A stretch of DNA of 43,871 bases from Rhodospirillales bacterium. GTDB lineage: Bacteria; Pseudomonadota; Alphaproteobacteria; CACIAM-22H2. The position numbers were made by a program, and so were the translations under genes. Of this stretch, positions 1 through 43,871 are shown one piece after another. The stretch spans positions 1-43,871 of the forward strand of contig CANFCX010000008.1 of NCBI GenBank assembly GCA_947445225.1, written 5' to 3'. The notes beneath the pieces are model-generated. The model saw only the letters and a program-made list of their open reading frames with translations. It was not told the origin of the DNA and searched no databases. Every line of letters begins with the position of its first letter. The stretch's first letter is position 1.

Positions 1-666
1 CAGGAGAAAACGCCGATAGGCGTCGCAGGCCCGGCCGCGCAAATCCGCATCGTCGGGTTTTTCCCATGCCGATTCGAGCGGCGCCCACAACGCCCGCCAT
101 TCCGCCGCGGCGCTAGCGCGCGGCTCGGCGTAGCAAAGCTTCCTGATCTCCGCCGACCAGGCCGCGTAATCGCCACCAAGGAGCGGCAGGTCGAGCAGCC
201 ACTCGCCGGGATAATCGACGATGTCGAGTGTAAGTCTTGCATTCTCCGCGATCCGCGACAGCAGCATGGCGCGCGGACGATAGTCGATGGCGAGACGCAA
301 CTCGCGCAATCCCGTCGTCGGCCGCGGCCAACGCGGCTCCTGGCCGCACAACGCGTCCAGCGTCTCGGTCAGGGGAAAGGCCGCGTAACGCCGGGGCGGC
401 AGATGGTGCGTCGCGCGGATACGCCCATCCTGCATGGCCCGGAACAGCGGGAGCCTTTGCCGGGCGGCCTCGTGCGGCAGCAACAGGTTATGGGCCAGCG
501 CGGTGGTCAGCACCGTCTTGCCGGCGCGCGACAGACCGGTGATGCCGAGGCTGACGCCGTGCGCGACGCTGCGGTCGAGAAAATCGGCGGCGTATTCCGC
601 GGCCGTGCCGAGCAGGCTTCGTCCCAGGGCGACCAACGCGTCGATATTTCCGCCGCGGCGTGTCAT
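1..666 (-). CDS. ycjX: YcjX-family P-loop ATPase/GTPase-like protein, 3' end beyond the window
   Basis: The N-terminal 222 codons of a YcjX (DUF463) protein; the C-terminus lies outside the left edge. A Walker A-like stretch, GLSRAGKT, sits near residues 43-50. The family-typical DYPGEWLLDLPLL follows near residue 150. In gammaproteobacteria ycjX is stress-associated and paired with ycjF, whose homologue would be expected beyond the edge. The protein is predicted cytoplasmic or peripheral to the membrane and its biochemical role is poorly defined. The ATG at 666 was chosen because the P-loop begins about 42 residues later, as usual for the family. Reading the frame upstream gives no better start before the stop at 751-753. 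Its start is 87 bp from the end of fccB, on the same strand. The family assignment is firm from the motifs; the function is not. Confidence 0.87.
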   Translation of the reverse strand, partial: MTRRGGNIDALVALGRSLLGTAAEYAADFLDRSVAHGVSLGITGLSRAGKTVLTTALAHNLLLPHEAARQRLPLFRAMQDGRIRATHHLPPRRYAAFPLTETLDALCGQEPRWPRPTTGLRELRLAIDYRPRAMLLSRIAENARLTLDIVDYPGEWLLDLPLLGGDYAAWSAEIRKLCYAEPRASAAAEWRALWAPLESAWEKPDDADLRGRACDAYRRFLL

Positions 667-753
667 CCCTGGCCGATCCAAGCTCCGGATTCTGTACCGA
701 CTTCGCGGGTCCTGAGTCGCCCGCGGCGACCCAGGATCTCGCGATAGTCGGTG

Positions 754-2040
754 TTAGCCATAGATGTCGGCGGTGATGCTGCGATACCAGCCTTCGGCGA
801 ACACGGCCTCGGCCTTGCGCGCGTCGAGCGGGGCTTCGCGCGGGCTGGTGCCGCCCGAATTGGGCACTTCGACGATGCCCTGCGGTCCCGGTTTGTAAAC
901 GCCGGCGACGCTGATGCCGTAGTCGGGACCGACCAGGCTGTAGCAGGTGTTGACGTAAGTCGGTGCTTCCGCCGGCTTGCCCTTCAACAAGTTGACCACG
1001 GCCATGGCGCAGACCTTGCCTTCGCTATTGGCCGCGAAGCCGGATTTCGGCAGGGCGCCGGCGATGCTGGAATCGCCGATGACGTGGATCCCGCGATGAA
1101 CCGTCGATTCGAATGTCACCGGATCGACCGGGCAAAAACCGGTTTGGTTGGTCAGCCCGGCGCTGCGCGCGATGGCGCCGGCCCATTGCGGCGCGATGAA
1201 ATTGATCACGTCGCCCTTGTGCTGGGCGAAATCGGTATGCAGCGTCATGGCGCCGGCATCGACGCGTTTGACGATGCCGTCCTTGCTGGCCGGAACCCAT
1301 TCGATCATGTCGCCGTACAGCGCCTTCCAGCCATCCTGGAACAAAGGCTGTTTCGAAAACATCTCCTTGGAATCGAGGATCAAGATTTTCGAGCGCGGTT
1401 TGGCTGCCTTCAGGTAATGGGCGATCATGGCGGCGCGTTCATAGGGGCCGGGCGGGCAGCGATAGGGATTGCCGGGCACCGACATAAGAACAACGCCGCC
1501 GTCGCGCATGGATTCGAGTTGCTGGCGCAGGAGAACCGTTTGCGCCCCCGCCTTCCAGGCATGGGGGATTTTTTCGCTGGCCGCTTCGTCATAACCGGGA
1601 ACGGCATCGAAGCGCAGATCGATGCCGGGCGAGACGATCAGCCGGTCGTAGGGAATGGGATCGCCCACCGCCAGCCGCACCGTCTTGGCCACGGGGTCGA
1701 TGACGGTCGCCGTGCCCAACACCTGCGTGACCCCGTTGGCGCGCAGGTTGATGAAACTGTGGGTAATCGAATCCATCGTGCGGAACCCGGCCAGCACGTA
1801 GTTGCTGAAAGGGCAGGTGATGTGGCTGCGGGCCGGATCGATCATGGTCACCTGGATGGCGGGATCGAACATGCGGACATATTTGGCCGCGGTCGCCCCG
1901 CCGAAGCCGCCACCGATGACAACCACGCGCGGCGCGGCCTGGGCGCGCACCGGCCGCGAAAAACCGGCCAAACCGATCCCGGCGGCGGCGCCAGCCACGA
2001 AGCGGCGGCGGGACAATCCATGAACGTTACTCTTGGTCAT
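754..2040 (-). CDS. fccB: Flavocytochrome c sulfide dehydrogenase, flavoprotein subunit (FccB-like)
   Basis: A 428-residue FAD protein of the sulfide:quinone reductase/FccB superfamily, expected to oxidise sulfide in the periplasm and pass electrons to FccA. A twin-arginine signal (SRRRFVAGAAAG, residues 9-20) directs export. The FAD-binding GGGFGG lies at residues 43-48. Three cysteines match the FccB pattern: C76 in ITCPFSNYV, the position of the 8-alpha-S-cysteinyl FAD link in the Allochromatium enzyme, and C195 (YRCPPGPYE) with C366 (NTCYSLV), the redox pair that handles sulfide. The second FAD motif, HVIGDSS, is near residues 319-325. It lies 21 bp after fccA on the same strand, as expected for an fccAB operon. 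The upstream soxYZ gene supports a sulfur role. Assignment to FccB rather than a quinone-reducing SQR rests on the Tat signal and the cytochrome partner. Confidence 0.93.
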   Translation of the reverse strand: MTKSNVHGLSRRRFVAGAAAGIGLAGFSRPVRAQAAPRVVVIGGGFGGATAAKYVRMFDPAIQVTMIDPARSHITCPFSNYVLAGFRTMDSITHSFINLRANGVTQVLGTATVIDPVAKTVRLAVGDPIPYDRLIVSPGIDLRFDAVPGYDEAASEKIPHAWKAGAQTVLLRQQLESMRDGGVVLMSVPGNPYRCPPGPYERAAMIAHYLKAAKPRSKILILDSKEMFSKQPLFQDGWKALYGDMIEWVPASKDGIVKRVDAGAMTLHTDFAQHKGDVINFIAPQWAGAIARSAGLTNQTGFCPVDPVTFESTVHRGIHVIGDSSIAGALPKSGFAANSEGKVCAMAVVNLLKGKPAEAPTYVNTCYSLVGPDYGISVAGVYKPGPQGIVEVPNSGGTSPREAPLDARKAEAVFAEGWYRSITADIYG

Positions 2041-2061
2041 AACCTTGCCTCCCTCCCGGTT

Positions 2062-2373
2062 CTAACGCGCAGGCTGGGCCCAATAACGGGCCACGGCTTC
2101 GAGTTCGGTGTCGGTATATCCCTTGGCGATGCGGCCCATGACCGTGGAGGCGCGTTGCCCGCTCTTGAAGCCGGCCAGGGATTCGAGAACGTTGGCGGCG
2201 GTCCGGCCCCACAAAGTCGGGATCGAACCCGGGCTGCGGCCCTCCGGGCCGTGGCAGCCGGCGCAGGAAAGCGCGAGCAGCACGGGATTGGCATCCTGGG
2301 CCTCGGCCGAGCTTGGTCCCCACAGAACGGCGCAAGCTGCGAGAAGCGCGGCTGCCATTGCTCTAGGTTTCAT
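2062..2373 (-). CDS. fccA: Class I c-type cytochrome, FccA-like subunit
   Basis: A 103-residue exported cytochrome c. A Sec signal peptide (about residues 1-25, ending SSAEA) precedes one haem site, C37-AG-C40-H41. M79 in STVMGRIAKGY is the likely sixth ligand. The protein is about the size of single-haem FccA forms, half that of the dihaem FccA of Allochromatium. It probably accepts electrons from FccB, the next gene, and passes them to the respiratory chain. A strong ribosome-binding site (GGGGAGGAAAATC) precedes the ATG. It is the first gene of the fccA-fccB unit. The HEPN gene ends 159 bp upstream, so a promoter for fccAB could lie in that gap, but no clear hexamers were recognised there. 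Confidence 0.9.
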   Translation of the reverse strand: MKPRAMAAALLAACAVLWGPSSAEAQDANPVLLALSCAGCHGPEGRSPGSIPTLWGRTAANVLESLAGFKSGQRASTVMGRIAKGYTDTELEAVARYWAQPAR

Positions 2374-2532
2374 GATTTTCCTCCCCTAGGATCGGTTCCC
2401 ATAAACGCACATTTGCCACAAGGTGGACCAGACGGCGAATCGTTCGGTCGTGTCTCAGTTTGAATTTCCGCTTCTGGCGCGGAGCGGGCGTTCGCATTTA
2501 ACGAAAGGAGGCCCAGTTCATCTGGAACTTGA

Positions 2533-3414
2533 CTAATGAATAGTCTCTCTGCGAGGCGGGGGTAGCTTGCCCTCGATAAGGACCCGCTGGAACGCGCAAC
2601 TCGCGAGGCGAAAAGACTGGATTACATCCTGCGAGTCCATGCCACGGCCTGCGTGTACCGTCTGCCCTCGCTTGTAGTACAATTTCTGTATCACCTGATA
2701 TGCGCGGTCCCGGTCGGATTCGTCCACCCCTATGTAATCAGACAGCGCCCTGCAGATAACCTTTGTCTTCTCCCGTTCGCCAGCGAGGTCGAACAGTATC
2801 TCAATAGCCGTCCAAACAAGGACTGTCCCCATTTCCGGTGTCGGGGTCCATTGGGCCTGATCGTAGACGGAGAAGGCTCGAAAGAAGCGTTCATCGTGAT
2901 ATAGCCGCGCTGCTACCGGCAACATATCGCTCAACCATGAAAGCTCCTTCTCGCCGGCTTCGATGCGCATAGCTGTGAAAGCTCCAATCTGATGTGACGC
3001 GCTCTCGAATGCAACGGCTTGCATTTCCTGGACGCGATGCCCTATCGAGTCGAATGGCATGTTTCCTATTACGGCGAGCCGGATCGGTGTTTGTATGCGA
3101 AGCCGTAGGACAGCCGCAACGAGCCAAATTGCCACTGACGGGGTCAACCCATCACAGCCACTCATGTCCGTAAGCTCGACTTGGACCCGACCTTCAAATA
3201 TGAAACCTCCGCGCACTGCGGCCCACGGCGCCGGATGGGGCGACTTCGGCGTTGGCGGGGGTGCAAATGCCATCATGGTAGCGCCAAATGTATCGACATA
3301 GACACGTCTGAGCGCGATGCCCGGCAAAACCTCGACCCTGTCGTTTGGCAGTTCGATTCCTGTGAGGCAACCGTAGATCGGCGGCGTCGAAGTGTCCCAC
3401 GCCTTCTCGGTCAC
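2533..3414 (-). CDS. HEPN-domain protein (Apea-like), possible defence RNase
   Basis: A 293-residue protein of unknown detailed function. The C-terminal third (residues about 195-285) resembles Apea-like HEPN domains. It has a helical LVWTAIEILFDL stretch, an acidic and basic helix, then LYYKRGQTVHAGR, in which R249-x4-H254 matches the HEPN catalytic motif. Many HEPN proteins are toxins or antiviral RNases; that this one is active is inference. The N-terminal ~190 residues are not recognised. The frame is open up to a TTG at 3459, but the GTG at 3414 is preferred because GGAGG lies six bases before it. GC content is visibly lower than in neighbours. The gene separates soxYZ from fccAB, which suggests later insertion. 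No antitoxin gene is adjacent. Confidence 0.68.
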   Translation of the reverse strand: MTEKAWDTSTPPIYGCLTGIELPNDRVEVLPGIALRRVYVDTFGATMMAFAPPPTPKSPHPAPWAAVRGGFIFEGRVQVELTDMSGCDGLTPSVAIWLVAAVLRLRIQTPIRLAVIGNMPFDSIGHRVQEMQAVAFESASHQIGAFTAMRIEAGEKELSWLSDMLPVAARLYHDERFFRAFSVYDQAQWTPTPEMGTVLVWTAIEILFDLAGEREKTKVICRALSDYIGVDESDRDRAYQVIQKLYYKRGQTVHAGRGMDSQDVIQSFRLASCAFQRVLIEGKLPPPRRETIH

Positions 3415-3420
3415 TTTTAT

Positions 3421-3425
3421 CCTCC
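3421..3425 (-). promoter_or_regulatory. Ribosome-binding site that sets the start of the HEPN gene
   Basis: On the minus strand GGAGG occupies these bases, followed by ATAAAA and then GTG at 3414-3412. The spacing of six is ideal, so this GTG is preferred over the in-frame TTG at 3459, which would overlap the end of soxYZ. Confidence 0.75.
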
Positions 3426-3451
3426 ATCTGCTGGACAGTGCTACCAATCGT

Positions 3452-4297
3452 TTACGCAACGACGATATTCGCCCGTTCCTCGTGCACCTGTCCCTTTTCG
3501 TCGGCCCATAGGAAATCGACCGGGCCGGAGGCCGCCGCGCGCATGAAAAACGTCAGGTAAGGATTGGCCGCGATTGCCGAAAAATACTCGGCGCGGACGA
3601 TCTCCTTGCCGCCCTGCGAACAAACGAAGCGGTTGACGATCAGGCGCGGGATCACCTGCCCCGCCATATCGATGCGCAGCCCCGATTCCATGTCGTGTTC
3701 GATCAGCGTGCGGATTTCGACAACCTCGCCGCCGCGGGCGAGCGGCGGCACCCGCACGCGGGCGGCCGCCATCTTCGGCCGCTCCGCCGGCCGCTCGACC
3801 GCGGGGGCGCCGGGGGCGCCGCAACCGCCAATCGTGACCGCGACCTCGGCCGCGGCGATCCAGGCCGAGCCGTCGCCCATCAGCGCGGCGACCTGGATGG
3901 TCTGGCTCTGGGCGAGACGGATGCGTGTGGTGAGCTTCGCCCGTCCGGATTGCGGCCCCAGGTAATAGGCCGCGACCTCGGGGTTGGGGTTGCCTTCGGC
4001 GACCACGAAGATCGCCCGCACGTGATCGATCGCGGTCATCGCGCTGTCGACGGCGACGGTGATTTCCACCGAATTGCCGTTATCGATCAATTGCGGCATT
4101 TCGATAGACACCCGGCCGCGTTTCGGCGCGACCCCGCCCAGCCATGCGCGCAGCCGGGCCTCGGCGCTTGCGGGGGTGGTTTGGGCCTGCCTGCCCGCCA
4201 CGCCAAACGCGGTCGCCCCGATGGCGCCCATGCCGGCGCGCAAGATTGCCCGCCGTGTGGGGAATCGCGGGTAACGATCGTGTTTGGCCTGGCCCAT
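3452..4297 (-). CDS. soxYZ: Fused SoxY-SoxZ sulfur carrier protein
   Basis: A 281-residue exported protein joining both subunits of the Sox carrier. A Tat signal ([12 protein letters not shown], residues 13-24) is followed by a SoxY domain (about 45-160) with [13 protein letters not shown] and TRIRLAQSQ. This ends in the swinging-arm motif GGCG with C159. A Pro/Ala-rich linker leads to a SoxZ domain (about 180-281) with [16 protein letters not shown] and [12 protein letters not shown]. In the two-subunit system the SoxY cysteine carries the sulfur intermediate at the extreme C-terminus; here it is internal. Fused SoxYZ-like carriers are also known beside quinoprotein dehydrogenases, so the cargo is not certain, but fccAB nearby favours sulfur. 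The ATG at 4297 is used; an in-frame TTG lies at 4324. No soxAX, soxB or soxCD is present in the window. Confidence 0.9.
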
Positions 4298-4408
4298 GGC
4301 TAAAATCCCTGGCAACCCGCCCAACGACTACTCCCGTCCGCCCCCCCGCTCAAGAGGGGTCCGCCGCGGCGGCAAAGGAGAATCACGACCAATCCCGCCT
4401 TTCGTGCG

Positions 4409-4438
4409 TTGACACCGGCCCCGGTCTGCCACTATGGT
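4409..4438 (+). promoter_or_regulatory. Sigma-70-type promoter of rpmJ
   Basis: A perfect -35 hexamer TTGACA (4409-4414) is followed after 18 bases by TATGGT (4433-4438) as the -10. Initiation near 4445 would give a leader of about 20 bases containing the GAGGAA ribosome-binding site at 4453-4458. Read from the sequence only. Confidence 0.7.
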
Positions 4439-4464
4439 CGCGACCTTCGCGCGAGGAACGTATC

Positions 4465-4590
4465 ATGAAGGTCATCAATTCCCTGAAAACGGCCAAGAAG
4501 CGGCACAAGAACTGCCGCGTGGTGCGCCGCCGTGGGCGCGTCTATGTCATCAACAAGACCAATCCGCGTTTCAAGGCTCGCCAAGGATAG
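4465..4590 (+). CDS. rpmJ: 50S ribosomal protein L36 (bL36), 41-residue form
   Basis: A 41-residue basic protein of the large ribosomal subunit. The sequence starts [17 protein letters not shown] and ends [12 protein letters not shown], typical of the alphaproteobacterial, zinc-motif-poor form of L36: it has one cysteine instead of the CxxC...CxxxxH set of the short form. GAGGAA at 4453-4458 is well spaced before the ATG. A good promoter lies just upstream and a strong hairpin terminator follows within 30 bases, so the gene is a single-gene transcription unit, as is common for this form. A longer open frame extends upstream from 4144, but only this 41-codon part is conserved-looking. Confidence 0.95.
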
Positions 4591-4615
4591 GCCAGCCGCG
4601 CGTTTGGGTTTGAGG

Positions 4616-4641
4616 AAGGCGGGCCGATGTCCCGCCTTTTC
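4616..4641. terminator. Intrinsic terminator after rpmJ
   Basis: A perfect 8-bp stem AAGGCGGG/CCCGCCTT with a 7-base loop is followed by TTCC and, a little later, TTTTT. It ends the rpmJ transcript and may also serve the convergent reductase gene, which ends at 4652. Confidence 0.82.
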
Positions 4642-4651
4642 CGTTTTTGGC

Positions 4652-5620
4652 CTATAGGTTGAGCGTCAGGATGCTGCCGGGTTTGACCCGCGCGCAGCAA
4701 ATCATCACCAACTTGAATTTCTGCTTGTCGATCGCGGTCATGGCTTGATCGCGATGCTCCGGCTCGCCATCGAGGTAGTTGGTGGCGCAGGTGCCGCAGA
4801 TTCCCTCCTCGCAGGAACTCTCGACATAGAATCCGGCGTCGCGAACCACATCGAGCATGCTGCGGTTCGGTGGCACGGTCAGGACGGCGCCGGTGCTGGC
4901 GATGCGGACATAGGAGGCCCCCGTTGGTTGGGCCGGCGCCACGCTGGGGGCAGCGGCGAAATATTCGTAATGCAGGGCTTCCGGCGGCCAATGCGAAGCG
5001 GCCTGTTTGATCGCCTCCATCATCGGCATCGGCCCGCAGCAATAAAGCTCCGCCCCATCGGCGCGTTGAGCGAGAAGCGATTTGATGTCGAGCCCTCGGC
5101 TGGGATCGCCGCCATCGTGGTGGAAGACGACGCGATCCTTGAACGGCGCCTGGGACAGGAGTTCGCGGAAAGCCGTGCGCTCGGGCGCACGCGTGGAATA
5201 ATGCAACACATAGGCGCGGCCGAGATGTTGCAGCCGCCGCGCCATGGCGAGCAGCGGCGTGATGCCGATGCCCCCGGCCAGGAGCAGGTATCGGTTGGCG
5301 CCCTCGGCCAGCGGGAAATTGTTGAGCGGCCGGCTGGTTTTGAGGAAGGCGCCGGGTTTGATCTCTTCGTACATGATGCGCGAGCCGCCGCGCCCGGCCG
5401 CTTCGCGCTGCACCGCGATGACGTAGCGATGGCCCTCCGCCGGGTCGTTGCACATCGAATATTGACGGATCAGGCCGCCGGGAAGGTGGATGTCCAGATG
5501 AGCGCCCGCCGTGAATTCTGGCAACAGCGCGTCGGTCGGATCGACCAGCTCATAGCTGTTGATCCCTTCCGCCTCGGGGGTCACGCGGTTGACGCGCAGT
5601 TTGAGAAGATCGCCGGCCAT
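4652..5620 (-). CDS. Phthalate dioxygenase reductase / VanB-type oxidoreductase
   Basis: A 322-residue single-chain electron-transfer reductase. It has an FMN-binding barrel (RQYSMCND, residues 52-59), an NAD-binding domain (LLAGGIGITPLLAM, about 113-126; CCGPMPMM, 194-201) and a C-terminal plant-type 2Fe-2S ferredoxin domain. The ferredoxin has C270, C275 and C278 in SSCEEGICGTC and a fourth cysteine at 308 or 309. The order FMN-NAD-2Fe2S is that of the PDR family, which passes electrons from NADH to a Rieske oxygenase. No Rieske oxygenase gene is in the window, so the partner is unknown. It is transcribed divergently from glcD across a 119-bp gap and ends beside the rpmJ terminator. Family assignment is firm; the substrate pathway is not known. 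Confidence 0.92.
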   Translation of the reverse strand: MAGDLLKLRVNRVTPEAEGINSYELVDPTDALLPEFTAGAHLDIHLPGGLIRQYSMCNDPAEGHRYVIAVQREAAGRGGSRIMYEEIKPGAFLKTSRPLNNFPLAEGANRYLLLAGGIGITPLLAMARRLQHLGRAYVLHYSTRAPERTAFRELLSQAPFKDRVVFHHDGGDPSRGLDIKSLLAQRADGAELYCCGPMPMMEAIKQAASHWPPEALHYEYFAAAPSVAPAQPTGASYVRIASTGAVLTVPPNRSMLDVVRDAGFYVESSCEEGICGTCATNYLDGEPEHRDQAMTAIDKQKFKLVMICCARVKPGSILTLNL

Positions 5621-5739
5621 GATCGTTTCAAGGTTAGGGAGGCATCTATATGGCTTGGCGCGCGGCCGGACTCAATAACGTTGCGGACGGATGTGTGTGA
5701 AGCTTCGGCCGGCCATGGAAAAGTGCTAAACGAGCCGGC

Positions 5740-7227
5740 ATGTTGATGCCAACGCCCGATTCCGGCGTCATCGCCCGCCGCGCCGACATCGCCGCGGCGT
5801 TGCGCCGGATTCTGCCCATCGACTCGGTCATCGACGCCGAAGATGCCCGCCGCGCCTATGAATGCGACGCGCTCACGGCATACCGCCAAAGCCCGATGCT
5901 CGTGGTTCTGCCGCGTAGCACAGACGAGGTCAGCCGCGTCCTCGCCTATTGCCATGGCGAGGGGATCAAGGTCGTGCCGCGCGGCGCCGGCACCTCGCTG
6001 TCGGGCGGGGCGCTGCCGCTGGCCGATGGCGTGTTGCTGGGACTCGGCAAGTTCAACCGCATCCTCGACATCGATTTTGCCAATCGCTGCGTCACCGCCC
6101 AGCCGGGTGTCACCAATTTGGCCATCACCCAGGCGGTGGCGGGCGCGGGCTTTTATTACGCGCCCGATCCGTCCAGCCAAATCGCTTGTTCGATCGGCGG
6201 CAATGTCGCCGAAAATTCCGGCGGCGTTCACTGCCTCAAATACGGGCTCACGACGAATAATCTGCTCGGCGTCGAGATGGTCCTGATGAATGGCGAGGTC
6301 GTGCGCCTGGGCGGCAAACATTTCGATTCCGGCGGCTACGATCTGATGGGAATTGTGACCGGGTCGGAGGGCCTGCTTGGGGTCATCATCGAAGTGACCG
6401 TACGCATCTTGCCCAAACCGCCCCATGCGCGGGCGCTGCTGCTCGGCTTCGATGCCAACGAAACCGCGGGCGCTTGCGTGGCCGCGATTATCGCCGACGG
6501 TATCATCCCCGCCGGCATGGAGATGATGGACCGGCCGGCGATTCACGCCGCCGAGGATTTCGTCCAGGCCGGCTACCCGCGCGACGTGGCGGCGCTGCTG
6601 ATCGTGGAGCTGGACGGAACCTTGGCCGAGGTCGACGAACTGGTCGGCAAGGTCGAGGCGATCGCCCGCCAATCCGGAGCCGTCTCGGTGCGGTCCAGCG
6701 CGAGCGAGGCGGAGCGGGCGCGATTCTGGGCCGGGCGTAAGGCGGCGTTTCCCGCGGTCGGTCGGATTTCGCCCGATTATTTCTGCATGGACGGCACGAT
6801 TCCCCGCAAGAAGCTGGCCGAAGTTCTGACCCGCATGGCCGAGATGGCGACGCGATACGGCTTGCGCGTCGCCAACGTCTTCCACGCCGGCGACGGCAAC
6901 CTTCATCCCCTGATCCTCTACGACGCCAATCGCCCCGGCGATCTGGAGAAGGCCGAGGCGTTCGGCGCCGATATACTGAAGCTGTGCGTCGCGGTCGGCG
7001 GCGTGTTGACCGGCGAACATGGCGTCGGCGTCGAGAAACGCGATTTGATGGGCACCATGTTCTCCGATGTCGATCTCGATCAGCAGCTTCGGTTGAAATG
7101 CGCCTTCGATCCGGGCGGGCTGCTCAATCCCGGCAAGGTGTTCCCGGTGCTGCATCGCTGCGCGGAGATGGGGCGCGTCCATATCCATCGCGGTGTTACC
7201 CGTTTCCCCGAACTGCCGAGGTTCTGA
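5740..7227 (+). CDS. glcD: Glycolate oxidase, FAD-binding subunit GlcD
   Basis: A 495-residue FAD-linked oxidase of the GlcD/D-lactate dehydrogenase family, which oxidises glycolate to glyoxylate as part of the membrane-associated GlcDEF complex. The PCMH-type FAD domain shows VPRGAGTSLSGGALP (about residues 79-93) and DPSSQIACSIGGNVAENSGG (about 144-163). The C-terminal cap domain has NVFHAGDGNLHP and LTGEHGVGVEKR, the usual FAD-linked oxidase signatures. Length fits the family (about 495-500). The gene begins glcDEF, with glcE starting 2 bases after its stop. Two ATGs lie close together (5740 and 5746); the first is given. The ribosome-binding site is weak. Confidence 0.95.
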   Translation: MLMPTPDSGVIARRADIAAALRRILPIDSVIDAEDARRAYECDALTAYRQSPMLVVLPRSTDEVSRVLAYCHGEGIKVVPRGAGTSLSGGALPLADGVLLGLGKFNRILDIDFANRCVTAQPGVTNLAITQAVAGAGFYYAPDPSSQIACSIGGNVAENSGGVHCLKYGLTTNNLLGVEMVLMNGEVVRLGGKHFDSGGYDLMGIVTGSEGLLGVIIEVTVRILPKPPHARALLLGFDANETAGACVAAIIADGIIPAGMEMMDRPAIHAAEDFVQAGYPRDVAALLIVELDGTLAEVDELVGKVEAIARQSGAVSVRSSASEAERARFWAGRKAAFPAVGRISPDYFCMDGTIPRKKLAEVLTRMAEMATRYGLRVANVFHAGDGNLHPLILYDANRPGDLEKAEAFGADILKLCVAVGGVLTGEHGVGVEKRDLMGTMFSDVDLDQQLRLKCAFDPGGLLNPGKVFPVLHRCAEMGRVHIHRGVTRFPELPRF

Positions 7228-7229
7228 CC

Positions 7230-8450
7230 ATGGGCAAACTCATCAAACCGCGCGACGCCAAGGAAACCGCCGAGGGCATCGCCTGGGCCGCCGCCGACAA
7301 AGTGGCGCTCGAAATTGTCGGCGCCGGCACCAAGCGCAATCTGGGTCGGCCGGTCGCCGCGGACCATGTGCTCGATCTTTCGGCGCTGGCCGGGGTGCGC
7401 GATTACGAGCCGGCGGAGCTGGTGCTGACCGCGGGCACGGGAACCAAGATCGCCGAAATCGAATCGATGTTGACCGCCGCCAATCAGGAACTGGCCTTCG
7501 AGCCGCCGGATTGGGGGCCGATATGGGGAGCCGAGGCCGGCGAAGCGACGCTGGGCGGCATCATCGCCTGCAACCTTTCCGGGCCGCGGCGGATCAAATC
7601 CGGCGCCGCCCGCGATCATCTTCTGGGCGTCGCGGCGGTCAGCGGTCGCGGCGAAATCTTCAAGGCCGGCGGGCGGGTGGTGAAAAACGTCACCGGTTAT
7701 GATCTATGCAAGCTGCTGGCCGGTTCCTACGGCACGCTGGCGGCGCTGACGGAGGTTTCGGTGAAGGTGCTGCCGCGGCCGGAGAAGCTGCGGTCGGTGC
7801 TGGTCTTCGGCCTCAATGCGGAAAAAGCCGTAGCGGCGATGGCGACCGCGCTCAACAGCCCCAACGACGTGTCCGGCGCCGCCTATCTGCCCCGGCCGAT
7901 CGCGGGGGTCACGGGCGTGGCCCGCGTCGTCGATCCGGGAACCTCGGTCGTCGCCCTGCGTGTCGAGGGCACGGAAGCGTCCACGCTCGCCCGCAACGAC
8001 GCGCTCCGCGAATTGCTCGCCCCCTTCGGTGCGATCGAGGAATTGCACGGCATGAATTCGAGCCGCTTCTGGCGCGGCATCCGCGATGCGACGTATTTCG
8101 TCGCCGGGGAAAACATGATCTGGCGCATCTCCGTGCCGCCGGCGCAAGGCGCCGCCGTCGCCCTGAGCCTCGCCGACAGCCTCGAAGCCTATTTCTACCT
8201 CGATTGGGGCGGCGGTTTGATCTGGCTTTCCGCGCCGGAAAAGGCCGATGCCGGCGCCCCGACGATCCGTGCCGCCATCGCCGGCTGCGGCGGCCATGCG
8301 ACGCTGATCCGCGCATCGGCGGCGGTGCGCGAAGCCGTTCCGGTGTTCGAGCCGCAGGAACCGGCGCTGGCCGCGCTGTCGCGGCGCGTGAAGGACGCCT
8401 TCGATCCCCTCCACATCCTCAACCCCGGCCGGATGGTCGCGGATCGATAG
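7230..8450 (+). CDS. glcE: Glycolate oxidase, FAD-binding subunit GlcE
   Basis: A 406-residue second FAD-binding subunit of glycolate oxidase. The N-terminal half has the PCMH FAD fold: EIVGAGTKRNLG (about 27-38), LGGIIACNLSGPRR (about 111-124) and GGRVVKNVTGYDLCKLLAGSYG (starting near 148). The last two are typical of GlcE. The C-terminus ends DAFDPLHILNPGRM, the usual FAD-linked oxidase tail. The start is the ATG two bases after the glcD stop, indicating translational coupling. glcF follows after 6 bases. Size is slightly above that of the E. coli protein (350), within the range for alphaproteobacteria. Confidence 0.95.
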   Translation: MGKLIKPRDAKETAEGIAWAAADKVALEIVGAGTKRNLGRPVAADHVLDLSALAGVRDYEPAELVLTAGTGTKIAEIESMLTAANQELAFEPPDWGPIWGAEAGEATLGGIIACNLSGPRRIKSGAARDHLLGVAAVSGRGEIFKAGGRVVKNVTGYDLCKLLAGSYGTLAALTEVSVKVLPRPEKLRSVLVFGLNAEKAVAAMATALNSPNDVSGAAYLPRPIAGVTGVARVVDPGTSVVALRVEGTEASTLARNDALRELLAPFGAIEELHGMNSSRFWRGIRDATYFVAGENMIWRISVPPAQGAAVALSLADSLEAYFYLDWGGGLIWLSAPEKADAGAPTIRAAIAGCGGHATLIRASAAVREAVPVFEPQEPALAALSRRVKDAFDPLHILNPGRMVADR

Positions 8451-8456
8451 CGGCCG

Positions 8457-9764
8457 ATGCAAACCCATTTCACGCTTGCCCAGCTTGCCGATCCCGACCT
8501 CGCGGAATCGGAAAAAATTCTCCGCACCTGCGTGCATTGCGGGTTCTGCAACGCGACCTGCCCGACCTATGCCCTGCTTGGGGACGAACTCGATGGGCCG
8601 CGTGGGCGCATCTATCTGATCAAGGACATGATCGAAGGCGGCAAGGACGCCTCGCCGGTTCTGGTCCGTCATGTCGATCGATGCCTGTCCTGTTTGTCCT
8701 GCCTGACGACCTGCCCTTCCGGCGTCGATTACATGCATCTCGTCGACAATGCGCGGGCCCGCATCGAGGAGACCTATCGCCGGCCCTTCGCCGACCGCGC
8801 CCTGCGCGCCACGCTCGCCTTCGTGCTGCCGCGCCCCGGGCTGGCGCGGATCGCGCTGGCGGCGGCCGCGTTGGCGAAGCCGTTGGCGCTTCTGCTGCCG
8901 CGCGGCCGGATCGCGGCGATGCTGAAACTCGCCCGCGCGCCGGCGCCACCCTCGGTCATGGACCGGCCGCGGATTTTCCCGGCCGTCGGCAAACAGCGCA
9001 AACGCGTGGCGTTGCTGACCGGCTGCGTGCAGCAGGCGCTCGCCCCCCAAATCAACGAATCGACGATCCGCCTGCTGACCCGACTGGGCTGCGAGGTGGT
9101 GGTGGCCAAGGGTGCCGGATGTTGCGGGTCGCTGGTTCATCATCTCGGCCGCGCGGCGGAGGCGAAGGAAGCGGCGCGCCGGAATGTCGCGGCCTGGACG
9201 GCGGCGATCGAAGGCGGCGGGCTCGACGCCGTGATCGCCAATGCCTCCGGTTGCGGCACGATGCTCAAGGATTACGGACATGTGCTGCGCGGCGATCCGC
9301 TCTGGGCGGCGAAGGCCGCGAAGATTGCTGTTCTGGCCAAGGATGTGAGCGAAGTCGTGGGCGAGCTGGGTGTCGAAGGTTCATCCGCCCTGGCCGGAAT
9401 AAAAGTCGCCTATCACTCCGCCTGTTCCCTGCAACATGGCCAGAAGATCCACGACCTGCCGCGGCGGCTGCTGACCGCCGCCGGGTTCGCCGTCGTCGAT
9501 CCGCCGGATGGGCATCTGTGTTGCGGTTCGGCCGGAACCTACAACGTACTCCAGCCGGCCATCGCCGAATCCCTGCGCGAACGCAAGCTGGCGGCCATCG
9601 CGCGCGTGAACCCCGACATTATCGCGGCCGGCAATATCGGCTGCATCGCGCAGCTCGCGGGCGGCCGATCGCCCGTCGTGCATACCGTAGAGTTGCTCGA
9701 TTGGGCATCGGGCGGCCCGCGCCCGGTCGCCCTGGAAGGCCGCTTGGCCGGCACCGCCGGATAG
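8457..9764 (+). CDS. glcF: Glycolate oxidase, iron-sulfur subunit GlcF
   Basis: A 435-residue iron-sulfur protein that carries electrons from GlcDE. Two ferredoxin-type 4Fe-4S motifs lie near the N-terminus: C25-x2-C28-x2-C31-x3-C35 and C76-x2-C79-x2-C82-x3-C86. Two CCG domains follow, with GCCGSLVHHLG and LCCGSAGTYNVLQP, which are characteristic of GlcF and heterodisulfide-reductase-like subunits. The gene closes the glcDEF operon. Hydrophobic stretches near residues 118-155 could help membrane attachment. Length and motif order match the family. Confidence 0.95.
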   Translation: MQTHFTLAQLADPDLAESEKILRTCVHCGFCNATCPTYALLGDELDGPRGRIYLIKDMIEGGKDASPVLVRHVDRCLSCLSCLTTCPSGVDYMHLVDNARARIEETYRRPFADRALRATLAFVLPRPGLARIALAAAALAKPLALLLPRGRIAAMLKLARAPAPPSVMDRPRIFPAVGKQRKRVALLTGCVQQALAPQINESTIRLLTRLGCEVVVAKGAGCCGSLVHHLGRAAEAKEAARRNVAAWTAAIEGGGLDAVIANASGCGTMLKDYGHVLRGDPLWAAKAAKIAVLAKDVSEVVGELGVEGSSALAGIKVAYHSACSLQHGQKIHDLPRRLLTAAGFAVVDPPDGHLCCGSAGTYNVLQPAIAESLRERKLAAIARVNPDIIAAGNIGCIAQLAGGRSPVVHTVELLDWASGGPRPVALEGRLAGTAG

Positions 9765-9778
9765 GGAATAATGGGCGC

Positions 9779-10333
9779 ATGGCGCGATGGGTTGCGGCGA
9801 CACTTATCTTCCTGGCCTTTACGCTTCCGGCGGGAGTCCTCGCCGATCAGAAGGACCCGCGGCTCGACCGGCTCTTCGAACGACTGCGCGCGACCGAAAG
9901 CCCGGCCGAATCCGAGGTCATCGAAGCCCGGATTTGGGAGATTTGGGGTGAGTCCACCGATCGCCAGGCGAATCTTCTGATGGCGCGGGGCAGCGCCGCG
10001 TTGGATCGGCGGGAATTGCGCGTCGCGCTCGCCGCATTCGACGAGTTGGTCAAACAGGCGCCCGATTTCGCGGAAGCCTGGAACAAACGCGCGACCATCT
10101 ATTATTTGCTGGGCCGCATGGATGAATCGGTGCGCGACGTGCAACGCACATTGACGCTGGAGCCAAGGCATTTCGGCGCTTTGTCCGGCCTCGGGGTCAT
10201 CTATATGGGTCTGGACAACGACGCCTTGGCCATCAAGGCTTTCGAGGCGGCGCTCAAGCTTCATCCCAACATCGAGGGCGCGAGGGCGAATCTCGAAACA
10301 CTCGCCCGTCGCCAAGGTCGCCGCAATATCTAA
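9779..10333 (+). CDS. Exported tetratricopeptide-repeat protein
   Basis: A 184-residue protein with an N-terminal signal peptide (about residues 1-22, ending GVLA) and three to four TPR units. ALDRRELRVALAAFDELVKQAP, AWNKRATIYYLLGRMDESVRD and ALSGLGVIYMGLDNDALAIKAFEAAL show the TPR spacing. It is expected in the periplasm or attached to a membrane, acting as a scaffold; no partner is evident. It starts 14 bases after glcF in the same direction and may be co-transcribed, but a link to glycolate metabolism is not shown. Similar small exported TPR proteins are common alphaproteobacterial housekeeping neighbours of unknown role. Confidence 0.85.
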   Translation: MARWVAATLIFLAFTLPAGVLADQKDPRLDRLFERLRATESPAESEVIEARIWEIWGESTDRQANLLMARGSAALDRRELRVALAAFDELVKQAPDFAEAWNKRATIYYLLGRMDESVRDVQRTLTLEPRHFGALSGLGVIYMGLDNDALAIKAFEAALKLHPNIEGARANLETLARRQGRRNI

Positions 10334-10402
10334 CGGCCACGGGGCGCCGTAAGACCTTGCGATCGCGCGATAACCTCAAGTTGACTTTGTTCTATGGGGG
10401 CG

Positions 10403-10421
10403 AGCGCGATAAGATCGCGCT
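10403..10421. repeat. Short inverted repeat upstream of msrP
   Basis: AGCGCGAT and ATCGCGCT form an 8-bp inverted repeat around AAG, 28 bp before the msrP start. TTGACT at 10381-10386 could be a -35 element. A related GATCGCGCGAT string lies near 10361. It could be an operator or a transcript hairpin; the sequence alone does not decide. Confidence 0.4.
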
Positions 10422-10449
10422 TAAGTAAACATAGGCCTGGAGGACAGCA

Positions 10450-11418
10450 ATGCTGATCAAGGTCAAACGCGGCTGGGAATTGCCCGAATCGGCCGCCACG
10501 CCCGAATCCGTGTTCCACGACCGCCGCAACTTCATCAAGACCGCGGCGGCGGGAACGATGTTGCTCGCGGCCGGCGCCCCGGCGCTCGCCCAAACCGCCA
10601 AGCCGTCCGACGATCCCTCCGCCGATTTGTATCCGGGACAGCGCAACCCGCGCTACGTGCTGGACCGCGATCTGACGGACGAGAAAATCGCGACCACCTA
10701 TAACAATTTCTACGAATTCGGCACGTCCAAGACGATCTGGCAGGCGGCGCAGAAATTGCCGATCCGGCCCTGGGAAATCGGCGTCTCCGGCATGGTGGAA
10801 AAACCCTTCACCATCGGCGTCGACGATCTTTTGAAGAAGGTGAGCGTGGAGGAGCGCCTCTATCGCCATCGTTGTGTCGAGCGCTGGGCCATGGCCGTGC
10901 CCTGGAGCGGTTTCGGCATGAAGGAATTCGTCGCTCTGTGCAAACCCACGAGCGCCGCGAAATACGTGGCCATGTACACGTTCCAGCGCCCCGATGTCGC
11001 GCCCGGCCAGAAGGCGGCGCTTTATCCCTGGCCCTATGTCGAAGGCCTGACCATGGCCGAGGCGACCAACGACCTGACCTTCCTCGTCACCGGCATGTAT
11101 GGCAAGCCGGTGCCGCGGCAAAACGGGGCGCCGTTGCGATTGGCCACGCCCTGGAAATACGGATTCAAATCGATCAAATCGATCGTGCGTTTCGAGTTCA
11201 CCGACAAACGCCCGCTGTCGTTCTGGGAGGAAACCCAGGGCGGCGAATACGGCTTCTGGGCGAACGTCAACCCGCAGGTCTCGCATCCGCGTTGGAGCCA
11301 GGCGACGGAGGAGTTGATCGGCGCCCGCAAGGTCGTGCCGACCCAGCTTTTCAACGGCTATGGCGAATTTGTCGCCGACCTCTACAAGGACATGAAGAAC
11401 GAACGGCTCTACGCCTAG
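10450..11418 (+). CDS. msrP: Periplasmic methionine-sulfoxide reductase, molybdopterin subunit MsrP (YedY)
   Basis: A 322-residue Tat-exported molybdoenzyme that repairs methionine sulfoxide in periplasmic proteins. A twin-arginine signal (DRRNFIKTAAAGTMLL, residues 24-39) precedes the sulfite-oxidase-fold domain. C142 in RHRCVERWAMAVPW is the expected molybdenum ligand. LATPWKYGFKSIKSI and FWANVNPQVSHPRW are family motifs. A strong GGAGGA ribosome-binding site precedes the ATG. The usual haem-bearing membrane partner MsrQ is not encoded next to it. A strong shared terminator follows and then rsgA on the opposite strand. Confidence 0.95.
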   Translation: MLIKVKRGWELPESAATPESVFHDRRNFIKTAAAGTMLLAAGAPALAQTAKPSDDPSADLYPGQRNPRYVLDRDLTDEKIATTYNNFYEFGTSKTIWQAAQKLPIRPWEIGVSGMVEKPFTIGVDDLLKKVSVEERLYRHRCVERWAMAVPWSGFGMKEFVALCKPTSAAKYVAMYTFQRPDVAPGQKAALYPWPYVEGLTMAEATNDLTFLVTGMYGKPVPRQNGAPLRLATPWKYGFKSIKSIVRFEFTDKRPLSFWEETQGGEYGFWANVNPQVSHPRWSQATEELIGARKVVPTQLFNGYGEFVADLYKDMKNERLYA

Positions 11419-11439
11419 GCGGTCGGCCTGGTGAAATCG

Positions 11440-11467
11440 AAACGGCCCGCCCCGAGGCGGGCCGTTT
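11440..11467. terminator. Bidirectional terminator between msrP and rsgA
   Basis: A perfect 12-bp stem (AAACGGCCCGCC/GGCGGGCCGTTT) with a CCGA loop. The stem ends give T-runs on both strands, with TTTCTCTTT on the plus side. It lies between the convergent ends of msrP (11418) and rsgA (11480). Confidence 0.9.
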
Positions 11468-11479
11468 CTCTTTGGGCTG

Positions 11480-12538
11480 TCAGCTTTTCGGGCTCCGGCG
11501 TTTGATGTCCTTCACCACCCGGCCGAAATGGCGCTCCGCGCGTTTGCGCTCGCGTGCCGCGGTTCCCCCGCGCCGGCTTTCCTGAAAGGCGGCTTCGCGG
11601 GACAGCTTGCGCCAGCTTTCGTAGCGCCCCGGATCGAGGCTTCCATCGGCCAAAGCCGCGCGCACGGCACAGCCGGGCTCGCCGCCATGGCTGCAATCGT
11701 TGAAGCGGCAATCGGCGATCAATGCGTCGATTTCGGCGAAGCCCGCCAGCGCGGTTTGGCCGTCATACCAGGGAGCGATTTCACGCAAGCCCGGCGTATC
11801 CACGATCATGGCGCCGCCGGGCAGGAACAGAAGCTCCCGCCGCGTCGTCGTGTGCCGGCCTTTTCCGTCCTCGTCGCTTACCGCGCCGGTCTCCTGCCGG
11901 TTTTCGCCGAGCAGGCGGTTGATCAGGGTCGATTTGCCGACGCCGGAGGAGCCGACGCAGGCCACGGTACGGCCACACGCCAGATAAGGGGACAGCGCCT
12001 CGACACCCGCGCCGGATCGCGCGCTCAAGGTCAGCACCGTCAGGCCCGGCGCCAAGGCTTCGAGTTCGCCTTTCCGATCGCCGATATCGAGCGCTTCGTC
12101 CGCCTTGTTGATGACGACGACGGGTTGAGCGCCGCCATTCCACACCGCGATCAGATAACGCTCGATGCGGCGGGGATTGAAATCATGCCCGGCATCGGTG
12201 ACGACCAGCACCGTATCCAGATTGGCGGCGACGAATTGCACCGCCAGTCTTTTGCCGACCGCTTCGCGCGCCAGATAACTGGCGCGCGGCAGGATCGCCT
12301 TGACGCGCCAATCGCCCGGCAACATTTCCGCCGCCACCCAATCGCCGGCCACCGGCGGGTCGTCCGCTTCGCCGCGCCCGCGGCGGGGCAGAATGGCGGC
12401 ATGTTCGCCGTCCGCCGCCATCAACAGACACCGGCCGCTATCCTGACGGATAACGCGGCCGGGCTTCAGGCTTCCGTCGCCCAACGCGGCCAACGCCGCG
12501 GCGAAGTGGCCGTTCCATCCAAGTTGTTCCAAAAACAT
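11480..12538 (-). CDS. rsgA: Ribosome small-subunit-dependent GTPase RsgA
   Basis: A 352-residue circularly permuted GTPase that checks late 30S ribosomal subunit assembly. An OB-fold region (about 20-85) is followed by the permuted G motifs in the order G4 NKAD (144-147), G1 GSSGVGKST (196-204) and G3 DTPG (247-250). A zinc knuckle uses C277, C282, H284 and C290. The C-terminus is basic. The ATG at 12538 is preferred: the protein then begins MFLEQLGWNG, as family members do. The frame is open to 12613 with another ATG at 12580. It is monocistronic, convergent with msrP. Confidence 0.94.
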   Translation of the reverse strand: MFLEQLGWNGHFAAALAALGDGSLKPGRVIRQDSGRCLLMAADGEHAAILPRRGRGEADDPPVAGDWVAAEMLPGDWRVKAILPRASYLAREAVGKRLAVQFVAANLDTVLVVTDAGHDFNPRRIERYLIAVWNGGAQPVVVINKADEALDIGDRKGELEALAPGLTVLTLSARSGAGVEALSPYLACGRTVACVGSSGVGKSTLINRLLGENRQETGAVSDEDGKGRHTTTRRELLFLPGGAMIVDTPGLREIAPWYDGQTALAGFAEIDALIADCRFNDCSHGGEPGCAVRAALADGSLDPGRYESWRKLSREAAFQESRRGGTAARERKRAERHFGRVVKDIKRRSPKS

Positions 12539-12842
12539 GGGGATGGATCCCTTGTGCAAGTCATACCGCGCGTCCGGCATATCCGCCGGACGCGTCTGAA
12601 AGCCCCGGAACACGAAGCGCCGGAACTTGGCGCTCGCCGTCTTTACAGGCGGCGAGCGGCGGTATTAGGCAAGGTCGATCATCCCGCGAGGATCGCTGAT
12701 CGCGTGGACGCAAGTCAAGCCGGCGGCTTTCCCGGGCGCGGCGACACGCAGAGTTTACCCGTGTTTACCGCCGGGATGTGTTGCCTGGCGGCGGTCGTCG
12801 TGGATTAATCCCGGCCGCGATACTCCGAGGGACGGCGAGGCG
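12539..12842. other. Intergenic region with two strong hairpins between rsgA and the radical SAM operon
   Basis: No gene is seen in these 304 bases, although meaningless open frames cross them. Two clear hairpins stand out. One is CGCGTCCGGC/GCCGGACGCG with a 6-base loop (12569-12594). The other is CGCTCGCCG/CGGCGAGCG with a 10-base loop (12631-12658). Neither is followed by a T-run, so they are not ordinary terminators. The region should contain the promoters for rsgA (minus) and the radical SAM operon (plus), but no confident hexamers were found. GGCGAGG just before 12843 is the ribosome-binding site of the radical SAM gene. Confidence 0.6.
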
Positions 12843-13913
12843 ATGGAATCCATCTATTACGTCATGTGTTTTGCCTGCCATCGCAAATGCAGGCATTGTT
12901 ATGAAGATCGCTTCCGGCCCTATGTCCGCGGCGAACTGACGGCCGTCGTCGAGCAGGCGGTTCGCAATTTCCCCCGGATCGTCGATCATTTCCCGGAGCG
13001 GATGACCTATCTCGATCTCAATGACCCGCGCCCGGATGGGAGCCTGAAGGAAAAGACCGGCCGCATCATCCTGTCCGGCGGTGAATCGTTGCTCGAACCC
13101 GTGCGCCACGCCGTGACCTATCCGGTGATCGAACGGTTGAACGCGCGTTATGCCGGCAAGGGCGGCGTGAAGATCGTCGTGCAAACCACCGGCGATTTGC
13201 TGACCGAGGACATCGTCGGCGATCTGATGGATCGCGGCGTGTGGATGGTTTCGGTCGCCGGGGTCGACGATTTCCATGTCGGGTTGGAGGGTGAGGCCAA
13301 ACAGACCGCGTTCAGGGACGAACTCGCCGGTCTGTTCGCGCGCCTGGGCCTCAAGCCGTCGCTTTTACCGTCCACCGATGCGCGCTGGCTGGAACAGGAA
13401 GGGCCGCTTTACGGCTTCTTCGGCGCCACGCCCGATTCCTGGATTGGGAAGATTTGGCCGCGCGGACGCGCCTGGGACAACGATCTGTCGAAGGCCACCA
13501 TCGCCGATAATTTCTGCAACCGCTGGTCGGGTGGGCTGAACTTCCTGCAGCACGGCTATAGCGGGTCCGAGGTTTCGGTCGAGCCGACCGGCGATGTTTT
13601 TCCGTGCTGCATCAAGACCAAGCTGCCGATCGGCAATCTGCTCGAAGACGATCTGATCGAACTGCTCGATTCACTGGTCGGCGAACCCGCTTATGAGGCG
13701 ATTTCGATGGGGCACCCGGAGCGCATGGGTGTGGCCCAGGGCTGGGACGTCGAGACTTTCTTGCAAAAATCCAAGACCACGACGCCGTCGGGACGGTCCT
13801 ATCAAAACCTTTGCATCGGTTGCGACAAATTCCACGCCGAAATGCTTGGACCGGTGCTGGAGGCCGCGCGCGACCGCCGCCGCGCCAACCGATTGGTGCG
13901 GCAGGGAGCCTGA
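12843..13913 (+). CDS. Radical SAM protein with SPASM-like C-terminal cysteines
   Basis: A 356-residue radical SAM enzyme. The 4Fe-4S/SAM motif C12-x3-C16-x2-C19 lies at the very N-terminus (ACHRKCRHCYED), followed by a GGE-type SAM-binding strand (IILSGGESLLEP). The C-terminal third has further cysteines in DVFPCCIKTKLPIGNL and LCIGCDKFH, which resemble a SPASM auxiliary-cluster region. The reaction is unknown; SPASM relatives modify peptides or proteins. It opens an operon: the stop overlaps the ribosome-binding zone of the YnjB-like gene 4 bases later, followed by the permease, the ATPase and a SUMF1-fold protein. The co-location suggests that the enzyme and transporter share a pathway, which is inference. 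Confidence 0.85.
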   Translation: MESIYYVMCFACHRKCRHCYEDRFRPYVRGELTAVVEQAVRNFPRIVDHFPERMTYLDLNDPRPDGSLKEKTGRIILSGGESLLEPVRHAVTYPVIERLNARYAGKGGVKIVVQTTGDLLTEDIVGDLMDRGVWMVSVAGVDDFHVGLEGEAKQTAFRDELAGLFARLGLKPSLLPSTDARWLEQEGPLYGFFGATPDSWIGKIWPRGRAWDNDLSKATIADNFCNRWSGGLNFLQHGYSGSEVSVEPTGDVFPCCIKTKLPIGNLLEDDLIELLDSLVGEPAYEAISMGHPERMGVAQGWDVETFLQKSKTTTPSGRSYQNLCIGCDKFHAEMLGPVLEAARDRRRANRLVRQGA

Positions 13914-13917
13914 TGTG

Positions 13918-15117
13918 ATGAAACGGTTCGTGCTGGCCGTCTGTGCGGTGCTTTTGGGTTCCTCGGTTTTTGGGTTGGCGCGGGCGCAGCCATGGCCGGA
14001 CATCCTCGCCAAGGCCAGGGGCCAAACTATGTTCTGGAACGCCTGGGGAGGCGACGACAAGACCAACGCCTTCATCGCCTGGGTGGGGGATGAAGTGCAA
14101 AAGCGTTACGGCGTCACCATCCGCCATGTCCGCCTGCGCGACACCGCGGAGGCCGTGACCCGTGTCGTCGCCGAAAAAGCGGCGGGACGGAATCAAGGCG
14201 GCTCCGTCGATCTGATCTGGATCAATGGCCCGAATTTCGTGGCCATGAAGGAGCAGGGGCTGTTGTTCGGGCCGTTCACCGGGCTGCTGCCCAACTACCG
14301 ATTCGTTGATTTCGAGACCAAACCGTCGAATCTTGTGGATTTCACCGTGCCCGTGGATGGGCTGGAATCGCCGTGGCGTTTGGCCCAAATCGTGTTCATC
14401 CACGATGCCGCGCGCACCAAGGACATGCCGCGATCGATTCCGGCGTTGTTGGATTGGGCCAGGCGCAATCCGGGCAGATTGACCCATCCATCGGTCGGGA
14501 ATTTTCTCGGTGCCACCTTCCTCAAACAGGCGCTCTACGAACTGACGCCCGATCCGGCGATGCTGCAAAAGCCGGCGACCGACGAAAATTTCGCCAAGGC
14601 CACGGCGCCGTTGTGGGTTTGGTACGACCAGTTGTTGCCCTTGTTGTGGCGGCAGGGGCGGCAATTCCCGGAGACCGGGCCGGCGCAGCGGCAATTGCTC
14701 AATGACGGCGACATCGACATCCTGATTTCCTTCAACCCGTCCGAGGCCGCGGTATCGATCGCGGGCGGGTTGTTGCCCAATACCGCGCGGACCTTCGTCA
14801 TGGATCGCGGCACCATCGGCAACACCAGCTTCGTCGCCATACCCTACAATGCCGCGAACAAGGAGGCGGCGATGGTCGTCGCCGATTTCCTGCTCGACCC
14901 CATCGTCCAGGCAAAGGCCCAGGACCCGGCGGTGCTCGGCAATGTCACGGTGCTCGATTTGCGGAAGCTGACGGCGGAACAACGGAACATGTTCGAGGCC
15001 GTGCCGCGCGGCGCGGCCACGCCGACACCGGCGGAGCTCGGCCGGGTTCTGCTCGAACCGCACGCTTCCTGGATGACGCGCATCGCCGCGGAATGGACGA
15101 AGCGTTATACGCGATAG
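13918..15117 (+). CDS. ABC transporter substrate-binding protein, YnjB family
   Basis: A 399-residue periplasmic binding protein. A Sec signal peptide covers residues 1-23 (ending GLARA). The mature part starts with the KARGQTMFWNAWGGDD segment typical of YnjB relatives, and has SVDLIWINGPNFVAMK and DIDILISFNPSEAAVSIA later. The substrate of the YnjBCD family is not established; the fold is of the iron/thiamine/polyamine binding-protein type. The ATG at 13918 is given; a GTG at 13915 is in the same frame. AGGGAG ends about 10 bases upstream inside the end of the radical SAM gene, indicating coupling. The permease and ATPase genes follow in order, as in E. coli ynjBCD. Confidence 0.88.
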   Translation: MKRFVLAVCAVLLGSSVFGLARAQPWPDILAKARGQTMFWNAWGGDDKTNAFIAWVGDEVQKRYGVTIRHVRLRDTAEAVTRVVAEKAAGRNQGGSVDLIWINGPNFVAMKEQGLLFGPFTGLLPNYRFVDFETKPSNLVDFTVPVDGLESPWRLAQIVFIHDAARTKDMPRSIPALLDWARRNPGRLTHPSVGNFLGATFLKQALYELTPDPAMLQKPATDENFAKATAPLWVWYDQLLPLLWRQGRQFPETGPAQRQLLNDGDIDILISFNPSEAAVSIAGGLLPNTARTFVMDRGTIGNTSFVAIPYNAANKEAAMVVADFLLDPIVQAKAQDPAVLGNVTVLDLRKLTAEQRNMFEAVPRGAATPTPAELGRVLLEPHASWMTRIAAEWTKRYTR

Positions 15118-15148
15118 ACCCGCCCGCGCCGTTCCACGATCCAGCCCG

Positions 15149-16828
15149 ATGCTTCGCATCGCCCCGGTTGTCACCTTGCTGCTGTTGATCCTGCCAATCG
15201 CGGCGGGACTGGCGGGTACGGTCCTGCCGTCCTTCGGCTACCTGCCGGCGCTCGGCGGGACCGAGTTCAGCCTCGGCCCTTGGCGCGACCTTTTGGCTTA
15301 TCCCGGATTCGGCAGCGCCCTGCGCCTGAGCATCGTCACCGGCGTTGCCGCGACAATGTTGTCCTTCGCCATCGCCGTTCTAACCTGCGCCACCTTCCAC
15401 GGGGCGCCGGGATTCCGCCGCCTGCAAGCCGCGATCGCCCCGATCCTGGCGATGCCGCATTCGGCGCTCGCCATCGGTTTTGCCTTCCTGATCGCACCCA
15501 GCGGCTGGCTGGCGCGGCTTGCCGCGTCGGTCACGGGCGCGGATCGACCCGGCGACATCGTCACCGTGCAGGATGAAGGCGGGCTCGCGCTCATCGCCGG
15601 GCTGCTGCTCAAAGAGGTGCCCTATCTGCTGCTGATGATTTTCGCCGCGCTCAATCAAATGCCGGCGCGGCAGGCCATGGCGATCGCGCGCAGCCTCGGT
15701 TATGGCGCCGCTTTGGCCTGGATCAAGGTCGTGCTGCCGCGGATCTATCCGCAGATCCGTTTGCCGATCTATGCCGTGCTGGCCTTTTCGCTTTCGGTCG
15801 TCGATGTCGCCTTGATCCTGGGGCCGGGCAATCCGCCGCCTTTGGGCCCGCTCGCCCTGCGCTGGTTCTCCGATCCGCTTCTGTTGCTCTATTTCCCGGC
15901 GGCGGCCGCCGCGTGTTTGCAGTTGGCGCTGTTGGTGGCCGCCATCGCGTTGTGGCGGACAGGGGAGGTCGTGGTGGCGCGGGCCGGGCGATGGTGGATC
16001 GCGCGCGGCGGGCGCGGGCTCGCGGTGCAGCCCTTTTTGAATGCCGCTGGGCGGATCGCCTGGCTGCTCCTGGCGTTGAGCGCGCTGAGTCTGCTGGCGA
16101 TGGGCTTGTGGTCGGTGGCGGAGAGCTGGCGTTTTCCCGATCTCCTGCCGACCGGCTGGACGCTCGCGACCTGGACACGGCAGGCGGCGGGGCTGTGGTG
16201 GCCGGTGCAAACCACGATGGCGTTGGCGCTGGTCTCGACCCTTATTGCGATGGTCCTCGCGCTTGCCTGTCTGGAAAATGAACAGCGGCGCGGCCTGCAT
16301 CCGGGGATCGGAGCGCTTTGGCTGCTTTACACACCCTTGCTCGTGCCCCAGATCGCCTTTCTGTTCGGCGCGCAGATCGTGTTGATCCGTCTCGATCTCG
16401 ACGGCACCTGGACGGCGCTGGTTTGGTCGCATCTGCTGTTCGTGTTGCCCTATGTGTTCCTGTCGCTGGCCGATCCCTGGCGGAACATCGATCCCCGGCT
16501 GATCCGCACGGCGGCCTGCCTGGGTGCCTCGCCATTGCGCATTCTGTTCGCGGTTAAGCTGCCGATGATGTTGCGCCCGCTGTTGGCCGCGGCCGCGGTG
16601 GGGTTCGCGGTCAGTGTCGGCCTGTATCTGCCGACTCTGTTCGCCGGCAACGGCCGGTTCGCGACGCTGACCACGGAGGCGGTGACGCTGGCCGGGGGCG
16701 CCGATCGCCGCATCATCGGCATCCATGCGTTGCTGCAAGCGCTGTTGCCGCTGTTGATCTACGCCATCGCCTTGGCTGCGCCGTCGATCGCCTTCCGGCA
16801 TCGCCGTTTGCTGGCGGTCGCGTCGTGA
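15149..16828 (+). CDS. ABC transporter permease, fused double domain, YnjC family
   Basis: A 559-residue integral membrane protein with about twelve hydrophobic segments, made of two binding-protein-dependent permease halves in one chain (roughly 1-270 and 290-559). Each half carries an EAA-like loop: QAMAIARSLGYGAALAWIKVVLPRI in the first and LIRTAACLGASPLRILFAVKLPMM in the second. This double permease is characteristic of YnjC and of the iron/thiamine transporter class. It pairs with the YnjB-like binding protein upstream. Its stop overlaps the GTG start of the ATPase gene (GTGA). Confidence 0.9.
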   Translation: MLRIAPVVTLLLLILPIAAGLAGTVLPSFGYLPALGGTEFSLGPWRDLLAYPGFGSALRLSIVTGVAATMLSFAIAVLTCATFHGAPGFRRLQAAIAPILAMPHSALAIGFAFLIAPSGWLARLAASVTGADRPGDIVTVQDEGGLALIAGLLLKEVPYLLLMIFAALNQMPARQAMAIARSLGYGAALAWIKVVLPRIYPQIRLPIYAVLAFSLSVVDVALILGPGNPPPLGPLALRWFSDPLLLLYFPAAAAACLQLALLVAAIALWRTGEVVVARAGRWWIARGGRGLAVQPFLNAAGRIAWLLLALSALSLLAMGLWSVAESWRFPDLLPTGWTLATWTRQAAGLWWPVQTTMALALVSTLIAMVLALACLENEQRRGLHPGIGALWLLYTPLLVPQIAFLFGAQIVLIRLDLDGTWTALVWSHLLFVLPYVFLSLADPWRNIDPRLIRTAACLGASPLRILFAVKLPMMLRPLLAAAAVGFAVSVGLYLPTLFAGNGRFATLTTEAVTLAGGADRRIIGIHALLQALLPLLIYAIALAAPSIAFRHRRLLAVAS

Positions 16829-17460
16829 CCGGCCGCCTGCGCCTCGAAGGCGTGGAGATCGCGCTGCAAGGCCGCGTGCTGATTCCCGCGCTCGACCTGA
16901 CCGTCGCGGCGGGCCAGGCGGTGACGCTGATGGGGCCGAGCGGGTCCGGCAAATCGACCTTGCTCGCCTTTCTCTGCGGCACCATGGACCCCGCCTTCGT
17001 CGCGCGCGGGCGTGTCCATGTTAATGGCCTGGAGGTGACGGCGCTGCCGCCGGAGCAGCGGAAACTCGGCATCCTCTATCAGGACGATTTGTTGTTTCCG
17101 CATTTGTCGGTGGGCGGCAATCTCGCCTTTGGGCTGACGGCCGCGATCCGGGGCCGGGCGGCGCGGCGCGAGCGCATCGAGGCGGCGCTGGTCGAGGCCG
17201 GTCTCGCCGGGTTCGCCGAGCGCGACCCGGCGACTCTGTCGGGCGGGCAGCGGGCGCGGGTGGCTTTGCTGCGCGTCCTGCTGTCGGAGCCGCGCGCCTT
17301 GCTGCTCGATGAGCCTTTCGGCAGGTTGGACGCGGCGTTGCGTCAGGATTTTCGCCGCTTCGTCTTCGATCACGCCGCGTCCCGCGGTTTGCCGGTTCTT
17401 CTGGTCACTCATGACGAGGCGGACGCGAACGCGGCCGGCGGTCCGGTCATCAGGCTCTAG
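16825..17460 (+). CDS. ABC transporter ATP-binding protein, YnjD family
   Basis: A 211-residue ATPase that powers the YnjBC-type importer. Walker A GPSGSGKST lies at residues 37-45, the Q-loop at LGILYQDD, the signature LSGGQRARV near 134-142 and Walker B ALLLDEPFG near 154-162. The switch histidine is in LVTHDEADA. It is a short form with no regulatory extension, as in YnjD. It starts at a GTG that overlaps the permease stop by 4 bases, so the two are translationally coupled. The SUMF1-fold gene follows 11 bases later. Confidence 0.93.
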   Translation: MTGRLRLEGVEIALQGRVLIPALDLTVAAGQAVTLMGPSGSGKSTLLAFLCGTMDPAFVARGRVHVNGLEVTALPPEQRKLGILYQDDLLFPHLSVGGNLAFGLTAAIRGRAARRERIEAALVEAGLAGFAERDPATLSGGQRARVALLRVLLSEPRALLLDEPFGRLDAALRQDFRRFVFDHAASRGLPVLLVTHDEADANAAGGPVIRL

Positions 17461-17471
17461 GGAGGTCAGCG

Positions 17472-18248
17472 ATGGCGGTGCGCGTGATTGCGGCGATGGC
17501 GGCGATGGTCTTCGCATCGGGCCTGGCGGCACAGGAGATGGTCGTTGTTCCCGCGGGACCGTTCACGATGGGCAGCAATGACGGGCCGGAGGATGAACGC
17601 CCCGCGCATCAAGTGGACCTGCCTTTGTTCCAGATCGACCGCCTGCCGGTGACCAACGTCGATTTCGCCTTGTTTCTCGAGGCGCGCGGTCCGGTCGCGG
17701 CCAACAACGCGCGGTATTACGATTTCGACGACAGCGATGCCCGCATCCATCGCGTCAACGGACGCTGGACCGCCGATGCGCCCTTTGCCAACCACCCGGC
17801 CATCGAACCAAGCTGGCTTGGCGCGCGCGAATATTGTCTGTGGCGGGGCAAACGCCTGCCCACCGAGGCCGAATGGGAAAAAGCGGCGCGCGGCACCGAT
17901 ATGCGGCGTTATCCCTGGGGCAACGAGCCGCCGAATCCGGCGCGGACGCGTTTCAATTCCGGCTGGACCGAAACCGCGCCCGCCGACGCCTATCCCGCCG
18001 GGGCCAGCCCCTATGGCGCGCTCGACATGGCCGGCAATGGCTGGGAATGGGTGTCGAGTCTCTATCTGCCCTATCCCTATCGCGCCGATGACGGCCGCGA
18101 GAACCCCACGGCCGCGGGCGCTCGCGGCACGCGCGGCGGCGGCGCGGATTCGCGAATCGAGGACATCACGACGACGCAACGCGGCCGCACCCTGTCGCGC
18201 GGCCCCACCGCCGGCCACCACAACATCGGCTTCCGCTGCGTGCGTTAG
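17472..18248 (+). CDS. Exported SUMF1/FGE-fold protein without the FGE catalytic cysteines
   Basis: A 258-residue protein with a signal peptide (about residues 1-20) and a full FGE-sulfatase (SUMF1) domain: VVVPAGPFTMGSN, DRLPVTNVDF, KRLPTEAEWEKAARG, YPWGNEPPN, DMAGNGWEW and the terminal GFRCVR. In true formylglycine-generating enzymes two cysteines sit in the late strand before the GFRC end. Here that stretch (GGGADSRIEDITTTQ) has none, so sulfatase activation is unlikely. The domain may instead bind a ligand or act in another modification, as in EgtB- or PvdO-like relatives. It is exported, as is the binding protein of the same operon. The role is unknown. Confidence 0.88.
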   Translation: MAVRVIAAMAAMVFASGLAAQEMVVVPAGPFTMGSNDGPEDERPAHQVDLPLFQIDRLPVTNVDFALFLEARGPVAANNARYYDFDDSDARIHRVNGRWTADAPFANHPAIEPSWLGAREYCLWRGKRLPTEAEWEKAARGTDMRRYPWGNEPPNPARTRFNSGWTETAPADAYPAGASPYGALDMAGNGWEWVSSLYLPYPYRADDGRENPTAAGARGTRGGGADSRIEDITTTQRGRTLSRGPTAGHHNIGFRCVR

Positions 18249-18261
18249 GGAGATGGCGTTC

Positions 18262-18762
18262 CTATTCCACCAGCTTGCGGAGGGTGCGGTAATAGATGAT
18301 TTCGCTTCCGCCGACTTCGAGCGACATCACCAGGTCACCCTTGCGGTGGGGAAGGCCGACGACGAGGAGGTCGCGGGTGACGATATCGATCCGCCAGGAT
18401 TCGCGGATTTGGGGCGATGCCGGATAAACGATCTCCATCCGGCCGGGGCGGGCCTCGTAACGATTCCAGGGCTGCCGTTCCAAGGTTTCCATTAGCCCCT
18501 GCCGGGTGAGCCCGGTCTGCCTTTCCCTGGACATGATCCAGTTGATGCGACCGTCTTCGAGCATCAGGAAATACTGGAAGGGAAGCGGCCAGGCGTTGAC
18601 GCGGTTGATTTCCTTGGCGACCGCGGCGGGATAGGGCATCAGCTCCCACGCCCCGATCACCTCCGCCGGCGCGGCGGCGCGGCCGAACGGATCCTCGGCC
18701 TTTGCCGGATTGGCGCCCAAGGCCAGGCATGCCAACAGCAACAAACCTAGGAATCGCGACAT
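18262..18762 (-). CDS. Small secreted protein, paralogue of the gene at 19598-20068
   Basis: A 166-residue protein with a clear signal peptide (MSRFLGLLLLACLALG..., cleavage after AKA near residue 22). The family is not recognised. The mature part has VIGAWELMPYP, FQYFLMLEDGRINWIM, RQTGLTRQGLMETL and RESWRIDIVTRDL. These align in order with the protein at 19598-20068. It probably forms a small periplasmic beta-rich domain. GGGAGAAG precedes the ATG at 18762; the open frame to 19041 upstream is a shadow of the methyltransferase. It follows the methyltransferase on the same strand and converges with the SUMF1 gene 13 bases away. Confidence 0.8.
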   Translation of the reverse strand: MSRFLGLLLLACLALGANPAKAEDPFGRAAAPAEVIGAWELMPYPAAVAKEINRVNAWPLPFQYFLMLEDGRINWIMSRERQTGLTRQGLMETLERQPWNRYEARPGRMEIVYPASPQIRESWRIDIVTRDLLVVGLPHRKGDLVMSLEVGGSEIIYYRTLRKLVE

Positions 18763-18833
18763 CAACCGGCTTCTCCCAGAAATGTCGGGGGCGGGGTTGC
18801 TTCCCGCCAGTCTAACAGGAAGGGCGGGGGTTC

Positions 18834-19478
18834 CTAAAGATGGTTGCGGATATACCAGCCGCCCCAGGCGAGCGGATCCTTGGGTACCTGCTCGCGCACC
18901 TGATCGGGGATGATGGTCTGAAGTTCGGTGACCAGGCCGGCGGGGCCCTCGGCATTGGTCAGAATGTAGACGCCGATGAAGCCGTGGATCAGGAAGGCGG
19001 TGATTCCTGGAAATGTTTGCAGTACTTCGTTGTGGCTCCAATCATCCTTCACATGGGCCTCGAAGGGGTTGGCGCCTTCGGCATCCTGCGGATATTTCAC
19101 GACCGGAATCGAAATCATGACATAGGGCGCGACCGAACGGGCGCGGTCGACCATGACCACCGCTTCCGCCTTGGTCATGTGTTCGACCATGTCGCCGAAG
19201 ATGACGAGATCCGCGGGCGCCACGCTCGCGAAGTCGAAATGGCGACAATCGGCGACCACGATCTTGTCGTACCGGTTCCTTAAGTTGAACTCCTCGACAT
19301 AGGGCTCCCACACCTCCACGCCGGTCCAACGCGCGCCGGGAAGATGGGCGGACAGCATGTTGTGATAGGTGCCGCTCCCGCAGCCGCAATCCACGATGGT
19401 GCGTATGGCGCCGGCGTCAAACAGCTTCATCGCCATCAGCGAGATATAGATTTTGCCCAGAACCGCGCTGGAGGACAT
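18834..19478 (-). CDS. Class I SAM-dependent methyltransferase
   Basis: A 214-residue methyltransferase. Motif I, IVDCGCGSGTYHNML, lies at residues 28-42. The acidic residue of motif II is in WTGVEVWEPY, and LVIFGDMVEHM (91-101) is the motif IV region. This is the Rossmann-fold layout of small-molecule or lipid methyltransferases. No signal peptide is seen, so it is cytoplasmic. The substrate cannot be read from the sequence. It lies between two genes for related secreted proteins on the same strand (gaps of 119 and 71 bases), which suggests a three-gene unit. Confidence 0.85.
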   Translation of the reverse strand: MSSSAVLGKIYISLMAMKLFDAGAIRTIVDCGCGSGTYHNMLSAHLPGARWTGVEVWEPYVEEFNLRNRYDKIVVADCRHFDFASVAPADLVIFGDMVEHMTKAEAVVMVDRARSVAPYVMISIPVVKYPQDAEGANPFEAHVKDDWSHNEVLQTFPGITAFLIHGFIGVYILTNAEGPAGLVTELQTIIPDQVREQVPKDPLAWGGWYIRNHL

Positions 19479-19597
19479 GGCTGAGGCTCCGAAGGGAAAG
19501 GGATACGGGCGGGAATCGCGATGTCGCTCAAACTATGCCGGCGATGGTTAACATCCCGTGCATACCAGGGCCGGCGCGGTCCCGCGTGTGGGCGGGC

Positions 19598-20068
19598 CTA
19601 GTCGGGCAACTTCCGCAGGTGCCGGGATCGGGTAATCCCGCCTTGGCCATCGTCACGCAACATGATCGCGTCGCCCACGCGGTGCTGGACGCCCCCGCCG
19701 GAGAAGTCCCGAGTGACCATGTGGACGGCCCAGATTTCGCGAAGCCCCGGGATCCGCGAATAGAAGATCGTCATCTTGCCGTCGCTCATCTGAAAGGCAT
19801 TGGGGGTAATCGGGTCGATCATCCGCATCATTTCGCGCTGGGTCAGCCCCGCCCGCCGCTCCGTCGCCGTCAGGGTGCCGATGCGCCCGGTGCCGAGGAT
19901 GACGAGATATTCAAATGGACCGGCGGCGCCGGGCGGGTAGGGCACGACTTCCCACGCCCCAACCAGATCGCCGGTCTCGGCGAAGCGGATATCGTCTCGA
20001 TTCTGCGCGGTCGCCGGTGTCGCGTTTAGGACCAGGGCCAGCAAAATCGACCCCAATAATCTCGGCAT
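19598..20068 (-). CDS. Small secreted protein, paralogue of the gene at 18262-18762
   Basis: A 156-residue protein with a signal peptide (cleavage after TATA near residue 21). Unrecognised family. Features shared in order with the downstream paralogue are LVGAWEVVPYP, FEYLVILGTGRI, RRAGLTQREMM, LREIWAVHMVTRDF and the C-terminal RHLRKL. Overall divergence is substantial, so the duplication is old. AGAGGGA precedes the ATG at 20068. It heads the group of secreted protein - methyltransferase - secreted protein. Confidence 0.8.
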   Translation of the reverse strand: MPRLLGSILLALVLNATPATAQNRDDIRFAETGDLVGAWEVVPYPPGAAGPFEYLVILGTGRIGTLTATERRAGLTQREMMRMIDPITPNAFQMSDGKMTIFYSRIPGLREIWAVHMVTRDFSGGGVQHRVGDAIMLRDDGQGGITRSRHLRKLPD

Positions 20069-20142
20069 GTGTGTGTCCCTCTTTCAAAGGGAAGCATAGG
20101 ACCGCCGGCCGCGAATGCAAATCGGCCGCGGGCGAGGATCGA

Positions 20143-21036
20143 TCAGCGCGCGGGGGCGGGTTCGAACACTTCCACGATGGCGGTCAACGTATCGAGTGTT
20201 TTCAGCATCGTTCCCGTGGCGCCGCCGATCGTGTACCAGCGCCCGGACATTACCGCGCCGGCAAGCCCGTGCCGTGGCGTGGGCAGGGCGGGCGCCTCGG
20301 CCCAGCTATCCGTCGTGGGATCGTAGACATCGTGGCCGGGAACGGTGTGCATCCCGTCGAGGCGGTCACCGCCGACGACATGGAGCTTCCCGTCGATGAA
20401 GGCGGCGGCGTGGTCGCTGCGTTTGTTCGGCATGTCGCGCAGCCGGGTCCATCGCCGCCGCCCGGTGTCCAGCACCTCCAATGTCGCGAGATTGGCGCGG
20501 TTCCAGCGGCCCCCGGCGACATAGATGCGATCCCCCAGAACCGCGGCCGCGGCATGTTCGCGTGGCGCCGGCAGGGGCGGCGCGTCCTCGATCCAGCGCG
20601 ATGTCGCCAGGTCGAACACACCGATCGCGGTGGGATCGGGACCAACGCCGCCGATTGAATACAGGCGCGCGCCAACCGTTACCATGGCCTGGGCCGCGCG
20701 CGGCGCTGGCATGTCGGGCAGCCTCTCCCAGGCGATGTCCTGTCGCGCATCGAATCGCCAGAACCCGCGTTGATCGGCGCGGTAGTCGAAATCGCGGTAG
20801 CCGCCGGCGATGTAGAGGAAGCCATCCGAGGCCGCCATGCCTATGTGATGCGTCGGAAAGGGGAGGAACGCGCGCTGCCAGCGCCCGGCGGCGACGTCCA
20901 AATATTCCAGGACGTCGCTGATGCCCTCCGCGAACAGCCCGCCGGCGACGTAGATGCGCCCCGACGCCGCCGCCGCGACGATCTGCGAACGCGGCGTCGG
21001 CATCGGTGTGACGATCGACCAGCTACCGGCGTCCAT
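20143..21036 (-). CDS. Kelch-repeat beta-propeller protein
   Basis: A 297-residue protein made almost wholly of six kelch blades. The double-glycine strands are IYVAGG, LYIAGG, LYSIGG, IYVAGG, LHVVGG and WYTIGG, each followed by the usual tryptophan (GRWQRA, SRWIED, RRWTRL, DSWAEA). It should form a closed propeller used for binding. No signal peptide is present with the chosen start (ATG at 21036, preceded by GGGAG five bases away), so it is probably cytoplasmic. The frame continues to 21099. It is divergent from ku, and a LexA-like motif lies 18 bp upstream of the start. Function unknown; a sialate-mutarotase-like role is possible but not supported by context. Confidence 0.85.
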   Translation of the reverse strand: MDAGSWSIVTPMPTPRSQIVAAAASGRIYVAGGLFAEGISDVLEYLDVAAGRWQRAFLPFPTHHIGMAASDGFLYIAGGYRDFDYRADQRGFWRFDARQDIAWERLPDMPAPRAAQAMVTVGARLYSIGGVGPDPTAIGVFDLATSRWIEDAPPLPAPREHAAAAVLGDRIYVAGGRWNRANLATLEVLDTGRRRWTRLRDMPNKRSDHAAAFIDGKLHVVGGDRLDGMHTVPGHDVYDPTTDSWAEAPALPTPRHGLAGAVMSGRWYTIGGATGTMLKTLDTLTAIVEVFEPAPAR

Positions 21037-21054
21037 CGTGCTCCCAAAACAAAT

Positions 21055-21069
21055 GTTCGCTGTCTGTTC
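21055..21069. promoter_or_regulatory. Candidate LexA (SOS) box between the kelch gene and ku
   Basis: GTTC-GCTGTCT-GTTC matches exactly the direct-repeat GTTC-N7-GTTC recognised by LexA in many Alphaproteobacteria. It lies 18 bp upstream of the kelch gene start and 88 bp upstream of ku, in the AT-richer divergent promoter region. Such an 8-base pattern would be expected roughly once by chance in a window of this size, so position is the main support. Confidence 0.45.
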
Positions 21070-21157
21070 GCGACAATATTTCGCCTGTTGATAACTCAAT
21101 TTTTTCCAATTGATTTGGTATTATGCCGCGGCGAGTTCATCCGGAAAAGGAGAACGC

Positions 21158-22012
21158 ATGGCCGCGCGCCCGTATTGGAAGGGTTACCTGAAGCTGTCGC
21201 TTGTTTCGTGCCCGATCGCCCTATACCCGGCGGCGTCGAGCACCGAACGCGTCTCCTTCAACCGCATCAACAAGAAAACCGGCAACCGGCTGAAGCAACA
21301 GCTTCTCGACGCGGAAACCGGCGAGGTCGTGGAGAAAGACGACATCGGGCGCGGCTACGAAATCGGCAAGGGCCAATATCTGCCGGTCGAGGACGAGGAA
21401 ATCGAAAAGATCCGGATTCCCAGTTCGCACACCATCGACATCAAAGGTTTTGTGCCGCGGGCGGAGATCGACAATCGCTATCTCGACACGTCCTATTACA
21501 TCGCGCCGACCGATCAGGTGGGGCAGGAGGCGTTCGCGGTCATTCGCGACACCATCAAGGCCAAGAACCTGGTGGCGCTCGGGCGCATCGTCCTGGCGCG
21601 GCGCGAGCGCGTGGCGATGCTCGAATCCTTCGACAAGGGGTTGCTGGCGACCTCGCTGCGCTACGCTTATGAGGTGCGGGATCAAAAGGGTTTCTTCGAG
21701 GATGTGCCGGATCTCAATTTGCCGCCGGAGATGAAGGAACTTGCCGCCCATATCGTCGACAACATGGCCACACATTTCGATCCGGCGAAATTCGAGGATC
21801 GGTACGAAAACGCGCTGGTGGAATTGCTCCGCGCCAAACAGGCGGGACACATCGTGGAGACCGCGCAGGATGAGCCGGCGCCGCATCGCGTCATCAACCT
21901 GATGGATGCGCTGCGCTCGAGCATCGCGGCCGAGACGCAGAAAAAACCGGCCGCGGCCAGCGCCAAGGTTCGGGCCAAGACCGCAATCGGGCAGAGGAAG
22001 ACCGGACGCTGA
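21158..22012 (+). CDS. ku: Non-homologous end-joining protein Ku
   Basis: A 284-residue bacterial Ku, which binds DNA double-strand ends as a homodimer and recruits LigD. The family opening RPYWKGYLKLSLVSCPIALYP is at residues 4-24. The beta-barrel core motifs SFNRINKKTG and RYLDTSYYIAPTDQ are present, as is the helical segment KAKNLVALGRIVLARRERV. The C-terminus is a short basic tail (KKPAAASAKVRAKTA). The ATG at 21158 follows AAAGGAGA at good spacing. Its stop overlaps the proposed CTG start of the BRCT/MerR/TPR gene, and ligD follows, so the three form one NHEJ operon. Confidence 0.96.
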   Translation: MAARPYWKGYLKLSLVSCPIALYPAASSTERVSFNRINKKTGNRLKQQLLDAETGEVVEKDDIGRGYEIGKGQYLPVEDEEIEKIRIPSSHTIDIKGFVPRAEIDNRYLDTSYYIAPTDQVGQEAFAVIRDTIKAKNLVALGRIVLARRERVAMLESFDKGLLATSLRYAYEVRDQKGFFEDVPDLNLPPEMKELAAHIVDNMATHFDPAKFEDRYENALVELLRAKQAGHIVETAQDEPAPHRVINLMDALRSSIAAETQKKPAAASAKVRAKTAIGQRKTGR

Positions 22013-23118
22013 CCCGGAAAGCCGCACCGGACAAGGCGGCGCTCGAAGGAATCGTCGCCTTTACCGGCCGGCTCGCCTCGATGAAGCGGGCCGATGCCTT
22101 CGCCCTGGTGCGTAAACATGGCGGAACGCCGCGCGAAGGCCTGACCAAACAGACCGGCGTGTTGATCGTCGGCCTGTTGGGCTGGCCGCTGCTCGACGAC
22201 GGCAAACCCTCCAACAGCCTGACCCAGGCCCACGCCCATGGTGTCCCGATCGCCAGCGAAAGGCAGTTCCTGGAATGGGTCGGCCGCGGCGTTCCCGAGG
22301 AACAGGCCAAGACCTATACGCGCGAGCAATTGGCGTCGCTGAGCAAACTTCCGCCCGAAATCATCGATCGTCTCGCCATGTTCGGGTTGATCGAGGCGCG
22401 CGACGGTTTGTACGGTTTCCGCGATCTCGCCGCCGCGCGCCAGGTGGCGGCGTTGCTGGCGGCGGGAACAAGTTTGTCGGCGATCACGCGCAGCCTCAAC
22501 GACATCCGCAAATGGCTACCGGACGCTGGGCTCGCCAATCTGCGCCTGTTTCCCGAATCAGCGGACCGCATCCTGGTCGAGCAATTGAAAGGCCGTACCG
22601 ACAAGACCGGCCAGTTCGTGCTGGATGTGGGCACCGCGCCGGACAACGCCGACGCCGTCTTCGATCAGGCCCAGGCCGCCGAAGCCGACGATGACACGGC
22701 GACGGCGGAGCGCCTCTATCGGCGGGTCATGAAGATCGATCCCGGGGACGCGGCGGCCGCGTTCAATCTGGGCAATCTTTTGCGCGCGCAGGGACGCGGC
22801 TCGGAGGCGGAGGCCGCCTATCGCGCCGCGGTGAACGCCGATTCAGCCTTCGCGGCGGCCTGGTACAACCTCGCCGATATTCTCGACGATCGCGGTCGTA
22901 CGCCCGACGCGGTGGATTGCCTGAAACGGGCGCTCGCCGCCGATCCCGGTTATGTCGACGCCATCTTCAACATGGGGTTGTTCCTGCAACGCTTGGACCG
23001 GCCGGCCGAGGCCGCGCCTTGGTGGCGGCGTTACCTCGATCTCGACGGCAGCTCGCCTTGGGCGGCGCGGGCCAAACGCGCGCTCAAATATTGCGAGATG
23101 CAGTTGGCCGGTTCCTGA
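22009..23118 (+). CDS. BRCT - MerR-like HTH - TPR protein of the NHEJ operon (probable CTG start)
   Basis: A three-domain protein between ku and ligD. With a CTG start at 22009 it has 369 residues: a BRCT domain (about 12-95; IVAFTGRLASMKRADA, TGVLIVGLLGWPLLDD), a MerR-like winged helix (about 102-160; YTREQLASLSKLPPEIIDRL, LYGFRDLAAARQVAALLAAGTSLSAI) and three to four TPRs (about 225-360). BRCT domains bind DNA ends or phosphopeptides, so a role in NHEJ complex assembly or control is likely but inferred. The first in-frame ATG (22081) would remove the first BRCT strand (GIVAFTG). GAGGAAG at 21994-22000 is well placed for the CTG, which overlaps the ku stop (CTGA). A -1 frameshift from ku is an alternative. 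ligD starts 9 bases after its stop. Confidence 0.82.
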   Translation: MTRKAAPDKAALEGIVAFTGRLASMKRADAFALVRKHGGTPREGLTKQTGVLIVGLLGWPLLDDGKPSNSLTQAHAHGVPIASERQFLEWVGRGVPEEQAKTYTREQLASLSKLPPEIIDRLAMFGLIEARDGLYGFRDLAAARQVAALLAAGTSLSAITRSLNDIRKWLPDAGLANLRLFPESADRILVEQLKGRTDKTGQFVLDVGTAPDNADAVFDQAQAAEADDDTATAERLYRRVMKIDPGDAAAAFNLGNLLRAQGRGSEAEAAYRAAVNADSAFAAAWYNLADILDDRGRTPDAVDCLKRALAADPGYVDAIFNMGLFLQRLDRPAEAAPWWRRYLDLDGSSPWAARAKRALKYCEMQLAGS

Positions 23119-23126
23119 GCAGGCCG

Positions 23127-25658
23127 GTGGCGACACGCGCAAAACCGGCGTCAAGGCCGACGGCGAAAAAGACACTGGCCGATTATGCGGCGAAACGAGA
23201 TTTCGCGCGCACGCCGGAGCCGAAGCCATCTTCGGGTGAAGACGCTGGCGGCGGCTTCGTGGTGCAGAAACATGATGCACGCCGGCTGCATTACGATTTG
23301 CGATTGGAACTCGACGGCGTGTTGAAAAGCTGGGCGATCACCAAGGGCCCGAGCCTGACGCTGGGCGAAAAAAGACTGGCCGTCCGCACCGAGGATCACC
23401 CCATCGACTATCTCGATTTCGAGGGCAATATCCCAAAGGGCGAATATGGCGGCGGATCGATGATCGTCTGGGACAGGGGGCGTTGGCTGCCGGAAGGCGA
23501 TCCGCGCAAGGGTCTGGCGAAGGGGCACCTCGCCTTCGTGCTCGACGGCGGAAGGCTAAAGGGCCTGTGGCATCTGGTCCGCATTCGCCCGCGGGCGGGT
23601 GAAAAGACCGAACCTTGGTTGTTGATGAAGGCCGAGGATGAATTCGTCCGCCCCATCGGCGCCCCGGAAATCACCGACGAGGCCACGACCTCGCGTATCA
23701 CCGGCCGCACCAACCGCGAACTGGCGGAGGCGGGCGATCTGCGCGCCGATCACGCCGCGCGTCGCCAGGCGGTCAAGGCGCGCAAGATCGTCCTTCCCGA
23801 TTTCGCCAAGATTCGGGGCGCGAAGAAGGGGCTGCTCCCGGTTTTTGTTCCGCCGAGTTTGGCGGCGCCCTGCGACCGCCCGCCCGCCGGGCCGAAATGG
23901 ATTCACGAAATCAAACATGACGGCTATCGCATCCAGGCGCGCATCGACGGGCGCGAGATCGCGTTGTTGACCCGCAAGGGGCTGAATTGGACCGATCGCT
24001 TCCGCGCCATCGCCGATGCGCTGAAGCCGCTATCGCTCGCCTCGGCCCTGATCGACGGCGAAATCGTGGTCGAGGATGCCGGCGGTCTTACCAACCTCAA
24101 CGATTTGCAGGCGGATTTGGAGGCCGGGCGCCAGGATCGCTTCCGCTATTTCGCTTTCGACCTGCTCTATTGCGAGGGCTTCGATTTAACCGGTGCCGCG
24201 TTGGCCGACCGCAAGGCGGCGCTCCAGCAGGTATTGTCCGGTATCTCCCCTCAAACGCCAATCCGCTATAGCGACCATCTCGACACCGACGGGCCGGTGG
24301 TGCTGGAGCATTCATGCCGGCTGGGGCTTGAAGGCATTATCTCAAAACGCCGGGACCTGCCCTATCGGTCGGGTCGCGGCGATCACTGGCTCAAATCGAA
24401 ATGCCGGCAGAGCCAGGAATTCCTGATCCTGGGTTACATCCCATCCACGACGTCGCGAAAATCCGTGGGCTCCTTGGCCCTGGGTTATCACGCCGGGGGC
24501 AAGATCGTTTATGCCGGGCGGGTCGGCACCGGTTGGTCGGCGGCGCAGGCGGGCGCGCTCCACGCCGCGCTCGAGGCGATCAAATCGGCGAAGCCGTCGC
24601 TCCGCGCCCCCCTACCGCCAGGCGCGGAAAAAGGCGTGGTCTGGGTCGCGCCGCGACTGGTCTGCGAAATCGAATATCGCGACTGGACGCGGGACAATCT
24701 GATTCGGCAGGGCTCGTTCAAGGGTCTGCGCGAGGACAAGGCGCCCGAGGACATCGTCCTCGAATCCGAGCCGAAATCCGCCAAGGTGCGCATCGACGCC
24801 GCCGCGTCGCGCGTGACGCTGACCCATCCCGAAAGGCTGCTGTGGCCGGAGCCGGGCATCACCAAACAGGGGCTCGCGGATTTCTACACCGACATCGCGG
24901 ATTGGATTCTTCCGCACATCAAGGGCCGGGTGCTCAGCCTGTTGCGCGCCCCATCGGGCATCCAGGAAAAATCGTTTTTCGCCAAACATGAATGGGCCGG
25001 GCTGACCGACGCGGTGCGGCGCGTGGACGTGGGCGAGAAGGAAAAGATGCTGGTCATCGACGATCTGACGGGGCTGCTGAACCTGGTTCAGGCCGGCATC
25101 GTCGAAATCCATCCCTGGGGGTCGCGCATCGAGACATTGGAGAAACCCGACCGGCTGATCTTCGATCTCGATCCCGGCGAGGGTGTGCATTGGAACGCGG
25201 TCATCGAAGCCGCGCGGGACGTTCGCGACCGGCTCGAAAAAAGCGGCCTGAAAAGTTTCGTCAAGACATCGGGAGGCAAGGGGCTTCACGTCGTCGTCCC
25301 GGTGGAGCCGGCTGTGGGTTGGGCGGGGGCCAAGGCCTTCACGCAAGGCCTGGCCGAGGCGATGGCGCGGGACCGGCCCGACCGTTACGTCGCGACCATG
25401 GCCAAACGCGCGCGCGGCTGGCGCATCTTCATCGACTACCTCCGCAACGGGCGCGGCGCCACGGCGGTCGCCGCCTATTCAACGCGGGCCTTGCCGCGGG
25501 CCTCGGTTTCGACGCCGCTGGATTGGGATGAATTGGCGCAGGGCCTGCGTTCGGACCATTTCACCGTCGACAACCTGCGCCACCGCCTGGGTTTTCTGAA
25601 ATCCGATCCGTGGCCGGGATTTTTCAAAATCCGTCAGCGCATCCCTGCCGGGGGCTGA
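23127..25658 (+). CDS. ligD: ATP-dependent DNA ligase D (phosphoesterase-ligase-polymerase)
   Basis: An 843-residue NHEJ end-processing ligase with all three domains in the order PE-LIG-POL. The 3'-phosphoesterase domain shows VQKHDARRLHYDLRLE (about 46-61). The ligase shows the nucleotidyl lysine in EIKHDGYR, then LIDGEIVVED and EGIISKRRDLPYRSG. The primase-polymerase has LIFDLDPGEGVHW, with the catalytic DxD, plus SGGKGLHVVVPV and RIFIDYLRN. The GTG at 23127, 9 bases after the preceding stop, gives a length normal for the family; the frame itself continues upstream inside the TPR gene. It fills, trims and seals the ends held by Ku, encoded two genes upstream. Confidence 0.95.
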   Translation: MATRAKPASRPTAKKTLADYAAKRDFARTPEPKPSSGEDAGGGFVVQKHDARRLHYDLRLELDGVLKSWAITKGPSLTLGEKRLAVRTEDHPIDYLDFEGNIPKGEYGGGSMIVWDRGRWLPEGDPRKGLAKGHLAFVLDGGRLKGLWHLVRIRPRAGEKTEPWLLMKAEDEFVRPIGAPEITDEATTSRITGRTNRELAEAGDLRADHAARRQAVKARKIVLPDFAKIRGAKKGLLPVFVPPSLAAPCDRPPAGPKWIHEIKHDGYRIQARIDGREIALLTRKGLNWTDRFRAIADALKPLSLASALIDGEIVVEDAGGLTNLNDLQADLEAGRQDRFRYFAFDLLYCEGFDLTGAALADRKAALQQVLSGISPQTPIRYSDHLDTDGPVVLEHSCRLGLEGIISKRRDLPYRSGRGDHWLKSKCRQSQEFLILGYIPSTTSRKSVGSLALGYHAGGKIVYAGRVGTGWSAAQAGALHAALEAIKSAKPSLRAPLPPGAEKGVVWVAPRLVCEIEYRDWTRDNLIRQGSFKGLREDKAPEDIVLESEPKSAKVRIDAAASRVTLTHPERLLWPEPGITKQGLADFYTDIADWILPHIKGRVLSLLRAPSGIQEKSFFAKHEWAGLTDAVRRVDVGEKEKMLVIDDLTGLLNLVQAGIVEIHPWGSRIETLEKPDRLIFDLDPGEGVHWNAVIEAARDVRDRLEKSGLKSFVKTSGGKGLHVVVPVEPAVGWAGAKAFTQGLAEAMARDRPDRYVATMAKRARGWRIFIDYLRNGRGATAVAAYSTRALPRASVSTPLDWDELAQGLRSDHFTVDNLRHRLGFLKSDPWPGFFKIRQRIPAGG

Positions 25659-25747
25659 CGTCAGAAGGCGCATTTAGACGCGCTTCATGGCATAACGTGG
25701 CGAGACATCCACGAGGAATGCCCGAAATCAGAACGGAGTCCCCATAC

Positions 25748-26119
25748 ATGACGAAGAACGACCCGAGCTTTAGCGAAAGGCTCAAGACCGCCGCGAAGGC
25801 GAAGCAGGCACAACTGGCGAGGGTGCGTGTCGTGGCTCAGGCCAGCAGCACCGGCGCCACCGAACGCGAGGCTCAAAGGCTTGCCGTGAGTGTATCGCGC
25901 GAGGCCCGCCGGGCCGAACGCCAGGCGGCGAAGGATGCGATCGCCGCGCGCGAAGCCAAGGAGCAGGCGGCGCTGAAACTCGAAAAGGAACGGGGCATCG
26001 CGGCCGAGCAAGCCGCGCTCGCCGCGGCGCGGGAACGGCAAAAGGCCGAAGAGGTATTGTTAAAATCTAAGCAGAAGGCCGCTCGCGATCTGAAATACGC
26101 AAAACGCAAGGCGCGGTAG
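25748..26119 (+). CDS. DUF6481-type charged helical protein
   Basis: A 123-residue protein rich in Ala, Lys, Glu and Arg, predicted to be one long helix or coiled coil. It begins MTKNDPSFSERLKTAAKAKQAQL, like DUF6481 proteins common in Alphaproteobacteria. No catalytic motif, signal or membrane segment is visible and no function is known. It lies 89 bases after ligD in the same direction, so it could be read with the NHEJ operon, but homologues usually stand alone. The ATG at 25748 removes an unlikely N-terminal extension that overlaps ligD. Confidence 0.75.
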   Translation: MTKNDPSFSERLKTAAKAKQAQLARVRVVAQASSTGATEREAQRLAVSVSREARRAERQAAKDAIAAREAKEQAALKLEKERGIAAEQAALAAARERQKAEEVLLKSKQKAARDLKYAKRKAR

Positions 26120-26154
26120 AGATCGGCGTTTCGTCGCTCCGCGCCGCGCGCGCC

Positions 26155-26361
26155 TCAGTTGGCGACCGCCCGCCGCAAGGCACGGCGTCCTTCCTCGGTC
26201 AGGCTGTAGCGGCTTCCGAACTCGGCTTCGGCCCAGCCGAATTTGTCGCATTCCTCGGCATCGCCCTTATCGATCGCGGCATCCTCGCCGGCCTCCGATC
26301 GGGCGATGGCGCGCAGCGCCGCGAGCTGCTTCTGGGTCGGCCACTCCGGCGGAATCGGCAT
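26155..26361 (-). CDS. Small hypothetical protein, winged-helix-like tail
   Basis: A 68-residue acidic cytoplasmic protein starting MPIPPEWPTQKQLAALRAIA. A GGAGG ribosome-binding site is well placed before the ATG at 26361. RYSLTEEGRRALRRA at the end resembles the last strand and helix of small winged-helix proteins (the LT.EGR pattern of MarR/PadR-like folds). No close family is recognised. The frame is open up to 26619, but that upstream part overlaps the candidate small RNA and looks non-coding. It converges with the DUF6481 gene 35 bases away. Confidence 0.6.
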   Translation of the reverse strand: MPIPPEWPTQKQLAALRAIARSEAGEDAAIDKGDAEECDKFGWAEAEFGSRYSLTEEGRRALRRAVAN

Positions 26362-26423
26362 GGGATCGCCTCCTGGTTTTGTGCGCTGGCACGCAGTGTT
26401 ACCCAGAACCGCGAGCGAACAAA

Positions 26424-26454
26424 GAAAAAGCCGGTAAGTCATTGACCTACCGGC
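26424..26454 (-). terminator. Intrinsic terminator, minus strand
   Basis: On the minus strand GCCGGUAGGUC and GACUUACCGGC form an 11-bp stem with one G-U pair around an AAU loop, followed by UUUUUC and more U. The plus strand has no T-run. It ends either the lysR transcript or a separate small RNA. Confidence 0.82.
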
Positions 26455-26640
26455 GAGTTTGAACAGGGAGGCTTCAGGTCCAGGAGACCTAGGATCCGAA
26501 AACCCTAACCTTCGCGGACAACGGCCCGAAAGGCACAGCCGGAGCTCACCCCGGCTGTCTGAAGCGGGACGCTGCAAGAAAACGCCCGTGGGCAAATAGT
26601 TAAAGGCCGTTTGCGGCACCGCCCACCATCATTTCTGCAA
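26424..26640 (-). ncRNA. Candidate structured small RNA or long lysR 3' region
   Basis: The 333-base gap between lysR and the small ORF holds no convincing coding sequence. On the minus strand it can fold strongly: ACAGCCGG/CCGGCTGT around 8 bases near 26536-26559, AGGTC/GACCT near 26475-26490, and a possible long-range GCTTCAG/CTGAAGC pairing. It ends in a good intrinsic terminator. The size (up to about 215 bases) suits a regulatory RNA. The 5' end is uncertain; no clear promoter was found. It does not show the conserved strings of 4.5S, tmRNA or RNase P RNA, and 6S could not be confirmed. Confidence 0.38.
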
Positions 26641-26694
26641 CCTTGATATGCATAAGCCGCATGGCTCGACACGCGGGCGGTGCGGGTCCCGGGA

Positions 26695-27585
26695 CTAGAA
26701 CTGCGTCTCGCCCACCTTGCGGATCAGGAAATCGCGGAACACCGAGATACGCTTGGAGCTTCGCAGCTCCTCCAGATAGGTGAAAAAGGCCTCATAGGTG
26801 GGGCCCACGGCGTCGGGCAGGATTTGCACCACTTTGGTCGATTCATGAGCCATGTAGTCGGGGAAGGCGGCGATGCCGAGCCCGGCTTCGGTCGCCCGCA
26901 CCATCGCATAGAAATTATTGACGCGCAGGGCAGGCTGCCGCTTGTCGTTTTCCGGACGCCCGGCCTCAAGCAGCCAATTGACGTTGGGAAAGGGCGGTTT
27001 GGGGTCGCCGCCGTAAACGATCAGGCGGTGGCTGTCGAGTTCCTCCACGGTGCGCGGCATCCCGAATTTTTTCAAGTACTGCGGCGCCGCGAAGACATGG
27101 ACATGGATCGACAAGAGGTGGCGCTGCACCAGATCGGATTGCCGCGGCGGATGCATGCGAATCGCGCAATCGGCCTCGCGCATGCCGAGATCGAGTTCTT
27201 CGTCGTCGAGCAGCAGCTCCACCGTGATCTCGGGATAAAGATCGACGAATTCGCGGATGCGGGGCGCCAGCCAGATCGAGCCGAAGGCGACGGAGGTCGT
27301 CAACCGCAAATGGCCTTTCGGCCGTTCCCGGCTTTCGCTTACCTGAGCCTCGACCGTGGCGAGCTTGGCGAAGACATCGCGAACGGTGCGATACAACAAC
27401 TCGCCCTGTTCGGTGAGGATCAATCCGCGCGCATGACGGTGGAAGAGCGGCGCGTTCAGCGCGGTTTCCAGCGCGCCGATTTGCCGGCTGATCGCCGATT
27501 GGCTCAGGTTCAATGATTCGCCGGCATGAGTGAAGCTCCCGGCCTGGGCCACGGCGTGGAACAGGCGCAGCTTGTCCCAATCCAT
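26695..27585 (-). CDS. LysR-family transcriptional regulator
   Basis: A 296-residue LysR-type regulator. The N-terminal winged helix (WDKLRLFHAVAQAGSFTHAGESLNLSQSAISRQI, starting near residue 3) is typical. The co-inducer domain starts near 90 with GHLRLTTSVAFGS and has the GcvA-like layout (EITVELLLDDEELDL, ADCAIRM). The ATG at 27585 is used; GGAGG lies about a dozen bases before it. It is the gene after trxB on the same strand, 57 bases away. This trxB-lysR order recurs in Rhodospirillales-like genomes. The target and ligand are unknown. Confidence 0.9.
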   Translation of the reverse strand: MDWDKLRLFHAVAQAGSFTHAGESLNLSQSAISRQIGALETALNAPLFHRHARGLILTEQGELLYRTVRDVFAKLATVEAQVSESRERPKGHLRLTTSVAFGSIWLAPRIREFVDLYPEITVELLLDDEELDLGMREADCAIRMHPPRQSDLVQRHLLSIHVHVFAAPQYLKKFGMPRTVEELDSHRLIVYGGDPKPPFPNVNWLLEAGRPENDKRQPALRVNNFYAMVRATEAGLGIAAFPDYMAHESTKVVQILPDAVGPTYEAFFTYLEELRSSKRISVFRDFLIRKVGETQF

Positions 27586-27642
27586 CACGACAAAGCGCCC
27601 CTCCGCGAGAAGGCGCGCGGCGCTTCATGTTCCCCGTGGCGC

Positions 27643-28614
27643 TTATTGCGCGGCAGACAGATTTTCCGTCTCGTGATGGGCGATGAATTTTTCCGCTTCG
27701 AGCGCGGCCATGCAGCCCATGCCGGCGGCGGTGACCGCCTGGCGGAAAATCTTGTCCTTCACGTCGCCCGCCGCGAACACGCCGGGGATGGCGGTCGCGG
27801 TCGAATCCGGCCGCGTGATGATGTAGCCGCCTTGATCCATGTCGAGCCGCCCCACGAAAAGCGAGGTCGCCGGGACGTGACCGATGGCCACGAACAACCC
27901 ATCCACCGGCAAGGTCGTTTCGGCGCGGTTGACCAGATTACGCAGGCGCAGGCCGGTGACCGCGACCGGCGGCCCGTCGCGGCCGAGGATTTCCTCCACC
28001 GCGCTGTTCCACACAACCGACACCTTGGGATGCGCCAACAGCCGCGATTGCAGCATCTTTTCCGCGCGCAAGGAATCGCGCCGATGGATCAGCGTGACCT
28101 TGCGCGCGAAATTGGTCAGGAACAGCGATTCCTCGACCGCCGTGTTGCCGCCGCCGACCACGGCCACATCCTTGTCGCGAAAGAAAAAGCCGTCGCAGGT
28201 CGCGCAGGCCGACACGCCATAACCGCGGAATTTTTCCTCGCTGCCGATGCCGAGCCAACGCGCTTGGGCGCCGGTGCAAATGACCAGTGTCTCGCCCTCG
28301 TAAATATCGCCGCTGTCGGATTTGCAGATGAAGGGCCGGCGGCTGAGATCGGCTTCCACGATCATGTCTTCGACGATCTGCGTGCCGACGTGTTCGGCCT
28401 GATGCAGCATCTCCTCCATCAACCACGGGCCCTGGATGGCCTTGGCGAAGCCTGGGTAGTTCTCGACATCGGTGGTGATGCTGAGCTGGCCGCCGGGCTG
28501 CATGCCGCGGATCAGGATGGGTTTGAGATTGGCGCGCGCGGCGTAGATCGCGGCGGTATAGCCCGCCGGGCCGGAGCCAAGGATCAAGACTTTGGTTCGA
28601 TGTCGCGTGCTCAT
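27643..28614 (-). CDS. trxB: Thioredoxin-disulfide reductase
   Basis: A 323-residue NADPH-dependent flavoprotein that keeps thioredoxin reduced in the cytoplasm. The FAD motif GSGPAGYTAAIYAARA is at residues 13-28. The redox pair C137-AT-C140 lies in SACATCDGFF. The NADPH motif VVGGGNTAVEESLFL follows, and the second FAD motif GVFAAGDVKDK is near the C-terminus. Length is as expected for the low-molecular-weight class. lysR follows it on the same strand. Confidence 0.96.
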   Translation of the reverse strand: MSTRHRTKVLILGSGPAGYTAAIYAARANLKPILIRGMQPGGQLSITTDVENYPGFAKAIQGPWLMEEMLHQAEHVGTQIVEDMIVEADLSRRPFICKSDSGDIYEGETLVICTGAQARWLGIGSEEKFRGYGVSACATCDGFFFRDKDVAVVGGGNTAVEESLFLTNFARKVTLIHRRDSLRAEKMLQSRLLAHPKVSVVWNSAVEEILGRDGPPVAVTGLRLRNLVNRAETTLPVDGLFVAIGHVPATSLFVGRLDMDQGGYIITRPDSTATAIPGVFAAGDVKDKIFRQAVTAAGMGCMAALEAEKFIAHHETENLSAAQ

Positions 28615-28683
28615 GGTGCGCCCGGTGCGTGAGGGGTCTGGCTAAGATAGGTTCCGGCGCCGCTCGCGGCAAGGCGCGGGAAG

Positions 28684-30579
28684 TCAATACCCGAACATGT
28701 GATCCAGGCTGAAGGCACCCCCGTGGACGGTGCCGTGATAACCGAACAGGCGGCAGGTTGTGTCGCGGACCACGACATAGCCGCCTTCCGCGCTTTTGCG
28801 GGTCTTCTCGTCGAAAAGCTCGGAATGGCGAAAAAACAGGGATCCGTTGCAGGCGATTTCGACGCGCTTTTTCGCGATTTCGCCGCCGTTGGCATCGTGC
28901 AGGACGATATCGGTGGAAGATTTCGGCAGCCACGGCGTCGATGCCGCGTAGATCAGGTGGCAGACGGTCTCGACCGGTGGCGGCGCGATGCGCAAGAACA
29001 GGCGCGTGCTTAACCCCGGCGGTCGTCCGGCATAAGATTGCGGCTCCCCGCGATAGGTCAACGCGGTGTTGAAGACATGGGCGCCGAAGCTGGTTTCGCT
29101 CACATGCCCGCTCGATTTGTCCTGGTAGCGGAAAAGCGCGTGCATCCAGCCATCGGCGCCGCCGCCCTCGGCGAAATCGTAGACCAGCTCGAGATGGCCG
29201 TAATCCGGGAGCTTGCCGCCGTCCACCATCTCGTCGATGGCGAAGGCGGTGCGGCCGTCACGCGGCAAACGTCCGAGGAAACGCGTGAACACCAATTGCC
29301 CGTCCGGACCGTGGAGGCGCAGGGCGAGCGGCAAATCGACCTGCGTCGTCGCCATCGGGGTCGGCAGCAGAACCGTCCGCCAGCGGTCGCGCGGCAACAC
29401 CGGGGCCGGCAAGAGGTAACCCTTGCCCAGAAAGTTCGACAATTCTGGAATGCGCGGGTCGGGCTTGAGGTCGGTGCGCTCGACGTTGACATGGGCGATG
29501 TGGGCGCGGCCGGAGCTTTCGATCACCTCGTAACGCGGCCGCACGAAATGCCGTCCGGCGCGGATCTCGATTTGCTCCGGCCAGCGCGCCTGGGGCAGCA
29601 GCATCGATACGTCGAGGGCGTGGCTGGCGAAGGGTTTGATGGCGCTTGCGAGCGAAACGGCCGCCGCCGAACCCATGAGGTTCAGCCCGACCGCGCCCGC
29701 CGGAATCGGGCAGGGGTGGCTATTTTGGATCCACAACACCACACGTTCGCCCGCGCGCGGCGCCGGCAGGCCGGCATAGAAATCCGCCGGCCAGGCATTG
29801 GCGTCGTGGGTGGCGGACAACTCGGTGCCGTCGTCGGAAAAAACGTCGAGCGCGTATTTCACCGTGTCATGGCCGGCGGCGCCAACGACATGGATGAAGA
29901 GCTGCCCGGCAAAATCGCCCAGGCCAAAACGCTGGCGCACGACACGGCTGTCGATGACGATCGTCGCCGCGGCATTGGGCAGGGGTTCGCGCCATTCCGC
30001 AAGCGTGCCGCCATCGGCGGCCAGGAGGCGCAAATAAATCGACACGTCGCGGCCGCCATAACCCGCCCAGTAATTGACGCTGACCAATCGTGTGTGGCGC
30101 CCGCCTTGGTCCCGGAAAAAGGCGAAATTCGTGGAGAAATTGCGGGCGTCGAGATAAGCGCCGCGGTGGCCGATCATGTCGTCGGGGAGACGCAATTCAT
30201 CGAAGCTGACGATTTCGGCGCCAGCGGGCAGAAACGACCGGATGTGTTCGATCGGCCGCCGCGCATCGAAAGCGGCGACAAAAACGACATCGGCGCGCGA
30301 AGCCTTGAGATCGGTGACCGGCTGGGCGCGGCAACCCATCGCCTCGCGGCCGATATCCCCGACATCCTGGACAAAAAGCGCGGCCGGTTTGACCGTGCTG
30401 AAATCGTAAAGCGCGGCGAAGGCGGCCGCACAGCCGAAGGGATCGTACAACGCCAGCCGTTTTGCGCCGGCAAGCCGATTGATCAGCGCCCCCGCCCGGT
30501 CCGCGGCCATGGGATGGCCCAGCGCCTTGAACAGCGGATCGCCGTGCTGATTTTTGAATGTCTCGATGGAAAGAGCCAT
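28684..30579 (-). CDS. Large protein of unknown function with Rossmann-like N-terminus
   Basis: A 631-residue protein not assigned to a family. The first ~150 residues look like a Rossmann-type domain: alternating strands and helices with RLALYDPFGCAAAF, ALFVQDVGDIG and ADVVFVAAFDARRPIEHIRSFLPAGAEIVSFDEL, reminiscent of sugar-nucleotide-binding sensor domains. The remainder is rich in beta strands and aromatic residues (NYWAGYGGRDVSIYLRLL, GAHVFNTALTYRG, LSTRLFLRIAPPP), suggesting two or more beta-sandwich domains. No signal peptide or membrane segment is seen. It lies 85 bases after the ELM1-family gene on the same strand. A cell-surface or polysaccharide link is only a guess. Confidence 0.7.
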   Translation of the reverse strand: MALSIETFKNQHGDPLFKALGHPMAADRAGALINRLAGAKRLALYDPFGCAAAFAALYDFSTVKPAALFVQDVGDIGREAMGCRAQPVTDLKASRADVVFVAAFDARRPIEHIRSFLPAGAEIVSFDELRLPDDMIGHRGAYLDARNFSTNFAFFRDQGGRHTRLVSVNYWAGYGGRDVSIYLRLLAADGGTLAEWREPLPNAAATIVIDSRVVRQRFGLGDFAGQLFIHVVGAAGHDTVKYALDVFSDDGTELSATHDANAWPADFYAGLPAPRAGERVVLWIQNSHPCPIPAGAVGLNLMGSAAAVSLASAIKPFASHALDVSMLLPQARWPEQIEIRAGRHFVRPRYEVIESSGRAHIAHVNVERTDLKPDPRIPELSNFLGKGYLLPAPVLPRDRWRTVLLPTPMATTQVDLPLALRLHGPDGQLVFTRFLGRLPRDGRTAFAIDEMVDGGKLPDYGHLELVYDFAEGGGADGWMHALFRYQDKSSGHVSETSFGAHVFNTALTYRGEPQSYAGRPPGLSTRLFLRIAPPPVETVCHLIYAASTPWLPKSSTDIVLHDANGGEIAKKRVEIACNGSLFFRHSELFDEKTRKSAEGGYVVVRDTTCRLFGYHGTVHGGAFSLDHMFGY

Positions 30580-30664
30580 CGCCTTGATCGTTCGGTTTCT
30601 CTGACGCCCCTCGTGGCCGGCCGGTTATAGCCGATTCCTCGCCGACCGCCAGGAGATAAGGCGT

Positions 30665-31615
30665 TTAGTCCGGCAGTGTCAGACGCCGCCTGATTTCCGC
30701 CGCCGCTTTCGCCGTATCGTCGAGCGGCGCGTAACTCCAGAATTCGAGTGTGCCGGCGAATCGGCGGGTCACGCCGTCCTGGCGCAAGGATTCGTGAAAC
30801 TGCTGAAACCGGCGCGATCCGCCGGGCAGGTCGTAGACATAGACGGGCTTCAGCGTGGAACAGGCTTCCGAGGTCATCGAGACCGAATCGGCGGTGACGA
30901 CGATGGCATCGGCGAGGGCCAGATAACCGAGATAGGGATTGTCACCGGTGCCGTCCCAGATGTCGGCGGGTGCACCGGCGAGGCCGCGGCGCAGGGCCGC
31001 CAGGTTATCGGCGCCGGTGCGGCGCGAGGCCGTAACCAGAAGCGAGGCGCCGCTGCTTGCGGCCATCGCGGCGAGGTGGCTGCCCAAAATCTCGGTGATG
31101 TCCGGCGTCATCGAATAGCGATTGGTCGGTCCGCCCACCAGGACCGCGACCAACGGGCGTTTGAGATGAGCAAGACGCGGGGCAAAGACCCGAGCCGCCG
31201 CCGCCAACTTCGCCGGTGTCACCGGGTGAACGGCGCCGCGCGTGACAAAAACGTTGTCCCCGGACAGCCCATCGTGACGCGGGACCACGACCATGTCGAA
31301 GCGGCCGGGATTGGTGTGCGGGTCCTGGATATGGATACAACGCGTGCCGCCCGCGGCGCGGATGGCCAGCGCCAGCGGTACCGCCTTGCGGCCGCAGCTG
31401 ACGAGAACCCGGGGCCAGGGCGGCTCAAGACGATCGCCGCCCGGCCCAGGAGCGGCCAGGGCGTTGAACCACAGGGCGTTGGGCAGGTATTTCCACGGTG
31501 CCCGCGGTTTGAAACGTTTGATCGTGGGCACATAACCGAGCGCTTCCGCCAGGCCCCGGGTTTGCGCCTCCATGCCGGCGAAGTCTTCGCTCAGGGTCCA
31601 GCAGATCGCCGCCAT
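30665..31615 (-). CDS. ELM1/DUF1022-family protein (glycosyltransferase-like)
   Basis: A 316-residue protein of the mitochondrial-fission ELM1 family (DUF1022). Markers are WTLSEDFAGMEAQTRGLAEALG at the N-terminus, PRVLVSCGRKAVPLALAIR, CIHIQDPHTNPGRFDMVVVPRHD, VLVGGPTNRYSM and VTADSVSMTSEACSTLKPVYVYDL. The bacterial members have a GT-B glycosyltransferase-like fold and unknown function. The start ATG lies one base after the stop of the MarR gene, so it is part of the P460-marR transcript. The 631-residue gene follows. Confidence 0.9.
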   Translation of the reverse strand: MAAICWTLSEDFAGMEAQTRGLAEALGYVPTIKRFKPRAPWKYLPNALWFNALAAPGPGGDRLEPPWPRVLVSCGRKAVPLALAIRAAGGTRCIHIQDPHTNPGRFDMVVVPRHDGLSGDNVFVTRGAVHPVTPAKLAAAARVFAPRLAHLKRPLVAVLVGGPTNRYSMTPDITEILGSHLAAMAASSGASLLVTASRRTGADNLAALRRGLAGAPADIWDGTGDNPYLGYLALADAIVVTADSVSMTSEACSTLKPVYVYDLPGGSRRFQQFHESLRQDGVTRRFAGTLEFWSYAPLDDTAKAAAEIRRRLTLPD

Positions 31616-31616
31616 G

Positions 31617-32297
31617 TCAACCGTGTCCGATTTTCTCGGCGGCGGAATGCTCCGCGCAAATCTGTCCGGTCTCCGCGTCGTTCAGCGGCTCAAGGGTCAG
31701 ACCGCAGCGATGGGGACCGCCCGGCGAATCCAAGGCATCGCCTCGGCGAAAGAAACGGCAGGTGGCGCAGAGTCCAAAACTTTGCCGGTCATTGCGGCGC
31801 TGAAGTGTGCCCAGCAGACCGTTGAGCGCGGCCACCAAGACCGATCGGTCGGACGGTGCCATTTCGCTCGCTGCGGCGGCGAGGTCGTGCGCGGGGCCGC
31901 CGGCGAGAACCTCGCGGCCGCGTGGGAGAATTTCCAGGCGCACGCGCCGCCGGTCCCGCGGATCGATGGTTCGGTCGATCAACTTCTTGCGGCACAGGGC
32001 GTTGACGGTCTGGGACGCCGTGCCCTTCGTTGTTGCCAGGAACGTCCCGATCGCGCCGGGTGAACGCGAATAGCGATTGGCCCGCGCCAGAAAGCGAAGT
32101 GCGTCCCACTGCGCCGCATTCAAACGGTCGGCATGGCCCCGAAAGCGGGCCAGCCGGCCAAGCCGCTCGATCATGTCCGCGACACGCTCGCCGCTGCCGG
32201 CGTTTTCGTCCACGTCTTCGGGACCGTCCCGCCGGCCTGGGGTCCGGCGGGACGGAGTCGCGGCGCCGCGAGGAACGGTGCGTGCCTCGGTGGCCAA
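31617..32297 (-). CDS. MarR-family regulator with a C-terminal four-cysteine cluster
   Basis: A 226-residue regulator. The winged helix (about 60-130) includes SPGAIGTFLATTKGTASQTVNALCRKKLIDRT and the DPRDRRRVRLEI wing typical of MarR. Beyond residue 175 an unusual tail carries C177-x2-C180-x17-C198-x15-C214 (GLCATCRFF, PHRCGLT, GQICAEH), which could bind zinc or an iron-sulfur cluster and sense redox or nitric oxide; this is inference. The TTG at 32297, three bases after the P460 stop, is the first start in frame; GTG or ATG codons further in are possible. A palindromic operator precedes the operon, suggesting autoregulation. Confidence 0.88.
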   Translation of the reverse strand: MATEARTVPRGAATPSRRTPGRRDGPEDVDENAGSGERVADMIERLGRLARFRGHADRLNAAQWDALRFLARANRYSRSPGAIGTFLATTKGTASQTVNALCRKKLIDRTIDPRDRRRVRLEILPRGREVLAGGPAHDLAAAASEMAPSDRSVLVAALNGLLGTLQRRNDRQSFGLCATCRFFRRGDALDSPGGPHRCGLTLEPLNDAETGQICAEHSAAEKIGHG

Positions 32298-32300
32298 TTC

Positions 32301-32795
32301 TCAATTCCGCGCTTTGCTGAAGACGAAGGCGGTGTCCTTTTGCCCGGCGTGGCAGCCAAAACAAGAGAGGCCGCCATCGGTGGTCAGGCGTTGGCCGCGG
32401 CTATCCCCGGCGAAGCCTTCATAACCCCAGCCGCCGGTCCCGGCGAACCGTTTGGCGTCGCGTTCCATCACGCCGACCAATTTGCGCTTCCCCTCTTCGA
32501 TCGCGGCGCCGCCGACCTTTGTCTCGAAGAGGTCGAAGACAAGGATCGCGCCATCTTCATACACACCCGATTTCAGGCCTTTCTGTGCCTTGGGGTTGGC
32601 GTAGACGTGGTGCAGGCCCCCGAATGGATTAGCCAAGGGGTGTCCCTGTTCCAGCACCATCGATTTAACGTGATGCCAATTCCGGTAGCCGAAGGGATAG
32701 GCCACCTTGTCCGCCTGCTGCGCCGATGCCTCGATTGTCATCAAGCCGATGATCGCGGCCAAGCCGAAGGCAAGCCATTGTTTGCGGTTGGTCAT
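32301..32795 (-). CDS. Cytochrome P460-family exported haem protein
   Basis: A 164-residue periplasmic cytochrome. The signal peptide spans residues 1-25 (cleavage ASA-Q). The mature part has YPFGYRNWHHVKSMV and LHHVYANPKAQKGLKSGVYEDGAILVFDL. It ends with the haem-attachment site C145-FG-C148-H149, where P460 proteins carry it. Family members oxidise hydroxylamine or bind nitric oxide. GGAGG lies 8 bases before the ATG at 32795. It is the first gene of a minus-strand operon with the MarR and ELM1 genes. A perfect 25-bp palindrome ends 17 bases upstream of the start. Confidence 0.9.
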   Translation of the reverse strand: MTNRKQWLAFGLAAIIGLMTIEASAQQADKVAYPFGYRNWHHVKSMVLEQGHPLANPFGGLHHVYANPKAQKGLKSGVYEDGAILVFDLFETKVGGAAIEEGKRKLVGVMERDAKRFAGTGGWGYEGFAGDSRGQRLTTDGGLSCFGCHAGQKDTAFVFSKARN

Positions 32796-32796
32796 G

Positions 32797-32862
32797 GGAT
32801 GATCCTCCAGTAATTAGTATCGAGTCGATACTAATTGGCCGATCACGGAAAGTCGAGGACCC
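32797..32862 (-). promoter_or_regulatory. Probable promoter region of the P460-marR operon
   Basis: Reading the minus strand, TCGACT followed 17 bases later by TAGTAT is a fair sigma-70 pair. The TAGTAT lies inside the palindrome at 32812-32836, so a repressor bound there would cover the -10 element. The GGAGG of the first gene follows. Promoter hexamers were assigned by eye. Confidence 0.45.
32812..32836. promoter_or_regulatory. Perfect 25-bp palindrome, likely MarR operator
   Basis: The half-site AATTAGTATCGA and its exact reverse complement TCGATACTAATT are separated by one base. Length, symmetry and AT-richness fit a MarR-family operator. It lies 17 bp upstream of the P460 gene, whose operon encodes a MarR protein, and 97 bp from the divergent lrp-type gene. 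Confidence 0.8.
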
Positions 32863-32932
32863 GATCACGCACTCCTCGCAATTTTGTTTCGTCTTGAAAT
32901 AGAATTGCGCCCAGTGGCATGGGAACCGTCGA

Positions 32933-33409
32933 ATGCGCCGCATTAAGCTTGATCGAATCGACCGCCGTATCCTGAGGGATTTGCAAGAGACCGGCCGCAT
33001 GACCAATGTCGAATTGGCGCGGCGGGCCCAGATTTCGGCGCCGCCCTGCCTGCGCCGCGTGCGGGCGCTGGAGGAGGCCGGTTACATCAAGGGCTACCAC
33101 GCCGAACTCAGCGCCGAGGCACTGGGTTATGCCGTCACCGTCTTCGCCCATGTCGGGCTGTCGAGCCAGGCGGAGCAAGATTTGCGGGCGTTCGAGGACC
33201 TGGTGAAAACCTGGCCGCGCGTGCGTGAGTGCCAGATGTTGGCCGGGGAGACCGATTTTCTTCTCAAAATCGTCGCCGTCGATTGGGACGATTATCAAAA
33301 ATTCCTAACCAGCGTTTTGACCGCGGCGCCAAATGTCAGCCATGTCAAATCGGCGCTGGCGATTCGCACCTGTAAGAATCTTCCTGGCGTGCCGATCGAA
33401 GTGGAGTAG
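32933..33409 (+). CDS. Lrp/AsnC-family transcriptional regulator
   Basis: A 158-residue regulator. The N-terminal helix-turn-helix (LDRIDRRILRDLQETGRMTNVELARRAQISAPPCLRRVRALEEAGYI) matches Lrp/AsnC. The C-terminal RAM ligand domain has FAHVGLSSQ, VRECQMLAGETDFLLKIV and VKSALAIRTCKN. It is divergent from the P460 operon across 137 bases that include the palindrome, and its end is 12 bases from the end of greA. The ligand is probably an amino acid, as is usual for the family; which one cannot be read. Confidence 0.92.
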   Translation: MRRIKLDRIDRRILRDLQETGRMTNVELARRAQISAPPCLRRVRALEEAGYIKGYHAELSAEALGYAVTVFAHVGLSSQAEQDLRAFEDLVKTWPRVRECQMLAGETDFLLKIVAVDWDDYQKFLTSVLTAAPNVSHVKSALAIRTCKNLPGVPIEVE

Positions 33410-33421
33410 CGGCGCGGCCCT

Positions 33422-33895
33422 TTATTTGAAGCTGACCTTGATGATCTCGTAGGCCTTGGTGCCGCGCGGCGTCGAAACTTCGACGTTATCGCCGACTTTC
33501 TTGCCGATCAGCGCCCGGGCGAGCGGTGAGGTGATCGACAGGAGACCCCGCGCGATGTCTGCCTCTTCCTGGCCGACGATCTGATATTTGTTCTCCTCGC
33601 CGTTGTCCTCGTCCGAAAGTGTCACCTTGGCGCCGAATTTGATGACGCCGCCGGACAACTTCTTGAGGTCAATGACTTCGGCGCGCGAAATCTTGTCTTC
33701 AAGCTCGGCGACCCGGCCTTCGACGAAACTCTGCCTCTCGCGCGCGGCGTGATATTCCGCGTTTTCGGAAATATCGCCATGTTGACGGGCCTCGGCAATC
33801 GCACGAATGATCGACGGACGTTCGACCGTCTTGAGGTGCTTGAGTTCCGACTGCAACCGGCCCAGCCCATCGGCGGTAATCGGCATCTTATTCAT
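33422..33895 (-). CDS. greA: Transcription elongation factor GreA
   Basis: A 157-residue factor that rescues backtracked RNA polymerase. The N-terminal coiled coil has [42 protein letters not shown], with the acidic tip residues (D and E of GDISENAEY) intact. The C-terminal FKBP-like domain has [10 protein letters not shown] and [14 protein letters not shown]. It follows carB by 72 bases on the same strand, the common alphaproteobacterial carAB-greA order. Confidence 0.96.
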
Positions 33896-33967
33896 TTTAA
33901 AGGGTTTTCCCCTCCCTAAAAAAGGCTGCGACCCAAGTGGCCCTTGCCCCGCCGCTCGGCCAAGGAA

Positions 33968-36900
33968 TCAAAACGAAGGTTTAAAATAAGACTGCAAAGG
34001 GGCGACTTCAAGGCTGCCGCTCTTGAGCGCGGCAATGGCCTCCACCGCCGCCCGCGCCCCGGCCACGGTCGTGTAGTAAGGGATATTGGCCAAAAGCGCG
34101 GTTTGCCGGATCGAAAAGCTGTCGGCCAAGGCCTGGGCGCCGTCGGTGGTATTGAACACAAGCTGAACATCGCCGTTTTTCATGGCATCGACGATGTGGG
34201 GGCGGCCTTCCAGAACCTTGTTGACCTCGCGCACGGCGAGCCCCGCATCGCGCAGGAAGTGAGCCGTACCGCGGGTCGCGATCAGACTGAACCCCATGGC
34301 CACGAGGCGGCGGCTGGGCTCAACCACCGCGGGTTTGTCCTTTTCGCGCACGGAAATGAAGACCGTGCCGGCCAACGGCAGATTGACGCCGCTGCCGAGC
34401 TGCGATTTTGCGAAGGCATGGCCAAAATCGGTGTCGATGCCCATGACTTCGCCGGTCGATTTCATCTCCGGGCCCAGAATGAGATCGGTGCCGGGGAAAC
34501 GGGCGAACGGAAACACCGCTTCCTTCACCGCGATATGCGCCTGTTTTGTCGGCTTCAGACCGAAATCGGCCAGTTTCTCGCCCGCCATCACCCGCGCCGC
34601 GATCTTGGCGATGGGCACACCCGTGGCTTTGGCGACAAAGGGCACGGTGCGGCTGGCGCGCGGATTGACCTCGAGCACGTACACATCCTTGCCCTTCACC
34701 GCGAATTGCACGTTCATCAGCCCGACGACGTTGAGCGCCCGCGCCAGTTTTTCGGTTTGGCGCCGAATGTCGGCGATGACGTCCTCGGAAAGCGAATAGG
34801 GTGGCAGGGAGCAGGCTGAATCTCCCGAATGGATTCCGGCTTCTTCGATGTGCTCCATAATGCCCGCTACGAAGACGGTTTCGCCATCCGCGACCGCGTC
34901 GACGTCAACTTCAATCGCATCCTGCAAATAGGAGTCGATCAAGACCGGGTTCTTCCCGGAAACCTTCACCGCGCTTGTGACATAGAGTGTGAGTGCTGGC
35001 TCATCGTGAACGATCTGCATTGCGCGACCACCAAGAACATAGGACGGGCGCAACAGCACCGGATAGCCAACATTGGCGGCCGATACCCTCGCTTCGATCT
35101 CGGTGTAGGCAATTTCGCTCTTCGGTTGGAGGATCGCGTGTTGCTCGAGCAGCTTGCGGAAGCGGTCGCGGTCTTCGGCGAGGTCGATGGCATCGGGGGT
35201 CGTTCCCAGGATCGGCACGCCCGCGGCGGCCAGCGCCTGGGCAAGCTTCAACGGCGTCTGCCCGCCGAACTGGACAATGACGCCCAGGACGCGCCCGCGC
35301 GCTTCCTCGGCGCGGACGATGGCGAGCACATCCTCGACCGTCAGGGGCTCGAAATAGAGCCGATCGGCGGTGTCGTAGTCGGTGGAGACGGTTTCCGGAT
35401 TGCAATTGATCATGATCGTCTCGAACCCAGCCTCGCGCAGGGCGTAGACGGCGTGGACGCAGCAATAGTCGAACTCGATCCCTTGGCCGATGCGGTTGGG
35501 ACCGCCGCCCAGAATGATGATCTTGTCGCGGTCGGTGACCTCGGCCTCGTCCTCGGCCGGCTCGATACCATCACCCTCATGGGTCGAATAGAGATAGGGC
35601 GTGCTCGACGGGAATTCGGCGGCGCAGGTGTCGATACGCTTGAAGACCGGGGCGATGCCAAACGCGGCTCGGCGGGACGCGATGTCGGCCTCGTCCAGTC
35701 CCGACAATTCGCTTAGCCGCGCATCGGAAAAACCCTGCCGCTTCAGGCGTGCCAGACCCTGCGCGTCATTCGGCAGACCCCGGGCGCGGATTTCGGCCTC
35801 GGCGTCGACCAGAGTCTTGATCTGATCGAGGAACCAGGGGTCGTAGCGGCAGGCGGCGTGGATTTCGGCGATCGTGAATCCGTGGCGGAAGGCCTGGGCG
35901 ATGACCAGAAGGCGGTCCGGCGTGGGCGCGGCCAGGGCCGCCCGGATAACGTCGCGGTTTGCGCCGCCGGCGGCGCCTTGTATGTCGATTTCGTTGAGAC
36001 CGGTCAGCCCGGTCTCCAGCGAACGCAGGGCCTTTTGCAGGGATTCGGCGAAGCTGCGGCCGATGGCCATGGCCTCGCCCACCGATTTCATCGAGGTCGT
36101 CAGCAAGGCCGGCGACCCCGGGAATTTCTCGAAGGTGAAGCGCGGCATCTTGGTGACGACGTAATCGATGGTGGGCTCGAACGCGGCGGGCGTCACCCCG
36201 GTGATGTCGTTGGCCATCTCGTCGAGGCGGTATCCGACGGCGAGCCGCGCCGCGACCTTGGCGATGGGAAAGCCGGTGGCCTTGGATGCCAACGCCGACG
36301 AGCGCGACACGCGCGGGTTCATCTCGATCACGACCATGCGGCCATCGGCCGGGTTGATCGCGAACTGCACGTTCGAGCCGCCGGTATCGACGCCGATTTC
36401 GCGCAACACCGCGATCGAGGCGTCGCGCATCGCCTGATATTCCTTGTCGGTGAGCGTCAACGCCGGGGCGACGGTGATGCTGTCGCCGGTATGGATGCCC
36501 ATCGGGTCGATGTTTTCGATGGAACAGACGATGATGCAATTGTCGGCGCAGTCGCGCACGACCTCCATCTCGAATTCCTTCCAGCCGAGCACCGATTCCT
36601 CGACCAGCACCTCGCCGACCGGAGACATCCGCAGGCCGTAGGAAACGATCTGCTCGAATTCGTCGCGGTTATAAGCGATGCCGCCGCCGAGGCCGCCCAG
36701 GGTGAAGGATGGCCGCACGATCGCCGGCAGCCCGACGATCTCCAAAGCGGACCAGCCTTCGGCCATGGATTTGACCAGGCGCGAGCGCGGCGACGCTAGA
36801 CCGATCTTCGACATCGCGTCGCGAAAGAGCAGCCGATCCTCGGCCTTGGCGATCACCGATTCATTGGCGCCGATCATTTCGACGCCATGGGCGGCGAGCG

Positions 36901-37219
36901 TCCCGTCGCGGGCCAGCGCGATGGCGGTGTTCAACGCGGTCTGCCCGCCCATGGTCGGCAACAGGGCGTCGGGCTTTTCGCGGGCGATGATGCGGGCGAC
37001 GATTTCCGGGGTGATCGGCTCGATATAGGTGGCATCGGCCAGACCCGGATCGGTCATGATCGTCGCCGGGTTGGAATTGACCAGGATGATGCGATAACCC
37101 TCGGCACGCAGGGCCTTGCACGCCTGCGCCCCGGAATAATCGAATTCGCAAGCCTGCCCAATGATGATCGGACCGGCCCCGATGATCAGGATCGATTTGA
37201 TGTCGGTGCGTTTAGGCAC
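33968..37219 (-). CDS. carB: Carbamoyl-phosphate synthase large subunit
   Basis: A 1083-residue enzyme that makes carbamoyl phosphate for arginine and pyrimidine synthesis. Two ATP-grasp halves are visible: the first from [22 protein letters not shown] with [13 protein letters not shown], the second from [22 protein letters not shown] with [12 protein letters not shown]. An MGS-like regulatory domain forms the C-terminus. The GTG at 37219 is chosen because the protein then begins (M)[13 protein letters not shown], as in the family; the frame extends to 37315 through the inverted repeat. The DUF559 gene lies between carA and carB, and greA follows. Confidence 0.96.
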
Positions 37220-37236
37220 TGAAAAGCCAAATATTC

Positions 37237-37617
37237 TTATTTTTGGTCTTCTTCTTCCCCCTCCCCCCTTGCGGGGGAGGGTTGGGGAGGGGGCAAGGCC
37301 CCAAGCGCCGCGCATATTGTTTGGAGGGCGCCTTCGGTATTGCGCAATACATCATTGTTCCATAATCGAAGAACGCGGAAACCCTGCGATTCAAGCCAAG
37401 CGGTGCGCATTGAATCCGTCTTGCTCTCGGCATGTTGGCCGCCATCGACCTCGATGATGAGCCGAGCCTTAAGACAGGCGAAGTCCACGACATACGGCCC
37501 GAGTGGGACTTGACGGCGGAAGCGATGGCCCTCGAGCTGCCTCCGACGCAGCCGCGACCAAAGTCGTATTTCAGCCTCGGTTGGATTGCCGCGCAGTCGG
37601 CGGGCATTGCTCCGCAA
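37237..37617 (-). CDS. DUF559 endonuclease-like protein inside the carA-carB gap
   Basis: A 126-residue protein of the DUF559 family, a Vsr-like PD-(D/E)XK nuclease fold. [26 protein letters not shown] opens the domain. The catalytic pattern is intact: the D of YVVDFA, then E and D of [11 protein letters not shown], then a late [13 protein letters not shown] strand. The final residues ([14 protein letters not shown]) are encoded by the left inverted repeat, as expected where a repeat has been captured as a 3' end. The start is a TTG at 37617 with no good ribosome-binding site, since a stop lies 15 bases upstream. It has the same orientation as carA and carB. Activity and substrate are unknown. 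Confidence 0.82.
37257..37293 (+). repeat. Left 37-bp inverted repeat of the DUF559 cassette
   Basis: Begins CCCCCTCCCCCCTTGCGGGG and ends with TTGGGGAGGGGG. The outer part is itself palindromic (CTCCCCCCTTGCGGGGGAG), so it can form a REP-like hairpin. It encodes the C-terminus of the DUF559 protein on the minus strand. Confidence 0.88.
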
Positions 37618-37646
37618 AATGAAGTTATTCTAGACGATCTCGGAAT

Positions 37647-37683
37647 CCCCCTCCCCATCCCTCCCCCGCAAGGGGGGAGGGGG
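37647..37683 (-). repeat. Right 37-bp inverted repeat of the DUF559 cassette
   Basis: The reverse complement is identical to the left copy except for an A in place of a T at position 26 of the repeat (36 of 37). It lies 56 bases beyond the carA stop. Confidence 0.88.
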
Positions 37684-37738
37684 TAGGAAGTGGGTGACGG
37701 CGGATAGGTCTGCATTGTGTTGGATTGCGCCAAAGCCA

Positions 37739-38923
37739 TTACTTCTCTGATTTCATGAGTTCGGTGAAGCGTTCGAACAGGTGGCGGCTGTCGCGGGGGC
37801 CGGGCGAGGCTTCGGGGTGGTATTGCACCGAAAAGACGGGTTTACCGTCCAGCTTCAAACCCTCGACCGTGCCGTCGAACAGCGAGTGATGGGTGACGGT
37901 AACACCGGCGGGCAGGCTTTCGGGCAACACCTCGAAGCCATGGTTCTGGCTCGTGATCTCGACCTTGCCGGTTTCCAGGTCTTTGACCGGGTGATTGGCG
38001 CCGCGGTGGCCGTGATGCATCTTGCCGGTGCGCCCGCCGAGCGCCAGCGCCAGCATCTGGTGGCCGAGGCAGATCCCGAATAGAGGCAGGCCGCTGGCGA
38101 GGATGCCGCGAATGGCGGGGACGGCATAAACACCGGTGGCCGCCGGATCGCCAGGGCCGTTGGACAGGAAAACCCCGTCCGGCTTATGGCGCAATATGTC
38201 TTCGGCGGTGGATGCGGCCGGCACGATGGTCACGCGGCACCCGGCATCGGCCAGGCAGCGCAGGATGTTGCGCTTGGCGCCGTAATCGACCGCGACGACG
38301 CTAAAGCGCGGCTTTTCCAGCCGCCCATAACCGATCCCGGTTTGCCACCCGGTCTCGTCCCAGCCATAAGCCTGGCGGCAGCTCACCTCGCCGGCCAAAT
38401 CCATGCCTTCGAGTCCCGGCCACGCCGCCGCTTTGGCTTGCAGCGCCGCCGCATCGATGCCGCCATCGGGCGCGTGCTGCAAGGCGCCGTTGAGGGCGCC
38501 GCGGTCGCGCACCAACCGGGTCAACCGGCGCGTATCCACGCCGGACAGACCGATCAGTCCGTAGGAACGCAGCCAGGCGTCCAGGTGCTGGCGGCTGCGA
38601 TAATTCGATGGCTCGGTGATGTCGGCGCGCAGGACGATTCCGCGCGCGGCCGGCGTGGTGGTTTCCAGATCGTCGGGATTGGCCCCGACATTGCCGATAT
38701 GAGGAAAGGTAAAAGTGATGATCTGCCCGGCATAGGAAGGATCGGTGATGATCTCCTGATAACCGGTGATCGATGTATTAAAACAGACTTCGCCGGTGAC
38801 GATGCCCGGCGCTCCGATGCCGCGCCCCCAGAACACCGAGCCGTCGGCGAGCGCCAACGCTGCGGTTGCGGTCTTCCGGACGGCGGCTTGTGAGGGGAGG
38901 ACCGCCGCACCGGCGAACGACAT
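37739..38923 (-). CDS. carA: Carbamoyl-phosphate synthase small subunit
   Basis: A 394-residue glutaminase subunit that supplies ammonia to CarB. The N-terminal domain has ALALADGSVFWGRGIG and GEVCFNTSITGYQEIITDPSYAGQI. The class I glutamine amidotransferase domain has the nucleophile cysteine in LFGICLGHQMLALALGG and the histidine of VQYHPEASPGP. It is the first gene of the minus-strand carA-(DUF559)-carB-greA group, with a good promoter about 60 bases upstream. Confidence 0.96.
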   Translation of the reverse strand: MSFAGAAVLPSQAAVRKTATAALALADGSVFWGRGIGAPGIVTGEVCFNTSITGYQEIITDPSYAGQIITFTFPHIGNVGANPDDLETTTPAARGIVLRADITEPSNYRSRQHLDAWLRSYGLIGLSGVDTRRLTRLVRDRGALNGALQHAPDGGIDAAALQAKAAAWPGLEGMDLAGEVSCRQAYGWDETGWQTGIGYGRLEKPRFSVVAVDYGAKRNILRCLADAGCRVTIVPAASTAEDILRHKPDGVFLSNGPGDPAATGVYAVPAIRGILASGLPLFGICLGHQMLALALGGRTGKMHHGHRGANHPVKDLETGKVEITSQNHGFEVLPESLPAGVTVTHHSLFDGTVEGLKLDGKPVFSVQYHPEASPGPRDSRHLFERFTELMKSEK

Positions 38924-38984
38924 TCGATTGACCCTTTCGCGATAGGTCGGCGGCGGTCCGACCGCCGAGCTTGACGCCGGGGCT

Positions 38985-39013
38985 TACATAGGCTCATCGT
39001 GTAGCGGCGTCAA
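38985..39013 (-). promoter_or_regulatory. Sigma-70-type promoter of carA
   Basis: On the minus strand TTGACG (39013-39008) and TATGTA (38990-38985) are separated by exactly 17 bases. Initiation near 38978 gives a leader of about 55 bases that contains a CGGCGG/CCGCCG hairpin before the ribosome-binding site. Confidence 0.7.
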
Positions 39014-39072
39014 GTCCCGAGTAAACGAAAAAATAATTCAAATTCAATGAGTTAATGTAGGTTGTGTCGGAA

Positions 39073-39528
39073 ATGTTGCGGACTCGACTGAGCGACTCCC
39101 TGAAAGTCGCCATGAAGGCGCGCGACGAGCGTTCGGTCTCGGCGCTGCGTTTGATCCTCGCCGGCCTCAAGGACCGTGACATCGCCGCCCGTACCAAGGG
39201 CGCCGGCGATGGCATCCCCGACGACGAAATCCTGCAAATGATGCAGAACATGGTGCGTCAGCGCCGGGACAGCATCGCGCTGTACGAGCAAGGCGGGCGG
39301 CCGGAGTTGGCCGAAAAGGAGGCGAGCGAAATCGCCATCATCGAGAGTTTCCTGCCGCGCCAATTGAGCGAGTCCGAACTCGGCGAGGCGGTGGCCGCCC
39401 TGATCGCGGAGCTGGGCGCGGCATCGATCAAGGACATGGGGCGGGTCATGGCGGCGTTGAAAGAGCGCTTTGCCGGTCGCCTCGATTTCGCCAAGGCCGG
39501 CGCGGTCGTCAAAAGCAAATTGAGCTAG
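39073..39528 (+). CDS. yqeY: GatB/YqeY domain protein
   Basis: A 151-residue helical protein of the YqeY family, related to the tail domain of the GatB amidotransferase. It begins MLRTRLSDSLKVAMKARDERSVSALRLI and has YEQGGRPELAEKEASEIAIIESFLPRQLSE and KDMGRVMAALKERFAGRLDFAKAGAVVK, all typical. The function is uncertain; it may bind tRNA-related structures. It precedes dnaG and rpoD, an order seen across Proteobacteria. The ATG at 39073 is preferred to an in-frame GTG at 39064. It is divergent from carA. Confidence 0.92.
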   Translation: MLRTRLSDSLKVAMKARDERSVSALRLILAGLKDRDIAARTKGAGDGIPDDEILQMMQNMVRQRRDSIALYEQGGRPELAEKEASEIAIIESFLPRQLSESELGEAVAALIAELGAASIKDMGRVMAALKERFAGRLDFAKAGAVVKSKLS

Positions 39529-39583
39529 CTGCCGGCGTTCGACGCGCGTGTCGGACGAGGCGGGATGAAGCGAGCAGAACGCG

Positions 39584-41440
39584 ATGGCCTATCCGCCGGA
39601 ATTCCTTGACGAGCTGCGCATCCGCCTGCCGCTGTCCGACATCGTGGGGCGCCGGGTTAAGCTCACCCGCCGCAATCGCGAACATGCCGGGCTTTGTCCC
39701 TTCCATAACGAAAAGACACCGTCCTTCACGGTCAGCGACGAGAAGGGCTTCTACCATTGCTTCGGCTGCGGCGCACATGGCGACGTCATCGGCTTCACCA
39801 TGCGCGCGGAGAACCTGCCATTCCCGGAGGCCGTGGAAAAGCTGGCCGCCGCCGCCGGGATGGAGGTTCCGGCGTCCTCGCCGCAGGAACGCCAGCGCGC
39901 CGCGCAGCAGGCCTCGCTTCATTCGGTGCTCGAAGCCGCCGCTGTTTTCTTCGAGGCGGAGCTGCGCCGCGCGACCGGCCGCCCGGCGCTCGACTATCTG
40001 GTGCGGCGCGGGCTCGACGAAGACACCGTCGCGCGCTTCCGCCTCGGCTTCGCGCCGGAAGGCAGCGCGCTGAAAAACGCGCTGGCCAAACAGGGCATCG
40101 GCGAGGAGTCGATGATCGCGGCCGGGCTGGTCAAGCGCGGGGAGGACGGGCGCTCCTTCGATTTTTTCCGCAACCGGGTCATGTTCCCGATCGCCGATCG
40201 CCGCGGCCGCGTCATCGCTTTCGGCGGTCGCGTGCTCGGCGACGGTCAGCCGAAATATCTGAATTCCCCGGAATCGCCGATCTTCAAGAAGGGCCTGGTT
40301 CTTTATGCCCTCGCCCTGGCCCGGCTGGGTGCCGAGCCGGCCCAATCCGGGCGCCCCGGCGCGGAACGCGAGGCCGTCGTCGTCGAGGGCTACATGGACG
40401 CGATCGCGTTGCATCAGGCGGGTTTCGCCGGCGCCGTCGCGCCGCTGGGCACCGCGATCACCGAAACACAGATCCGGGAGCTGTGGCGGCTGTCAAAGGA
40501 GCCGATCCTGTGCCTGGACGGCGACGCGGCCGGGCGGCGGGCGGCGTTGCGCGCCATCGATACGGTGTTGCCGGTGCTGCAGCCCGGCTATTCACTGCGT
40601 TTTGCCGCGTTGCCTGAAGGTTACGATCCGGACTCGTTGGTTCGCGCGGGAGGAGCCAAGTCGATGCGGAGCTTGCTCGATGCCGCCAAACCGCTGGTCG
40701 ACATGGTGTGGGAGACCGAAACCGGCGGCCGCCGCTTCGCCACGCCGGAACGGCGGGCCGCGCTCAAGGCCGGGCTTTGGGCGCGCATCGCCCGCATCGG
40801 CGATCGCGATGTCGCGGACCATTACCGCAGCGAAATGAAGGCCCGGCTCGACACGCTTTTCCGCCGGCCCGACGGGTTTTCGCGCCGTCGCTTCAAGGCC
40901 AATCCCGCCGCCGCGCCGCTTAATCTTTCCCACAATGTCGAACAATTCGCGTTGCGGCAGGAGCAAGTCATGCTTGCAATCGTGATCTCCCATCCCGAGT
41001 TGTTGGGTGAGGTCGTCGAATCGCTCGCTGGGTTGGAATTGCTCGGCGAGCTTGACAAGCTTCGCCATGAAATCCTACACCTCGCCGGTGGGCCGCCTAA
41101 CCTTGACGCCGGCTCGCTGGAACGCCATCTCCTCGAACGGGGCTTCGAGGAGACGTTGCGTTCTTTGTTTACGGTGTCGAACCGCACGATGTGGCCGTTT
41201 GTTCGTAGCGAAGCAAGTCTTGAGGAGGCCCGACAGGGTTGGGACCACATCGTTGCGCTGAGGGAACGCCGAAGAACCGATAGCGACATTGCGGCGGCGG
41301 AACGCGATCTAGCCGCGGATTTAAGCGAGCGGAACTGGGCGCGGTTAAGCCACCTGCACAAAGTCAGGAGCGGACAAGACGAAGGCGCGGGAATCGAGCA
41401 GGTCGGCGAAGCCAGCAAAGACGCGGCCGACCCGCACTGA
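39584..41440 (+). CDS. dnaG: DNA primase
   Basis: A 618-residue primase that makes RNA primers for replication. The zinc-binding domain uses C38, H41, C59 and C62 ([25 protein letters not shown]). The polymerase core follows with [22 protein letters not shown]. The Toprim residues are in [16 protein letters not shown] and [11 protein letters not shown]. The C-terminal third is the less conserved helicase-interaction region. Length is typical. It lies 55 bases after yqeY and 112 bases before rpoD in the same direction, the classic macromolecular-synthesis arrangement. Confidence 0.96.
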
Positions 41441-41552
41441 ACCATCCCAGGGGAAAAAGAAGCCGGCCGCCCAGAAGGGCGCGGCCGCGAAGCGGCACGC
41501 GGGCGCTCCGCGCCCGTCCGCCCATAAAGAATCACGAGTCAGGACCACAAGC

Positions 41553-43766
41553 ATGGCGACCAAGGTAGCGGCAAAGACGGCGACACAGACAACGGCGCCG
41601 GCAACGGCAAAGGCCGCGACCAAGACGGCGGCGACCAAGGTGGCCCCGGCTAAGTCGAACGTGAAGTCCGCGACGGACGCCAAGGAGACCAAGACAAAGA
41701 CCGCGACCGTGGCCGACGTGAAGACGGCCGCCAAGGGAGCCAAGGTCGCCAAGCCGGCGGAGGCTCCGGCGCGCCGCGAAGACGGCGAAAATCCCCTGAT
41801 GGACGGCTTGACCAGCGCGGTCAAGAAGATGGTGGCGCGGGGACGCGACCGCGGCTTCGTCACTTATGACGAATTGAACGCGACGCTGCCGCCGGATCAG
41901 GTTTCCTCCGAACAGATCGAAGACACGCTGACCATGCTCTCCGAAATGGGCATCAGCGTCATCGAAGGCGAAGAAGAGGCAGAAGAGCAGACCGCCCCGG
42001 CAGAGGACCAGGCCGAGGCCGATCTCGGTGGCAACGATGAGGCCGATCTGGGCCGCACCGACGATCCCGTCCGCATGTATCTGCGCGAGATGGGCAGCAT
42101 CGAGTTGCTGTCCCGCGAAGGCGAAATCGCGATCGCCAAACGCATCGAGGCCGGCCGCGAAAAGATGATCGGCGCTTTGGGCGAAAGCCCGATGACCCAT
42201 GCCATTCTGGTGACCTGGCGCGATGCGCTGGTCGCCGGCAAGATGTTGCTGCGCGACATCATCGACCTCGACGCGACCTTTGGCGGCGGCCAGGTGCCGG
42301 CGCCGACGCTGCCGCCCGGCGTCGCCGGCAATGGCGGCGATGCCGCGGCCCGGCCCCTGCCGCCCAAACCCCTGCCGATCAAGCCGGCGGCGGCACCGGC
42401 GGCCGAGGGCGCGGAGGCTTCGCCCGATGGTTTGCCCACCGATGCCGAGGTGGACGAACTCGACGCCGTTGTCATCGACGAAGACGCCGATGAAAACAGC
42501 CTTTCGCTCGCCGCGATGGAGTTGGCGCTGAAGCCCGAGGTGCTGGCCGCGCTGGACAGCATGTGCGGCAAGCAGAAGCGGCTGGAAAAGATGCAGGAAA
42601 AGCGCCTGAAGGCGCTGCATGCCGGATCGATTTCGCCGCCCGCCCACGAACGCGCCTACCAGAAGCTGAAAAGCGAACTTGTCGACGAGGTGAAGGAACT
42701 TCGCCTCAACAATCTGCGTATCGAATTCCTGGTCGAGCAGCTGAACGGGATCAGCCGCAAGCTGACCGGGTTCGAGGGCCGGCTGCTGCGCATGGCCGAA
42801 AGCGCCGGCGTCAACCGCACCGAATTCCTCGCGCGTTATCAGGGACGGGAACTGGATCCGCGCTGGCTCGGCCGCGTCAGCCGCCTGAACTCCAAAAGCT
42901 GGCCGCGTTTCGCCGCCAAACACAAGACCGACGTCAACACCTTGCGCGATCAGATTCGGTTGGTCTCCGCCCAGGTCGGCCTGTCGATCACCGAATTCCG
43001 CCGGCTCGTCCACACCATGCAGCAGGGCGAGCGCGAAGCCAGCCGCGCCAAGAAGGAAATGATCGAAGCCAATCTTCGGCTCGTCATTTCGATCGCCAAG
43101 AAATACACCAATCGCGGGCTGCAATTCCTCGATTTGATCCAGGAAGGCAATATCGGGTTGATGAAGGCGGTCGATAAATTCGAATACCGCCGCGGTTATA
43201 AATTCTCCACCTACGCCACCTGGTGGATACGCCAGGCGATCACCCGATCGATCGCCGATCAGGCGCGCACCATCCGCATTCCGGTGCACATGATCGAAAC
43301 GATCAACAAGCTGGTGCGGACCTCGCGCCTGATCCTGCACGAAATCGGCCGCGAGCCGACGCCGGAGGAGCTGGCCGAAAGGCTGGGCATGCCGCTGGAA
43401 AAGGTGCGCAAGGTGCTGAAGATCGCCAAGGAGCCGGTCAGCCTGGAAACCCCGATCGGCGACGAGGAAGACAGCCATCTCGGCGATTTCATCGAGGACA
43501 AGAACGCGGTCCTGCCCATCGACGCCGCGATCCAGGGGAACCTGCGCGAAACCACGACGCGCGTGCTCGCCACGCTCACCCCGCGCGAGGAACGCGTGCT
43601 GCGCATGCGTTTTGGCATCGGCATGAACACCGACCACACCTTGGAAGAGGTCGGCCAGCAATTCTCCGTCACCCGCGAACGCATCCGCCAGATCGAAGCC
43701 AAGGCGCTGAGGAAGCTCAAACACCCGAGCCGGAGCCGGAAGCTCCGCAGCTTCCTGGATACCTAA
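41553..43766 (+). CDS. rpoD: RNA polymerase primary sigma factor RpoD
   Basis: A 737-residue primary sigma-70. The first ~75 residues are a low-complexity Ala/Lys/Thr segment, longer than usual. Region 1.1 starts near [16 protein letters not shown]. Region 1.2 is [22 protein letters not shown]. The non-conserved insert (about 240-440) follows. Region 2 includes [24 protein letters not shown] and the -10-recognition stretch [18 protein letters not shown]. Region 3 has [11 protein letters not shown]. Region 4 ends with [21 protein letters not shown], which reads the -35 element. It follows dnaG. The ribosome-binding site (AGGA) is modest. Confidence 0.97.
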
Positions 43767-43772
43767 CGATTC

Positions 43773-43808
43773 ACCTCTCCCCCGGGGAGAGGTCGGCGCT
43801 TCGCGCCG
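43773..43808. repeat. REP-like palindromes after rpoD
   Basis: ACCTCTCCCC and GGGGAGAGGT form a 10-bp inverted repeat around one base (43773-43793). CGGCGC-TTC-GCGCCG follows at once (43794-43808), then GGTGAGGG. This resembles dispersed REP-type repeats of Alphaproteobacteria. The CTCCCC/GGGGAG core also recalls the repeats of the DUF559 cassette. Confidence 0.55.
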
Positions 43809-43841
43809 GGTGAGGGTGGGCGCAGCCCAGGCCGAAGGCCC

Positions 43842-43863
43842 TTGGGGGCCGCGAGGCCCCCAA
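43842..43863 (+). terminator. Possible terminator hairpin downstream of rpoD
   Basis: TTGGGGGCC and GGCCCCCAA form a 9-bp stem around GCGA, near the right edge. No T-run follows within the window, so it may be a transcript-end hairpin or just another repeat. Confidence 0.35.
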
Positions 43864-43871
43864 ACCCCCAG

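What the first reader, a model, noticed from the sequence alone, without database searches (positions are those of the whole stretch)
37220..37738. DUF559 cassette with 37-bp near-perfect inverted repeats inside carAB
Seen: a 427-bp unit, ends identical at 36 of 37 positions in inverted order, filled by one DUF559 gene whose 3' end is built from the repeat, inserted between carA and carB. Known: REP-type repeats can be mobilised in trans by dedicated enzymes (RAYTs); DUF559 proteins have a Vsr-like nuclease fold. Inference: this may be a minimal mobile unit in which the nuclease-like protein acts on its own REP-like ends.
Basis: partly seen in the sequence, partly recalled or inferred. Interest (0 to 1): 0.78.

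Follow-up and report, generated by a model that had tools for sequence, protein, structure and literature searches.

The report
Triplex-ended mobile unit carrying DUF559 nuclease
A tiny gene for a DNA-cutting enzyme sits between two mirror-image copies of a widespread bacterial DNA repeat that can fold into a triple helix, and the same enzyme-plus-repeats package recurs and comes and goes in many bacterial phyla, so it may be the long-missing partner that spreads these repeats.

Summary
In detail: a 433-bp unit (37254-37686) between carA and carB, with 40-nt inverted ends (38/40) around a DUF559 gene (37237-37617, minus). Each end is a known repeat, the BoxC/PIT "triplex motif" (TM): pyrimidine arm, purine arm, third purine strand.

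The pairing is general. TM-like inverted pairs flank 48/64 DUF559 genes against 1/27 other genes, and about 56/70 loci from about ten phylum- or class-level groups against 2/140 shifted windows. Genomes with DUF559 carry genomic TMs far more often (odds ratio 16-39 and 28-32 in two samples); Y1/RAYT transposases show no such link. The third strand mirrors the purine arm (63:7), so the triplex, not only the hairpin, is conserved.

The unit behaves as mobile: within-genome paralogues match only from TM to TM; Deinococcus hpa operons hold it at different junctions or not at all; at one site in one genus, species have the full unit, a solo hairpin or nothing, with at least three independent full/solo switches.

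Best explanation: a selfish nuclease unit, analogous to RAYT/REPIN but with a Vsr/EDxHD-type enzyme; TM doublets are its non-autonomous derivatives. Association and dynamics are shown; cleavage is inferred. I found no earlier report in the open-access library.

The parts
37254..37686 (-). TM-DUF559-TM unit (outer edge to outer edge), 433 bp
   Evidence: Inverted repeat arms; paralogous units elsewhere end at the outer TM edges
37254..37293 (+). TM downstream of the gene: hairpin 37259-37281, linker TT, third strand to 37293, tail facing the gene; also codes for the C-terminus of DUF559
   Evidence: match 37259-37290 +; third strand GGGAGGGGG mirrors the purine arm
37647..37686 (-). TM upstream of the gene: hairpin 37681-37659, linker AT, third strand to 37647, tail facing the gene
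   Evidence: match 37650-37681 -
37237..37617 (-). DUF559 (PF04480) Vsr-like PD-(D/E)XK nuclease gene, 126 aa, TTG start; domain 37303-37614
   Evidence: invariant E15, D44, E55, D57 across 13 homologues; PDB 3hrl_A E=8e-41
37739..38923 (-). carA, upstream neighbour
33968..37219 (-). carB, downstream neighbour

Best explanation
The unit is a minimal selfish DNA element. A small Vsr/EDxHD-type nuclease (DUF559, YcjD family) is encoded between two inverted copies of the BoxC/PIT triplex motif (TM). SHOWN here by comparison: gene and TM pair belong together across many phyla; gene and genomic TM load co-occur; the unit occupies different sites and comes and goes with its TM hairpins as boundaries; the third strand of the motif is conserved as a mirror of the purine arm. 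INFERRED: the protein binds the folded TM (hairpin plus third strand, accessible when single-stranded, e.g. on the lagging strand), nicks or cuts it, and repair copies or pastes the TM-bounded segment elsewhere. TM doublets without a gene (E. coli BoxC pairs, RIME-like pairs in Sinorhizobium) would be its non-autonomous derivatives, as REPINs are to RAYTs. Because the hairpin is palindromic, the two ends are also direct repeats, so recombination between them removes the gene and leaves one solo hairpin.
For: Locus level: 48/64 DUF559 genes vs 1/27 other ORFs have a strong inverted pair; in a set from genome contigs 57/71 vs 2/140 shifted windows (one of the 57 is an N run, so about 56/70), including Chloroflexota, Nitrospirota, Omnitrophota and several proteobacterial classes; Deinococcus, E. 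coli ycjD, Neisseria and Synechocystis also have TMs next to DUF559. Orientation is non-random: 43 loci tail-in on both sides, 4 tail-out on both sides. Genome level: at least 3 TMs in 23/38 DUF559 genomes vs 4/105 without, p=7e-13; a phylum-wide sample gives at least 1 TM in 28/35 vs 14/125, and 10/12 vs 12/107 outside the class. Y1 transposase is not associated, OR 0.5. Triplex: own tails fit the stem better than swapped tails, z=9.4, one TM per locus; mirror beats direct match 63:7, p=1e-12. Mobility: within-genome paralogues share homology only TM to TM, while an orthologue pair is alike across its flanks; Deinococcus hpa operon filled at different junctions or empty; same-site full / solo hairpin / empty states in one genus with interleaved tree positions; E. 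coli TM doublet at hrpB-mrcB absent from about a third of genomes. Fold: 3hrl and the homing endonuclease I-Bth0305I (3r3p, E=1e-4).
Against: No nuclease activity on a TM was shown by anything here. No clean target-site duplication or empty site at the window locus. Some genomes have many TMs and no DUF559 (G064, 42 TMs), and some DUF559 genes lack recognisable TMs. Coevolution of TM and protein sequence is weak (Mantel r=0.14, fading below 55% identity). In Caulobacter a DUF559 protein (VsrA) has been proposed to act in mismatch repair (PMC12907096). Full/solo switching could be passive recombination.
Confidence: 0.62

Rival explanations
1. Homing variant: DUF559 is a homing-type endonuclease gene whose target is a TM hairpin already in place; it cuts empty hairpins and is copied in by double-strand-break repair using the hairpin arms. 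TMs themselves spread by another route.
For: The nearest characterised nuclease by profile after 3hrl is the EDxHD homing endonuclease I-Bth0305I. At one site congeners have a solo hairpin exactly where others have hairpin-tail-gene-tail-hairpin.
Against: Filled Deinococcus sites correspond to empty sites with overlapping or abutting genes and no TM, so a pre-existing TM is not required. It does not explain the genome-wide co-occurrence with TM load.
Confidence: 0.15
2. Passive cassette: TMs are moved by something else or by slippage, and DUF559 genes are carried because homologous recombination between TM copies shuffles whatever lies between them. The nuclease has an unrelated role such as mismatch repair.
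For: TM-rich genomes without DUF559 exist; Caulobacter VsrA is linked to cytosine methylation (PMC12907096); the car spacer takes other cargo too.
Against: Other genes are not framed by TM pairs (1/27, 2/140); the association with one gene family recurs across phyla; tails face the gene in a consistent orientation.
Confidence: 0.15
3. Regulatory reading: TMs are terminators or autoregulatory sites of DUF559 genes, retained with the gene and duplicated with it.
For: TMs lie 5-60 bp from the gene and fold; the downstream one overlaps its 3' end.
Against: TMs occur in up to hundreds of copies away from the gene; published tests found no promoter or terminator activity of E. coli BoxC/PIT elements (cited in PMC4666352); it does not explain TM-bounded homology between paralogues.
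Confidence: 0.05
4. TMs belong to RAYT (Y1, HUH) transposases like classical REPs and DUF559 is a bystander.
For: Arrangement (inverted pairs, doublets) is REP/REPIN-like (PMC3116915).
Against: Y1 transposase presence is not positively associated with TMs (TM in 16/81 genomes with Y1 vs 26/79 without, OR 0.5); the window's genome has none.
Confidence: 0.02

Closest known systems
REP/REPIN elements and their RAYT transposases (TnpA-REP)
   Same: Small palindromic repeats in many copies, doublets as non-autonomous units, a single-gene partner flanked by inverted copies, asymmetric end next to the hairpin
   Different: The enzyme is a Vsr-like PD-(D/E)XK nuclease, not a HUH Y1 transposase; the end has a conserved third purine strand; no Y1 association
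BoxC / PIT / TM intrastrand triplex motifs (Holder et al. 2015, PMC4666352)
   Same: Same sequence architecture and, in E. coli, the same elements; reported as variable between strains
   Different: That paper reports no mobility gene near the sites; here a gene family is linked to them across phyla and the motif is extended to variants with covarying third strands and hairpin-bearing linkers
EDxHD homing endonucleases (I-Bth0305I) and Vsr mismatch endonuclease
   Same: Same fold family and catalytic residue layout by profile match (Vsr only marginally)
   Different: Stand-alone ~110-aa protein with no extra DNA-binding domain, bounded by TM repeats, not in an intron
Rhizobial RIME elements
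   Same: In Sinorhizobium TM doublets of ~125 bp resemble what I recall of RIME1
   Different: Identity with published RIME1 recalled from memory, not tested

Membership tests
REP/RAYT system | HUH Y1 tyrosine transposase of the TnpA-REP type | tested here: not met
   Gene is PF04480; no Y1 match in the genome
REP/RAYT system | Inverted REP-like repeats framing the gene, same repeat type elsewhere in the genome | tested here: met
REP/RAYT system | GTRG-type foot next to the hairpin | not tested
   No formal scan; tail is GGGGTGAGGG or GGGGAGGGG
BoxC/PIT/TM triplex motif | Y arm, complementary R arm, third R strand mirroring the R arm | tested here: met
   Window copy third strand GGGAGGGGG against arm GGGGGAGGG; general mirror test
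BoxC/PIT/TM triplex motif | Forms a triplex in solution | not testable with these tools
   Shown for E. coli oligonucleotides in PMC4666352, not for this variant
Homing endonuclease (EDxHD) | Catalytic domain related to I-Bth0305I | tested here: met
   3r3p_A E=1.2e-4, invariant E15/D44/E55/D57
Homing endonuclease (EDxHD) | Gene inserted in and interrupting its own recognition site; lateral conversion of empty sites | tested here: inconclusive
   Solo hairpin vs full unit at one site, direction of change unresolved
Vsr mismatch repair endonuclease | Scores as Vsr and accompanies a cytosine methyltransferase | tested here: inconclusive
   Vsr model not listed for the window protein at E up to 0.1, and far below its cut-off for the second copy (19.6 vs 97.85 bits); a methyltransferase elsewhere in the genome was not sought
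Classical insertion sequence or MITE | Terminal inverted repeats with a target-site duplication on a clean empty site | tested here: inconclusive
   Inverted ends yes; empty sites in Deinococcus, E. coli and the G223 genus do not give a base-exact target-site duplication

The most novel reading that the evidence does not exclude
DUF559 proteins define a new, very widespread class of mobile elements with triple-helix-forming ends and a Vsr-type nuclease as the mobilising enzyme; BoxC/PIT/TM repeats of E. coli, rhizobia, Neisseria, cyanobacteria and others are the non-autonomous members of this class.
Probability: 0.5. Interest if true: 0.93.

Novelty: new variant of a known kind. Interest (0 to 1): 0.84.

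Why it matters
[quoted passage not shown] Linking the two gives both a testable function, names the likely agent of TM-associated strain variation in E. coli, and would make a DNA triplex the recognised end of a mobile element. The experiments are simple because E. coli K-12 has both the gene (ycjD) and the repeats.

Tried and rejected
A carA-carB empty site of ~92 bp was sought and not found. RAYT/Y1 as the mover: rejected. Competing duplex (third strand as a direct copy pairing with the pyrimidine arm): rejected in favour of mirror/triplex. Protein-repeat coevolution: only weak and short-range, not used as evidence. Defence-system membership: only marginal matches to parts of large proteins. 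Structure prediction was not run because a solved homologue (3hrl) exists. Literature: no paper in the open-access library joins DUF559, YcjD or COG2852 with BoxC, PIT, REP or triplex repeats; subscription papers and preprints are not held, so an earlier report cannot be excluded.

Full report
OBSERVATION. The window holds carA (38923-37739, minus) and carB (37219-33968, minus) with a 519-bp spacer. In the spacer lie two 40-nt arms, 37254-37293 and 37647-37686, 95% complementary, around a 126-aa DUF559 gene on the same strand (PF04480, E=6e-40). The gene starts with TTG and its C-terminus is read from the downstream repeat. Each arm is itself a palindrome (CCCTCCCCC-CTTGC-GGGGGAGGG) followed by a G-rich tail pointing at the gene. 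In this 2.6-Mb, 157-contig genome the palindrome recurs at a few places and a second DUF559 gene lies on contig C2, framed by a different TM type. That second copy is shared with a congener including its flanks, the window copy is not: the two congeners have unrelated 1.2-1.7 kb inserts between carA and carB. A family member (G005) has a DUF559 cassette in the same spacer in the opposite orientation, while most other relatives have 0-24 bp there.

WHAT THE REPEAT IS. The arms have the architecture of the BoxC / PIT / "triplex motif" repeats of E. coli and many other bacteria: pyrimidine arm, complementary purine arm, short linker, third purine strand (PMC4666352). That paper reports the motif in more than 260 genomes, forming a triplex in vitro, variable between E. 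coli strains, and says no mobility functions were found near the sites.

LOCUS-LEVEL ASSOCIATION. Among DUF559 genes of 143 genomes of the class, most have an inverted TM-like pair. With 170-bp flanks, 48/64 DUF559 genes reach a score of 30 against 1/27 other ORFs in the same loci. A separate scan of genome contigs gave 57/71 loci against 2/140 windows shifted by 700 bp; one of the 57 is an N run and should be dropped. The two sets overlap in a few genomes. The positives include Chloroflexota (6/6), Nitrospirota, Omnitrophota, an Aminicenantes MAG and alpha-, beta-, gamma- and deltaproteobacterial lineages; E. coli ycjD, Neisseria, Deinococcus and Synechocystis also show TMs beside the gene. 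Where both sides could be oriented, tails face the gene in 43 loci and face away in 4.

GENOME-LEVEL ASSOCIATION. A strict TM pattern, whose reversed control gives almost no matches, was counted in the same genomes as DUF559. In the class sample, at least 3 TMs occur in 23/38 genomes with DUF559 and 4/105 without (p=7e-13); with one genome per family, 20/32 vs 2/89. In a phylum-wide sample at least 1 TM occurs in 28/35 vs 14/125, and outside the class in 10/12 vs 12/107. Y1 (RAYT-type) transposases on the same genomes show no positive association (OR 0.5). Within genera both can go together: G223 has 4 DUF559 genes and 121 TMs, its congener G227 none of either; G178 (2, 77) vs G240 (0, 0). Exceptions exist: G064 has 42 TMs, mostly in close tail-out doublets, and no DUF559. 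These tests are not phylogenetically corrected beyond the one-per-family count.

TRIPLEX CONSERVATION. In 111 loci the tail matches the mirror of its own purine arm much better than tails swapped between loci (z=9.4). For asymmetric arms the mirror order beats the direct order 63:7 (p=1e-12), and 31:1 for strongly asymmetric ones, e.g. arm GGGGGAAGG with third strand GGATGGGGG in Chloroflexota. A direct copy would be expected if the third strand competed for the pyrimidine arm in a duplex; a mirror is what reverse-Hoogsteen pairing needs. Some TMs carry an extra hairpin in the linker and were not resolved by this simple test.

MOBILITY. (a) Within-genome paralogues (G118, G115, G078 and others) align from one outer TM edge to the other and not beyond, whereas the orthologous pair L002/L019 aligns through its flanks. 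(b) In Deinococcus hpa operons the unit lies between oxidoreductase and hpaE in strain NW-56, between hpaB and oxidoreductase in D. wulumuqiensis and D. proteolyticus, near a VOC gene in D. aetherius; in D. deserti, D. ficus and D. radiodurans the corresponding genes abut or overlap (D. radiodurans has another gene before hpaE). (c) In the genus of G223 (61 genomes searched) five species have the full unit at one intergenic site, four have exactly one hairpin there without tails or gene, and the others inspected have neither; full and solo states interleave on a tree of the flanks (G319 full with G332 solo; G223 full with G314 solo; G309/G339 solo), so at least three independent switches occurred. 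The copy in G301 shows decay at the active site. (d) The E. coli TM doublet between hrpB and mrcB is absent from about a third of 5395 genomes (estimated from 50 evenly spaced rows), leaving a short junction. (e) ycjD is present in the sapF-fabI interval in about 3334 E. coli genomes (those whose match covers at least 80% of the interval); two inspected strains without that match have an efflux operon there instead.

PROTEIN. Thirteen divergent homologues keep E15, D44, E55 and D57 of the window protein, the PD-(D/E)XK pattern. The profile finds PDB 3hrl (endonuclease-like protein, 8e-41), the homing endonuclease I-Bth0305I (3r3p, 1e-4; the entry is named mobile intron protein, its identification as I-Bth0305I is from my own knowledge) and, marginally, Vsr (1cw0, E=0.5). 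In Caulobacter a DUF559 protein, VsrA, causes an SOS response when a cytosine methyltransferase is missing and was proposed to be a mismatch-repair enzyme; the authors say more data are needed on its nuclease activity (PMC12907096).

MECHANISM. The simplest account is a selfish nuclease unit acting on folded TM ends, with TM doublets as non-autonomous derivatives, as in REPIN/RAYT (PMC3116915). Recognition of a folded single strand would explain weak sequence coevolution together with strict structural conservation. Since the hairpin is palindromic, the two ends are both inverted and direct repeats, and recombination between them gives the solo hairpins. Direction of change, strand polarity, cleavage position and target choice are unknown. 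A homing variant, in which existing hairpins are the targets, is the main rival.

NOVELTY. No paper in the searched library links DUF559 to these repeats. The arrangement works like REP/RAYT but fails its defining enzyme test, so it is filed as a new variant of a known kind rather than a member.

Noticed in passing
window 37220-37738; L254 1300-2962; L255 1321-2542: The carA-carB spacer holds a completely different insert in each of the three members of the genus (DUF559 unit; a ~1.66-kb insert with a secreted or membrane-type ORF and a short ORF; a ~1.2-kb insert), as if it were a hotspot for small cargo.
   Followed up: partly
G064 contigs C2-C17 (loci L147-L172 in part): 42 TMs, many of them in doublets ~24 bp apart, usually pairing a long-loop with a short-loop TM, in a genome rated 100% complete without DUF559.
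   Followed up: partly
L117 / record NZ_CP119142.1, 48715-59000 and 1410614-1411764: Neisseria gonorrhoeae TMs recur in regular arrays about 281 bp apart, in one orientation.
   Followed up: no
L130, L129, L133: E. coli strains have either ycjD or, in two strains inspected, an RND/MFS efflux operon between sapF and fabI; the break lies about 45 bp beyond the last TM.
   Followed up: partly
L122 1824-2360: In Sphingomonas parapaucimobilis a DUF559 gene sits between yqeY and dnaG, next to carA; the same carA-yqeY-dnaG cluster lies in the window, and G034 has one near carA too, so this neighbourhood was hit repeatedly.
   Followed up: partly
L048 around 1000 and 1970 (G000:C1:30840 and 31810): Two further TM-like elements about 1 kb apart in the window's own genome, one with a hairpin in the linker; what lies between them was not examined.
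   Followed up: no
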